Source: Leptolyngbya sp. BC1307
Lineage (GTDB): Bacteria; Cyanobacteriota; Cyanobacteriia; Phormidesmidales; Phormidesmidaceae
Assembly: GCF_002286735.1 (NCBI RefSeq)
Contig: NZ_NRTA01000036.1
Span: 1-45,812 of the forward strand
Direction: 5' to 3'
Length of the DNA: 45,812 bases
Position 1 is the first letter of the stretch. Every line of letters starts with the position of its first letter. Made by a program: the position numbers and the translations under genes. Of this stretch, positions 1 to 45,812 are shown one piece after another. The notes below the pieces were generated by a model. It saw nothing but the letters and a program-made list of their open reading frames with translations. It was not told where the DNA came from and made no database searches.

Positions 1-912
1 CTATTTGCCTATTTTCGCAGTAGTGAGCACAAGTCCCGGCAAAACTATCTCAAGCTCCTGCGTCATCCGTTTGAGGACTATGTGCTCAACGAATATGCCC
101 AAGCCTACCTGAGCGCTCATGGGCTAGCGTCTCGCCATTTAGAGAAACTGAGCTTTTCTGAGCAGGTGATTTGTCAGGGTGAATCGGCATGGGCAGCTTA
201 TTTAGAGCGCCTTGATATCGTCACCCCGCTCGCGGTTAGGTTGGTCACCGAAGCGGCTTTGCTCGGCAGTGTGATTAGCCATGGGGTGTCACCTGAGTTG
301 ATTATCCTCAGTGATGGTGCGCCGCAGTTTGTCTTGTTCGTCCATGCCCTGTGCTGGATACATATGGAACGTACCCTGCGCAAATTGAGCGGCGAAACCC
401 CTGCGCAGCTCAACGAAATTGAAGCCCTGCGCTATCAGCTGTGGGCCTACTACCAAGCCTTGAAGTTTTATCGCCAAGACCCCTCTGCTGACGATATACC
501 TGCATTCAACCGAGGCTTTGATGCCATCTTTGCACAGACCTTCGAGGACAATGCGCCCTTAAACGCGGTGCTCAAGCAGTTTACCAACCACAAGGCAGAA
601 CTCCTGCGCGTCCTGGAGATGCCAGCGCTGCCTTTGCATACCAATGCCGCTGAATCTGATATTCGCGAGATGGTCACTCGTCGTAAGATTAGTGGCACCA
701 CTCGCCATGACTTGGGCAGGCAGGCGCGTGACACCTTTGTCGGCCTCAAAAAAACCTGTCGCAAGCTGGGCTTTTCGTTCTGGCAATATTTGACCTCCAG
801 GCTCAAACACGATGACACTGTTCCCTTGTTGCCTGATGTCATTAGACAAAGAGCGGCTCAGGCAACGGCTCAGGCCCTGCCTGCTGAGTCGGCTTGTTTT
901 GTTGCAAGCTAA
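1..912 (+). CDS. IS66-like DDE transposase, 5'-truncated by window edge
   Basis: The reading frame is open from the first base to the stop at 912, so the gene begins outside the window. The sequence shows a catalytic-type Asp in LSDGAPQF (codon at about 313), followed by the H..CW.H segment typical of IS66-like transposases. Near the C-terminus is HTNAAESDIREMVTRRK, which holds the last acidic residue and the basic 'NAAE..R...RRK' block of these enzymes. The product would cut and join DNA at the ends of its own insertion sequence. I could not identify the right terminal inverted repeat; the element must end between 912 and about 1040, because the next gene and its promoter begin there. Assignment to IS66 rather than a related DDE family is by motif memory only. 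Confidence 0.75.
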   Translation, partial: LFAYFRSSEHKSRQNYLKLLRHPFEDYVLNEYAQAYLSAHGLASRHLEKLSFSEQVICQGESAWAAYLERLDIVTPLAVRLVTEAALLGSVISHGVSPELIILSDGAPQFVLFVHALCWIHMERTLRKLSGETPAQLNEIEALRYQLWAYYQALKFYRQDPSADDIPAFNRGFDAIFAQTFEDNAPLNAVLKQFTNHKAELLRVLEMPALPLHTNAAESDIREMVTRRKISGTTRHDLGRQARDTFVGLKKTCRKLGFSFWQYLTSRLKHDDTVPLLPDVIRQRAAQATAQALPAESACFVAS

Positions 913-1043
913 AACAAGCTTGCCTTCTACCAGCGGTTATTGAGCTATTGCGTCAAGCCTACCTAGCGTCCTTTTGAGCAAAAGCTGCGAGACACCGCTA
1001 TCTAACGCCGGACATCGGGCAGTTTGTATCCAAGGAATGTCGC

Positions 1044-1049
1044 TATAAT
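1044..1049 (+). promoter_or_regulatory. Candidate -10 box of the DUF6671 gene
   Basis: A perfect TATAAT lies 28 bases before the ATG at 1078. No good -35 stands at the usual distance (TTGTAT at 1024 is only 14 bases upstream). The box lies inside the longest possible reading frame (TTG at 1024), which is one reason to choose the later ATG. It could have been supplied by, or altered by, the adjacent insertion sequence. Confidence 0.4.
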
Positions 1050-1077
1050 TGCGTCGGCCTGTACAGTTCAAACTTCA

Positions 1078-1944
1078 ATGTCAGCGCTGTCTTCATTCTT
1101 CGCTAATCGGGTCGCGGTGATTGCGACCATGCACCGCAAAGAGGACGTGATCACCCCCCTCATAGAATCGGCGCTGGGGATCAAAACAGTCGTTCCCACA
1201 AACTTCAATACCGATAGCTTCGGTACGTTTACCCGAGAGACCGATCGCCCCGCCGACCAGCTGACGACAGCCCGGTTAAAGGCAGAGGCCGCCTTAGAGC
1301 TGACTGGGGAAACCCTGGCTATTGCTAGCGAAGGCAGCTTTGGCCCCCACCCTCAAATTCCTTTTGTTGCGTGCAACCGCGAACTGGTGCTGCTGTGTGA
1401 CTACGAGCATCAGATAGAAGTCGTCGGCGAGGCTTTATCGACTGATACAAACTATCAAAGCCGCGTAGTTGACAGCCCTCAATCCGCACTTGCCTTTGCC
1501 AGGTCGGTTGGCTTTCCTGAGCATGGCGTTGTGGTGATGCACGCTGCTGGTGAAAATCCTAAAAACGCTTTTGCGAAAGGAATCACGACAGAGGCCGACT
1601 TGTCCCAGGCTGTGACCGCTGTTTTAGAGCGATCGCCCGAGCGAAAAGCCCATATCGAAACCGATATGCGCGCCCTTTACAATCCTACCCGGATGGCGGT
1701 GATCGCCCAGGCCACCCAAAATCTGATTAAGACACTGCAACAGCGGTGTCCCAACTGCAACTACCCAGGGTTTAGCATTGTGCAGCGTCGCCCCGGATTG
1801 CCTTGCAGCCTGTGCAAAGCACCCACCTTATTAACGCTATCTGTTCTTTATCGCTGTCAGCACTGTCAGTTTCAGCGAGACAAATTGTTTCCAGACTCAC
1901 TACAGGCTGCCGATCCGGGTCGCTGTCTTTACTGCAATCCTTGA
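1078..1944 (+). CDS. DUF6671 family protein with C-terminal zinc-ribbon pairs
   Basis: This is a soluble protein of about 288 residues whose body resembles the DUF6671 family (function unknown to me). It opens with FANRVAVIATMHRKEDVI and has a central conserved stretch around RLKAEAALELTG and ASEGSFGPHP. The last 60 or so residues carry four Cys-x2-Cys pairs (CPNC, CSLC, CQHC, CLYC). These could form two small zinc ribbons, so nucleic-acid or protein binding is possible. The ATG at 1078 is preferred over the TTG at 1024 because a TATAAT box lies between them. The gene stands alone, just downstream of the transposase fragment and on the same strand. No signal peptide or membrane segment is visible. 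Confidence 0.75.
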   Translation: MSALSSFFANRVAVIATMHRKEDVITPLIESALGIKTVVPTNFNTDSFGTFTRETDRPADQLTTARLKAEAALELTGETLAIASEGSFGPHPQIPFVACNRELVLLCDYEHQIEVVGEALSTDTNYQSRVVDSPQSALAFARSVGFPEHGVVVMHAAGENPKNAFAKGITTEADLSQAVTAVLERSPERKAHIETDMRALYNPTRMAVIAQATQNLIKTLQQRCPNCNYPGFSIVQRRPGLPCSLCKAPTLLTLSVLYRCQHCQFQRDKLFPDSLQAADPGRCLYCNP

Positions 1945-2152
1945 GCGTTGTTTCAGCTTAGAATGCCCTATACAGATTCAGTCGGCGGCTCTAGGGGAAA
2001 AGCTATCCAGCACCAAAAATACAGTCCCAAAGCCAGGATAGATGTGACGATGAGCAAGACGACCGCTACTGTGCGGACGGCTAAGACGGGCAGACTCCAT
2101 CTCTGCGCAATGGCGGCACAACCAGTGGGCGAATACCATTAATGAAATGATT

Positions 2153-2386
2153 TCAGATAGCTGGGGAGCCGTAGCACACTGGTAGGTAATGCTGCTCACC
2201 GAGCATTCGAGGCGATCTCCTAAGCTCATGCCGAGCCCAAGCAATAATCAGTGGGAACATGCCGTAGAAAATGCAGACACTCACTAGAGCAAACTGCTGA
2301 CGAACCGAGAGCGATCGCCGGATTGCGACCGCCGAAAGCACCGGCCCCAAGAAAAGCAGTATTGCCAGTAGCGGCATATAAATCAT
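2153..2386 (-). CDS. Small hypothetical two-segment membrane protein
   Basis: This is a 77-residue reading frame with ATG start and normal-looking codon use. Two hydrophobic stretches are visible, about residues 2-21 (IYMPLLAILLFLGPVLSAVA) and 32-50 (FALVSVCIFYGMFPLIIAW), each followed by arginines, as in a small inner-membrane protein. I do not recognise a family. It lies 53 bases downstream of the oxidoreductase gene on the same strand and could be cotranscribed. No clear ribosome-binding site is seen. The rest of 1945-2440 shows nothing I can assign, apart from a small inverted repeat GCTCGT-gattg-ACGAGC at 2395-2411 between the two genes. Confidence 0.4.
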   Translation of the reverse strand: MIYMPLLAILLFLGPVLSAVAIRRSLSVRQQFALVSVCIFYGMFPLIIAWARHELRRSPRMLGEQHYLPVCYGSPAI

Positions 2387-2439
2387 GTTGGATTGCTCGT
2401 GATTGACGAGCGAGTAGCCGCACGGAGCGCTTATTGCCT

Positions 2440-3429
2440 TCAGTCGCGCAAGAGCACAATTTTGCCAACGGCTTTTTTCTGTTCTAGCCGATTATGTGCT
2501 TGGGCTACTTGAGAGAACCTGAAATTCTCTGTATCCATGAGCGGCCTGAGGTGCCCTGCATCTACCAAGTTAGCGACTTCGCGCAAAATAGCCCCGTGAC
2601 GCTCTCTGCCCACATCTTTTAGCATGGGCAACAGCATAAAGACAACGTGCAGCGAGAGACCTTTAGCATGCATGATCGAGAGATCGTAGGTATGACTAGA
2701 GGAGGGGGTTACGACAGTACCGTTGGGCTTTGCCGCTTCAAATGAACTCGGCAGATTCGCTCCCCCGGTGCTGTCAAAAACAACGTCGAAGCCTTTTCCA
2801 TCTGTGAGTCGCTCTACGTAATCGGTGACGCCTTCCTCGCGGTAGTTTACGCCTTCATCCGCACCAAAATCTTTGGCAATCTGCAGCTTTTCAGGTGTTG
2901 ATGCGGTTGCTGTCACCTGTGCGCCGCGCCATTTGGCAAGCTGAAGTGCAATATGGCCTACCCCTCCGGTGCCACCATGGACAAGAACGCGCTGCCCTGG
3001 CTGAATATCTGCCTTCTCGATCAGTCCCTCCCAGGCCGTAATCACGACTAGAGGCAGGGCTGCGGCTGCGGCAAAGTCAAGGCTTTCGGGCTTTTTCGCA
3101 ATTAGCCGAGCATCTGCCAGCATATAGTCTGCGAGTGCCCCGCCCTGACCTTTCACACCGCCTGCGCAGCCATACACCGCATCGCCAGGTTGGAAACTCT
3201 CAACGCCTTCACCTACTGCCTCAATCACTCCGGCCACATCCCCATGCAGCACCGCCGGTAGGTCAGGGGCAAACGGTAGCCCGTAGCGTCTGATTTTGTA
3301 ATCTACCGGATTCACGCTTGAGGCTTCTACGTGGATAAGTACATGCCCTTTCTCTAGCTCCGGTTTGGGCACATCAGCCTGAGTAAAAACAGTACTATCT
3401 CCAAATTCCTTAATGAGCATCGCTTTCAT
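2440..3429 (-). CDS. NAD(P)-dependent quinone oxidoreductase-like MDR enzyme
   Basis: This 329-residue medium-chain dehydrogenase/reductase is of the zinc-free quinone-oxidoreductase type. The N-terminal GroES-like domain begins MKAMLIKEFGD and contains SVNPVDYKIRRG-like and GDVAGVIEAVGEGV segments. The nucleotide-binding Rossmann domain follows, with VLVHGGTGGVGHIALQLAK near residues 150-170. The set of cysteines that binds structural zinc in classical alcohol dehydrogenases is absent. It should reduce quinones or enals with NADPH in the cytoplasm; the real substrate is not readable from the sequence. A good ribosome-binding site (AGAGGA) lies seven bases before the ATG. The stretch 3430-3684 between this gene and the end of mnmE holds nothing recognisable. 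Confidence 0.85.
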   Translation of the reverse strand: MKAMLIKEFGDSTVFTQADVPKPELEKGHVLIHVEASSVNPVDYKIRRYGLPFAPDLPAVLHGDVAGVIEAVGEGVESFQPGDAVYGCAGGVKGQGGALADYMLADARLIAKKPESLDFAAAAALPLVVITAWEGLIEKADIQPGQRVLVHGGTGGVGHIALQLAKWRGAQVTATASTPEKLQIAKDFGADEGVNYREEGVTDYVERLTDGKGFDVVFDSTGGANLPSSFEAAKPNGTVVTPSSSHTYDLSIMHAKGLSLHVVFMLLPMLKDVGRERHGAILREVANLVDAGHLRPLMDTENFRFSQVAQAHNRLEQKKAVGKIVLLRD

Positions 3430-3684
3430 TGTGGTGTCCTCTTTTGCTTCTGATAGATGATTTGGGTAGAGTATGGAATGCTAGAGGGCAGAAATACAAG
3501 CACTTACATTGCGAGGTTTATAAGCAGGTGCCGCCCAAGATGGAGTATTCGCTGACGGCGTATGGGCGATCGCTCGAACCCGTTATTTTTAGTCTTCGCA
3601 CCTGGGGAGAAATCCATATGAAAAAGATTGAGTGCGCAGATTTGACGACATCTCGCTGATAGTTGCTCTTGAGATGACTGGTGT

Positions 3685-5118
3685 TTATTTGCCGATGCAA
3701 AAACGGCTAAAGATTTCGTCGAGCATGGATTCAGTAATCTCTTCGCCAGTGACTTCGCCCAGCGCTTGGATGGCCGTTCGCAGGTCAATCGTCCAAAAGT
3801 CTAGCGGTAGTTCGTCTTGTATTGTTGACTGAACTTGAGCGATCGCCGTCTCAGCCCGCACCAGCGCCGCCGCCTGCCGCTGATTGATGGCAATATCGGT
3901 ATCGGCAGCAGCCAGGTTGCCACTACGAACGGCGCTCAGAATAGCTTTTTCTAAGTCTTCAATACCCTGATTTTGGGCGGCGGCTGTATAGACTGTCGCA
4001 GCGTTAGGCAGGTGAGTGTCTGACAAAGGATTAACAGATTTAGCACGCGCATTCTCTTTTTCATCCAGCAGATCTATCTTGTTTATAACGAAAATATGAG
4101 GCTTGTTTTTAATCTGTTCATACAGTGTTTGTTCGGCGTCGCCCCAGCCGAGAATAGCATCAACGGTTAGCAGTACCAGATCAGCCGCCTGCGCCGCCGC
4201 TTGCGATCTGGCAATGCCAATCTTTTCAACTTCATCGACCGATTCGCGGATGCCAGCAGTATCGAGTACCTGTACCGGTATGCCGCCGACGATTAGCTGA
4301 GATTCAACAACGTCGCGAGTGGTGCCCGGCAGATTGGTGACAATGGCGCGATCGCTCCGACTCCAGGCATTCAGTAAGCTAGATTTGCCCACGTTGGGCT
4401 GGCCCACGATGGCAACTTTGAGGCCGGTGCGCAGCAGCTCACCCTGGCTGGCGGTCGCGAGCAGGTGAGTGATTTGATGATGAATAGACTGCAGTTGCGA
4501 TCGCACTTCTATCTCATTCAAAGGTGGCAGATCATCGGCAAAATCGACCCGCGCTTCGACTTCGGCTAATACGTCTAAACATTGGCTGCGCAACTGACGA
4601 ATCGCCTTGGCCAGCTTGCCGCGAATGCCCATCAGCGCAGTTTGAGCCGCCTGAGGCGACTGAGCCCCGACCAAGTCAGCGACGCCTTCTGCCTGCGTGA
4701 GATCTAGCCGACCGTTCAAAAACGCTCGCAGGGTAAATTCTCCCGGCTGGGCCAGCCTTGCTCCCTGCTGCAAACACAGCTGCAATACCTGCTGCACCGC
4801 CATAATGCCGCCATGACAGTGAAACTCCACCACATCTTCGCGGGTATAAGAGCGCGGCGAATACATCAGTAAAAGCAGTGCTTCGTCAACGGGTTCACCA
4901 GAGGGCCGCTGCACTTGGCCGTAGAGAATTCGGTGGCTCTCCCAGGTCTGCTGGCCCGGCGCATAAAAAAGCTGCTGAGCAAGGGCGATCGCCGTCGCGC
5001 CCGAAAGCCGCACGATGCCCACGCTGCCCTGCTGCGGCACAATAGCGGTGGCGATCGCCACGATTGTCTCCCTCTGGGATATTTTCTGGGATATTTTCTG
5101 GGATATTTTCTGGGTCAA
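3685..5118 (-). CDS. mnmE: tRNA modification GTPase MnmE (TrmE)
   Basis: MnmE works with MnmG to modify uridine 34 in the wobble position of several tRNAs, using GTP and methylene-tetrahydrofolate. The 477-residue product has the N-terminal folate-binding domain ([18 protein letters not shown]), then an inserted G domain with GQPNVGKSS (about 239-247), TTRD, DTAG (286-289) and NKID, and the invariant C-terminal FCIGK whose Cys is catalytically important. The start is odd: the only start-like codon before the conserved N-terminus, after the in-frame TAA, is a TTG at 5118. The first codons are a threefold 12-base repeat giving [17 protein letters not shown] lies about 11 bases upstream of the TTG. 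The gene seems functional because all motifs are intact. Confidence 0.95.
5076..5114. repeat. 12-base tandem repeat in the 5' end of mnmE
   Basis: Three perfect copies of GGGATATTTTCT stand head to tail at 5076-5087, 5088-5099 and 5100-5111, followed by GGG. On the coding strand they give three QKIS units just after the start codon. As the unit is a multiple of three, copy changes would keep the frame. Confidence 0.95.
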
Positions 5119-5148
5119 ACCGGGTTAGATCCCTGCTAGCGATACGGG

Positions 5149-5334
5149 TCACTCGATGGGCCAAAGCCCCTGATCAAGCGTAAAGCCTTCACACTGTAAA
5201 ATGAACCCTGCCGGTTTGTAATATTCAGCATAAACTAGCGGCTCAGCGACGCTGGAGCTAGAACCTTGCTGTAGCATTGGCTCATAGGCTGATAGACAGA
5301 TATCCTTCTGGTCTCCTGTCAAAAGCGTGGGCAA
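5149..5334 (-). CDS. Hypothetical short reading frame upstream of mnmE
   Basis: This 61-codon frame has TTG as its only start. Its third-position composition looks like that of neighbouring genes, and it contains a plausible protein stretch (YAEYYKPAGFILQCEGF). No family is recognised, no ribosome-binding site is visible, and an in-frame stop lies about 30 bases upstream of the start. It may be the tail of a decayed gene or chance. It ends 30 bases before the mnmE start on the same strand. Confidence 0.25.
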   Translation of the reverse strand: MPTLLTGDQKDICLSAYEPMLQQGSSSSVAEPLVYAEYYKPAGFILQCEGFTLDQGLWPIE

Positions 5335-5424
5335 AATGCAACACTTGTATAGATAGAGGCCTCGTTAAAAGGCCCTATTGAAGAGCGCCGCTTACAAAGA
5401 CTCAGCCCCAGTCGCTAAAGTGCC

Positions 5425-6126
5425 ATGCCAGACTCGTTCTCAAAACCTAACGCGGTAGGCGACCGGAGAAAAGACGCTTACAGAGAAGACGCTTACTCGG
5501 GCCAGTATCGCTCAGGAAAATTGCCGTCTAGATCTTACTCACTGATGGATCGGCCTACCACTCAAACGGGCGCAAACAGCGGAGTTAAAAAAAGACCAGC
5601 GAAGAAAAACCGGCGGCCATTACTCCCTCAAAACTTCTTTCTCAAACGGTTAAACGCGCTGTATTGGAAACGGCTGCTGCGCTACCTTTACATTCGGTTT
5701 TTGCGGATGGAGGGCAGTCCTGAGGCGATCGCCCGGGGTGTGGCTGCTGGCATGTTTGCGGGCGCTTTCCCACTATTAGGCTTTCAGACCCTGATTGGCA
5801 TTGCCATAGCAGTGCTGGTTCGAGGCAACAAAATGATGGCCGCTGCAGGCACCTGGATCAGCAATCCTTTCACCTACTTACCGCTGTTTGCACTCAACTT
5901 TCACATTGGCTGCTGGCTACTGCGCCTGCCGACGGTCGATGTGCTCCCGACTTCACCCGCTGATCCGCGTGAGTGGATGAATCTGGGCATGTCGGTCACA
6001 GCAGCACTGATGGTAGGCTCGTTTGTGGTCGGTATTATCGCCAGCATTTTAGGGTACTACGGCGGGCTGATCGTGGCCCGGCGCATTCGCACGGCTCGGG
6101 CTGCAAGAGCGGCAAGACGACTATAG
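5425..6126 (+). CDS. DUF2062 membrane protein
   Basis: The 233-residue product has a polar, arginine/lysine-rich N-terminal third (about residues 1-80) followed by a DUF2062 domain. That domain shows SPEAIARGVAAGMFAGAFPLLGFQ, then GTWISNPFTYLPLF, with three or four hydrophobic segments and a final TM helix near residues 190-215 before a basic tail. DUF2062 proteins are inner-membrane proteins of uncertain function, sometimes fused to glycosyltransferases; no enzymatic domain is present here. An alternative start at a later ATG (MDRPTTQ) would shorten the polar N-terminus by about 40 residues. The gene is single, with the exported SIMPL protein following 116 bases later. Confidence 0.85.
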   Translation: MPDSFSKPNAVGDRRKDAYREDAYSGQYRSGKLPSRSYSLMDRPTTQTGANSGVKKRPAKKNRRPLLPQNFFLKRLNALYWKRLLRYLYIRFLRMEGSPEAIARGVAAGMFAGAFPLLGFQTLIGIAIAVLVRGNKMMAAAGTWISNPFTYLPLFALNFHIGCWLLRLPTVDVLPTSPADPREWMNLGMSVTAALMVGSFVVGIIASILGYYGGLIVARRIRTARAARAARRL

Positions 6127-6242
6127 GTCTTGACTATAGGTGTCAGGTGCGCTTTGTTACTAAAACTGAAACCCTCCTTTTTTCTCCTCTATAGCTGTGT
6201 AGTCTGTGAATGTTCTATTCATTTACTGCTTGAGGAGTTGTG

Positions 6243-6992
6243 ATGTCAAAGATTTGTCTTAGCCGCCGGTGGGTGCGATCGCTCACCATCGCCACCTTGA
6301 CCCTAACGCCCATTGCGGGCGGCGTTTTGTTTTCGCCAGCTGCCATGTCTCAACCGCTCTATCAACAGCCCGAAAGGGTGCTCAGCGTCACCGGGCAAGG
6401 GATCAATTCGATTCCGACGACGCTCACTCAGGTCAATTTGGGTGTGGTAGTAGAAGCAGAAACCGCTGAAGCAGCCCAGCAGCAAGCAGCTCAACAGTCT
6501 ACGGCGGTGGTGGAATGGGTGCAATCGCAAAATGTCGAAAAATTAGAAACCACCGGCATTTCGCTCTATCCGCGCTATGACTATGTGGATGACCGGCAGG
6601 TGCTGCGAGGCTACCGGGCGACCAATACGATTAGCTTCAGATTGCCGACCGAGAGCGCTGGCGCTGTGATTGATGAGGCCGTTAAAGTAGGCGCGACGCA
6701 GATAGACGGCGTGAGCTTTGTGGCAGATGACGCTGCGATCGCAGCCGCCCGTCAACAGGCTTTAGAGCTAGCCGTTCAAGACGCTCAGCAGCAGGCAGAC
6801 ACCGTACTGGCAGCGCTGGGGCTTTCCCGCCAGGAAGTCGTCAACGTCTCAGTCGGCTCAGTCAGCGCGCCGCCCCCCCAGGCAGTCCCTGAAGCCGCTA
6901 ACCGGCTCCTCAGCGCAGATCAGGCAAAGACACCTGTCGTCGGCCAAGAGCAGACGATCAGTGCTCAAGTCACGCTGCAAATTCGCTATTAG
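6243..6992 (+). CDS. Exported SIMPL-domain (DUF541) protein
   Basis: This protein of about 249 residues has a clear Sec signal peptide: a basic N-terminus, a hydrophobic core TIATLTLTPIAGGVLF, and a likely cleavage site after AMSQ/A-type residues near 35. The mature part begins with VLSVTGQG and continues through LGVVVEAETAEAAQQQ, characteristic of the SIMPL/DUF541 family (periplasmic oligomeric proteins such as BP26/YggE, linked to oxidative stress). The ATG at 6243 is chosen because GAGGAG lies five bases upstream; the in-frame GTG at 6240 is too close. A Gln/Ala-rich helical part lies in the second half. It appears to be a single-gene unit. Confidence 0.88.
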   Translation: MSKICLSRRWVRSLTIATLTLTPIAGGVLFSPAAMSQPLYQQPERVLSVTGQGINSIPTTLTQVNLGVVVEAETAEAAQQQAAQQSTAVVEWVQSQNVEKLETTGISLYPRYDYVDDRQVLRGYRATNTISFRLPTESAGAVIDEAVKVGATQIDGVSFVADDAAIAAARQQALELAVQDAQQQADTVLAALGLSRQEVVNVSVGSVSAPPPQAVPEAANRLLSADQAKTPVVGQEQTISAQVTLQIRY

Positions 6993-7111
6993 TGGCTGAG
7001 CCGCTACGGCTCTAACCGTTACGACTGATACGGAATTCAGATATCATCATAGGCGTAAATCAAGAGAGACTAGGGCAGCAGTGCCGCTGGTCTCAACTGT
7101 GAGGTTTGCCT

Positions 7112-8062
7112 ATGGCCGTCAATACGCGAGTCGATATTCCGCTGATCGATTTTGCGCCGTTTCTCTCAGATGATGCAGTAGGCCAGCAGCGGGTGGCTCG
7201 CGATATCTTTCGGGCCTGTCATGATGTCGGTTTTTTGTATTTGAAAAATCACGGTATTGATCCGCAGGCGATTGCCCAAGCCTTTGAGCAGTCACGCGCC
7301 TTTTTTGACCTGCCGCTGGCCGAAAAGCAGCAGGTTGCCTGGGCTGGCGAATTTAGCAACCGTGGCTACGTGGGCGTGGAGCGAGAACGGCTTGATGAGA
7401 GTCAGCCCGGAGATCTCAAAGAGGCTTTTAATGTCGGCAAAGAAGGCTCTCCAGCCGCTGCCGAAAATGCCGCGCTAGTCGTCAATCGCTGGCCTGCTGG
7501 TCACCCGCAGGTTCAGCAAACGATTAACGAGTTTTTTGGGCAGTGTGCGGTGGGGGCGGAACGAGTATTTCGGGCGTTTGCGATCGCCCTTTCTATGCCT
7601 GCCGACTATCTGACAGCTCGCCATCAAACCCACGGCTACACCCTGCGGCTGCTGCACTATCCACCGCTCTCTGCCGCGCCTAAGCCGGGGCAAATTCGCG
7701 CTGGGGCTCACTCCGACTACGGCACGCTAACGCTGCTGTTTCAAGACGAGGTAGGTGGATTAGAAGTGCTCAGTACCGAAGGTGAATGGATAGCGGCCCC
7801 GGCTGTTCCTGGCGCGGTGTTAATCAATACGGGCGATCTTACCCAGCGCTGGAGCAACGATGTCTTTCGCTCGACTAAGCACCGAGTGGCGCTGCCCCAA
7901 TCTAATCAGCAAGATCGCTATTCCATCGCCTTCTTTTGTCAGCCCGATGCCGACGCTGAAATTGTCTGCCTGCCGACCTGTCAGAGTGAAGATAACCCGC
8001 CTAAGTATCCTCCTGTGACCTCCGGAGACTACTTACTCAGCCGTCTTCAGGCGACGTATTAG
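7112..8062 (+). CDS. Isopenicillin-N-synthase-like Fe(II)/2-oxoglutarate dioxygenase
   Basis: The 316-residue protein has the N-terminal DIOX_N region (IPLIDFAPFL ... DVGFLYLKNHGI) and the jelly-roll core. Iron ligands are visible as His and Asp in GAHSDYGTLTLL and a second His in STKHRVALP. The following R.S motif (DRYSIAFF) is the 2-oxoglutarate carboxylate ligand. Members oxidise diverse small molecules; neither ACC oxidase nor isopenicillin N synthase activity should be assumed. The ATG at 7112 has GAGG seven bases upstream. It ends 89 bases before the BMP lipoprotein of a nucleoside-like importer on the same strand, so it could act on the imported compound, but that is inference. Confidence 0.88.
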   Translation: MAVNTRVDIPLIDFAPFLSDDAVGQQRVARDIFRACHDVGFLYLKNHGIDPQAIAQAFEQSRAFFDLPLAEKQQVAWAGEFSNRGYVGVERERLDESQPGDLKEAFNVGKEGSPAAAENAALVVNRWPAGHPQVQQTINEFFGQCAVGAERVFRAFAIALSMPADYLTARHQTHGYTLRLLHYPPLSAAPKPGQIRAGAHSDYGTLTLLFQDEVGGLEVLSTEGEWIAAPAVPGAVLINTGDLTQRWSNDVFRSTKHRVALPQSNQQDRYSIAFFCQPDADAEIVCLPTCQSEDNPPKYPPVTSGDYLLSRLQATY

Positions 8063-8066
8063 CTTC

Positions 8067-8100
8067 AACTGGTTAGTTTTAACTGGTTAGTTTTAACTGG
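8067..8100. repeat. 14-base tandem repeat just after the dioxygenase stop codon
   Basis: AACTGGTTAGTTTT occurs at 8067-8080 and 8081-8094, then AACTGG at 8095-8100. The array begins four bases after the TAG that ends the dioxygenase gene. Confidence 0.95.
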
Positions 8101-8151
8101 CCTGACTCCAGCCCATCTGCTTTGCTCCTGTGTTCCGCTAGCCCCAAATCT

Positions 8152-9213
8152 ATGTATTTTCAAATGACACAACGCTTTTCATCTCAACAACTGCGATCAA
8201 CATTGGGTCTGGCGATCGCTCTCCCCCTACTAGCCCTGACCGCCTGCGCCTCTGACCCAACCACGACAGAAGCAGATTCAGAAACCACTGAAGCCACCGC
8301 AGAGACATCTGCCGAACCGGTGAAGATGGCACTGGTACTCAGCGGTTCATCCAACGACCAATCGTGGGATCAAGCCGCCTTTGACGCAGGTGAGGAGCTG
8401 AAGGCAGAGGGGGTAGAGGTCGCGGTTTCGGAAGCAGTCGATCCGGCCAACGCGGCTGGGGTGCTGCGGCAGTATGCCTCAGAAGGGTACGATCTGATTG
8501 TGGCGCACTCCTTTAGCTACCAGGATGCAGTCTTCGAAGTCGCGCAGGAGTTCCCCGATGTGAATTTTGCCTGGGCCGGCGGCATTGACGGCACTGCCGA
8601 AAACGTAGCCGATTACGATCAGCCTTTTTATCAGGGCGCTTATCTGGTGGGGCTGGTGGCCGCTGAGCTGAGTAAAACCGGTCAGCTCGGGGCGCTCTAT
8701 GGCTTTGATATTCCGGCCTGCCATGCCATGGGTGAGGCGATGCTGGCAGGGGCTAAGTCGGTCCGGCCTGATGTGACGCTGGTCACGACGGCGGTCGGCG
8801 ACTGGTACGACGTGGCCAAAGCCAAAGAAGCTGCCCTCTCGCAGGCTGAGACCGGCGTTGATTACTGGATTGGCTGCGGTCAGGGGCCGACGCTCGGCGA
8901 GATTGAAGCGGCTAAAGATGTTAATGGCTACGCGACTAGCTATGTGGGCGATATGTCATCACTCGGGCCAGAAGTGGTCGCGGCTAATTTGATCTGGAAT
9001 ATGGAGCCGCTGTTTCAAGAAATGCTGGGCGATACAGCAGGCGATACCTTTGCTGACAAGTACTACCAGCTCGGCGTGCCGGACGATGTGATTACGGTGG
9101 AAGTCAATCCTGAGTTTAAATCGCAAGTCGGTGGCGAAACGCTGTCTCAGGTAAAGGAAACCGAAGCGGACATTGCCAGCGGTAAGCTCGAAGTGCCCTT
9201 TGTGCCTGAGTAG
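8152..9213 (+). CDS. BMP-family substrate-binding lipoprotein of an ABC importer
   Basis: This is the periplasmic binding component of the four-gene importer that follows. A lipoprotein signal peptide ends in LTAC, with the lipidated Cys about 28 residues after the ATG at 8164. An acidic, Thr-rich linker comes next, then the BMP (basic membrane protein, PnrA/NupN-like) fold with VKMALVLSGSSNDQSWDQAA and GVLRQYASEGYDLIVAHSF. Relatives bind nucleosides or related purines. ATGs at 8152 and 8164 are both possible; neither has a strong ribosome-binding site, and a TTG at 8122 is unlikely. The ATPase starts 17 bases after the stop, consistent with one transcript. Confidence 0.9.
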   Translation: MYFQMTQRFSSQQLRSTLGLAIALPLLALTACASDPTTTEADSETTEATAETSAEPVKMALVLSGSSNDQSWDQAAFDAGEELKAEGVEVAVSEAVDPANAAGVLRQYASEGYDLIVAHSFSYQDAVFEVAQEFPDVNFAWAGGIDGTAENVADYDQPFYQGAYLVGLVAAELSKTGQLGALYGFDIPACHAMGEAMLAGAKSVRPDVTLVTTAVGDWYDVAKAKEAALSQAETGVDYWIGCGQGPTLGEIEAAKDVNGYATSYVGDMSSLGPEVVAANLIWNMEPLFQEMLGDTAGDTFADKYYQLGVPDDVITVEVNPEFKSQVGGETLSQVKETEADIASGKLEVPFVPE

Positions 9214-9230
9214 GCTTGGACTGTCGGGCT

Positions 9231-10760
9231 ATGCAACCCTTACTATCAACTTCTGCTGTTCCTCCCGCTTTGGCCATCGACATGCGACAGATCCTCAAGC
9301 GGTTTCCGGGCGTCATTGCCAATCAGCAGGTCGATTTTGCGGTGCAGATGGGAGAAATTCACGCGCTGCTCGGCGAAAATGGGGCGGGCAAAACCACGCT
9401 GATGAATATTCTCTGCGGGCTGTATGAGCCCGATGCGGGGGAGATTTATCTGCGAGGTCAGCCGGTGCGATTTGGGCGGCCTGCCGATGCGATCGCCGCT
9501 GGTATCAATATGGTGCATCAGCATTTCATGCTGGTGGAGCGCTTTACCGTGGCCGAGAATATCGTTCTCGGGCAGACCCACGGACTGCGGCGAGAAAACC
9601 CAAAGAAGCTTCATCAGCGTCTGCTCGCGCTGGCTGAACGGTATCACTTAGAATTAGATCCGGCGGTGCCCGTGTGGCAGCTTTCGGTGGGGCAGCAGCA
9701 GCGGGTGGAAATTCTCAAAGCGCTTTACCGGCAGGCGAAAGTGCTGATTTTAGATGAACCGACGGCGGTGCTGACGCCCCAAGAGGCTCAGGGTCTGATG
9801 GTAATTTTGAAGCAGCTCGCTGCTCAGGGCACGGCGATTATTTTTATCAGTCACAAGCTGAATGAGGTGCTGGCGCTATGCGATCGCGTTACCGTTTTAC
9901 GAGATGGTCAGTCGGTAGGAACGAGTGCGATCGCTAATTGCACGGCCCAACAGCTTGCCGAGCAGATGGTCGGTCGCACCGTAGACTTGCAGCGCCCGGA
10001 TAGAGCGCCGACGCCCGGCAGCGCTTCACCCCGGCTACAGCTTCAGCAGGTGACAGTACCGGGTATTCACAGTCGGCCCGCGCTTCGGCAGGTGTGCTTA
10101 ACGGTTTGCCCCGGCGAAATTTTAGGCATTGCTGGGGTCGATGGTAATGGTCAGCGCGAGCTAGAAGAAACCGTGATGGGGTTGCGGAAACTGAGCGAGG
10201 GGCAGATTCACTGTGAGGGCACGCTGGCCCATATCCCTGCAGAGCGTTACAGTATGGGGCTGATTCGCTCATTTACCGTAGCCGAAAACCTGTTGCTGCG
10301 AGAGATTGGTCGGCCTCCCTTCACTCGCTGGGGGTGGCTGCGGCCAAAGGCGATCGCCCGCTACGCAAAGGACCTGGTAGACCGCTATCTCATTCGTACG
10401 CCGACGCTTGCAACCGCCTGCGGCAGTCTATCGGGCGGCAATGCGCAAAAAGTTGTGGTCGCCCGCGAACTGGCCCGCAAGCCCGACGTGATTTTGGCGG
10501 CGCAGCCCACCCGAGGGCTCGATATTGGGGCGATGGCATACGTTCATGCTCAGCTGATGGCGCAGCGAGATCAGGGCGCAGCAATTTTGCTGATTTCAAC
10601 GGAGCTAGACGAACTGCTGCGACTGAGCGATCGCATTGCCGTTCTCTATGAAGGCCAAATTGTCGGGCAGATGGACGCGGCCACGGCGGATATTCAAACG
10701 CTGGGTCTGATGATGGCCGGACAGCCATTGAACCCGACCAAGCAGGAGACGATTGCGTGA
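9231..10760 (+). CDS. ABC importer ATPase with two nucleotide-binding domains (BMP/nucleoside type)
   Basis: The 509-residue protein has two ATP-binding cassettes. The first is complete: Walker A GENGAGKTT, signature LSVGQQQR, Walker B VLILDEPTAVL. The second has the degenerate Walker A GVDGNGQRE and signature LSGGNAQK, the usual arrangement in NupO/YufO and sugar-type double ATPases. It would energise import of the substrate captured by the preceding BMP lipoprotein. The ATG at 9231 is chosen over an upstream TTG. The stop codon overlaps the start of the next gene (GTGA), so translation is probably coupled. Confidence 0.93.
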   Translation: MQPLLSTSAVPPALAIDMRQILKRFPGVIANQQVDFAVQMGEIHALLGENGAGKTTLMNILCGLYEPDAGEIYLRGQPVRFGRPADAIAAGINMVHQHFMLVERFTVAENIVLGQTHGLRRENPKKLHQRLLALAERYHLELDPAVPVWQLSVGQQQRVEILKALYRQAKVLILDEPTAVLTPQEAQGLMVILKQLAAQGTAIIFISHKLNEVLALCDRVTVLRDGQSVGTSAIANCTAQQLAEQMVGRTVDLQRPDRAPTPGSASPRLQLQQVTVPGIHSRPALRQVCLTVCPGEILGIAGVDGNGQRELEETVMGLRKLSEGQIHCEGTLAHIPAERYSMGLIRSFTVAENLLLREIGRPPFTRWGWLRPKAIARYAKDLVDRYLIRTPTLATACGSLSGGNAQKVVVARELARKPDVILAAQPTRGLDIGAMAYVHAQLMAQRDQGAAILLISTELDELLRLSDRIAVLYEGQIVGQMDAATADIQTLGLMMAGQPLNPTKQETIA

Positions 10761-11800
10761 CTGTTCAAGCCGCCCCCTCCCCGTCAAAAAAGTCTCTTAA
10801 AGTGTTAGCGCCGCTAATTGGCGTCCTGTTGGCACTCATAGTCAGCGGTTTACTTATTGCCCTAGCTGGTGTGAACCCAATTGAGGCCTATGGCAAGCTG
10901 GTGACCGGAGCGTTTGGCGGGCCGCGTCAACTTACTGAGGTAATCCTCAAAGCAGCGCCAATTCTGATTATTGCGCTGGGGCTGGCTGTGGCGTTTCAGG
11001 CCAGGGTTTGGAATATTGGCGCAGAGGGTCAGTACCATTTGGGAGCGCTGTTTGGCGGCGCGATCGCTCTCACCTTCCCCAATTTGCCGAGCATCGTCCT
11101 CATTCCCTTAATGCTGATTGCCGGAACGCTGGGCGGCTTACTCTGGAGCGCACTGGCCGGACTGCTTCACCTCAAGCGAGGGGTGAACCTGATTATTTGC
11201 ACCCTGATGCTTAACTACATCGGCATTTTGCTGGTGCAGTACGCCGCGCGGGTGCCGCTGCGCGATGACGGCGGATTTTTACCCGAGTCAGCCCGCTTTG
11301 TCGCCGCTGCTCAGATGCCCCGGTTGTTCGGCAGTCGGCTCCATATTGGCGTATTGATTGCCCTGCTGTTGGTGGGCGTCATCTACATTTTGCTCTGGCG
11401 CACGCCTCTGGGCTTTCAGCTACGAGCGGTGGGGGCCAATCTCAGCGTGGCCCGCGCGGTTGGCATTGACACCAGTCAGCGCATTCTTACCGCGCTGCTG
11501 ATCAGCGGCGCACTGTCCGGTTTGGCGGGCGTGATTGAGGTGAGCTATACCTACACCCGCCTTAAGCAAAGCGTCTCTGACGGCTACGGCTTTACCGGCA
11601 TTTTGGTGGCGCTGCTGGGCCAGATGCACCCGGTAGGTGTTTTGGTCGCTGCGGTTTTATTTGCGGCGCTGATGATGGGAGCGCAGGCGTTGAACATTTC
11701 GCTGCAAGTGCCGGTCGCGGTGGCGGGCGTACTCCAGGCGCTGCTGGTGTTGGGGGTGCTGGCGGGAAGTGCGATCGCTCAAAAAGAATCTTCCGAATAA
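10757..11800 (+). CDS. ABC importer permease 1 (BPD_transp_2, NupP-like)
   Basis: This 347-residue polytopic membrane protein of the branched-chain amino acid/nucleoside permease family has about eight or nine hydrophobic segments. It contains the conserved block ARVWNIGAEGQYHLGALFG, typical of permeases paired with BMP proteins. It starts with GTG overlapping the ATPase stop by four bases. Together with the next gene it should form the heterodimeric channel in the cytoplasmic membrane. Confidence 0.92.
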   Translation: MTVQAAPSPSKKSLKVLAPLIGVLLALIVSGLLIALAGVNPIEAYGKLVTGAFGGPRQLTEVILKAAPILIIALGLAVAFQARVWNIGAEGQYHLGALFGGAIALTFPNLPSIVLIPLMLIAGTLGGLLWSALAGLLHLKRGVNLIICTLMLNYIGILLVQYAARVPLRDDGGFLPESARFVAAAQMPRLFGSRLHIGVLIALLLVGVIYILLWRTPLGFQLRAVGANLSVARAVGIDTSQRILTALLISGALSGLAGVIEVSYTYTRLKQSVSDGYGFTGILVALLGQMHPVGVLVAAVLFAALMMGAQALNISLQVPVAVAGVLQALLVLGVLAGSAIAQKESSE

Positions 11801-11837
11801 GCAACAAACTCGATCTAACAATATTTACCAAACCGCT

Positions 11838-12806
11838 ATGCTCTGGGAACAGGTTTTCACCTTTACTTTTTTGACCGCCATTCTCACCGCCGGTATTCGC
11901 CTAGCCGTGCCGGTGCTGCTGGCAGTTTTGGGCGAGATTATCACTCAGCTCTCGGGCGTGATGAATCTGGGGTTAGAAGGGGTGATGTTGGTCGGGGCGC
12001 TGGCTGGCTTTGCCACGACGTATTCATTAGAGCAGGCGACCGGCTCAGCGGAGCTAGCCGCCTGGATTGGGCTCGGCGCAGGGCTGCTGGCTGGGGCCGC
12101 TATGGGCCTGGTCATGGCCTGGCTATCGATCACTTGCCGGGCCGATCAGGTGGTGGCGGGTATCACTCTGGTGCTGCTAGGTCAGAGCCTGACAACCTAT
12201 TGCTATCGGGCTGCGCCTGCCCTGGCAAAGGTTCGCATTAGCGGCCTCAGTCCCTGGCCGATCCCAATCCTCTCCAGTGTGCCGGTTGTGGGCAAAATCT
12301 TGTTTGACCACAGCCTGGCGGTCTATCTCAGCGTAGCTTTAGTGCCGCTGATTGGCTGGCTGCTTTATCGCACGAGCTGGGGGCTGCAAATTCGTGCGTC
12401 TGGAGAACACCCTGAAGCGGTGGAGACTTCTGGTCTGAGCGTTTTGCGCATTCGCTACGCCTGTGTGCTGGCAGGGTCGGCTTTAGCGGGACTAGGCGGC
12501 GCGGTGCTGACGGTTGGGCAGCTGAATTTGTTCATTGAGGGAGTCACGGCGGGTCGCGGTTGGATTGCGGTGGCGCTGGTTTATTTTTCTCGCTGGCAGC
12601 CGTCTGTCGCCCTGGCAGGGGCGCTGTTGTTTGGCATTGCCGATGCGCTGCAGTTTCGCATTCAGGCGCTGGGGTCAGAAACGCTGCCCTATGAATTTTT
12701 GCTGATGCTGCCCTACGCGCTGACGCTGCTGGTGTTGGTGGGAAGTCGCCTGCGCGATCGCACGCCTACCGTACTGGGCATTCCCTACATTAAAGGCCGT
12801 CGCTAA
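11838..12806 (+). CDS. ABC importer permease 2 (BPD_transp_2, NupQ-like)
   Basis: This is the second permease of about 322 residues. It has the family hallmark GEIITQLSGVMNLGLEGVML near its N-terminus and several TM segments. The ATG at 11838 is preferred over the upstream GTG at 11769, because the latter would add a polar stretch and overlap permease 1. It ends the importer cluster, about 37 bases downstream of permease 1. A weak hairpin CCAGC-ccatta-GCTGG lies just after the stop (12808-12823). Confidence 0.9.
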   Translation: MLWEQVFTFTFLTAILTAGIRLAVPVLLAVLGEIITQLSGVMNLGLEGVMLVGALAGFATTYSLEQATGSAELAAWIGLGAGLLAGAAMGLVMAWLSITCRADQVVAGITLVLLGQSLTTYCYRAAPALAKVRISGLSPWPIPILSSVPVVGKILFDHSLAVYLSVALVPLIGWLLYRTSWGLQIRASGEHPEAVETSGLSVLRIRYACVLAGSALAGLGGAVLTVGQLNLFIEGVTAGRGWIAVALVYFSRWQPSVALAGALLFGIADALQFRIQALGSETLPYEFLLMLPYALTLLVLVGSRLRDRTPTVLGIPYIKGRR

Positions 12807-12893
12807 GCCAGCCCATTAGCTGGAACCAGCACCACCCTTACCTAAGGCAACCGTTTTTTCTTCGTTTATAGCTTCCGGCACTTTGCTATGGGT

Positions 12894-12924
12894 TTCCTTT
12901 CTCCTTTCTCCTTTCTCCTTTCTC
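12894..12924. repeat. 7-base tandem repeat abutting the ABC exporter stop codon
   Basis: The heptamer CTCCTTT is repeated at 12901-12907, 12908-12914 and 12915-12921, preceded by a near copy TTCCTTT (12894-12900) and followed by CTC. The array runs into the stop codon of the minus-strand ABC gene (12924-12926). Such heptamer arrays are a known cyanobacterial repeat type (STRR). Confidence 0.95.
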
Positions 12925-14732
12925 TATTCGATCAGTTCACCACTCTCTTGCAGGGCGTGCAGCCTTTGATAGAGTCCGCCTGCTTCTAGCAGCTCTTCGT
13001 GACTGCCAACCTGACTGATACTGCCCTGGTCTAGCACCACAATTTTGTCAGCGTCGCGGACGGTGCTCAGGCGGTGAGCAATGATGATTAGCGTGCGGGT
13101 GCCAAAGAGCGATCGCATCGCCACCTGAATTGCCCGCTCCGACTCGTAGTCCAAGCTAGAAGTCGCCTCGTCAAAAACCAGCACATCCGGATTGACAATC
13201 AGCGCCCTGGCAATGCCAATTCGCTGCCGCTGCCCGCCCGATAGCCGCACACCGCGCTCGCCGACAGTAGTGGCATATCCCTTCGGCAACTGTTGAATGA
13301 AGTCGTCAGCCTGAGCAATTTCACAGGCTCTTTTGATCTCTTCAAAGCTAGCGGTGAGATTGCCGTAGCGTAAATTGTCTATCAGCGTGCCGTTAAAAAT
13401 ATCGACCTCCTGATGCACAATCGCTAAACGCTTGCGATAGCCCGTCACATCTAACCGACGGATATCCTGCCCGTCAATGAGCACCGCACCGCTATCGGGT
13501 TCAAAATAGCGAAACAAGAGTTTCACTAACGTAGACTTACCCGACCCGGATCGACCCACTAGCGCCACCGTTTTATACGGCTCAATCAGCAGCTCAATGT
13601 TGTCTAACACCGGCTTGTCAGAGCTATAGCCAAAGGTTAGCTGGTGGAAGTGAACTTTACCCGTGAACTGGTACGCCGGGCCGTTGGGCAAGAGCGCGGC
13701 TGCATCGCTGCCGGGTGGCAGTGCGGTAAGCTCCTGAAAGCGAGCCATCGGCGCATAGCGGCGAGCAAACATTTCAGCAATTTCGCAAATGGGGTCCACT
13801 TCGGCATAGGCCATACTCGCTACCGTCAGCACAGTGATAAAGTGCCCGATAGAGATTTTGCCGCTGACCGTCAGCCACAGACTACAGGCCAGCACCACAA
13901 ACATGCAGCTCTGCACAATCGTACGCTGATAGGTACTGAGAATGGTGTATCCCTTATGAATACGATAGTCAAGCACTTTAAATTCACGGTCTAGCCGCTG
14001 CGTCTGGCGGTGCAGCTCAGTGAGTTCGTTGCCAAAGGCCTTAACGGTTTTGATGTTGGTGATAATCTCTGAATTGCGGCTGTCGGTATTCTCAATATAC
14101 TGATCGAGCCTTTCTTCTCGCACAGAGAGATCTTTTAGCCCCTGCAGACTGTGCAGCAAAATGCCCGCTACTGAAACAAAAACAACCCCCGCAATTCGCC
14201 AGTCAATCAGACCAATCACAACCAAGATGCCGATGACTCTGACTATCTTCGGAATGAACTGTTCAGTGATGCTGGGATAAGTCCAGGTATAGTTAGATAG
14301 CCCTTTGTCAACTCGGGCGGCGATGCGACCCGGGTTGTTTTCATCGTAAAACTCTAGTGGCAGGGTGAGGATTTTTCTCAATGCCATTTCAGCGTGGTCG
14401 CGGCGAGCCCGAAAGGCCGTATCCCAGCCAAACCAGCCGCCTAGCCAGGGTTGAATAGGGGCGCGGCCTACGGTAACCAGCGCAATTAGCCCGACTAGCA
14501 CTAGCAGAGAAAACTGCTGCGTAACCGGCTGACCCAAAGTTTTGGCAATCTGATCAATCACCTGCTGAAGTCTGGCATCGACAGTTTGCTGTGAGATCAG
14601 ATTGAGGATTTGTCCGGTGGCATAGGGAACGAAGAGATCGATCACCTCAAAAAAGCTCATCATTGCAGCGCTAAAGAGAGTAATTTTCCAATAGCGCTGG
14701 TAGTAGCTCAAGATGCTGAGAAACTTGTTCAT
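12924..14732 (-). CDS. ABC exporter: fused transmembrane domain and ATPase
   Basis: The 602-residue half-transporter resembles MsbA/lipid or peptide exporters. A six-helix transmembrane domain occupies about residues 1-310 and contains the coupling helix region PLEFYDENNPGRIAARVDKG. A C-terminal nucleotide-binding domain has Walker A GRSGSGKST, Q loop HQEVDIFN, signature RLSGGQRQR, Walker B VLVFDEATSSLD and switch IAHRLST. It should work as a homodimer in the membrane; the substrate is unknown. It stands alone on the minus strand, converging with the nucleoside-type importer. A gene-free leader of more than 800 bases precedes it. Confidence 0.92.
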   Translation of the reverse strand: MNKFLSILSYYQRYWKITLFSAAMMSFFEVIDLFVPYATGQILNLISQQTVDARLQQVIDQIAKTLGQPVTQQFSLLVLVGLIALVTVGRAPIQPWLGGWFGWDTAFRARRDHAEMALRKILTLPLEFYDENNPGRIAARVDKGLSNYTWTYPSITEQFIPKIVRVIGILVVIGLIDWRIAGVVFVSVAGILLHSLQGLKDLSVREERLDQYIENTDSRNSEIITNIKTVKAFGNELTELHRQTQRLDREFKVLDYRIHKGYTILSTYQRTIVQSCMFVVLACSLWLTVSGKISIGHFITVLTVASMAYAEVDPICEIAEMFARRYAPMARFQELTALPPGSDAAALLPNGPAYQFTGKVHFHQLTFGYSSDKPVLDNIELLIEPYKTVALVGRSGSGKSTLVKLLFRYFEPDSGAVLIDGQDIRRLDVTGYRKRLAIVHQEVDIFNGTLIDNLRYGNLTASFEEIKRACEIAQADDFIQQLPKGYATTVGERGVRLSGGQRQRIGIARALIVNPDVLVFDEATSSLDYESERAIQVAMRSLFGTRTLIIIAHRLSTVRDADKIVVLDQGSISQVGSHEELLEAGGLYQRLHALQESGELIE

Positions 14733-15180
14733 GACTCTAAAAAAAGAAGTTGCTCAAGGAAGATTGGGTGAGACCGGCAGAAAGCAATCCAATGCCTTCC
14801 ATAGGCAAAGCTTTTGCCTTAAGAGAAAGCTGGGCAGTAGAACTAAGGACTAAGGCAGGAGACATTTTCAGCTATTGCTGAGCGGGTCTAGGCCGAGTAA
14901 ACCCCCGCTATTTAACGAAAGCCTGCTATCTGGCGATAAAAAAAGGCGCTGTTGCTTTGCTAGCTGCGTCAATGTAGAAAAAACCAGTACGGCAACCTAA
15001 ACCTGCCGGATGCTACACCGGATGAGATGAAAAAATGTCAAACACCTCTAGCTTGCAAAACTCTTCAGTTTGCAGGTCTAGCTGGTTTGCAACCTTCTTC
15101 GGCTCGCAAAGAAAAGCTACTGACATAAGCTCTTGAGGGCCTTTTTCACTGCTGAAAGCAGCCGCAGGCGGCGGATGAGC

Positions 15181-15219
15181 TTAATACTTGATTTTGGTGA
15201 GCAGATAAGTGATGAACAT
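15181..15219 (-). CDS. Possible 12-residue ORF with strong Shine-Dalgarno
   Basis: On the minus strand GGGAGG (15229-15234) is followed nine bases later by an ATG that opens a 12-codon frame, MFITYLLTKIKY, then TAA. It is hydrophobic with two lysines. It lies downstream, on the same strand, of the three-hairpin block, and about 450 bases upstream of the ABC exporter. It could be a leader peptide or chance; there is no homology evidence. Confidence 0.15.
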   Translation of the reverse strand: MFITYLLTKIKY

Positions 15220-15250
15220 GATGGAAGACCTCCCAGATATTGCTTGAAAT

Positions 15251-15370
15251 GCGCCTGCTCCCTAGCGGACGAGGCTTGAGCAGGTGTCTTGCGCCTTGGA
15301 ATGAGCTGCGCTTCAGGCCCTTGGCCTAGCTCGTCTATTGCATTGAGTCCCTGACTCTGCGGGACTTTTC
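15251..15370 (+). ncRNA. Candidate three-hairpin small RNA
   Basis: Three inverted repeats stand side by side. First, CCTGCTC (15254-15260) pairs with GAGCAGG (15278-15284), with an outer GCGC pairing (15251-15254 with 15291-15294). Second, GAGCT (15303-15307) pairs with AGCTC (15328-15332) around an inner AGGCC/GGCCT stem. Third, AGTCCC (15346-15351) pairs with GGGACT (15361-15366), followed by TTTC. The last element looks like a factor-independent terminator, which suggests a plus-strand transcript. No known RNA family was recognised, and no clear promoter was found. A minus-strand structured leader is the alternative. Confidence 0.35.
15346..15370 (+). terminator. Terminator-like hairpin
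   Basis: The stem is AGTCCC / GGGACT with a nine-base loop, followed by TTTTC (15366-15370). The T run is short, so efficiency is uncertain. Confidence 0.4.
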
Positions 15371-15419
15371 ACCTGTATAGACTTACGACTTAAGAGAGAG
15401 TGACTGAACCATCGCTTAG

Positions 15420-15436
15420 CTCTAACGCTGTTAGAG
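15420..15436. promoter_or_regulatory. Perfect 7+3+7 palindrome upstream of methyltransferase gene
   Basis: CTCTAAC-gct-GTTAGAG is a perfect inverted repeat about 150 bases before the methyltransferase ATG. It has no T tract and so looks more like an operator than a terminator. The binding protein is unknown. Confidence 0.35.
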
Positions 15437-15586
15437 TGGCTATGTTATCTGAAAACTTGTAAACCAATTCCGCAATCATACCCAGAGAAAATAAATTGCG
15501 CAACTATTCAGGCTACATTTTTTCTTTTGCTCAGTTTCTGGCCTGGCTAAACTGAGGTAGACGGGAAAAGTTTAGAGGTGTTGAGA

Positions 15587-16219
15587 ATGACTACAGATGC
15601 TTATGACTGGTTTGAGCCGCTTTATGCTCAGGCGGATGAAGATGTCTCTCAGATACCCTGGGCGCTGCCGGGGGCAGTACCTTATCTGACCCAGTGGCTG
15701 TCGAAAAATGAAATTGATGGCAAAGAGCAAACGGCTGTAGTTGTCGGCTGTGGTCTGGGCGACGATGCCGAGGCGCTCTCATCGGCAGGGTTTGCAGTCA
15801 CTGCGTTTGACGTTTCAGAAAGTGCGATCGCCTGGGCCAAAAAACGCTTTCCTGGCTCTACGGTTAACTACGTCACCGCCGATCTGTTTAAATTACCCGC
15901 CGTCTGGCTAGGCGGCTTTGATCTGGTGTTTGACTTTCGCACGATTCAAGCGCTGCCGGTGGCGGTGCGGGCTGAGGCGATCGCTCAAATTGCCTCACTG
16001 CCCAAGCCCGGCGGCACCGTCTTAATTATCACCTATGTTCGCGCCGACAAAGCTATTCCGGAAGGCCCGCCCTGGCCGCTGACTGAACAGGAACTCAGCC
16101 AGTTTGAAGAAAGTGGGCTGGCAGTTATTGGAAAAGAGACTTTTCGCGAAAAGGAGAGTCGGTTTAGCGATCGCATCCAAATCCAGTACCAAGCGCCTGA
16201 GCAAGGCATGTACAAATAA
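15587..16219 (+). CDS. Class I SAM-dependent methyltransferase
   Basis: The 210-residue cytoplasmic protein has the SAM-binding motif I VVVGCGLGDDAEALSSAG (about residues 47-64) and an acidic motif II AFDVSE. Further on, GGFDLVFDFRTIQALP corresponds to motif IV. The overall order resembles the TPMT/Tellurite-resistance-like small-molecule methyltransferases. The substrate cannot be read from the sequence. The ATG at 15587 is chosen over GTG 15578 because AGAGG lies eight bases before it. A palindrome at 15420-15436 may be part of its control region. Confidence 0.85.
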   Translation: MTTDAYDWFEPLYAQADEDVSQIPWALPGAVPYLTQWLSKNEIDGKEQTAVVVGCGLGDDAEALSSAGFAVTAFDVSESAIAWAKKRFPGSTVNYVTADLFKLPAVWLGGFDLVFDFRTIQALPVAVRAEAIAQIASLPKPGGTVLIITYVRADKAIPEGPPWPLTEQELSQFEESGLAVIGKETFREKESRFSDRIQIQYQAPEQGMYK

Positions 16220-16277
16220 GTAAACAAGATCCATCTACAACTGGGAAAAATAGGGTTTTAAATAATCGGAACCCTAC

Positions 16278-16550
16278 ATGTCTTCTATATCGGCTCAGCA
16301 AATCAAACTCTCCCAAAGAAAGAGGAAAACAGCGTGCGCGTTTACTAAACTTAATTCACTAAACTTAATTATGTTAACGTTGGCAATCGGCGTCTATGAC
16401 AGCGGCGTCGTAGTCAATAATGCCAGTGTCACCCAGGCTGACATCCAAGCCAGCAATGGCGTGATTCATCAGGTAAATCGCGTCTTGGTTCCTGAGGCTT
16501 TGCAGCGGCAGTTGGCGTCACGTTTAGGCGTCAGCAGTCTATACCAGTAA
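16278..16550 (+). pseudogene. Fasciclin (FAS1) domain remnant
   Basis: The last 50 residues of this 90-codon frame match the C-terminal end of a FAS1 domain: VVVNNASVTQADIQASNGVI followed by a VNRVLVPEAL strand. A FAS1 domain is normally about 130 residues, usually behind a signal peptide. Here only the final third remains, joined to an unrelated basic N-terminus (QRKRKTACAF) that contains a 13-base direct repeat (16344-16356 and 16358-16370). I read it as a truncated gene that lost its 5' part. It could still be translated from the ATG at 16278. Confidence 0.65.
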
Positions 16551-16577
16551 GTCTGTATCAGTAAATAACTACTTGCT

Positions 16578-16630
16578 GCCGTACGAGACTCTTATGGCCT
16601 GAATGGATATAAGAGCCTTGTACGGCTTTT
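16578..16630 (+). terminator. Long imperfect hairpin ending in TTTT
   Basis: GCCGTAC (16578-16584) pairs with GTACGGC (16620-16626), and inner CTCTTAT pairs with ATAAGAG. TTTT follows at 16627-16630. It lies just behind the fasciclin remnant and would end plus-strand transcription there. Confidence 0.55.
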
Positions 16631-16840
16631 ACCTGCGTAGGCTGCAAAACTTGAGTGCTTGTCACTTGGGCAGTCCATGCCTCTATCTTGCGGAAGACAT
16701 GGAAATGCTGCCCCTTTGCTTATGCTACTGAAGCTGTAGAGATTTAGAAGGCCAGCCCGCTAGATACTTTTTTCGAGTGCAACTCGCTGGTGAAAAGCTC
16801 TACGTGCAGTCTTTTTTTCTGTTGTTTGAGAGGTAAGCAA

Positions 16841-17194
16841 ATGAAATTTCGTGTGTGTTCATTTCGGATAGGTCCGTTTCGGATGGTCGCTAAGCGGTTA
16901 GCTTTGTTGATAGTCGGCGCAGTTATGTTCTTAGGGCTGTTTCAAACGGCTGTGTATGCTGCCCCTGTTGCTGAGCCTTCCAGCGCTTCAGGAGATCCGC
17001 TTCAGCCCCCTTCGCCAGAAAGCTTGGAGAGGATGCGAGCGCAGCGCCGCGAATTTCAAAGCAAGGCATCCAGAGCTGCTAACGACGAAAAAAAAGCGGA
17101 TTCAGGGAGCGAGGTGCTAACTGAGAAGCTGAATCTGGATGAAATTGTTGAAGAAAACAAGATTGTTGAAGGCATTCGTAAGTCATTAGATTAG
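16841..17194 (+). CDS. Small exported protein of unknown function
   Basis: The ATG at 16841 is preceded by AGAGG at a good distance. It opens a 117-residue protein with a basic N-terminus, a hydrophobic signal segment (LALLIVGAVMFLGLFQ) and a likely cleavage site at VYA-AP. The mature part of about 75 residues is polar and mostly charged: a Pro/Ser-rich start, an Arg/Lys-rich middle, and an acidic C-terminal helix ending in DEIVEENKIVEGIRKSLD. I do not recognise a family. It may be periplasmic or thylakoid-lumenal. It converges with the LysR gene, 33 bases apart. Confidence 0.6.
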   Translation: MKFRVCSFRIGPFRMVAKRLALLIVGAVMFLGLFQTAVYAAPVAEPSSASGDPLQPPSPESLERMRAQRREFQSKASRAANDEKKADSGSEVLTEKLNLDEIVEENKIVEGIRKSLD

Positions 17195-17227
17195 AGCGCT
17201 TCGAGCATTGGGTCGGGTGGCCGTCGG

Positions 17228-18154
17228 CTATAAAATGCTGGTTTTCTGCTGCCAGGTCGCCTTCAGCGTATCTAAGAAGGCGAACACTGGCGGCGTTTGC
17301 AGCGCATTAGCCAGCGTGATCACCCCAATTACCCTTTGTAAAGGGGCAGGCAGTTGGCAAACGACAACATCTTCTGGGATCGGCTCAGCCGCTAGCTTGG
17401 CAATAATGGTGGTGCCTAATCCCCGACGTACCATGCTCACTACCGTAGAGTCTTCTTTCACTTCGTAAGCGGGCGTGACGACCTGGCCATGACGCAGCAA
17501 ATACTGATCGACGTTGTAGCGACAGCCATCATCCGGCAGCGGTAAGATCAACGGCAGTGCTGTGAGTTGCTCCCAGGTTAACGGCTCACCGGCGATCGCC
17601 TGGCCTGGCACTTTGGCCATGGGCAACAGCGCTACATAATCATCGCGAAACAGTTCCCAAGCGTCAAAAGCGTCGTCTACCGGCAGATAGGTAAAGCCAA
17701 TGTCAGCCTCACCCCGACGCAAAATTTCTTCTGCCCCCCGCACATCGCTACCTTCGCCAATAGAGACACTAATGCCGGGATACTGCTGACGAAATCGCTC
17801 GATCACCGCTGGCAGCACATGAGTCGCCACACTGCGAAAGCCGACTACCCTCACCAGTCCGGCCTGCAGCCCTTTAGCATCTTGAGCCTTACGCCCAATC
17901 GTCTTAAGCAAAGCCAACATTTTTGCGGCTTCATTTGTAATTTCTTGGCCGACTGGTGTCAGCACCGCGCCCTGTCGCCCCCGGCTGAGCAGGCTCACGC
18001 CCAGTTCTTCTTCTAGGGTAGCGATCGCATGACTCACCGCCGACTGCGACAGCTCTAGCTGAGAAGCCGCATCACTAAAGGTACCGGTTTGCGCGATCGC
18101 CACCAGTGCCCGCAGCTGTGACAGCTTAATTCGATTAATATTAATCTCCGCCAT
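17228..18154 (-). CDS. LysR-family transcriptional regulator
   Basis: The protein has about 308 residues. An N-terminal winged helix-turn-helix (KLSQLRALVAIAQTGTFSDA ... SQSAVSHAIATLEEELGV) binds DNA, and the C-terminal periplasmic-binding-like domain (from about residue 90, VRVVGFRSVATHVLPAVIE) senses a small effector. ATG 18154 gives the usual LysR N-terminus; the upstream ATG at 18205 would add 17 atypical residues. It is divergent from the exonuclease gene with about 126 bases between, which contain AT-rich sequence (ATTAATATTAAT at 18134-18145, inside the first codons). LysR proteins often control themselves and the divergent gene; the effector here is unknown. Confidence 0.9.
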   Translation of the reverse strand: MAEININRIKLSQLRALVAIAQTGTFSDAASQLELSQSAVSHAIATLEEELGVSLLSRGRQGAVLTPVGQEITNEAAKMLALLKTIGRKAQDAKGLQAGLVRVVGFRSVATHVLPAVIERFRQQYPGISVSIGEGSDVRGAEEILRRGEADIGFTYLPVDDAFDAWELFRDDYVALLPMAKVPGQAIAGEPLTWEQLTALPLILPLPDDGCRYNVDQYLLRHGQVVTPAYEVKEDSTVVSMVRRGLGTTIIAKLAAEPIPEDVVVCQLPAPLQRVIGVITLANALQTPPVFAFLDTLKATWQQKTSIL

Positions 18155-18280
18155 AATAATCGATAGTACTAGAGAAGCCCGACCAAAAAGCCCGATCACA
18201 CGCATGACAGCCCAATCCCTATCATAGCCGCTCTCCCTTCGCCGCTCTCTCGCTCACATTAGCTGAGCGTAGCCAAATCC

Positions 18281-19291
18281 ATGCCGCCTGCCCTCATCAC
18301 CGTCCGCCCTGAAGGTCTCTACTGCGCCGCTGGCAACTTTTACATAGATCCCTGGAAACCGGTAGACACTGCCCTGATCACCCATGCTCACGCCGACCAC
18401 GCCTACAGCGGCCACGCGCACTACTACGCCACGGCCATTTCAGAAGGCATTTTACGCCGTCGCTTAGGCAAAGATATTAACCTCAGCGGCGTTGCCTACG
18501 GCGACCCAATCAAACTAGGTGACACCTGGATTTCTTTTCATTCTGCTGGCCACGTCTTAGGGTCTGCTCAGGTACGGGTTGAGCACAAAGGTGAAGTTTG
18601 GGCCATCTCTGGCGACTACAAACGCGACGCTGACCCCTCCTGCGATCCTTTCGAAGTCGTCGAGTGCGACACCTTCATCACCGAATCGACCTTTGGCCTG
18701 CCGATTTACCGCTGGGACAGCGGCGAAGTTACCGCTGAGCAAATCTGCCAGTGGTGGCAAGGCGACCCGACTCGCCCCTCCCTGCTCTTTTGCTATTCCT
18801 TTGGTAAATCTCAAAGAGTCCTGGCAGAGCTGACCAAATTCACAGATAAAACCGTTTACCTGCACGGCGCAGTTCACAATCTCACAGAGATTTACCGCGA
18901 GGTGGGCGTTAAAATGCTGCCGACCATCCCAGTTTCTCAGATGGAGAAATCCTATAAGTTCGAGGGCGATCTGATTATTTCGCCGCCATCCGGCCACCGC
19001 TCTAGCTGGATGAAGCGCTTCAAACGCCCTCAGACCGCCTTTGCCTCTGGCTGGATGGCCGTACGTGGAGCCCGCAGACGACGCGGCTATGAACGCGGCT
19101 TTGTGCTTTCTGACCATGCCGACTGGCCTGGCCTGATTAAGACGGTAGAGCAAACTAAAGCCCAAACGGTCTACGTGACCCACGGTCAAAACGACGTACT
19201 CTCTCGCTACCTGAGCGAAAGTATGGGGATAGCCGCTAGCCCGCTCAAAACACTCTTTGAAGGCGAGACCGACGAAGGTCTAGCAGTATAA
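18281..19291 (+). CDS. Ligase-associated DNA exonuclease (metallo-beta-lactamase/beta-CASP)
   Basis: The 336-residue enzyme has the metallo-beta-lactamase motif HAHADHAYSG (about residues 35-44), further metal ligands in HSAGHVLGSAQV and SGDYKRDADPS, and beta-CASP-like elements (SDHADWPGL, VYVTHGQND). It matches the family usually annotated as ligase-associated DNA exonuclease or mRNA 3'-end processing factor-like. In other bacteria it is commonly encoded beside an ATP-dependent DNA ligase and a large helicase and is thought to act in DNA repair. No ligase gene lies next to it here: the neighbours are a LysR regulator and putA, whose stop codon lies only five bases away on the opposite strand. 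Confidence 0.85.
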   Translation: MPPALITVRPEGLYCAAGNFYIDPWKPVDTALITHAHADHAYSGHAHYYATAISEGILRRRLGKDINLSGVAYGDPIKLGDTWISFHSAGHVLGSAQVRVEHKGEVWAISGDYKRDADPSCDPFEVVECDTFITESTFGLPIYRWDSGEVTAEQICQWWQGDPTRPSLLFCYSFGKSQRVLAELTKFTDKTVYLHGAVHNLTEIYREVGVKMLPTIPVSQMEKSYKFEGDLIISPPSGHRSSWMKRFKRPQTAFASGWMAVRGARRRRGYERGFVLSDHADWPGLIKTVEQTKAQTVYVTHGQNDVLSRYLSESMGIAASPLKTLFEGETDEGLAV

Positions 19292-19296
19292 AATCC

Positions 19297-22200
19297 CTAT
19301 TCCATGCCTTCAATCGGGGCGAAGCCCTGACGCTGAACGTTTTCGGTCACAGTGCGCGGGTCGAGAAACTGCAGCAGATAGTCGGGGCCACCGGCTTTGG
19401 AGCCAACGCCTGAAAGCTTGTAGCCGCCAAAGGGCTGACGAGCGACAATCGCACCAGTAATCGTGCGGTTGATATAGAGGTTGCCGACTTCAAAGTCTCT
19501 GTAGGCTTGCTCAATGTGAGAGGGCGTACGGGAATAGAGGCCGCCGGTCAGCGCGTAGTTGGTGTTGTTAGCGATCGCTAACCCTTCCTCAAAATTTGCC
19601 GCCTTAATCACCGACAGCACCGGCCCGAATATCTCTTCCTGAGCAATCGTCGCCTGCGGATCAACATCGGTGAAAATCACCGGTCCGACAAAGTAACCCG
19701 GCTCAGGGGAGGGCAATTCGAGGGCTAAGGTCGCTTCCGCTTTGCCTTTTTCGATGTATTCACGAATTCGCTTTTGAGCGGTCTCATCAATCACCGGGCC
19801 GACTTGCGTACCCGGATGAGTGGCATCACCGACATTGAGCGACTTAGTGGCTTCTACCAGACGATTGACAAATGCCTCATAAACCGGCGCTAGCACAATC
19901 ACCCGAGAGCAAGCAGAGCACTTCTGACCGCTGTAGCCAAAGGCCGAATAGACAACGCCCTGCACCGCCTGATCCAGGTCAGCACTCTCATCAACAATCA
20001 GGCCATTCTTACCGCCCATCTCGGCCACTACCCGCTTCAGATGCTTCTGCCCCGGCTGCAAAATCGCGGCGTCCGCATAGATTTGACAGCCCACTTCTTG
20101 CGAGCCAGTGAACACAATCATGTTCACATCAGGATGCTTGACCAGGTGGTTGCCCACCGTCGAGCCCCTGCCGGGTAAGTACTGAAAAACGCCTTTAGGC
20201 ACACCCGCTTCTACCAAAATATCGGCTAGTTTGGCCGCAATAACAGAGGTGACCGCTGCCGGTTTGAGCATCACACAGTTGCCCGTTACCAGCGCTGCAA
20301 CAGTCATGCCCGTGGGGATCGCCAGCGGAAAGTTCCAGGGCGAAATCACCAGGACGATGCCTTTGGGCCGGTAGAAATAGCGATCATTCTCCCCTGCCAC
20401 ATCATAGACCACCGGATCGTCTAGCCGCTCCATCTCAGCAGCGTAATAGCGACAAAAGTCGGCTGCTTCTGAAACTTCTGCGTCGGCCTGCTGTAAGGGT
20501 TTGCCGCCTTCTAACACCATCCAGGCATTGAGATCGTGGCGACGGGCCTCTAGCAGGTCTGCGGCCCGGCTGATAATGGCGGCTCGCTCTCGGGCCGGGG
20601 TGCGGCTCCAGCTTTCAAAGGCGGTTTTAGCGGCGGCGACGGCTTGGTCTGCCTGGTCTATATCAATCTGACCGATAGTGCCGACCGTTTCAGCCGGATT
20701 ACACGGATTCACAGAAGGAATCCGGGCTTCGGTCTGCACAGATTCGCCGTCGATCAGTGGCCAGTAGGTTTCGCCGAGCCGCTGCTGCACAGATTTGAGG
20801 GCGGCGATCGCTGCCTGACGGTGATGCAAAACCGCATAGTCAGTATCCGCCGATGGATCGATCCGCGTCACTGTATCGGTAGGTGAGGCAATGGCTTTAG
20901 GCGCGACCTCATCGTCATCTTGGTCGCCTTCACCCCAAACGGGAATTGCCAGCAATTCTTCTGCCGGGCGATCTTCTAAGCTCTGGCGTAAAAATGAGCT
21001 ATTGGCCGTATTCTCTAGCAGTCGCCGGATCAGGTAAGACATGCCCGGAATCAGCTCACCGTAAGGGCAGTAAACCCGTACCCGATGCCCCTGCTTGACC
21101 AGCGCGGTCGCCAGCGTATCGGCCATGCCGTAGAGCACCTGAAACTCAACGTGGCGCGGCGGAATTTGCAGGGCTTTAACAATGGCCAGCGCATGGGCCT
21201 GAGAGCGCACGTTATGACTGCCGATGGCGGCGTAAAGGTGCTCGTGGTTTTCCAGCAGCAGCTGCGTCATCCGCTCAAAGTTGACATCGGTCGAAGACTT
21301 GTGATTGTAGACCGGGGTCGGCCAATAGTTCTGACGGACGGTGATGGTCTCTTGATCCCAATAAGCGCCTTTGACTAGCCGAACCGTGACCGGATTGCCG
21401 CGCGTCTTCGCCCAGTCGATCAGGTCTTTTAGATCTTGATAGCTGTCGCGCAGGTAGGCTTGCAAGGTGACGCCGATGTCAGTGCGATCTTGAAACTCGT
21501 CTTCCATCAACAGCTGCTTTAGCGTATCGAGGGTAGCGTCTTTGTAGCGGTACTGCTCCATATCGAAGTGAACCGCTGCTCCCAACTCTTTCGCCCGGCG
21601 CAGTAAGGTGCGAATGCGATCGCCCACCTTCGCCTGAGATCCTTCCACATCTAAGGGGTCAAACTGAGAGTAAAACGCTGTCAGCTTGACCGTTACCTGC
21701 ACCTTGGGCAGATGCTCTTCACCCGCCAGGTCTATTTGGGGTACCGTAGACCATTTTTTTGCCGCTGCGGTCAGCTCAGCCATCAGATTTAGATAGCGGT
21801 CTAAATAAGCCTGCGCCTCGGTCTCGGTGACGACCGCCTCGCCTAGCAGATCGACGGTAAATGTCATCGACTGTTTACGCAGCCGCTCAATGCTTTTCAG
21901 CGCCTGGTTGAGATTTTCCCCGGCAATGTATTTGCGGGCCAGCGTTTCGACCGCGCCTGAGAGCGTGGTGGCCGCTACCTGAGCCGGCATCGAGTCCGGG
22001 TCGGCAAAGTTGAGCAGTCCTTTGAGCGCTTGCGGTAGCTCAACGCTAGCATCGCCCAAATACTCTTGCAAGTGACGAGCAATTTCCGCCTTGGTCGTCA
22101 GCGCGGGCAAACAGTCAATCAGGCGGAACATCTGCACCCGGAGGCCCGGATTGTCCATCGTCCAGCCCAGCAGTTTGTCATCCCAGCGCAGCTGATCGCG

Positions 22201-22329
22201 CACTTTAGAAAAGAGCGATCGCTTACCCTGACTATCGGCCAAAAGCTGCCGGGCGATCGCCTGAGTTTTGTCTTCGTAGTCAGACTGAGCCGCTTGCTTA
22301 GTATCAGGTCGAAAGGCGTTGATAACCAT
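19297..22329 (-). CDS. putA: Bifunctional proline dehydrogenase / L-glutamate gamma-semialdehyde dehydrogenase
   Basis: The 1010-residue flavoenzyme oxidises proline to pyrroline-5-carboxylate and then to glutamate. The N-terminal helical part and the PRODH barrel fill roughly residues 1-470 (VHFDMEQYRYKD, RLVKGAYWDQE, HRVRVYCPYGELIPGMSYLIRRLLEN in pieces). The ALDH domain follows from about 520, with ISPWNFPLAIPTG, EMGGKNGLIVDESADLD and catalytic Cys 804 in GYSGQKCSACSR. There is no N-terminal ribbon-helix-helix domain, so it should not be a self-repressing PutA as in enteric bacteria. It follows cphA with a 60-base gap on the same strand; AGGAGA lies 13 bases before the ATG. Together they link arginine/proline released from cyanophycin to glutamate. 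Confidence 0.95.
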   Translation of the reverse strand: MVINAFRPDTKQAAQSDYEDKTQAIARQLLADSQGKRSLFSKVRDQLRWDDKLLGWTMDNPGLRVQMFRLIDCLPALTTKAEIARHLQEYLGDASVELPQALKGLLNFADPDSMPAQVAATTLSGAVETLARKYIAGENLNQALKSIERLRKQSMTFTVDLLGEAVVTETEAQAYLDRYLNLMAELTAAAKKWSTVPQIDLAGEEHLPKVQVTVKLTAFYSQFDPLDVEGSQAKVGDRIRTLLRRAKELGAAVHFDMEQYRYKDATLDTLKQLLMEDEFQDRTDIGVTLQAYLRDSYQDLKDLIDWAKTRGNPVTVRLVKGAYWDQETITVRQNYWPTPVYNHKSSTDVNFERMTQLLLENHEHLYAAIGSHNVRSQAHALAIVKALQIPPRHVEFQVLYGMADTLATALVKQGHRVRVYCPYGELIPGMSYLIRRLLENTANSSFLRQSLEDRPAEELLAIPVWGEGDQDDDEVAPKAIASPTDTVTRIDPSADTDYAVLHHRQAAIAALKSVQQRLGETYWPLIDGESVQTEARIPSVNPCNPAETVGTIGQIDIDQADQAVAAAKTAFESWSRTPARERAAIISRAADLLEARRHDLNAWMVLEGGKPLQQADAEVSEAADFCRYYAAEMERLDDPVVYDVAGENDRYFYRPKGIVLVISPWNFPLAIPTGMTVAALVTGNCVMLKPAAVTSVIAAKLADILVEAGVPKGVFQYLPGRGSTVGNHLVKHPDVNMIVFTGSQEVGCQIYADAAILQPGQKHLKRVVAEMGGKNGLIVDESADLDQAVQGVVYSAFGYSGQKCSACSRVIVLAPVYEAFVNRLVEATKSLNVGDATHPGTQVGPVIDETAQKRIREYIEKGKAEATLALELPSPEPGYFVGPVIFTDVDPQATIAQEEIFGPVLSVIKAANFEEGLAIANNTNYALTGGLYSRTPSHIEQAYRDFEVGNLYINRTITGAIVARQPFGGYKLSGVGSKAGGPDYLLQFLDPRTVTENVQRQGFAPIEGME

Positions 22330-22389
22330 TAAAAAAGTGAGTCTCCTAATTGCTTAGACGCTTAGCTCTACCCATTGCAGCAGGCCAGC

Positions 22390-25155
22390 TTAAGAAGGGG
22401 TGGCGGCTACATTGGGCGCTGATGTCTCTGAACCTACATTAGCGCTCACCATCGGGATTTGGCCACTCGGCGATGAACCGTTAGAATTCAGCTTGTAAGC
22501 ACCTTCCAAGGAGTCCAGGCTGTCGGGAATCGGGCCTCGGGCATTGATCAGCGCGATCGCCCGCGTAACGCTATCTGGCAAAACGACAACCAGTCCCTGG
22601 TCGGGCGCGTTGTCTAAAGCCCATTCAATGGCGCTAGCCTCGTCTAGATGCACAACCGGAGTAGGTGCATCCGGAGTAGGCGCATCTGCTGCTGCTTGGG
22701 CAATGCCCTGCATAATCAGCTCAGCCGCCTCCCCACGCGGACGCCCCCGAGTATCGTCGTCTTCTTTGATCACAATGTGGTCAAAAATCTCAGCGGACAG
22801 CTTGCCCAGCGCCACAAAGTCTTCGTCGCGCCGATCTCCTGGTCCACCGACAACGCCCATCGAAGGGCCGGGCCAATTTTTCACAAAGCTGCCGACCGCC
22901 TCGTAGCCAGCCGGATTGTGCGCGTAGTCAACCAGTGCATGACAGCGCCCCAAGTTGAATAAATTCATCCGTCCCGGAATTTGCTTAGCCGATGCCTTGA
23001 AGCTCCGCAGCGCCGCTCGGATATCTTCTATCTTCACGCCCTGTACAAAGCCGACCAGACTGGCCGCCAGAGCATTGGCAATCATAAAGGGCGCTCTACC
23101 GTCCATGGTGATTGGGATGCGCTCTGCCTTTTCAATTCGCAGCAGCCAGTCATTCTGCAAAATTGACAGATAGCCCTCTTCATAAATGGCGGCGATCCCA
23201 CCGTTTTGAACATGTGATCGCACCAGCAGATGATCAGGGTTCATCGAAAAGTAGGCGATCTTCGCGTCTACATGGTCAGCCATCGCCGCCACCCGCTCAT
23301 CTTCCGCATTTAGCACCGCGTAGCCGTTAGCATGAACCGCTTCTGCCACCACCGCTTTCAGCTTAGCCAGCTCGTCAATTGTATTGATATCGCCCAGGCC
23401 CAAATGGTCAGCTGCGACATTGAGCACTACGCCCACATCACAATGCTGAAAGGCTAGACCCGAGCGCAGCAGACCGCCCCGAGCCGTCTCTAAAACAGCG
23501 ATCTCCACCGTCGGATCTTGCAAGATCATCCGCGCACTTTGAGGCCCAGTCGTATCGCCTTTTTCGACAAGATGGTTGCCCAGGTAGATACCGTCTGTCG
23601 TCGTAAAGCCAACGGTATCGTAAATCTGACGGAAGATATGAGCGATCAGCCGGGTCGTCGTTGTTTTGCCGTTGGTGCCGGTAATGGCCACGATGGGAAT
23701 GCGCGTCGGCACCCCCGGCGGAAAGAGCATATCGAGAATGGGGCCAGCGACGTTGCGAGCAACGCCTTCACTCGGTGCGACGTGCATCCGTAGACCCGGA
23801 GCCGCATTGACTTCTACAATCACCCCGTCTACCGCCTGTAGAGGCTGAGAGATATCGGTAGTGACCGCATCAATGCCCACCACGTCCAGATCGATCAGCC
23901 GCGAGGCCCGCTCAGCCATCCAGACCGTATCCGGATGAATTTCGTCGGTGCGATCAATGGCGATCCCGCCCGTACTGAGATTAGCCGTCTCTCTCAGATA
24001 GCAAATTTTACCGGCCTCTAAAACGCTCTCCAGCGAGTAGCCCTGATTGCTCAGCAGCTCGTCAGTTCGGCGGTCTAGCTGAATTTGAGTGAGGATATTG
24101 TCATGGCCTTCGCCACGTCGGGGGTCGCGATTGGTCTGCTCAATCAGCGCCGTAATCGTGTCTTTGCCGTTACCGACAACGTGGGCAGGTTGCCGCTCTG
24201 CCACGGCAACTACTTTGTGATTAACCACCAAAATGCGGTGATCGCGTCCGGTGTAATAGTGCTCGACGATCACTCCGTCGGCGACTTCTCTGGCCTTGTC
24301 GTAGGCGGCTTCTGCCTCCCGCCACGACTGGATATCTAGCGTGATTCCCCGACCGTGGTTACCGTCTAGCGGCTTGATGACAATTGGATAGCCTCCCAAC
24401 CAGTCGAGGGAGTCTTCCAGCTCGCGCAGGGAGTAGACAACGCTGCCCTTGGGCACCGGAATGCCGGCCCCTGCCAGAATCTGCTTTGTGCTCTCTTTGT
24501 CACAGGCCAGCTCAACGCCCAAAATATTACTGTAGGCCGTCAGCGAGGCTTGGGCACGCTTTTGGTGCAGACCATACCCAAACTGCAGCAGATTGCGCAC
24601 GTCCAGCTCAAACCAGGGAATGTCTCGCGCTTCGGCCTCCCGCACGAGAGCCTCAGTCGTCGGCCCTAAAGCAGCGCCTACCCGCAGCTCCCTGAGGTCT
24701 TCTAAGTCTTTTTGAAGCTCGCTGTTGGCGTAGCTGCCTGTTTCAATCACGCTTTCGCATAGCCGTAGGGCAGCCCGAGCCGCGTAGCGTCCGGCCTGTT
24801 CGTTTTCGTACTGGAAAATGACCTGATAGACGCCCGGTGTAGCGGTTTCCCGCGTGCGGCCAAAACCCACGTCCATCCCTGCCAGGGTTTGCAGCTCTAG
24901 CGCTACATGCTCAATGATGTGTCCCATCATCGTGCCCTCCTGCAGTCGGCTCAAAAAGCCGCCCCGATAGCCAGGCGAGCAAAAGTGCTCTATCAGGCTA
25001 GGCAAGGCGGTGACCAAGCCGTCATAAAATCCTGGGATCGTATCCGAAGGCCGCTCAGCGAGATCTTCTAGATCTAGCCGCACAACGATTAGCTTGGCGT
25101 AGCGAATGCTCCAATAGTTGGGGCCACGGAGTGTTTGGGTTTTGAGGATTTTCAT
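22390..25155 (-). CDS. cphA: Cyanophycin synthetase
   Basis: CphA polymerises Asp and Arg into the storage polymer multi-L-arginyl-poly-L-aspartate, using ATP. The 921-residue protein shows the N-terminal domain (to about 160), an ATP-grasp domain (about 215-455, with YPIVIKPLDGNHGRGITLD and IVEVNAAPGLRMH), and a Mur-ligase-like domain with P loop GTNGKTTTT at 493-501. Two features are unusual: an in-frame 15-base duplication giving DAPTPDAPTP near residue 830, and a Ser/Asn/Pro-rich C-terminal tail of about 45 residues after the usual end. Both look like disordered additions, and all catalytic motifs are present. It sits between cphB and putA on one strand. Confidence 0.97.
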   Translation of the reverse strand: MKILKTQTLRGPNYWSIRYAKLIVVRLDLEDLAERPSDTIPGFYDGLVTALPSLIEHFCSPGYRGGFLSRLQEGTMMGHIIEHVALELQTLAGMDVGFGRTRETATPGVYQVIFQYENEQAGRYAARAALRLCESVIETGSYANSELQKDLEDLRELRVGAALGPTTEALVREAEARDIPWFELDVRNLLQFGYGLHQKRAQASLTAYSNILGVELACDKESTKQILAGAGIPVPKGSVVYSLRELEDSLDWLGGYPIVIKPLDGNHGRGITLDIQSWREAEAAYDKAREVADGVIVEHYYTGRDHRILVVNHKVVAVAERQPAHVVGNGKDTITALIEQTNRDPRRGEGHDNILTQIQLDRRTDELLSNQGYSLESVLEAGKICYLRETANLSTGGIAIDRTDEIHPDTVWMAERASRLIDLDVVGIDAVTTDISQPLQAVDGVIVEVNAAPGLRMHVAPSEGVARNVAGPILDMLFPPGVPTRIPIVAITGTNGKTTTTRLIAHIFRQIYDTVGFTTTDGIYLGNHLVEKGDTTGPQSARMILQDPTVEIAVLETARGGLLRSGLAFQHCDVGVVLNVAADHLGLGDINTIDELAKLKAVVAEAVHANGYAVLNAEDERVAAMADHVDAKIAYFSMNPDHLLVRSHVQNGGIAAIYEEGYLSILQNDWLLRIEKAERIPITMDGRAPFMIANALAASLVGFVQGVKIEDIRAALRSFKASAKQIPGRMNLFNLGRCHALVDYAHNPAGYEAVGSFVKNWPGPSMGVVGGPGDRRDEDFVALGKLSAEIFDHIVIKEDDDTRGRPRGEAAELIMQGIAQAAADAPTPDAPTPVVHLDEASAIEWALDNAPDQGLVVVLPDSVTRAIALINARGPIPDSLDSLEGAYKLNSNGSSPSGQIPMVSANVGSETSAPNVAATPS
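22656..22685. repeat. 15-base in-frame duplication within cphA
   Basis: CCGGAGTAGGTGCAT (22656-22670) is followed directly by CCGGAGTAGGCGCAT (22671-22685), one base different. On the coding strand this gives a doubled DAPTP segment. Confidence 0.95.
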
Positions 25156-25278
25156 AAGTTTTAAAGAGGGCTGTTAGCCTGTTGCCAATAACCTAGATAC
25201 AACCTTGATTCGCTTTGGATAAAACTGCTTTAGGCAGCCATCTGGCTGACGCTGCCACCAGATGCTGACGCTGAATGT

Positions 25279-26118
25279 TTAAAGAATGACACGGTTCTTA
25301 AAGTCGTAGCGATCGCCCTGATTCAAGATGTGAACCCTCAAGTTGTGCAGGCTGAGAGGATCACTTTCGCTGGTATCAGCGTAGTTAGTCTGCAGCAAAC
25401 TACCGGGATCGACAATCGTAACCGTGCCTTTGCCCAAGACGTGAAATGTCCCGTCGCCCATCATGGCAATGCAGGTATCTTCGTCAATGCCAATGCCGAG
25501 CTTGTCGGGGTGAGCGGCGATCGCGCTCAGCAGCCGGGCCATCCGGTTACGATTGTGAAAATGCTGATCAACCAGTAGCTCGGGTACGATGCCCAAACCA
25601 TTGGTTAGGTCTACCAGGGCCGGGTTAGGCGACTCACCGCTACTGCCGCCAGCGATCATTTTTTCGCCCATAATGGCCGCGCCAGCACTGGTACCCGCCA
25701 AGGCCAGACTGCCGCCTTTGACCTTTTGCTTAATAATCTCAATCAGGCGGGTTCCCTCAATTAGGTCGCGCAGTCGCAGCTGATCGCCCCCAGTGACAAA
25801 AACGCCGCTACAGACATCTAGAATGTCCAACCAGCGAGGCTCATCACATTCGTCACGCTGACGAATATCCAAAATCTGAACCTGCCTAGCGCCCATCTTT
25901 TGAAAGATCTGAAAGTAGCGATCGCCGACAATACTTGGCTCCCGCGACGCAGACGGCACAATCCCAATCGTCGCGTCTTCCCCACCCGCGCTCTCAAAAA
26001 ATGCCCTCAAAATATCGCACTCATTCGTCTTATCTTCTGCTCCGCCAATGATCATCACTGGGTAGCGGGTAGAAGTTATCATAGACCGTTGAGCTAAACG
26101 AGATTTCAGTTCCAACAT
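25279..26118 (-). CDS. cphB: Cyanophycinase
   Basis: CphB is a serine exopeptidase-like enzyme that cuts cyanophycin into beta-Asp-Arg dipeptides. The protein of about 279 residues has the family start VMIIGGAEDK, IGIVPSASRE, GVFVTGGDQLR, and the nucleophile Ser 144 in LAGTSAGAAIM, followed by DQHFHNRNRM. The ATG at 26118 gives the normal N-terminus and has GGGATGG a few bases before it. ATG 26148 and TTG 26166 are possible earlier starts, so the N-terminus is uncertain by 10-16 residues. It is the first gene of cphB-cphA-putA; 123 bases separate it from cphA and contain the small palindrome CAGCCA-tc-TGGCTG (25235-25248). Confidence 0.95.
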   Translation of the reverse strand: MLELKSRLAQRSMITSTRYPVMIIGGAEDKTNECDILRAFFESAGGEDATIGIVPSASREPSIVGDRYFQIFQKMGARQVQILDIRQRDECDEPRWLDILDVCSGVFVTGGDQLRLRDLIEGTRLIEIIKQKVKGGSLALAGTSAGAAIMGEKMIAGGSSGESPNPALVDLTNGLGIVPELLVDQHFHNRNRMARLLSAIAAHPDKLGIGIDEDTCIAMMGDGTFHVLGKGTVTIVDPGSLLQTNYADTSESDPLSLHNLRVHILNQGDRYDFKNRVIL

Positions 26119-26571
26119 AGAACCATCCCAGGGATTAATTAAGGACATTAGGGGGAAGTAGAACAAACACTACCTGGTTGCTGCCAATCAACGCATAAAC
26201 CTGACTCAAGTTGAAATACATTGCTATTTCTAAGCCTAGCAACAGCCCTGCGTGCGGTTTTGTATTGAATGTGACCAGTTTTCATTTGGCGACATCAGGG
26301 AATGACCCCTAGCCCTTTGTATCAGAGCCTCAGCGGTCTCATTCTATGGGCCAACTTTGATCGACAGGTCGATAATTGACTGATACCAGATTCAGCAGTA
26401 TATACTACGACGCGCTACCGACATCCATCTGCCGTTAGCTAGATCTGCTGGTAGCTAAAACCTATAAACGATGACCTAGTCACCGCTGCTCTGAATAATT
26501 GCAAAGCGCCACGCGGTGGGCTTTACAATAGAAGCGACCTCACTACAGCCTACTTCACAGCATAAATCGCC
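26119..26571. other. Divergent intergenic region between cphB and the DUF4404 gene
   Basis: About 450 bases without a protein gene. It should contain the cphB promoter on the minus strand, which I could not place with confidence, and a clear plus-strand promoter at 26376-26404, listed separately. GTA-N10-TAC (26158-26173) resembles, but does not fit, the NtcA consensus. Confidence 0.5.
26376..26404 (+). promoter_or_regulatory. Sigma-70-type promoter of the DUF4404 gene
   Basis: TTGACT (26376-26381), a 17-base spacer, and TATATA (26399-26404) match a housekeeping promoter well. Transcription would start near 26411, leaving a leader of about 160 bases before the ATG at 26572. Confidence 0.6.
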
Positions 26572-26838
26572 ATGAGCAACGAAGAAATTAACCAGTCTAT
26601 AGAAGCGCTTCACACCGAGATTAGCCAGCTCAATACGACTGATAAAGCGGTAAAGGACAGATTACTCTCACTCGTAACTGATCTGGAAGATCAGATACAA
26701 AATCCGGATAGCCCAGAGCGCAGGAAAACAACGGCGCAAGGTCTACCGACGCTGATCGAGCAGTTTGAGAGCGATCACCCTCGGGTCACTGACACGCTCA
26801 GTCGCCTGCTAACGACGCTGAGCGGTATGGGTATATAG
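26572..26838 (+). CDS. DUF4404 family small protein
   Basis: The 88-residue acidic, helical protein begins MSNEEINQSIEALHTEISQL, with a heptad-like pattern over about residues 8-45, and ends in a hydrophobic helix (LSRLLTTLSGMGI). Length and pattern fit DUF4404, a family of unknown function. No signal peptide is seen. It has its own promoter (26376-26404) and a long leader, and it converges with the YchJ-like gene 53 bases away. Confidence 0.7.
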   Translation: MSNEEINQSIEALHTEISQLNTTDKAVKDRLLSLVTDLEDQIQNPDSPERRKTTAQGLPTLIEQFESDHPRVTDTLSRLLTTLSGMGI

Positions 26839-26891
26839 GGCGTGAGTACTCGTCAAAAATCATTCAGCTCAGCGCTGACCGATAGCACCGC

Positions 26892-27386
26892 TTACCCGTG
26901 GCAGTGCTTGAACTTTTTACCGCTGCCACACCAGCAGGGCTGGCTCCGCTGAGGCTGATAGGGCATCAAGATATCGCCGCCTACATAGAACCAGCGATGG
27001 CCTGCTCGAATAAACCGAGACCTCTCGTGTAGCTGCGCCACTGGCTCAGTGACAGCAGTACTGGTCAGCCTGAGGGCGGGCCGATAAGCCGCGACGAATT
27101 CCACAGTTCCAGATTGATCTTTCGCCTGCCCTTTGTGAGCGCTAACAATCAGCAAATTAACCCACCGGGTATTTTTAACGCTCTTGATCAGGTCGGTTCG
27201 CTCGTTAGGGGGGCGACTATCCAGCTGGTGGGTCGCGATCAGGTAGTCAATATTGCCTTGATAAAAAGCGCTGTAGCGCGATCGCATCAAAGCTTCAGCC
27301 GTTGGCGCTGTCGCCTCACCCGCTAGATAAGGGCCGCAGCAATTCGCATATTGCCGCTGGCTGCCGCACATACACTGCTTGCTCAT
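26892..27386 (-). CDS. YchJ-like protein with two SEC-C metal-binding motifs
   Basis: The protein of about 164 residues has an N-terminal SEC-C motif (CMCGSQRQYANCC), the YchJ core (AEALMRSRYSAFYQGNIDYLIATH, then TRWVNLLI), and a second SEC-C motif at the very end (CWCGSGKKFKHCHG). SEC-C motifs bind zinc, as in SecA. The function of YchJ/UPF0225 proteins is not known. The ATG at 27386 puts the Cys motif at the N-terminus as usual; ATGs at 27398 and 27413 are also in frame. The DoxX gene lies immediately upstream on the same strand (15 bases from its stop to the earliest ATG), so an operon is likely. Confidence 0.88.
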   Translation of the reverse strand: MSKQCMCGSQRQYANCCGPYLAGEATAPTAEALMRSRYSAFYQGNIDYLIATHQLDSRPPNERTDLIKSVKNTRWVNLLIVSAHKGQAKDQSGTVEFVAAYRPALRLTSTAVTEPVAQLHERSRFIRAGHRWFYVGGDILMPYQPQRSQPCWCGSGKKFKHCHG

Positions 27387-27428
27387 GGCTCCATCCATTC
27401 CCTTTGAGGTCATTATCAGACCCCGATT

Positions 27429-27797
27429 TCACGCTTTGCCAGCATCTAGGCTAATGAGTCCGGGGCCATAGGCAATTACCATCATCAGCCCGCCAATCAG
27501 CGCCAGATTTTTCAAAACGCCTGATAGGTCTGTTGCAATCGGGTGAAAAAACAGGGTTGCTGGTATCAAAAAGAGAATGATCAGTAAAGCGCCGATTCTG
27601 GCCTTATAGCCTAAAATCAGCGATACCGACCCCAGCAATAAAAACGCAACGGTACCGGCTGCCAATACCTGTGGCAGGGGCAGACCTTGGCTCGCAATTG
27701 TCGGGACAAACTCTGAAAATCCGGTCAGGTGTCTTATTCCCGAGTTCAAAAACAGTAGCGCTAGAAAAATGCGTGCGGCTAAAGGTACGTAAGTCAT
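27429..27797 (-). CDS. DoxX family membrane protein
   Basis: The protein of about 122 residues has four hydrophobic segments. It begins YVPLAARIFLALLFLNSGIRHLTGF, the usual first helix of DoxX, and continues with LAAGTVAFLLLGSVSLILGY and ALLIILFLIPATLFFH. DoxX proteins are small inner-membrane proteins, some linked to thiosulfate:quinone oxidoreductase or redox stress. No partner enzyme is nearby. ATG 27797 is chosen over TTG 27821; neither has a strong ribosome-binding site. It precedes the YchJ-like gene on the same strand. Confidence 0.85.
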   Translation of the reverse strand: MTYVPLAARIFLALLFLNSGIRHLTGFSEFVPTIASQGLPLPQVLAAGTVAFLLLGSVSLILGYKARIGALLIILFLIPATLFFHPIATDLSGVLKNLALIGGLMMVIAYGPGLISLDAGKA

Positions 27798-27997
27798 AAG
27801 GATTCTAATGTCTTCTGTCAAAAGGCTAAGGACTTCTTTATTAAGTTAACCGTCTCCCGACTAAATAGTATGAAAGGCTGCTGAAAACCTGCGGGCACAA
27901 TGGAGGCGATCGCGCCTTCAAAAACCATTCCGAAAGCCCACCTCAGAACGCGGCTACAATAAGCCATAGATCAACCGCTCAGATCAACCGCTCACTC

Positions 27998-29332
27998 ATG
28001 CCTCAGACCTCGCCGACGACCGCCGCTGATTCTGCAGCGGGCATTCCTCAGGTATTGCCCGGTATTGACCTAAGTCAGCAGCAGTGGGACGCGCTGCAGG
28101 CATTAGAAGCTTTTGTGCGCAGCGACGAAAAAATCTATTTGCTTACGGGCTACGCGGGCACTGGCAAGACCACGCTGCTACAGGCGCTGATTGCCTGGCT
28201 TCAGCAGCAGCGCGACGGTAGAGCGATCGCCCTGACAGCGCTCAGCAATAAGGCTACCAAAGTATTGCAGGCAATGGCTTACCGCTGGGGCTGCGAGGTT
28301 GACTGCATGACCTGCTGTAAGCTGCTTGGCCTGCGACCAGTGATTGATAAAGAGACCGGCGGCCAAAAGTTTGAACCGGATAGAGATCGCAAAAATCTGA
28401 CCACTGAGTACGATCTAGTCGTCGTAGACGAATGCTCTATGATCAACCAGGAAATGTGGGATCTGCTGATCACTTCAGTCTCTACACTGACCCAGGGCAC
28501 CAAACTTTTGTTCGTGGGCGATTCGGCCCAGCTGCCGCCGGTCGGTGAGACTGAAGCGCCCTGTTTTGAGAGGATTTTTCACCGCAGCGACCTAACCGAA
28601 GTGATTCGCTATGGCGGTGCGATTGGGTTGCTCGCTGAAGAGGTGCGGACGCATTTAGATAGGCCGATGATGCCAAGGCCGCAGAGCGATCGCAACGCCA
28701 CTAACACCGAAGGCATTTTCACTCTGCCTCTCCCCCACTGGGAGAAGCTTATGCTGCGTGCCTTTGCCAGCGCTGCCTACGAAAAAGATCCCGACCAGGT
28801 GCGTGTGCTTGCCTACACCAACCAACGAGTCAACTACCTCAACAATAAAATTCGCGCCGCTATCTACGGCGACAAAGCCGCTCGATTTGTCGCGGGTGAA
28901 AGGCTGGTTGCCAAAAACGTTTGCTTAGGGAGAGACGGCATTTTGCTGCAGACTTCTGAAGAATGCACCGTCTTAGACGCCTACCTGACCCGATTTGAAG
29001 GCTGGCTAGTGTGGGAGCTAGAGATAGAAACCGAAGAACATCAGGAGCGCAAGCTCAGAGTACTTCACGAAGATGAACAACTGCGTCTGAAAGATCTTCT
29101 CTCAGACTACGCAGAGAAAAAACAGTGGATGTCTTTTTGGGATTATAAACAGCTCTTTCACGAGGTTAGCTACGCCTACAGCCTGACCGTTCACAAAAGC
29201 CAGGGCTCTACTTTTCAAGATGTGTTTGTAGATGTGCCCAATCTGATGCTGAATCGTAAAGTCACCGAACGTAATCAACTGTATTACGTCGCCTTTACCC
29301 GCGCTGCCAAACGGCTGTTTTTATGCCAATAA
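27998..29332 (+). CDS. RecD/Dda-like superfamily 1 DNA helicase
   Basis: The 444-residue ATPase has Walker A GYAGTGKTT at residues 51-59, Walker B VVVDECSMI near 143, motif III GDSAQLPPVG, and the C-terminal UvrD_C_2 part with SLTVHKSQGSTFQDVFVD and LYYVAFTRA. It is much shorter than RecD and RecD2 and resembles phage T4 Dda, a 5'-3' single-strand helicase. No RecB/RecC partners are near. It is a single gene on the plus strand and could serve in repair or replication restart. Confidence 0.88.
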   Translation: MPQTSPTTAADSAAGIPQVLPGIDLSQQQWDALQALEAFVRSDEKIYLLTGYAGTGKTTLLQALIAWLQQQRDGRAIALTALSNKATKVLQAMAYRWGCEVDCMTCCKLLGLRPVIDKETGGQKFEPDRDRKNLTTEYDLVVVDECSMINQEMWDLLITSVSTLTQGTKLLFVGDSAQLPPVGETEAPCFERIFHRSDLTEVIRYGGAIGLLAEEVRTHLDRPMMPRPQSDRNATNTEGIFTLPLPHWEKLMLRAFASAAYEKDPDQVRVLAYTNQRVNYLNNKIRAAIYGDKAARFVAGERLVAKNVCLGRDGILLQTSEECTVLDAYLTRFEGWLVWELEIETEEHQERKLRVLHEDEQLRLKDLLSDYAEKKQWMSFWDYKQLFHEVSYAYSLTVHKSQGSTFQDVFVDVPNLMLNRKVTERNQLYYVAFTRAAKRLFLCQ

Positions 29333-29467
29333 GATCGCAGATAGAATGCTTGTATGATCCGATTGCTGATTTGGTTTAAAGCATCGTTTTTGCTTTGCAA
29401 ATATTCTTGCAAAAACTGGGTGGCCAGGCGGTAAGCTGATTTGACCAGCTCATACAACGCTCCAAAA

Positions 29468-30007
29468 ATGCAACATTCTCTTTCCCCAAAGTCACTTGCT
29501 GTTCTTGGACTGACGATTGCTTTTTGTGCCCCTGGATATGCTCATCCGTCTAGTCCTGCCAATGAAGATGTTCAATCTTCTCAGCAGACTGCTGAAACGC
29601 ATACTCATCCAGCGGTTCAACACGCTTTTGCCCCTGCCGGCGAACCCCCGCTCACTCAGTCGCTTCAAGATGTCCGCTATCAGGAACTCACTGAAGCCAC
29701 TCAAAACTTTTTATCTTTGCTAGACGAAACTCAGCGTGCAGCCGTTGTCGTGCCCTTTGAAGATCCCTTTCGCACCAGAGCCTTTTGCTACGTTCTCGCC
29801 CGCTGCAATAACGACTATGTTGGATTGCGGCTGTCAGCGCTCAACCCTGCTCAGAAAATAGCGCTGAACAATCTGTTGATGAAAAGCTTTAGCGGCGCGG
29901 GCTATTCGAGAGCAATTCAAACGATGAACCGCGAATGGCTGGTTGAAGGAGCACGCCTTATCTCTTTGGCAGATGATCGGCAGGAACAGTCGGGCTGTGA
30001 TAGATAG
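29468..30007 (+). pseudogene. Truncated DUF3500 protein with signal peptide
   Basis: The 179-residue frame from ATG 29468 starts with a signal peptide (LAVLGLTIAFCAPGYAHP). It then matches the N-terminal part of DUF3500 proteins: FLSLLDETQRAAVVVPFEDP, LNPAQKIALNNLLMKSFSGAGY. Full members run 330-400 residues; here the frame stops soon after IQTMNREWL, and its last 50 bases lie inside the oppositely oriented bicA gene. The C-terminal half is therefore missing, probably deleted when bicA came to lie next to it. Whether the short product is made is unknown. Confidence 0.6.
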
Positions 30008-31652
30008 ACGGTTTTAAGCTCTGATTGGCTCTTTTGATTGCTTCCAGACGGCTGGTTAAGATATTCTCCGGCGGTAGCATGTCTAGTACCTCCAGGGCTG
30101 TCAGCCGTTCTTTCACCAGCCCTTTTGCGCCCACAATAAAAACGGTTCGCTGCTGGTTGCACGCATCTCGCACCATATTTTCTACTGCCAGCGAAGCGGT
30201 TACGCCTAACTTGGGTACATCTGCCAGATCTAAAATCAATACTTCAAACTCACTGACTATGCTCATCCGCTGAGAGATAGTTTTGGCCGCACCGAAGCTC
30301 ATTGGCCCGCTTAGACGAAACAACAACACTCGCCCAGCGACTGCTGCCAGGGAGACTTGTTCTTCTTCGGTCAGCGTGTCGTCTGTAGGACTGACAATGG
30401 CCTGCACATGGCGATTTTGTTCGTCTGTCAGCTTCTTGACTGCCAGCAAATTTGCGACAAACGTACCGGCTGCCACCGCCGTGATCAGGTCAACAAACAC
30501 CGTCAGAAACAGCACCCCGTACATCACCGCCGCTGCCTCCCAAGACACGCGATGCGCCCGCTTTAGAAAGCTCCAGTCAATAATGTCGAGCCCGACTTTG
30601 ATCAAAATACCGGCTAGTACCGCTACCGGAATTTGTGCCGTTAGCGGGCCAGCGCCTAGCAGTACGGCAGTCAGCAGCAGGGCGTGGATCATCCCTGAAA
30701 GCGGTGTCTGTCCGCCCGACTTGACATTGATTACCGTCCGCATGGTGGCCCCTGCCCCAGGCAAGCCGCCAAACAGCCCTGAGACCATGTTGCCGATTCC
30801 CTGACCGATTAGCTCCCGGTCGGAGTCATGCTGAGTGCGGGTAATATTATCGGCGACTAAAGAGGTGAGCAGCGAATCGATCGCGCCCAACGTTGCCAGT
30901 ACAATGCCATAGCCCAGCATGTCTTTGATCGCGCCCCACTCTGCCCGAGGCCACTGAAAGGCGGGGAGCCCAGTGGAAATTTCGCCGATGCGCGGCACCG
31001 TGCTACTCGTCATAGCGAGAGAAACGAGAGTGCCGACCACCAGCGCTACCAGGGGAGCCGGTAAAATTCGACTGAGTCGCGACGGCATGCCAAAAACGAT
31101 GATCAGCGTCAGCAGACCCAGGCCCAAGGCGTAAATATTGGGCTGCCAGAGCACGTCAGGCAGTTTCTGAATAGAGTCGATGACGCTGGCTGAGCCTGCC
31201 TGGCCGAACAGCGGCGCTAGCTGTAATATGAAAATAATTACCCCGACCCCTGACATAAAGCCAGAAATCACGGTGTAGGGCATGAGGGTAATATATTCTC
31301 CTAATCGCAGCAGCCCGAACCCGATTTGGAACGCTCCCCCCAGAATGACGACTGTAAAAGCAAGCGCTAGCCCGCTCTCTGGATACTTGGCAATCAGCGC
31401 TGTAAAAACGGTGGCCATGACCACGGTCATTGGGCCGGTGGGGCCAGAAATTTGGGCAGGGGTGCCGCCGAAGAGGGCCGCGAAAAAACCAGTTGCAATG
31501 GCCCCATACAGACCAGCTGTCGCCCCCGCCCCCGATGCGACGCCAAACGCTAACGCCAAAGGGAGCGCGACAATGGCCGCTGTCAGCCCACCAAAAAAGT
31601 CACCGCGTAAATTGTGCAGGTGTAATTTGTTAATCTTAAATGTGTGAGCCAT
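29958..31652 (-). CDS. bicA: SulP-family bicarbonate transporter (BicA type)
   Basis: BicA is a low-affinity, high-flux sodium-dependent bicarbonate transporter of the cyanobacterial CO2-concentrating mechanism in the plasma membrane. The 564-residue protein follows BicA closely: NLRGDFFGGLTAAIVALPLA, ASGAGATAGLYGA, ISGPTGPMTVVMA, MPYTVISGFMSGVG, the ADNITRTQHDSDRELIGQG loop, LPGAGATMRTV, DIIDWSFLKRAHRVS, and a C-terminal STAS domain (about 440-545, RVLLFRLSGPMSFGAAK, GVTASLAVENM). Compared with the BicA of Synechococcus as I remember it, Glu in ISEPTG is Gly here. Other SulP transporters, such as sulfate carriers, are a less likely alternative. Its 3' end overlaps the truncated DUF3500 gene. 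Confidence 0.85.
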   Translation of the reverse strand: MAHTFKINKLHLHNLRGDFFGGLTAAIVALPLALAFGVASGAGATAGLYGAIATGFFAALFGGTPAQISGPTGPMTVVMATVFTALIAKYPESGLALAFTVVILGGAFQIGFGLLRLGEYITLMPYTVISGFMSGVGVIIFILQLAPLFGQAGSASVIDSIQKLPDVLWQPNIYALGLGLLTLIIVFGMPSRLSRILPAPLVALVVGTLVSLAMTSSTVPRIGEISTGLPAFQWPRAEWGAIKDMLGYGIVLATLGAIDSLLTSLVADNITRTQHDSDRELIGQGIGNMVSGLFGGLPGAGATMRTVINVKSGGQTPLSGMIHALLLTAVLLGAGPLTAQIPVAVLAGILIKVGLDIIDWSFLKRAHRVSWEAAAVMYGVLFLTVFVDLITAVAAGTFVANLLAVKKLTDEQNRHVQAIVSPTDDTLTEEEQVSLAAVAGRVLLFRLSGPMSFGAAKTISQRMSIVSEFEVLILDLADVPKLGVTASLAVENMVRDACNQQRTVFIVGAKGLVKERLTALEVLDMLPPENILTSRLEAIKRANQSLKPSIYHSPTVPADHLPKR

Positions 31653-31682
31653 AGCATTAAACCTGAATGATCGAGCAATCGA

Positions 31683-31808
31683 TTACCCGCTAGACAAACC
31701 ACTTTTAAGTTCCTTATCGTTATGCCGAATTAACCAACGAGCTGCCTGCAGCGCGATCGCTCCAGCAATCCACCCGATAGTAAATGGAAACGCTAGCGCT
31801 AAAGGCAA
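31683..31808 (-). CDS. Possible 41-residue single-pass membrane peptide upstream of bicA
   Basis: A TTG-initiated frame of 41 codons encodes a hydrophobic stretch (LALAFPFTIGWIAGAIAL) followed by a basic, polar tail. It lies between the threonine aldolase gene and bicA on the same strand, 30 bases before the bicA ATG. The start codon is weak and no homologue is known to me, so it may be chance. Confidence 0.25.
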   Translation of the reverse strand: MPLALAFPFTIGWIAGAIALQAARWLIRHNDKELKSGLSSG

Positions 31809-31861
31809 TGTTCATCACAAACTGGCGATCGCGCCTCAGGCCAGAAAATCTCTCCTTCTTC

Positions 31862-32902
31862 CTATCTAAAAGCTGGCACCGTTCCGCCTACCGTCTGAGC
31901 GATCGCCTCAACCGCTTGATCAACCTGCCCCCGCGTCACCATCAAGTTAGTCACCGCCCGAATCCGCTGGGGGCCAGTCGCCAAGACAGCCACGCCCTGC
32001 TGAGCCAGCTCTTTGACTACCTCTGCTGCTGGCTGGCCGGGCACCTCGAAGTTAACAATGTTGGTTTCCACAGTCGCCGGGTCAATGACCACACCCTTCA
32101 TGCCTTGCAGCCCACGGGCCAGCCGCTGAGCGTTTTCGTGGTCTTCTGCCAGGCGATCGCGCTGATACTGCAAAGCATAGAGCGCCCCTGCCGCAATCAT
32201 TCCAGCCTGACGCATGCCGCCGCCAAACATCTTGCGAAACCGCCGCGCTTTCACCATCTGCTCTGCCGACCCCACCAGCGCCGATCCCACTGGCGCACCT
32301 AGCCCCTTAGAGAAGCAAACGCTCAGCGTATCAAAGGGCTCAGCGTATACCGATTCGCTGATGCCCGTCGCGATACAGGCATTCCAAAACCGCGCCCCGT
32401 CCATATGCAGCTGCAGATCGTGCTGCTGACAGACCTGGGCAATTTCACGGATAGTCTCCAGTGGAAAGATCCGTCCGCCGCTGCGGTTGTGGGTATTTTC
32501 TACACAGACTAACCGGGCTCGGGGGAAGTGCGGATCTACAGGGCGCAGGTGTCGCTCAACCTCCGCTGCCGTAAACGCGCCGCCGTCTCCTGGCAATAGC
32601 CGACAGCTCACCCCCGACAGCGCAGCGGGGCCGCCCCCTTCGTAGTAGTAAATATGGGCTTCTGACTCTAACAAGATCTCGTCGCCGGGCTGAGTGTGCG
32701 ATCGCAGCGCCACCTGATTAGTCATCGTTCCCGAAGGCATATATACTGCCGCTTCCTTCCCCAGTAGCTCAGCAACGTAGGCTTCTAGTGCATTCACAGT
32801 CGGATCATCGCCGAGCACGTCATCGCCGACGGGGGCTTGCACCATTGCCTGACGCATCCCGTCAGTTGGCTGCGTCACTGTGTCACTGCGGAGGTCAATC
32901 AT
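31862..32902 (-). CDS. ltaE: Low-specificity L-threonine aldolase
   Basis: The 346-residue PLP enzyme splits threonine or allo-threonine into glycine and acetaldehyde. It begins MIDLRSDTVTQPTDGMR, has GDDVLGDDPTVNALE, VENTHNRSGGR, HMDGARFWNA (Asp and Arg for PLP), and the PLP-binding Lys in CFSKGLGAPVGS near residue 200. The start is the ATG at 32902; no alternative is needed. It is a single gene on the minus strand, 209 bases upstream of bicA. Confidence 0.93.
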   Translation of the reverse strand: MIDLRSDTVTQPTDGMRQAMVQAPVGDDVLGDDPTVNALEAYVAELLGKEAAVYMPSGTMTNQVALRSHTQPGDEILLESEAHIYYYEGGGPAALSGVSCRLLPGDGGAFTAAEVERHLRPVDPHFPRARLVCVENTHNRSGGRIFPLETIREIAQVCQQHDLQLHMDGARFWNACIATGISESVYAEPFDTLSVCFSKGLGAPVGSALVGSAEQMVKARRFRKMFGGGMRQAGMIAAGALYALQYQRDRLAEDHENAQRLARGLQGMKGVVIDPATVETNIVNFEVPGQPAAEVVKELAQQGVAVLATGPQRIRAVTNLMVTRGQVDQAVEAIAQTVGGTVPAFR

Positions 32903-33001
32903 CTTTTCACCTGGCTATTGATGCATAGAGCGCTGTCTTCACAGAAAATTCTAACGGCTTTTTAATAGCAGTGATGTCTCCGATAGCATATCTCTAACTG
33001 T

Positions 33002-33646
33002 ATGATGCGTAAGTGTTTAGAGGCGATTGAGAGATCGCATACTGCTAAACAGATATTCGATCTCTGGGCAAATATGGCCTCGCATACTCAGCGACTGGTA
33101 GCAGGCATAGGCCGTGGGCACAGTATGTCTATCGTTCTTTCTGACCGACTCTATACAGACCTCATCTTTGACATGCACCCATCAGCCAACCAAAACCCCT
33201 ATACTCAGCGGATGCTAAAGAGAATGCCAGCGGAAATAAGCGCTACGTTCTCGCCTACTCAGATTCAGGCTATAGAAAGCGCTATCAGCCCCCACCAGCA
33301 CGCGATTGATCTGCGTCTGACGCTGCCGTTACCGGGCCAGGGAATATACCTTGTATTTTTGGCTGGTCGTAACCGACGGGCCTACTACCGCGATCTGCAA
33401 AACCGCCATTCGCTAATCATGCCAATAGTCATGGCTGGCATTATTGCAGGGGCCGCTGCTATCTTCGCACTTATACACTTGAAAAATAGTCAAACTCTGA
33501 CAGAATCAAACCCGGTCTTTGAAGAAAATCAAGAGTTTTACCCTACGGTTGTACCGTTCAAAAAAGACCGAAAATCGTGCGAAGAAAGCGAACGCCAATG
33601 GATAGACGGTCAGTGCCTCGACACCATACACGATCCTAACTTCTAG
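33002..33646 (+). CDS. Hypothetical single-pass membrane protein
   Basis: The 214-residue protein has a soluble N-terminal part (about 1-135) containing FSPTQIQAIESAI and the stretch DLRLTLPLPGQGIYLVFLAG. One transmembrane helix (about 139-160, MPIVMAGIIAGAAAIFALIH) follows, then a polar C-terminal tail with two Cys. The pattern 'HAIDLRLTLP...YLVFLAGRNRR' looks like a family I have seen in cyanobacteria without known function. ATGs at 33002 and 33005 are both possible. It stands alone, divergent from ltaE. The tail may lie outside the cytoplasm. Confidence 0.6.
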   Translation: MMRKCLEAIERSHTAKQIFDLWANMASHTQRLVAGIGRGHSMSIVLSDRLYTDLIFDMHPSANQNPYTQRMLKRMPAEISATFSPTQIQAIESAISPHQHAIDLRLTLPLPGQGIYLVFLAGRNRRAYYRDLQNRHSLIMPIVMAGIIAGAAAIFALIHLKNSQTLTESNPVFEENQEFYPTVVPFKKDRKSCEESERQWIDGQCLDTIHDPNF

Positions 33647-33858
33647 CCGCTTAGACCACACCAAATTTTGTGGCAGTGGGTGTGCCATACGTGTTAACAC
33701 GCAGAGAGATACCCCCATTGGGCAGGCAGATCAGTATGTACCGCAGCTTCTAGAAGAGTTTATGAAACTCCTTCGAGATTGGCCTGTTGGTAGCTAGAGA
33801 GTGAACAAACTCTACATATATTCGGGAAAAGTAGAGTTATTACATAGCGCCCACCCCT

Positions 33859-35337
33859 ATGACCTCCCCCGTCGTCTACCCTCAAATTCAGCGGACTCTG
33901 GCCGCCATCGTGGTAACCGATGCTGTTGGCTTTAGTAAGCGTATGTCGCAGGATGAAGACCGGGCGCTAGCGGTGATCAACCGCGACTTACAGCTCATTT
34001 CAGAGCTGTGCGAATTTTTTGAGGGGCAGGTGCTTAAGACCATTGGCGACGGCGTGCTGATGTACTTTGTCAGTGCCGTGCAGGCCGCAGCCTGCGCCAT
34101 CGAGATGCAAAAAACCTTTGCTGGCTTTGCCAAAACCGGTCAGGCGAGCGATCACTTTACCCATCGTGTGGGTGTTCATCTGGGCGATATTTTTTTCAAC
34201 CAGCAAGACATGATGGGCACGGGGGTCAATATCGCTGCCCGGCTGGAGTCGGAAGCTAAGCCCGGTGCTATCTGCATGTCTCAGGTGGTCTATGAGGTTG
34301 TCAAATCGCGCTTAGAGCTAGACGTTAGCTACATTGGTGAACTGTCGCTCAAAAATATTGAAGAGGCTGTAGCTGCCTATCATGTATGGCCGGTGGGTAT
34401 GCGCCCCGAAAATAGCAAAGAAGAGACGACAGAAGCGATCGCCCCACTGACACTGACTCCCCTCTATACAGCGCTTAGAGCACTTTCAGAGCATCCGAAC
34501 AGCCGCCGTATCAAAAAGCTGCTCTACGGGGCGCACTATTCTGCTTGGGAAAACGATGCTGTGGTGTTAGAGGGAATACCGCTCAAAGTGCTGCTGGAGT
34601 CTCTGACTGACCGCAGTACCAGCCTGAATGAATGCCGCCACCACCTCTATCAGATTGTCGGCACGCTCAACCGCCAAGAGGCTTACACGCAAGTAGCTGA
34701 GGTCGTTCTCAAGCATCTGCGTACCTTTTATGCCAATCCGACCCAGGTAGTAGATGTAGAAAAAGCGCTTTCTAAAACCTCAGAGGCTCTGGCAGGGGAG
34801 CCATCTGGCCCGATTGAAACCTTTCAAGAAGACTCTGGCGCTCTGAGTCAGCCGATTGCGACCCTTTGTCAAGATATCGCCGACCGACTAGAGCTAACAT
34901 CCGAAAAGATTCGCCTGAAGAAGATGCTCTACTGTCTGTGCTACGACAGCTGGGAAAACGACAGCGATCGCATTGCTCAAATTCACACCAGTAGCCTGAT
35001 CAAAGAGCTGCGTCGGCAGGTGGCCACCCTGCAAGACTTACAGAGCCGCCTGCGCATCATTTTGCTCCGGCTCAACCGCAAGGCAAAATACGCGCCAGTA
35101 GCCGATACGCTTTTCCAAGAGTGCCAGACGCTCTATGCCGAAAGCGACGGCCCCCTTTCGCTGCCCAGCGCCATTGACCTAGAAGACGCCGCCGCTGACA
35201 ATACTCAAATCAATCTGCGTAAAAAGCCGACTCAGCGCTGGGTCTCTCAATCGGCTATCCCGCCCGTTATTCCGCCATCTGTCTTAATCCGTTCCACCGC
35301 ACTGAATCAAAAGCGGATAGACAGACTCGCTGAATAG
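33859..35337 (+). CDS. Class III adenylate/guanylate cyclase with duplicated C-terminal domain
   Basis: The 492-residue protein starts directly with the cyclase domain (about 10-180). Metal-binding Asp are D21 (VVTDAVGFSKRM) and D64 (KTIGDGV). K60 is in the position of the adenine-selecting Lys. N124 and R128 (GTGVNIAARLE) are the transition-state residues, and Thr 121 stands where many adenylyl cyclases have Asp. The rest contains two copies of an unknown region of about 75 residues: 217-292 (RIKKLLYGAHYSAWENDAVV) and 352-427 (RLKKMLYCLCYDSWENDSDR). Each ends LNR-x4-Y-x2-VA-x12-LY/FYA. It is cytoplasmic and probably makes cAMP. No promoter or operon partner was recognised. Confidence 0.88.
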   Translation: MTSPVVYPQIQRTLAAIVVTDAVGFSKRMSQDEDRALAVINRDLQLISELCEFFEGQVLKTIGDGVLMYFVSAVQAAACAIEMQKTFAGFAKTGQASDHFTHRVGVHLGDIFFNQQDMMGTGVNIAARLESEAKPGAICMSQVVYEVVKSRLELDVSYIGELSLKNIEEAVAAYHVWPVGMRPENSKEETTEAIAPLTLTPLYTALRALSEHPNSRRIKKLLYGAHYSAWENDAVVLEGIPLKVLLESLTDRSTSLNECRHHLYQIVGTLNRQEAYTQVAEVVLKHLRTFYANPTQVVDVEKALSKTSEALAGEPSGPIETFQEDSGALSQPIATLCQDIADRLELTSEKIRLKKMLYCLCYDSWENDSDRIAQIHTSSLIKELRRQVATLQDLQSRLRIILLRLNRKAKYAPVADTLFQECQTLYAESDGPLSLPSAIDLEDAAADNTQINLRKKPTQRWVSQSAIPPVIPPSVLIRSTALNQKRIDRLAE

Positions 35338-35367
35338 CTGGCCCAATAGCTGGCCCAATAGCTGGCC
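35333..35367. repeat. 12-base tandem repeat overlapping the cyclase stop codon
   Basis: AATAGCTGGCCC occurs at 35333-35344 and 35345-35356, and 11 bases of a third copy at 35357-35367. The first copy contains the TAG stop (35335-35337). Confidence 0.95.
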
Positions 35368-35454
35368 AGAACAGCTTTATAGCGCCAAATCCGATAAGAT
35401 AGCTTACTGGATTGGCGATAGCGGAGGTTGGCTGCAGTGCAGCTAAATTAACGG

Positions 35455-36435
35455 ATGGGCGTTTCGACCGTTTTTATTGATGGTGAAGCCGGAACAACTG
35501 GGCTGCAGATTTATCAGCGCCTAGCTGAGCGTGACGATATTAAAGTTATCAGTATCGACCCAGATAAGCGTAAAGACACCACTGAGCGCACCAAACTGCT
35601 CAACGCTGCTGATGTCTCTATTCTCTGCTTGCCCGACGACGCTGCCCTAGAGGCCGTTAGCTGGGTGACCAACCCCAAAACCAAAATATTGGATGCCAGC
35701 ACCGCCCATCGTACTAATAAAAACTGGGCCTATGGATTTCCGGAACTAACCTCAGGTCAGCGATCGCAGATCGCGAAATCTACTCGGGTCAGCAATCCGG
35801 GCTGCTACCCGACAGGCTTTTTAGCCGTTGTTTCACCGCTGGTCAGCACCGGTACCTTACCTGCCGATTTGCCAATGACCGTCAACGCAATTTCTGGCTA
35901 CTCAGGTGGCGGTAAAAAGCTAATCGCCCAGTACGAAGCCTCTCACCAAGAAAATCAGCAGCAGGGACGCGAATCGGTTGCGCCCTACAGCCCTTACGGG
36001 CTCCAGTTTGGTCATAAGCACGTCAAAGAGATGCAAACATATGCAGGGCTAAGCCACGCGCCGCTGTTTGTGCCCGCAGTCGGTGATTTTGCCCAGGGGA
36101 TGGTGGTGCAGGTGCCGCTGCCGCTGTGGACGCTAGATCAACCCCCCACAGGTCAGCAGCTACACGATGTATTAAGCGAGCACTACGCAGACGAGCCCTT
36201 TGTCCGAGTGATGCCTTACCCAGCAGTCAATGAGCTGCGCGATCGCACCTTTTTAGAAGCGAAAAGCGCAAATCATACCAACGAGGTGCAGCTATTTGTC
36301 TTTGCTAACGACGTTACCCAAGAAGCGCTGCTAGTCGCCCGGCTAGACAATTTGGGCAAAGGAGCCTCAGGAGCCGCTGTGCAAAATCTCAACATCATGC
36401 TGTCCCTCCCTGAGAGCGCAGGGCTAACCCAGTAG
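35455..36435 (+). CDS. argC: N-acetyl-gamma-glutamyl-phosphate reductase, type 2
   Basis: ArgC reduces N-acetylglutamyl phosphate with NADPH in arginine synthesis. The 326-residue protein has IDGEAGTTGLQIYQRL (nucleotide binding), catalytic Cys 117 in SNPGCYPTGF, and ISGYSGGGKKLI. GEAGTTGL and the short length are marks of the type-2 enzyme, common in proteobacteria; cyanobacteria usually have type 1 (GASGYGG, about 350 residues). This could be a second or a transferred enzyme, possibly with another substrate. The ATG at 35455 follows ACGG; no better start exists. After its TAG the same frame continues as a tautomerase remnant. Confidence 0.88.
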   Translation: MGVSTVFIDGEAGTTGLQIYQRLAERDDIKVISIDPDKRKDTTERTKLLNAADVSILCLPDDAALEAVSWVTNPKTKILDASTAHRTNKNWAYGFPELTSGQRSQIAKSTRVSNPGCYPTGFLAVVSPLVSTGTLPADLPMTVNAISGYSGGGKKLIAQYEASHQENQQQGRESVAPYSPYGLQFGHKHVKEMQTYAGLSHAPLFVPAVGDFAQGMVVQVPLPLWTLDQPPTGQQLHDVLSEHYADEPFVRVMPYPAVNELRDRTFLEAKSANHTNEVQLFVFANDVTQEALLVARLDNLGKGASGAAVQNLNIMLSLPESAGLTQ

Positions 36436-36555
36436 CGACAGCAGTTGGGCATTGCTGTAGAAGATATTGAGATTGCTATGTTTGAGCTGCCCAGGCACAA
36501 CTGGGGCATTCGAGGTGTCCCAGGTGACGAGCTGGTGCTGGACTATACCGTGTAA
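36436..36555 (+). pseudogene. C-terminal remnant of a tautomerase-family gene
   Basis: Directly after the argC stop, in the same frame, 39 codons read RQQLGIAVEDIEIAMFELPR and then HNWGIRGVPGDELVLDYTV before TAA. The segment F-E-x-P-R-H-N-W-G-I-R-G resembles the end of tautomerase/4-oxalocrotonate-tautomerase-like proteins. There is no room for the N-terminal half with its catalytic Pro, so this is a deletion remnant joined to argC. It could be a short readthrough extension of ArgC. Confidence 0.6.
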
Positions 36556-36561
36556 GTACAA

Positions 36562-36596
36562 CAAAATAGCCGCGGCTCATAAGGAGCCGCGGCTAT
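36562..36596 (-). terminator. Strong hairpin terminator behind the ferritin-like operon
   Basis: A perfect 13-base-pair stem, ATAGCCGCGGCTC (36566-36578) with GAGCCGCGGCTAT (36584-36596), has a five-base loop. On the minus strand it is followed by TTTTG, so it should end the minus-strand transcript of the two ferritin-like genes. It may also work for argC on the plus strand, though no T run follows there. Confidence 0.8.
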
Positions 36597-36690
36597 CCAA
36601 TAATTAGACAAACATAGATAAACAACTGTCAGCGTTTGGCTAAGTCGAGAGGTCTAGCCTGTCTATGACTACGATCTCTCACCACAGTTT

Positions 36691-37599
36691 TTACCACAGC
36701 GCCCGAGGGGGAGCTTCAGGCTGTGTGGGAGGCGTTGCTGGCTGTCTGGGCTGAGGCGTTGCTGGCTGTCTGGGCTGAGGCGTTGCTGGCTGCTCAACAT
36801 TCGTCAGAATAGGGCCAACTAGCGCTAGCACTTCATCTTGGGTGGCATAGCCGTCAAACGCATCAGAGCTAAAGGGAATGGGCGTACCAGTCCGGTTTTC
36901 GTTATAGATAACTTCGCTGCTGCTGGCGTTTTCCGATATCCAGGGTCTGACATCAGCGCCGAGTAGCGACTGCCGCAGATACCTCACACCCGCTGCGTGG
37001 CGAGCTTCGACGCTGTGGATGGCCAAGGCTGCCGCTAATACAGTTTTACCAGCGTCACCCGCTGCCAACAGGTTTTGCACCTGTCCTTTGTAAGCAGCGA
37101 CACCTAAATCTTCAACATACTGCCCGGCTAGCAAAAAATCTGCGGGGTTGGCAAATGGGTCGCGCCCTAAAATTGCCGAATAGTTTGGGTTAGACGGAAT
37201 CGTAACGATGTTAGGGTCGCCGCCCAAACTAGGGAGAACAGCCGAGAGATCGGCGACATGGGTGGCCTCATCTTGGCCGTAGGAGACGATAATTTCTTTG
37301 GCAAACTGCGGGACGCTAGCTAGACCGCCGCTCTGAGCTGCAATCGCCGCCCGACGATAAAAGTCAGCTTCCAGTTTTTCTAAAGTCAAGGCGTATTCAG
37401 TCACCTGCCGGGGCGTCAAAACCGCTTGAGCTTGGGCTGGAGAAGCGGGGCTCAGAAACAGCAGCAGCAGTGCCAACGGCAAAACTATAGCCGCACTAAA
37501 GCGAGTAAAAGAGAGTTTGAGCGAATAAGATAAAAACGATAAAACTTGGGTCGCCTGCTGCGCGATTAGGGTTAAGTAGGGTTTCATGGGGTTCTTCAT
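36691..37599 (-). CDS. Exported ferritin-like domain protein with Pro-rich tail
   Basis: The protein of about 302 residues starts with a long signal region (hydrophobic core AAIVLPLALLLLFLSPAS, cleavage likely at AQA-QA). The ferritin_2-like four-helix domain follows: TEYALTLEKLEADFYRRAA, GQDEATHVADL, GQYVEDLGVAAYKGQ, IHSVEARHAAGVRYL. Glu and His residues in those helices could bind metals. The C-terminus is a (PATPQPRQ)n tail from a 24-base tandem repeat. ATG 37599 is four bases after the stop of the preceding Tat-exported paralogue, so the two form an operon. The role is unknown; iron or stress-related functions are plausible. ATG 37587 is an alternative start. Confidence 0.82.
   Translation of the reverse strand: MKNPMKPYLTLIAQQATQVLSFLSYSLKLSFTRFSAAIVLPLALLLLFLSPASPAQAQAVLTPRQVTEYALTLEKLEADFYRRAAIAAQSGGLASVPQFAKEIIVSYGQDEATHVADLSAVLPSLGGDPNIVTIPSNPNYSAILGRDPFANPADFLLAGQYVEDLGVAAYKGQVQNLLAAGDAGKTVLAAALAIHSVEARHAAGVRYLRQSLLGADVRPWISENASSSEVIYNENRTGTPIPFSSDAFDGYATQDEVLALVGPILTNVEQPATPQPRQPATPQPRQPATPPTQPEAPPRALW
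36731..36792. repeat. 24-base tandem repeat in the 3' end of the ferritin-like gene
   Basis: GGCGTTGCTGGCTGTCTGGG followed by CTGA (24 bases) occurs at 36731-36754 and 36755-36778, with a partial third copy to 36792. It encodes the repeated PATPQPRQ unit. Confidence 0.95.
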
Positions 37600-37603
37600 G
37601 ATT

Positions 37604-38326
37604 TTAAGCAACGAGCGCACCGTTAATGGGATTGTTAATCAGGTTAAGTGAGCCGACGATGGACACGACCTGGTTGGGGCTGTATAGCTCGTCGTAAGCC
37701 CTACCTTTAAATGGATTGAGGCTGGCAACTAGGTCTTCGTCGGGGACTAGACGATCGCTATCTGGCTGAGTTGTAGGTCTGCCTAGCAAGGCCCGTACGC
37801 CGCCTGCATGGCGCGCTTCAACTGAGACAATTGAGCCTGCAGCCAAAAGGTAAGTGGGGTTAGTTAGAAATAGGCCAGCGCCATTGTAGGCATGGACGCC
37901 GACATCTTCTAGAGCAACTGCTGTATTGAGAATAGTGTCGCGATCGCTCAAAATAGCCGCTAAACCGTCTGGATTAAAGCTAATATCTTCGGTCTCAAAC
38001 AGCACCTGATCGCCTAAGACACCTCGTAAGAAGGTGACGTGCGCCGCTTCTTGAGCGCCTAAGACTCTGATGTACTCTAGCTCTGTGCTATCGGTAACCA
38101 TGCCCGAATCGGCTGCTGCCGCATAGAAAGCTGCTTCAAGCTCCTCTAGCAGCAGGGCAAAATTGAGAATGCCAACGTCGTCAGCCTCAAAAGTAAGGGT
38201 GGCGATACCATTCGACTGCGCGCTTACCACTTTGGGCAAAGTCGAAATCATCAGGCCGCCAAAACCACATAGGCCCCACTTGAGCAGGCTACGGCGCGAG
38301 GCGGATAGTGTTTTTATCTGATTCAC
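37604..38326 (-). CDS. Tat-exported ferritin-like domain protein
   Basis: The 240-residue protein has a twin-arginine signal, SRRSLLKWG, followed by a hydrophobic segment (LCGFGGLMISTL) and VSA-Q cleavage near 37. Tat export suggests folding or metal loading in the cytoplasm before passage to the periplasm or lumen. The ferritin_2-like domain follows with LNFALLLEELEAAFYAAAA, GAQEAAHVTFL, TAVALEDVGVHAYNG and SVEARHAGGVRAL. The helix order and Glu/His spacing match the downstream gene, so they are paralogues. The start is GTG at 38326, with GGGAGA eight bases upstream. It is the first gene of the operon and ends four bases before the next start. Confidence 0.85.
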   Translation of the reverse strand: MNQIKTLSASRRSLLKWGLCGFGGLMISTLPKVVSAQSNGIATLTFEADDVGILNFALLLEELEAAFYAAAADSGMVTDSTELEYIRVLGAQEAAHVTFLRGVLGDQVLFETEDISFNPDGLAAILSDRDTILNTAVALEDVGVHAYNGAGLFLTNPTYLLAAGSIVSVEARHAGGVRALLGRPTTQPDSDRLVPDEDLVASLNPFKGRAYDELYSPNQVVSIVGSLNLINNPINGALVA

Positions 38327-38834
38327 AGTGACATCTCCCGAACATGATCTATATGCATTTGCTAATTGTGTGATTTAGTTTGCAGAATTTTCGAAGTCTA
38401 AGCCATTCGAGGCTATGTCATGCTTCTACCAGAACTTCTCTGTCAAAAGGGATAAGTTCCGCCGAACGGCTACGAGTAATAGGTGAAGCTCGCTGCTGTA
38501 ATTCCCAGCACGGCAAGCATCGCCGTGTACCTGTAATTTAGTGAGTAAGAGAAGCTATGACCAGTCCAAAAACTGTTCAGTCTTTGTTCACTGTAGGTTG
38601 GTCACTTTGCTGAGGTCTATCACACCGGCTGAAAGCCTTGTGTTTCAACGGGCAAAGTGACTCGCGGTTCCCGTAGGTTAGTCTTCTCTATGAGTATGCA
38701 TCCGGGAACCGCTATGTGCCGAAAATTACGGCTCTGAGCACGCAGCGAACGGCATGGAGTTTCGCACAAACCCCTATGGACTATGGATGATGGATAGCTT
38801 TTCAAGCCCATTTGGAATTTATCCCTTGCCAGCT
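38327..38834. other. Intergenic region with a large inverted repeat
   Basis: About 500 bases between two minus-strand genes. The promoter of the ferritin-like operon should lie near 38340-38400 but was not clearly identified. GCGGTTCCCG (38664-38673) and CGGGAACCGC (38703-38712) form a perfect 10-base-pair stem around 29 bases. On the minus strand it would stand 3' of the L,D-transpeptidase stop, but no T run follows, so it is not a standard terminator. No protein gene was recognised. Confidence 0.5.
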
Positions 38835-39497
38835 CTAGGGTTCGACAATAACCGGTGTGCCTATCGCTACCACGTCGTACAGCGCCCGGACATCTTCGTT
38901 GTACATGCGAACACAGCCGTGAGAGGCTGCCTTGCCAACAGAATCACGGTTGGGCGTGCCGTGAAAGCCAATCACATTGTTACCGTCTGACCAAAAGCCA
39001 ATCCAGCGCTCGCCTAGCGGATTGTCAGGGCCAGGGGGTGAGACTTCATCGGTAAAGGGGTTAGTCCACCCAGGATCGACTATCTGAGAAAACACAGAAA
39101 ACTCGCCGGGAGGCGTTTCCCAGCCGGACCGCCCAATCGCGACCGGATAGCTGACTTCTACTGTTTCGCCCCGATAGACGTACACCCGCCGGTCGCTCAG
39201 GCTCAGCCGTAGCCGCACCGTTTGATCTGCTGTTTCTGGCGCGATCGCGGGTTCCTCAGACTCAGCAGTTGGCGCTGGCGCAACGGTAGAACGGGGTGGA
39301 ATCGAGTTTAATAGGCCAGGCAAACTCGGGGCGGCTTGCGAGGTTGAGGGTGACGGCGTCAGCACCGCTGGGTCATTTTCCTCAGCGAAAGCACCGGCTA
39401 TCCCTACGCTGCTCAGCAGCAGACTACCCAGGCCAGCAGCCAGTGAGCGATAGGCTAATCCCTTGTAAAACCCTAATTTTTGATCCATAAATTCCAT
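38835..39497 (-). CDS. L,D-transpeptidase (YkuD domain), exported
   Basis: The protein of about 220 residues has an N-terminal signal or anchor (LAAGLGSLLLSSVGIAGAFA), a Pro/Ser/Thr-rich linker to about residue 85, and a YkuD domain. That domain has LRLSLSDRRVYVYRGE, PVAIGRSGWETPPGEF, IGFHGT and the catalytic SHGCVRM. It should form 3-3 cross-links or attach proteins in periplasmic peptidoglycan. Starts at 39497 and 39488 (three residues shorter, with GGA nearby) are both possible; TTG 39509 is less likely. It is a single gene, separated from the response regulator gene upstream by a terminator. Confidence 0.9.
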   Translation of the reverse strand: MEFMDQKLGFYKGLAYRSLAAGLGSLLLSSVGIAGAFAEENDPAVLTPSPSTSQAAPSLPGLLNSIPPRSTVAPAPTAESEEPAIAPETADQTVRLRLSLSDRRVYVYRGETVEVSYPVAIGRSGWETPPGEFSVFSQIVDPGWTNPFTDEVSPPGPDNPLGERWIGFWSDGNNVIGFHGTPNRDSVGKAASHGCVRMYNEDVRALYDVVAIGTPVIVEP

Positions 39498-39663
39498 AAA
39501 TAGTGTCAAGCTGTATAAATAAATCTACCAACGAAAAAATTCGGTAAATCACCGGTCGAATCATAGCTCAAACCGGTCACGAAATAGGTTGTCTTACTTT
39601 CCGCCTTTCAAACTGTCACACTCAAGTTTTAAGCATTCAGTCGAGTCTCTGATACATCAAAGC

Positions 39664-39699
39664 AAAATCACCGAGTGAGAGAGACCACCCGGTGATTTT
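39664..39699 (-). terminator. Terminator behind the response regulator gene
   Basis: AAAATCACCG (39664-39673) pairs with CGGTGATTTT (39690-39699), with a 16-base loop. The stem is flanked by A on one side and T on the other, so it can work on either strand. On the minus strand it follows the response regulator stop by about 45 bases. Confidence 0.7.
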
Positions 39700-39713
39700 C
39701 CATTTGCTGTGAC

Positions 39714-39742
39714 TCAGATTTCGTAGTTATCAGATTTCGTAG
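39714..39742. repeat. 13-base direct repeat abutting the response regulator stop codon
   Basis: TCAGATTTCGTAG occurs at 39714-39726 and 39730-39742. The second copy ends one base before the minus-strand stop codon (39743-39745). Confidence 0.95.
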
Positions 39743-40486
39743 CTAGAAGAAGCTAGCAGTGAGTTCTTCCGCTTCATCAGTCAGAACGAGTTCATCAAGC
39801 TGTGATTCTTCTGAGCGCTGATGCAAGTTAGCCTCTGGTAGATACTCAAAGTTGGGAATTCTTGCCAGCATCTTGATCTTAGCGACACAGGTTTTTTGGA
39901 TAAGGGCAATGCCTTGCTCGCGTTCTTTGCTAGCTGGCAGCGTTTTTAAGAGACTGCTCACCTGATTCAGCTGATTCAACGCGCTTTTCATATGCAGGCG
40001 AATGTCAGAGACCAGTGCCGCTTGATCCTGGTCGAGGGCATCTCGAAACTGCTGATTTTCTTGCTGAAGGGCTTCGAGCTCCTGGTTGCTGTCGGCTTTG
40101 TACTGTTCAGCGATCGCCGCTTGTTTTTGTAGCCGAGTTTCGATAGCGCCGATCACCTCCATGCAGGTAAACGGTTTCGTTAGATAGTCATCAGCACCTA
40201 ACGCCATACCCTGACGAATATCGCCTTTGTCAGCCAAGGCCGTTAAAAAGATAAAGGGAATAGACGCTGTCTCTGGTTCTTGTCGCAGCGCGCTCAGCAC
40301 ATCGTGCCCGTCTAGCTCAGGCATCATCACATCGCACAAAATCAGGTCGGGCTTGTGTTCCATAGCGCCGATTAAGCCAGTGATGCCATTGTCTGCGCCA
40401 ACGATGTCGTATCCTTCTAGCGCCAGCAGCTCCAGAAGATTTGCCCGAATTTCGATTTCGTCTTCAATGACTAAAACTTTAACCAT
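39743..40486 (-). CDS. Response regulator with C-terminal coiled-coil / DHp-like helix
   Basis: The 247-residue protein has a CheY-type receiver domain (1-120: VLVIEDE, phosphorylated Asp 52 in CDVMMPELDG, Thr in FLTALAD, Lys in LTKPF). No DNA-binding domain follows. Residues about 120-155 form a Gln/Glu-rich coiled coil. The segment DIRLHMKSALNQLNQVSSLL then resembles the dimerisation helix of histidine kinases with the phospho-accepting His replaced by Leu. It is encoded 104 bases after the FHA-PAS histidine kinase on the same strand and is the obvious partner. The output is probably protein-protein interaction. Confidence 0.88.
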   Translation of the reverse strand: MVKVLVIEDEIEIRANLLELLALEGYDIVGADNGITGLIGAMEHKPDLILCDVMMPELDGHDVLSALRQEPETASIPFIFLTALADKGDIRQGMALGADDYLTKPFTCMEVIGAIETRLQKQAAIAEQYKADSNQELEALQQENQQFRDALDQDQAALVSDIRLHMKSALNQLNQVSSLLKTLPASKEREQGIALIQKTCVAKIKMLARIPNFEYLPEANLHQRSEESQLDELVLTDEAEELTASFF

Positions 40487-40545
40487 GATGTCTCCTGACT
40501 AGAAAAGAGATTGTTTGAAAAGGATCAATGTGTCTTTGTTGAAAT

Positions 40546-40567
40546 ACAGCGGTGCTACAGCGGTGCT
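40546..40567. repeat. 11-base tandem duplication between kinase and regulator genes
   Basis: ACAGCGGTGCT is present twice in direct succession (40546-40556, 40557-40567), 23 bases beyond the kinase stop codon. Confidence 0.9.
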
Positions 40568-40590
40568 ATAGCGCTCAAGCCAACCAGTCT

Positions 40591-42555
40591 CTAATAGACA
40601 GCTTGAGCTGGTATAGCTGGCAGCCGGTCAGAGGACAACCCTAGCGGGAGACTGACGATAAAAGTTGTTCCCTGGCCAATCTGGCTTTGACAGTCAATGG
40701 AGCCCTGATGCACCTCAACCGACTTTTTCACAATCGCCAGTCCTAGCCCAGTGCCTGAAATAGTGCCGACGTTGCCGCCGCGAACAAACGACTCAAACAA
40801 AGTAGCCCGGGCCTCTTCAGGTATACCAATGCCAGAGTCGGTGACCTGTAGCTCTACCCTATCTTTGGACTGTGCTAGTGATAGCAAAATTTCGCCGCCG
40901 CTGGGAGAATAGTTGATGGCATTTGAGAGTAGATTAGTGAGAATGTGCCGCATGAGCTTGCGGTCGATCGGTAAGGGGTTAGCGGGTATTTGCGATCGCA
41001 TGACCAGGTTGTGAGCGCCGGTTGTAATCTGTAGTTCCTCCATGATTTCTCGGCAGAACTCTTCTAGCAGCGTATCCTGCGGCTTGAATTCTACTTTACC
41101 CGCTTCAGCTTTGTTAATTAGCAGCACATCGTTGAGCAGATCTGTCATGTGCCTGGCAGCGGTTTGAATTTTGTGCAAATACTGAACTTGCTTAGGAGCA
41201 TCCCAACGCTCTCTGTAGTGCTCTAGCAGTTCTGCTGATGACATAATGGTGGTCAGCGGCGTCCGAAACTCGTGGGAAGTCATTGAGACAAATCGAGTCT
41301 TCATTTCGTTGAGTTCGCGCTCGCGTTCGAGGGCTGTCCGGATTTCGGCTTCTCCGCGCTTGCGCTCAGTGATGTCACGGGTGATCATAACGATTTCGTC
41401 GGGAGCGCTAATGGCAATTCGCGCTTCGAAATCGAGAGACGCTTCTGCTGTAGGTAGCTGAAACTCGATAATCTGCATGTCGTCAGTTTCTAGCGCCTGC
41501 TGTATGGCGGTCACGACTGCCACCGCTGCTGCAGGCGGAAACACTTCTGATAGATGACATTGCAAACAATTATCAGGATCAAACGGTAGGGTGTGATGTT
41601 TGGGCGTTTTGAAGTTTACAAAATTACCGCCCCGGTCGATGCGAAACATCGGATCTGGAATGGCGTTGAGTAAAGCGCGGTTGGTCGCGTAGCTGGCCAG
41701 CAGGGCCTTTTCTTCTCTTTTGAGACGGCTACTCGCCTCGTGAAACTGTAGCGTTCGCTTCTTAACTTCTGACTCTAGATGATCATGCAGGGCCTTAAGT
41801 TCGTTCTCTGCTCGTTTTCGGTCAGTGATTTCGACCAAATAGCTGCGGATCAGATCGCTCTGTCGAATATAGCTGAGCGACTGCTCAAAGATGCGGCCAT
41901 CAATTGCGATTTCTCTGACGGACTGCTCTTTCTGATTGGCTTTAACAGCCTCAATGACCCCTGTCAAAACTGGGTGGTTGATCTTTTCAGTCTGAATCTT
42001 GGGAAATTGTCTGACGGCTGCAGGATTTATGTAGGTAACATCGCCAGACAGTGTGATTTCAATAATGGGATGCGCAAACAGCTCAGGAAAGGAGGCAAAC
42101 CGCGCTAAAACTGAGTCATCCAGCGAATTTTCCTCTTCGGCAGATGACTCAGCCGGTGTACAAATCATCGTTGACATGAAGTCAATTGCCTCACTGTCTC
42201 CAGATATGAGCCACTCAAGATCTGTCCCTTCTTCGACTTGAAAGTAGCGCGCCTCAACCTGAGCGCCAAAAACTACTTCATCTCCGTGGCGTAAGGTGTG
42301 AGAAGTTCGCTGCTTGCCGTTGATAAACAGTCCATTGGTACTGGGTTTGCCTTGCAAGTTGCCGTCAATGAGACGGAATTCGTGCTCATCTTTGCCTGGA
42401 GGCGTGACGCGCATCAAAATGGCATGTTGGCGAGAGACCTCGCGAGAATGCAGAACAATAGAGTTTCTCGGATCGCGGCCAATTGAGCTAGAAGCTGCAT
42501 GTAGCTCTACGGTGCGCTCGCCGTCATCATCCCGAACAAGTAGCAGATGCTGCAT
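40591..42555 (-). CDS. FHA-PAS-PAS sensor histidine kinase
   Basis: The protein of about 654 residues from ATG 42555 has an N-terminal FHA domain (about 5-105: SSIGRDPRNSIVL, EVSRQHAIL, STNGLFING), which binds phosphothreonine peptides. Two PAS domains follow (about 150-245 and 295-400), linked by a coiled coil. Then come HisKA with the phosphorylated His 428 in SMTSHEFRTPL and an HATPase_c domain (NLLSNAINYSPSGG, DSGIGIPEE, GTGLGLAIVKK). No transmembrane helix is seen, so it is cytoplasmic. The second PAS contains CLQCH. The ATG at 42621 would add 22 atypical residues. It is cotranscribed with the response regulator downstream. Confidence 0.9.
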   Translation of the reverse strand: MQHLLLVRDDDGERTVELHAASSSIGRDPRNSIVLHSREVSRQHAILMRVTPPGKDEHEFRLIDGNLQGKPSTNGLFINGKQRTSHTLRHGDEVVFGAQVEARYFQVEEGTDLEWLISGDSEAIDFMSTMICTPAESSAEEENSLDDSVLARFASFPELFAHPIIEITLSGDVTYINPAAVRQFPKIQTEKINHPVLTGVIEAVKANQKEQSVREIAIDGRIFEQSLSYIRQSDLIRSYLVEITDRKRAENELKALHDHLESEVKKRTLQFHEASSRLKREEKALLASYATNRALLNAIPDPMFRIDRGGNFVNFKTPKHHTLPFDPDNCLQCHLSEVFPPAAAVAVVTAIQQALETDDMQIIEFQLPTAEASLDFEARIAISAPDEIVMITRDITERKRGEAEIRTALERERELNEMKTRFVSMTSHEFRTPLTTIMSSAELLEHYRERWDAPKQVQYLHKIQTAARHMTDLLNDVLLINKAEAGKVEFKPQDTLLEEFCREIMEELQITTGAHNLVMRSQIPANPLPIDRKLMRHILTNLLSNAINYSPSGGEILLSLAQSKDRVELQVTDSGIGIPEEARATLFESFVRGGNVGTISGTGLGLAIVKKSVEVHQGSIDCQSQIGQGTTFIVSLPLGLSSDRLPAIPAQAVY

Positions 42556-42719
42556 AGTAAAAGTTAAGAAAGGTGACTCAGTAAAGCTATAGAAATATCT
42601 TTGCCAAGAACCGATTTTCATCGCTATTTTCTACCACCGGGCAACCGCCCGCTATGCGAGGAAATGCGTAAGTTAATATTTCCTACCTCTCTAGAAGTGC
42701 GTGGATATGACTATTCTAT

Positions 42720-44411
42720 TTAGGCATTCTTTAGCGCGGCTACTTTAGCCCAGGTGCCGGGGCCGACTTCTTTTTCAAATTCTTGAATAATCCAGTCGCT
42801 TGATTTGCCAAGTCGACGGGCGCTCTTGTTTAAGTAGTCGGCGATCGCTAGCTGCTCTTCTCCCGTGGGCCGAGCGCCAAATAGTGAGCCAAAACACCAG
42901 CGCTGATCGGGCGGGCGATCGCACTGTTCGTAAAAGGCTCTATCGGCCCAGGTCGGCGCATAGCCTCGCTTAAAGGCCCGCCGCCGATGGCTATGGTACA
43001 GCTCAATGAGCGTCGGCACATCGCGAATCTGCCTGGCCTGAGCATTGGAGTAAATCTCCACCATGTCTTCTGTATTGACGGGCCTTTCGCTTACCCATTG
43101 ATGGGCACAGTCAGGGCATTTGACAATGAAAGCCAGTACGATCCGACCGCAGGCGGGACAGGGCTTGGTCGGGGCGACACCGCCACCGCCAGCAGATTTG
43201 TTTTGAGTCGGCAGGGTGTAGTCTTCTACATCTTCAGGAAAGCCCAGCCGCTGCAAGTTACCCGCCTGATCGAGAATGATGCCGCATGCTTTACCCGTCT
43301 GCGGAGAGATCCGCATGACTCGCCCCAACTGCTGAAAATGCATAGCGCTGGACTGGGTAGGCCGCAACATCAGCCCGACTTCGACGCTGGGTTCATCAAA
43401 GCCAATGCTAATGACATTGCAGGAGGTGAGTACTGTCAGCTCTCCGGTCTTGAGGGCGTGGTATAGCTTTTTACGATCTTTAATTGAGGTATTGCCATCT
43501 ACCGTGCCGGCAGTGACGCCCGCTTGACGGAAAGCTTCGGCGACGTGATTGGCGTGCTCTATATCGACGCAAAAGGCGATGGTGCGCTTGCCTTTGCCGA
43601 TGCGCTGCCACTCTTCGACAATTTTTTCGATCAGTTCGGTGCGATCGCAAGCATTCTTTAAATCTCTCTCATCGTAGTCACCCTTAGCCGTGCGGACTTC
43701 TTCTAAGTTGGCCATGCTGTCTCTGGGCATGCTGTAATATTTCATCCGAGAGAGATAGCCCATCTCTTGCAAATCGCTGGGCACTGGCGAAGAGACCAGC
43801 GTGTCTAGATAGTCACCGAGCTGTTCTTTCCCTAATCGCAGCGGCGTTGCTGTCATCACTAGATGCACTGCGTCTGGGTGAGTTTTGAGCATGACCTTTT
43901 TGCCCACCTGACTAAAAAGCGTGATGTGCCCCTCATCGTAAAACACCACGTCGGCGGGCCACTTGTGCCACCAGCGGCGCTTGGCCATCGTCTGAATGCT
44001 GGCAATTTGAATGGGCGCAGCGCGGTTTTCTTCCCAACCTGCTTTGATAAAGCCGCACTGCAAGCCGAATGCCTTCATCTTTTCGTAGGTTTGGCCGACC
44101 AGCACATCTAAATGCACCAAAAACATCAGTCGCTTACCGGCATCTTCAGCATGTGCGCAGATCTGACCACTGATGATGGTTTTGCCAGCCCCGGTGCCTG
44201 CAATAATCGCTACCCGTTTGTGCCCTTCATTGAGCGCGCGGTAAAGGTCATTGACGAGCTGTACCTGGTAGGGCCTGAGCCTGGGGGGCTGTGGCCGAGG
44301 GGAGGGAACCGACTGGGCTGCTTCACTGGAAGGATCGGTATTTGAGGAATCGGTGGCTACTGCGTCGGTGGCAGCGCTGTGGGCGGAGTTGGGCAGGGGA
44401 CGGTCAGACAT
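42720..44411 (-). CDS. SF2 DEAD/DEAH-type helicase with zinc ribbon
   Basis: The 563-residue protein has a low-complexity N-terminus (1-40), then helicase motifs: Q-like RLRPYQVQLVNDL, Walker A AGTGAGKT (71-78), DEGH (159-162), TATPLR, and in the second RecA domain TSCNVISIGFDEPSVEVGLM and QQLGRVMR. Behind it is a Cys-x2-Cys...Cys-x2-Cys ribbon (CPACGR ... CPDCAH). A C-terminal extension of about 100 residues follows, rich in Trp and Arg. It is related to type III restriction/phage-type helicases and probably unwinds DNA or RNA; no methylase or endonuclease gene is adjacent. It stands alone between the kinase and a galactose-oxidase pseudogene. Confidence 0.88.
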   Translation of the reverse strand: MSDRPLPNSAHSAATDAVATDSSNTDPSSEAAQSVPSPRPQPPRLRPYQVQLVNDLYRALNEGHKRVAIIAGTGAGKTIISGQICAHAEDAGKRLMFLVHLDVLVGQTYEKMKAFGLQCGFIKAGWEENRAAPIQIASIQTMAKRRWWHKWPADVVFYDEGHITLFSQVGKKVMLKTHPDAVHLVMTATPLRLGKEQLGDYLDTLVSSPVPSDLQEMGYLSRMKYYSMPRDSMANLEEVRTAKGDYDERDLKNACDRTELIEKIVEEWQRIGKGKRTIAFCVDIEHANHVAEAFRQAGVTAGTVDGNTSIKDRKKLYHALKTGELTVLTSCNVISIGFDEPSVEVGLMLRPTQSSAMHFQQLGRVMRISPQTGKACGIILDQAGNLQRLGFPEDVEDYTLPTQNKSAGGGGVAPTKPCPACGRIVLAFIVKCPDCAHQWVSERPVNTEDMVEIYSNAQARQIRDVPTLIELYHSHRRRAFKRGYAPTWADRAFYEQCDRPPDQRWCFGSLFGARPTGEEQLAIADYLNKSARRLGKSSDWIIQEFEKEVGPGTWAKVAALKNA

Positions 44412-44528
44412 AGGGCGATCGCAGGTGCCGTGGCCTTAGAGTATAAGTGTATTACAGCGAGAGCCGCTCAGGGGGCGGGCCGTTGACGCAAATACGGTAC
44501 CAGGCTAGAAGCGTGCTGACTTCCTTAA

Positions 44529-45252
44529 CGGCGTAGAGAGTTTTTTGCCTACTCTTCACATTCTAGTCAGTGTGAAGTTTTAGATGAAGTTTTAGATATA
44601 GACGCGCTCGACCAGGGTTGGCAATTTACAGCGCCGATGCTAAATGGTCGGGTATTACCCGATGCGGTACTGTTGCCGGATGGGACGGTGTTTGTCTGTG
44701 GCGGCAGCAGTACCGCATCGGCTGATGTGGCCAGAACGCCTGTGTTTCAGGCAGAGATTTACGATCCTCAGACGAATCAATGGACGGCGATGGGCGCTAT
44801 GCATGTGCCCCGGCTGTATCAGGCGGCGGCGATTTTGCTGCCGAGTGGGGAGATTATGACCTCGGGCACTGACAAGTTTTATAATATTGCGCCGTTTGAC
44901 CATGCTGAGAATCGGGTAGAGGTGTTTAAGCCGCCGTATTTGTTTAAGGGAAAGCGACCAGCGATCGCTTCTGTTACCAACCAGGTTCGCCATGGCGATC
45001 TCTTCAGCGTTTTTACACCCGATGTCGATTCTATTGCTTCTGCCTGCTTTATTGCCTTGGGCGCATCGACCCATTCGTTTAACATGTAGCAGCGACTGGT
45101 CGGGCTGAAGCAGCTAAATACGCAAGTGCCTAATGAGATCACGTTAGAGGCTCCGCCTAATAGCAACATCGCGCCGCCGGGTTACTATATGCTGTTTTTA
45201 TTGAACAACAGCGGCGTTCCCTCGGAAGCTAAGTTTGTGAAGCTACAGGCTT
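44529..45252 (+). pseudogene. Galactose/glyoxal-oxidase-like remnant with in-frame stop
   Basis: From about 44619 the frame reads WQFTAPMLNGRVLPDAVLLP, with kelch-like repeats (DGTVFVCGGSS, YDPQTNQWTAMGAMHVPRLY) and the C-terminal DUF1929 domain (FKPPYLFKGKRPAI, ALGASTHSFNM). It then meets TAG at 45087-45089. The same frame continues to 45252 with QRLVGLKQLNTQVPNEITLE and APPGYYMLFLLN, the normal end of the family. The N-terminal half (signal and first propeller blades) is missing. The gene is thus truncated and interrupted; relatives are secreted copper-radical oxidases or kelch proteins. Confidence 0.75.
44573..44596. repeat. 12-base tandem duplication at the head of the pseudogene
   Basis: TGAAGTTTTAGA occurs twice directly (44573-44584, 44585-44596), close to the truncation point of the galactose-oxidase-like remnant. 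Confidence 0.9.
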
Positions 45253-45753
45253 AGGGATGGAAATTTGACAACATACTGATCTCACTTGCCGGAATGACAC
45301 AACGGCCTGATCAACTGGCAAAAGTCTGTTTACTTAGGATAGGCAAGAATCTGAGCGGTAAATTTTAGAGAAAAATAGTCGCTGAGGTACTTGAGGGAAG
45401 ATATCAAGGGGACAGACTCAAAGCTGTTCAGAAAGCGCCCTTGAGAGAATGGATGGCCCCTGCTGAATGAAGCGGCGATGTGGGTGAATCAGAACCATCC
45501 CGATACGAGTGATCGTGATCGCCTGTGCTTATTTCGTGATCCCTCGTACCTGCTTTTCGATGGGATGTACTTACCAGCCCTCTAAAGGTCATTCCAAGGC
45601 TGCTTAATAATTTCTGTAACCCTTTCTATAGGGAGCTTTGGCTTATCAGTCCCGAAAACGCCAATCGTTAAGTTGGTTAAAGCAAGCGTGCCACCGCCCT
45701 GCTAGCGGTTGAATGATGGAGAGGTAGCCGCACAAAAGCAGGTCAATTCAACG
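45253..45753. other. Gene-free stretch before the right-hand transposase
   Basis: No confident gene. A 36-codon fragment near 45470-45585 (ending LFRDPSYLLFDGMYLPAL) looks protein-like but has no start context or known family and may be a decayed element. The left end of the transposon carrying the next gene should lie in the second half; I could not define its inverted repeat without the other end. Confidence 0.4.
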
Positions 45754-45812
45754 ATGATTTTGGCAGAAGTATTTGAACGTTTCGTCAGCGAAAGTCCGCT
45801 AACGGTGATGTT
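45754..45812 (+). CDS. Start of a transposase gene (IS4-like), cut by window edge
   Basis: Nineteen codons from ATG 45754 read MILAEVFERFVSESPLTVM. This resembles the N-terminus of IS4-type transposases frequent in cyanobacteria (FERFV-x-x-SP-x-x-VM). GAGAGG lies 33 bases upstream, but no nearer ribosome-binding site was seen. The family call rests on a very short match. Confidence 0.45.
   Translation, partial: MILAEVFERFVSESPLTVM

Follow-up and report, generated by a model that had tools for sequence, protein, structure and literature searches.

A tautomerase relict behind a genus-wide type-2 argC gene in the cyanobacterium Leptolyngbya sp. BC1307

Here, we analysed a contig of Leptolyngbya sp. 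BC1307 (NZ_NRTA01000036.1; 45,812 nucleotides, the whole stretch being called the window), in which a type-2 argC gene and 39 codons of a tautomerase C-terminus lie in one frame and are separated by a single stop codon, at the positions given by an earlier sequence-only reading. Comparison with related genomes makes it very probable that the genus has an argC-tautomerase pair, that the window species lost the bulk of the tautomerase by an internal deletion, and that its ArgC came from an old transfer and displaced the type-1 enzyme. The feature is nothing out of the ordinary: the remnant of a deleted gene, lying next to an enzyme that was transferred long ago and that the genus has in common. 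Deletions that leave pseudogene remnants, and transferred homologues that take the place of native genes, are everyday events in bacteria, and the present case is the same in kind. In the partial texts returned by a literature search, we found nothing on cyanobacterial ArgC transfer, ArgC type 2, alr4568 or Pro1 tautomerases, nor on this particular case.

The argC frame opens with an ATG at 35455 and runs for 326 codons to a TAG at 36433-36435 (Table 1). Its translation scored 477.8 bits against the type-2 profile TIGR01851 (argC_other; cut-off 229.85), with residues 5-318 aligned to profile positions 3-310 of 310, which is nearly the whole length; against the type-1 profile TIGR01850 it reached 161.5 bits and stayed below the cut-off (233.6). 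The strings NPGCYPT and GHKH are both present in the translation, and we take them to be the catalytic active-site motifs of ArgC, with the cysteine and the histidine, respectively. The protein is 74-80% identical to ArgC of five other genomes of the genus and 52-58% identical to the type-2 enzymes of Caulobacter. The TIGR01851 cut-off was passed by one of 14 control genomes, taken to be Caulobacter; in contrast to that system, the host of the window is a cyanobacterium and its ArgC belongs to a separate cyanobacterial clade.

The genome itself is a 4.9 Mb draft in 222 contigs, estimated to be 99.99% complete. The semialdehyde dehydrogenase domain had three matches in it: this argC, an aspartate-semialdehyde dehydrogenase on C27, and a frame on C64 that stayed under the domain cut-off and presumably resembles an epimerase. 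The two genome searches proposed by the sequence-only reading both came out negative. A type-1 argC was not found in this genome, the best TIGR01850 match being the same argC (158 bits, under the cut-off); for the tautomerase, a search confined to this Tautomerase_2-type family returned no second copy and matched only the 39-codon tail (E limits of 1 for the profile and 0.01 for the protein). The genome also has argB (294.8 bits). Judged from its sequence, the window ArgC appears to be an ordinary enzyme and is the sole one found for its step in its own genome.

Behind the ArgC TAG, 39 sense codons continue in the same frame up to a TAA at 36553-36555. In the genome search, 36433-36552 matched residues 88-127 of the intact tautomerase of Phormidesmis priestleyi Ana (G001) with 73% identity over 40 positions and an E value of 9.2e-15, the ArgC TAG being counted in this alignment and standing against residue 88. 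With such an E value in the comparison to a congener's intact gene, a chance likeness is excluded, and the alignment identifies the tail as the end of a 129-codon tautomerase gene, in agreement with what had been claimed for it. The tail scored 24 bits against Tautomerase_2 (PF14552, profile positions 58-82 of 82) and remained under the gathering cut-off of 28 bits because so little of the gene is left; the intact G001 gene passes with 89.2 bits. Compared with the PF14552 family and with alr4568 (see below), the copy in the window keeps only about residues 90-127 and is no working enzyme. The relict would have no product and would be located either in the 3' untranslated region of the argC transcript or downstream of it.

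Table 1. Features of the window around the argC-tautomerase junction.
Feature	Position	Strand	Basis
argC, type 2 (N-acetyl-gamma-glutamyl-phosphate reductase), 326 aa	35455-36435	+	TIGR01851 match
3' remnant of a tautomerase gene (39 codons plus TAA), corresponding to residues 89-127 in the whole 129-aa protein	36436-36555	+	Protein alignment; Tautomerase_2 profile under cut-off
Junction left by the deletion: stop codon of ArgC, a single CGA codon, and CAG CAG as codons 90 and 91 of the tautomerase	36433-36444	+	Alignment by codon to the four whole tautomerase genes
Protein with adenylate/guanylate cyclase domain, next gene upstream of argC	33859-35337	+	PF00211
Beta_elim_lyase enzyme	31862-32902	-	PF01212, 349 bits
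Hairpin, 15 pairs, T-rich tail on the minus strand	36564-36598	-	Terminator scan; 13-nt perfect inverted repeat

The comparison set consisted of six other genomes of the genus (G001-G006), including Cf. Phormidesmis sp. LEGE 11477 (G003), Phormidesmis sp. RL_2_1 (G004) and P. priestleyi ULC027bin1 (G005). A same-strand tautomerase gene lies 95-162 nt past the argC stop in five of the six, that is, in all five with a readable locus. Whole 129-codon genes start 98, 149, 133 and 95 nt after this stop in G001, G002, G003 and G004, respectively, while the G005 gene starts 162 nt past it and is cut by the contig end. Neither argC nor a tautomerase was found in G006. The match to the upstream cyclase in that genome stops 93 bases short of a contig end, towards which its 3' side points; for this reason a true absence of argC was not counted as evidence, and the missing genes are readily understood as an assembly gap. 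Outside the genus, no tautomerase was found within 700 nt downstream of argC in G008, G009, G011, G021, G032 and G037, and the motif NWGI[RKH]G is absent from the available argC flanks of the loci L116-L123, L163 and L172.

With regard to the intact protein, the closest solved relative of the G001 tautomerase is the Nostoc protein alr4568 (PDB 4lkb, 9c4l), which it matches over residues 1-128 (E 1.2e-44) and to whose C-terminal part the tail corresponds. Another close structure, 7tvk, is named malonate semialdehyde decarboxylase. In the tautomerase superfamily, an amino-terminal proline is the catalytic residue and defines the catalysis. The genus tautomerases L047, L049, L050 and L051 begin with MVQVKITG, and the MVQ start is found in four whole and one cut congener proteins, none having an amino-terminal proline; the window copy has no amino terminus.

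The pair appears to stand in a partly conserved neighbourhood in the genus. The upstream order, helicase (as we take the first gene to be), Beta_elim_lyase enzyme (presumably threonine-aldolase-like), small protein, cyclase and argC, is largely common to the genus: it is complete in G003 and G004, and G005 has all of it that its short contig can hold. The cyclase adjoins argC in G001, G003, G004 and G005, and the Beta_elim_lyase enzyme is 79-81% identical in the stretches of G002-G005; the latter gene was not found in the G001 stretch, nor were the small protein and the cyclase at the G002 locus. Downstream of the tautomerase, gene order varies among the congeners. The window gene at 42723-44435, which we assume to be helicase-like, is 85.5% identical to the gene facing the tautomerase in G004, and 6.2 kb of other genes separate it from the relict side. 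Together with the upstream order, this gene shows that genes of the genus flank the junction on the window contig to the left and to the right; the part that follows the tautomerase is, on these comparisons, variable.

Several further elements were observed near the pair. Two adjacent ferritin-like (PF13668) genes lie behind the relict on the minus strand (36691-38326), with no match in the stretches of 11 relatives that were compared (6 to 13 kb long). The hairpin between the relict and these facing genes is possibly their terminator; the scan count is weak, with one found against 1.4 expected in shuffles. Upstream, a perfect dyad GCTGC-N3-GCAGC at 35431-35443 starts 24 nt ahead of the argC ATG. 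It is found 24-27 nt before the ATG in five of the six genus genomes with a readable argC (the window included, G005 being the exception), its 3-base middle differing each time, whereas the 150 nt ahead of argC in G008, G009 and G011 did not show it. The window has two such dyads versus 0.24 expected, and 2 of 100 shuffles had as many. A role as operator or hairpin for argC in the genus is possible.

Since the congeners keep a tautomerase after the same argC, the window species would have lost the spacer and about 89 codons of the gene. The ArgC stop lies two codons past a conserved Gly-Leu in the window and one to three codons past it in all five congeners, and the CAG CAG at 36439-36444 corresponds to the pair of residues 90-91 of the intact genes. 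The exact breakpoint cannot be placed to the base, as the intact genes are only 71-82% identical to the tail. An internal deletion of roughly 360-430 nt would have taken out the spacer together with about 89 codons out of 129, so that the final 39 codons now adjoin the ArgC stop; the underlying range of 362-429 nt assumes that it began immediately after this stop and reached codon 89, and varies with the congener used as the model. It is possible that more than one clean deletion was involved, considering that the downstream order differs and that G001 and G002 each miss one or two upstream neighbours. That argC and the tail share one frame would happen by chance in about one case in three and calls for no special cause. 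The sequence-only reading had suggested that the two parts were brought together by deletion after transfer; the comparison with the congeners bears out the deletion and gives no support for a tie to transfer, as the pair was already in the genus, in five of the six other genomes.

The deletion was seen in one species and in a single genome record, and the assembly is a draft in 222 contigs, both of which would fit a real genome that has an intact tautomerase and a contig from which a few hundred bases are missing. However, the contig has congener genes on both sides of the junction, the genome yielded no other piece of this tautomerase family, and no direct repeat of at least 10 nt crosses the junction (searched in 36300-36700). 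We consider such an artefact very unlikely.

Even less can be said for a recoding event, in which the TAG would be read through at some rate, a possibility also raised from the sequence, and ArgC would gain a selected 39-residue tautomerase-like tail. The frame is indeed open for 39 codons past the ArgC stop, and the tail has no excess of amino-acid change against its intact relatives: over 37 codons, pN between the tail and four intact genes is 0.083-0.142, compared with 0.035-0.163 among the intact genes themselves. On the other hand, ArgC ends at the same position in five congeners and is followed there by a spacer of 95-162 nt, without any extension. Because the tautomerase is out of the argC frame in G001-G004 (four of five) and behind several in-frame stops in G005, there was no ancestral ArgC extension. 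Moreover, the tail amounts to less than a third of the tautomerase and occurs in one species only. A recoded tail is thus extremely improbable on this evidence, and we give just as little credence to the idea that low-level readthrough persists because argC and the tautomerase of the genus work as partners in the handling of semialdehydes.

Under the preferred reading of a gene relict, the retained frame and the low amino-acid change are not required of a neutral sequence, and the deletion may be young. Synonymous differences between the tail and the intact genes are many (pS 0.49-0.78), and with 37 codons only, pN/pS revealed neither clear decay nor special conservation in the tail. A recent deletion would fit its low pN best.

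The claim that a type-2 ArgC is unusual for a cyanobacterium was borne out by a sample of 386 genomes of the phylum, many of them from outside the class of the window, among which 16 (the window included) passed the type-2 cut-off. The other 15 belong to families f28 (13 genomes) and f15 (two), and a type-1 argC over the cut-off was present as well in every one of them; in the ArgC tree these carriers of both types group with Nostoc, Scytonema and Myxacorys. A different pattern was seen in 58 relatives, again counting the window: a whole type-2 argC was found in 12, namely the window genome, five congeners, G008, G009, G011, G021, G032 and G037 (the last from another family), and none of these 12 passed the type-1 cut-off. 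The type-1 cut-off was passed by 41 of the 58, G029 among them, and neither type was over its cut-off in five (G006, G015, G022, G028 and G033). In a family search of 63 genomes, the 16 that passed the type-2 cut-off comprised six of seven in the own genus, seven of eight in genus g3, the only genome each of g4 and g6, and G029 with one piece of its broken gene. In that last genome, which is 73% complete and also has a whole type-1 argC, the type-2 argC on C53 consists of two overlapping pieces in different frames (L017 and L046). Here the outcome may have been the opposite, the transferred gene being the one that decays; otherwise, the broken frames stem from a sequencing error or from contamination.

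The ArgC tree was built from 81 rows: 57 of the best 80 of 210 loci, the window, 20 cyanobacterial rows and three type-1 outgroup rows. All 35 cyanobacterial rows of type 2 formed one clade (support 100/99), located inside a group (99/99) that otherwise comprised 24 rows, every one from Pseudomonadota: most were Caulobacterales or other alphaproteobacteria, and two were Burkholderiaceae. Outside the clade, two Pleomorphomonas rows came nearest, with weak support (86/64), and the window ArgC grouped with Phormidesmis and Vasconcelosia (99/95). Type-2 ArgC is rare in the phylum but, judged from the tree, old. Most likely, a single old transfer from alphaproteobacteria brought it into cyanobacteria, where it would have been inherited and would have replaced the native type-1 enzyme in the group of the window; the donor lineage is read from the 57 tree rows taken from the best 80 of 210 loci in one scan, and we infer the direction, the order of events and the number of type-1 losses as well. 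Although type-2 ArgC is rare in the phylum, a recent arrival of argC together with a partial tautomerase in the window species has practically no chance of being correct, as the pair is found in the same surroundings in the congeners and the tree position and the presence across the genus rule out a recent argC transfer. According to the phylogeny and the tallies in the genus, the close relatives have type-2 ArgC as their regular enzyme, acquired by descent, which speaks against the transfer that the sequence-only reading had in mind.

The tail itself represents ordinary gene decay, and the wider pattern of argC types is of some interest. Cyanobacterial lineages have type 1 only, both types, or type 2 only, the last state being that of the group of the window and G037. 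The three states match the succession predicted for an essential step at which an incoming enzyme is at first kept alongside the native one and later supplants it. As all three are present among cyanobacteria, such an enzyme swap is testable in living relatives.
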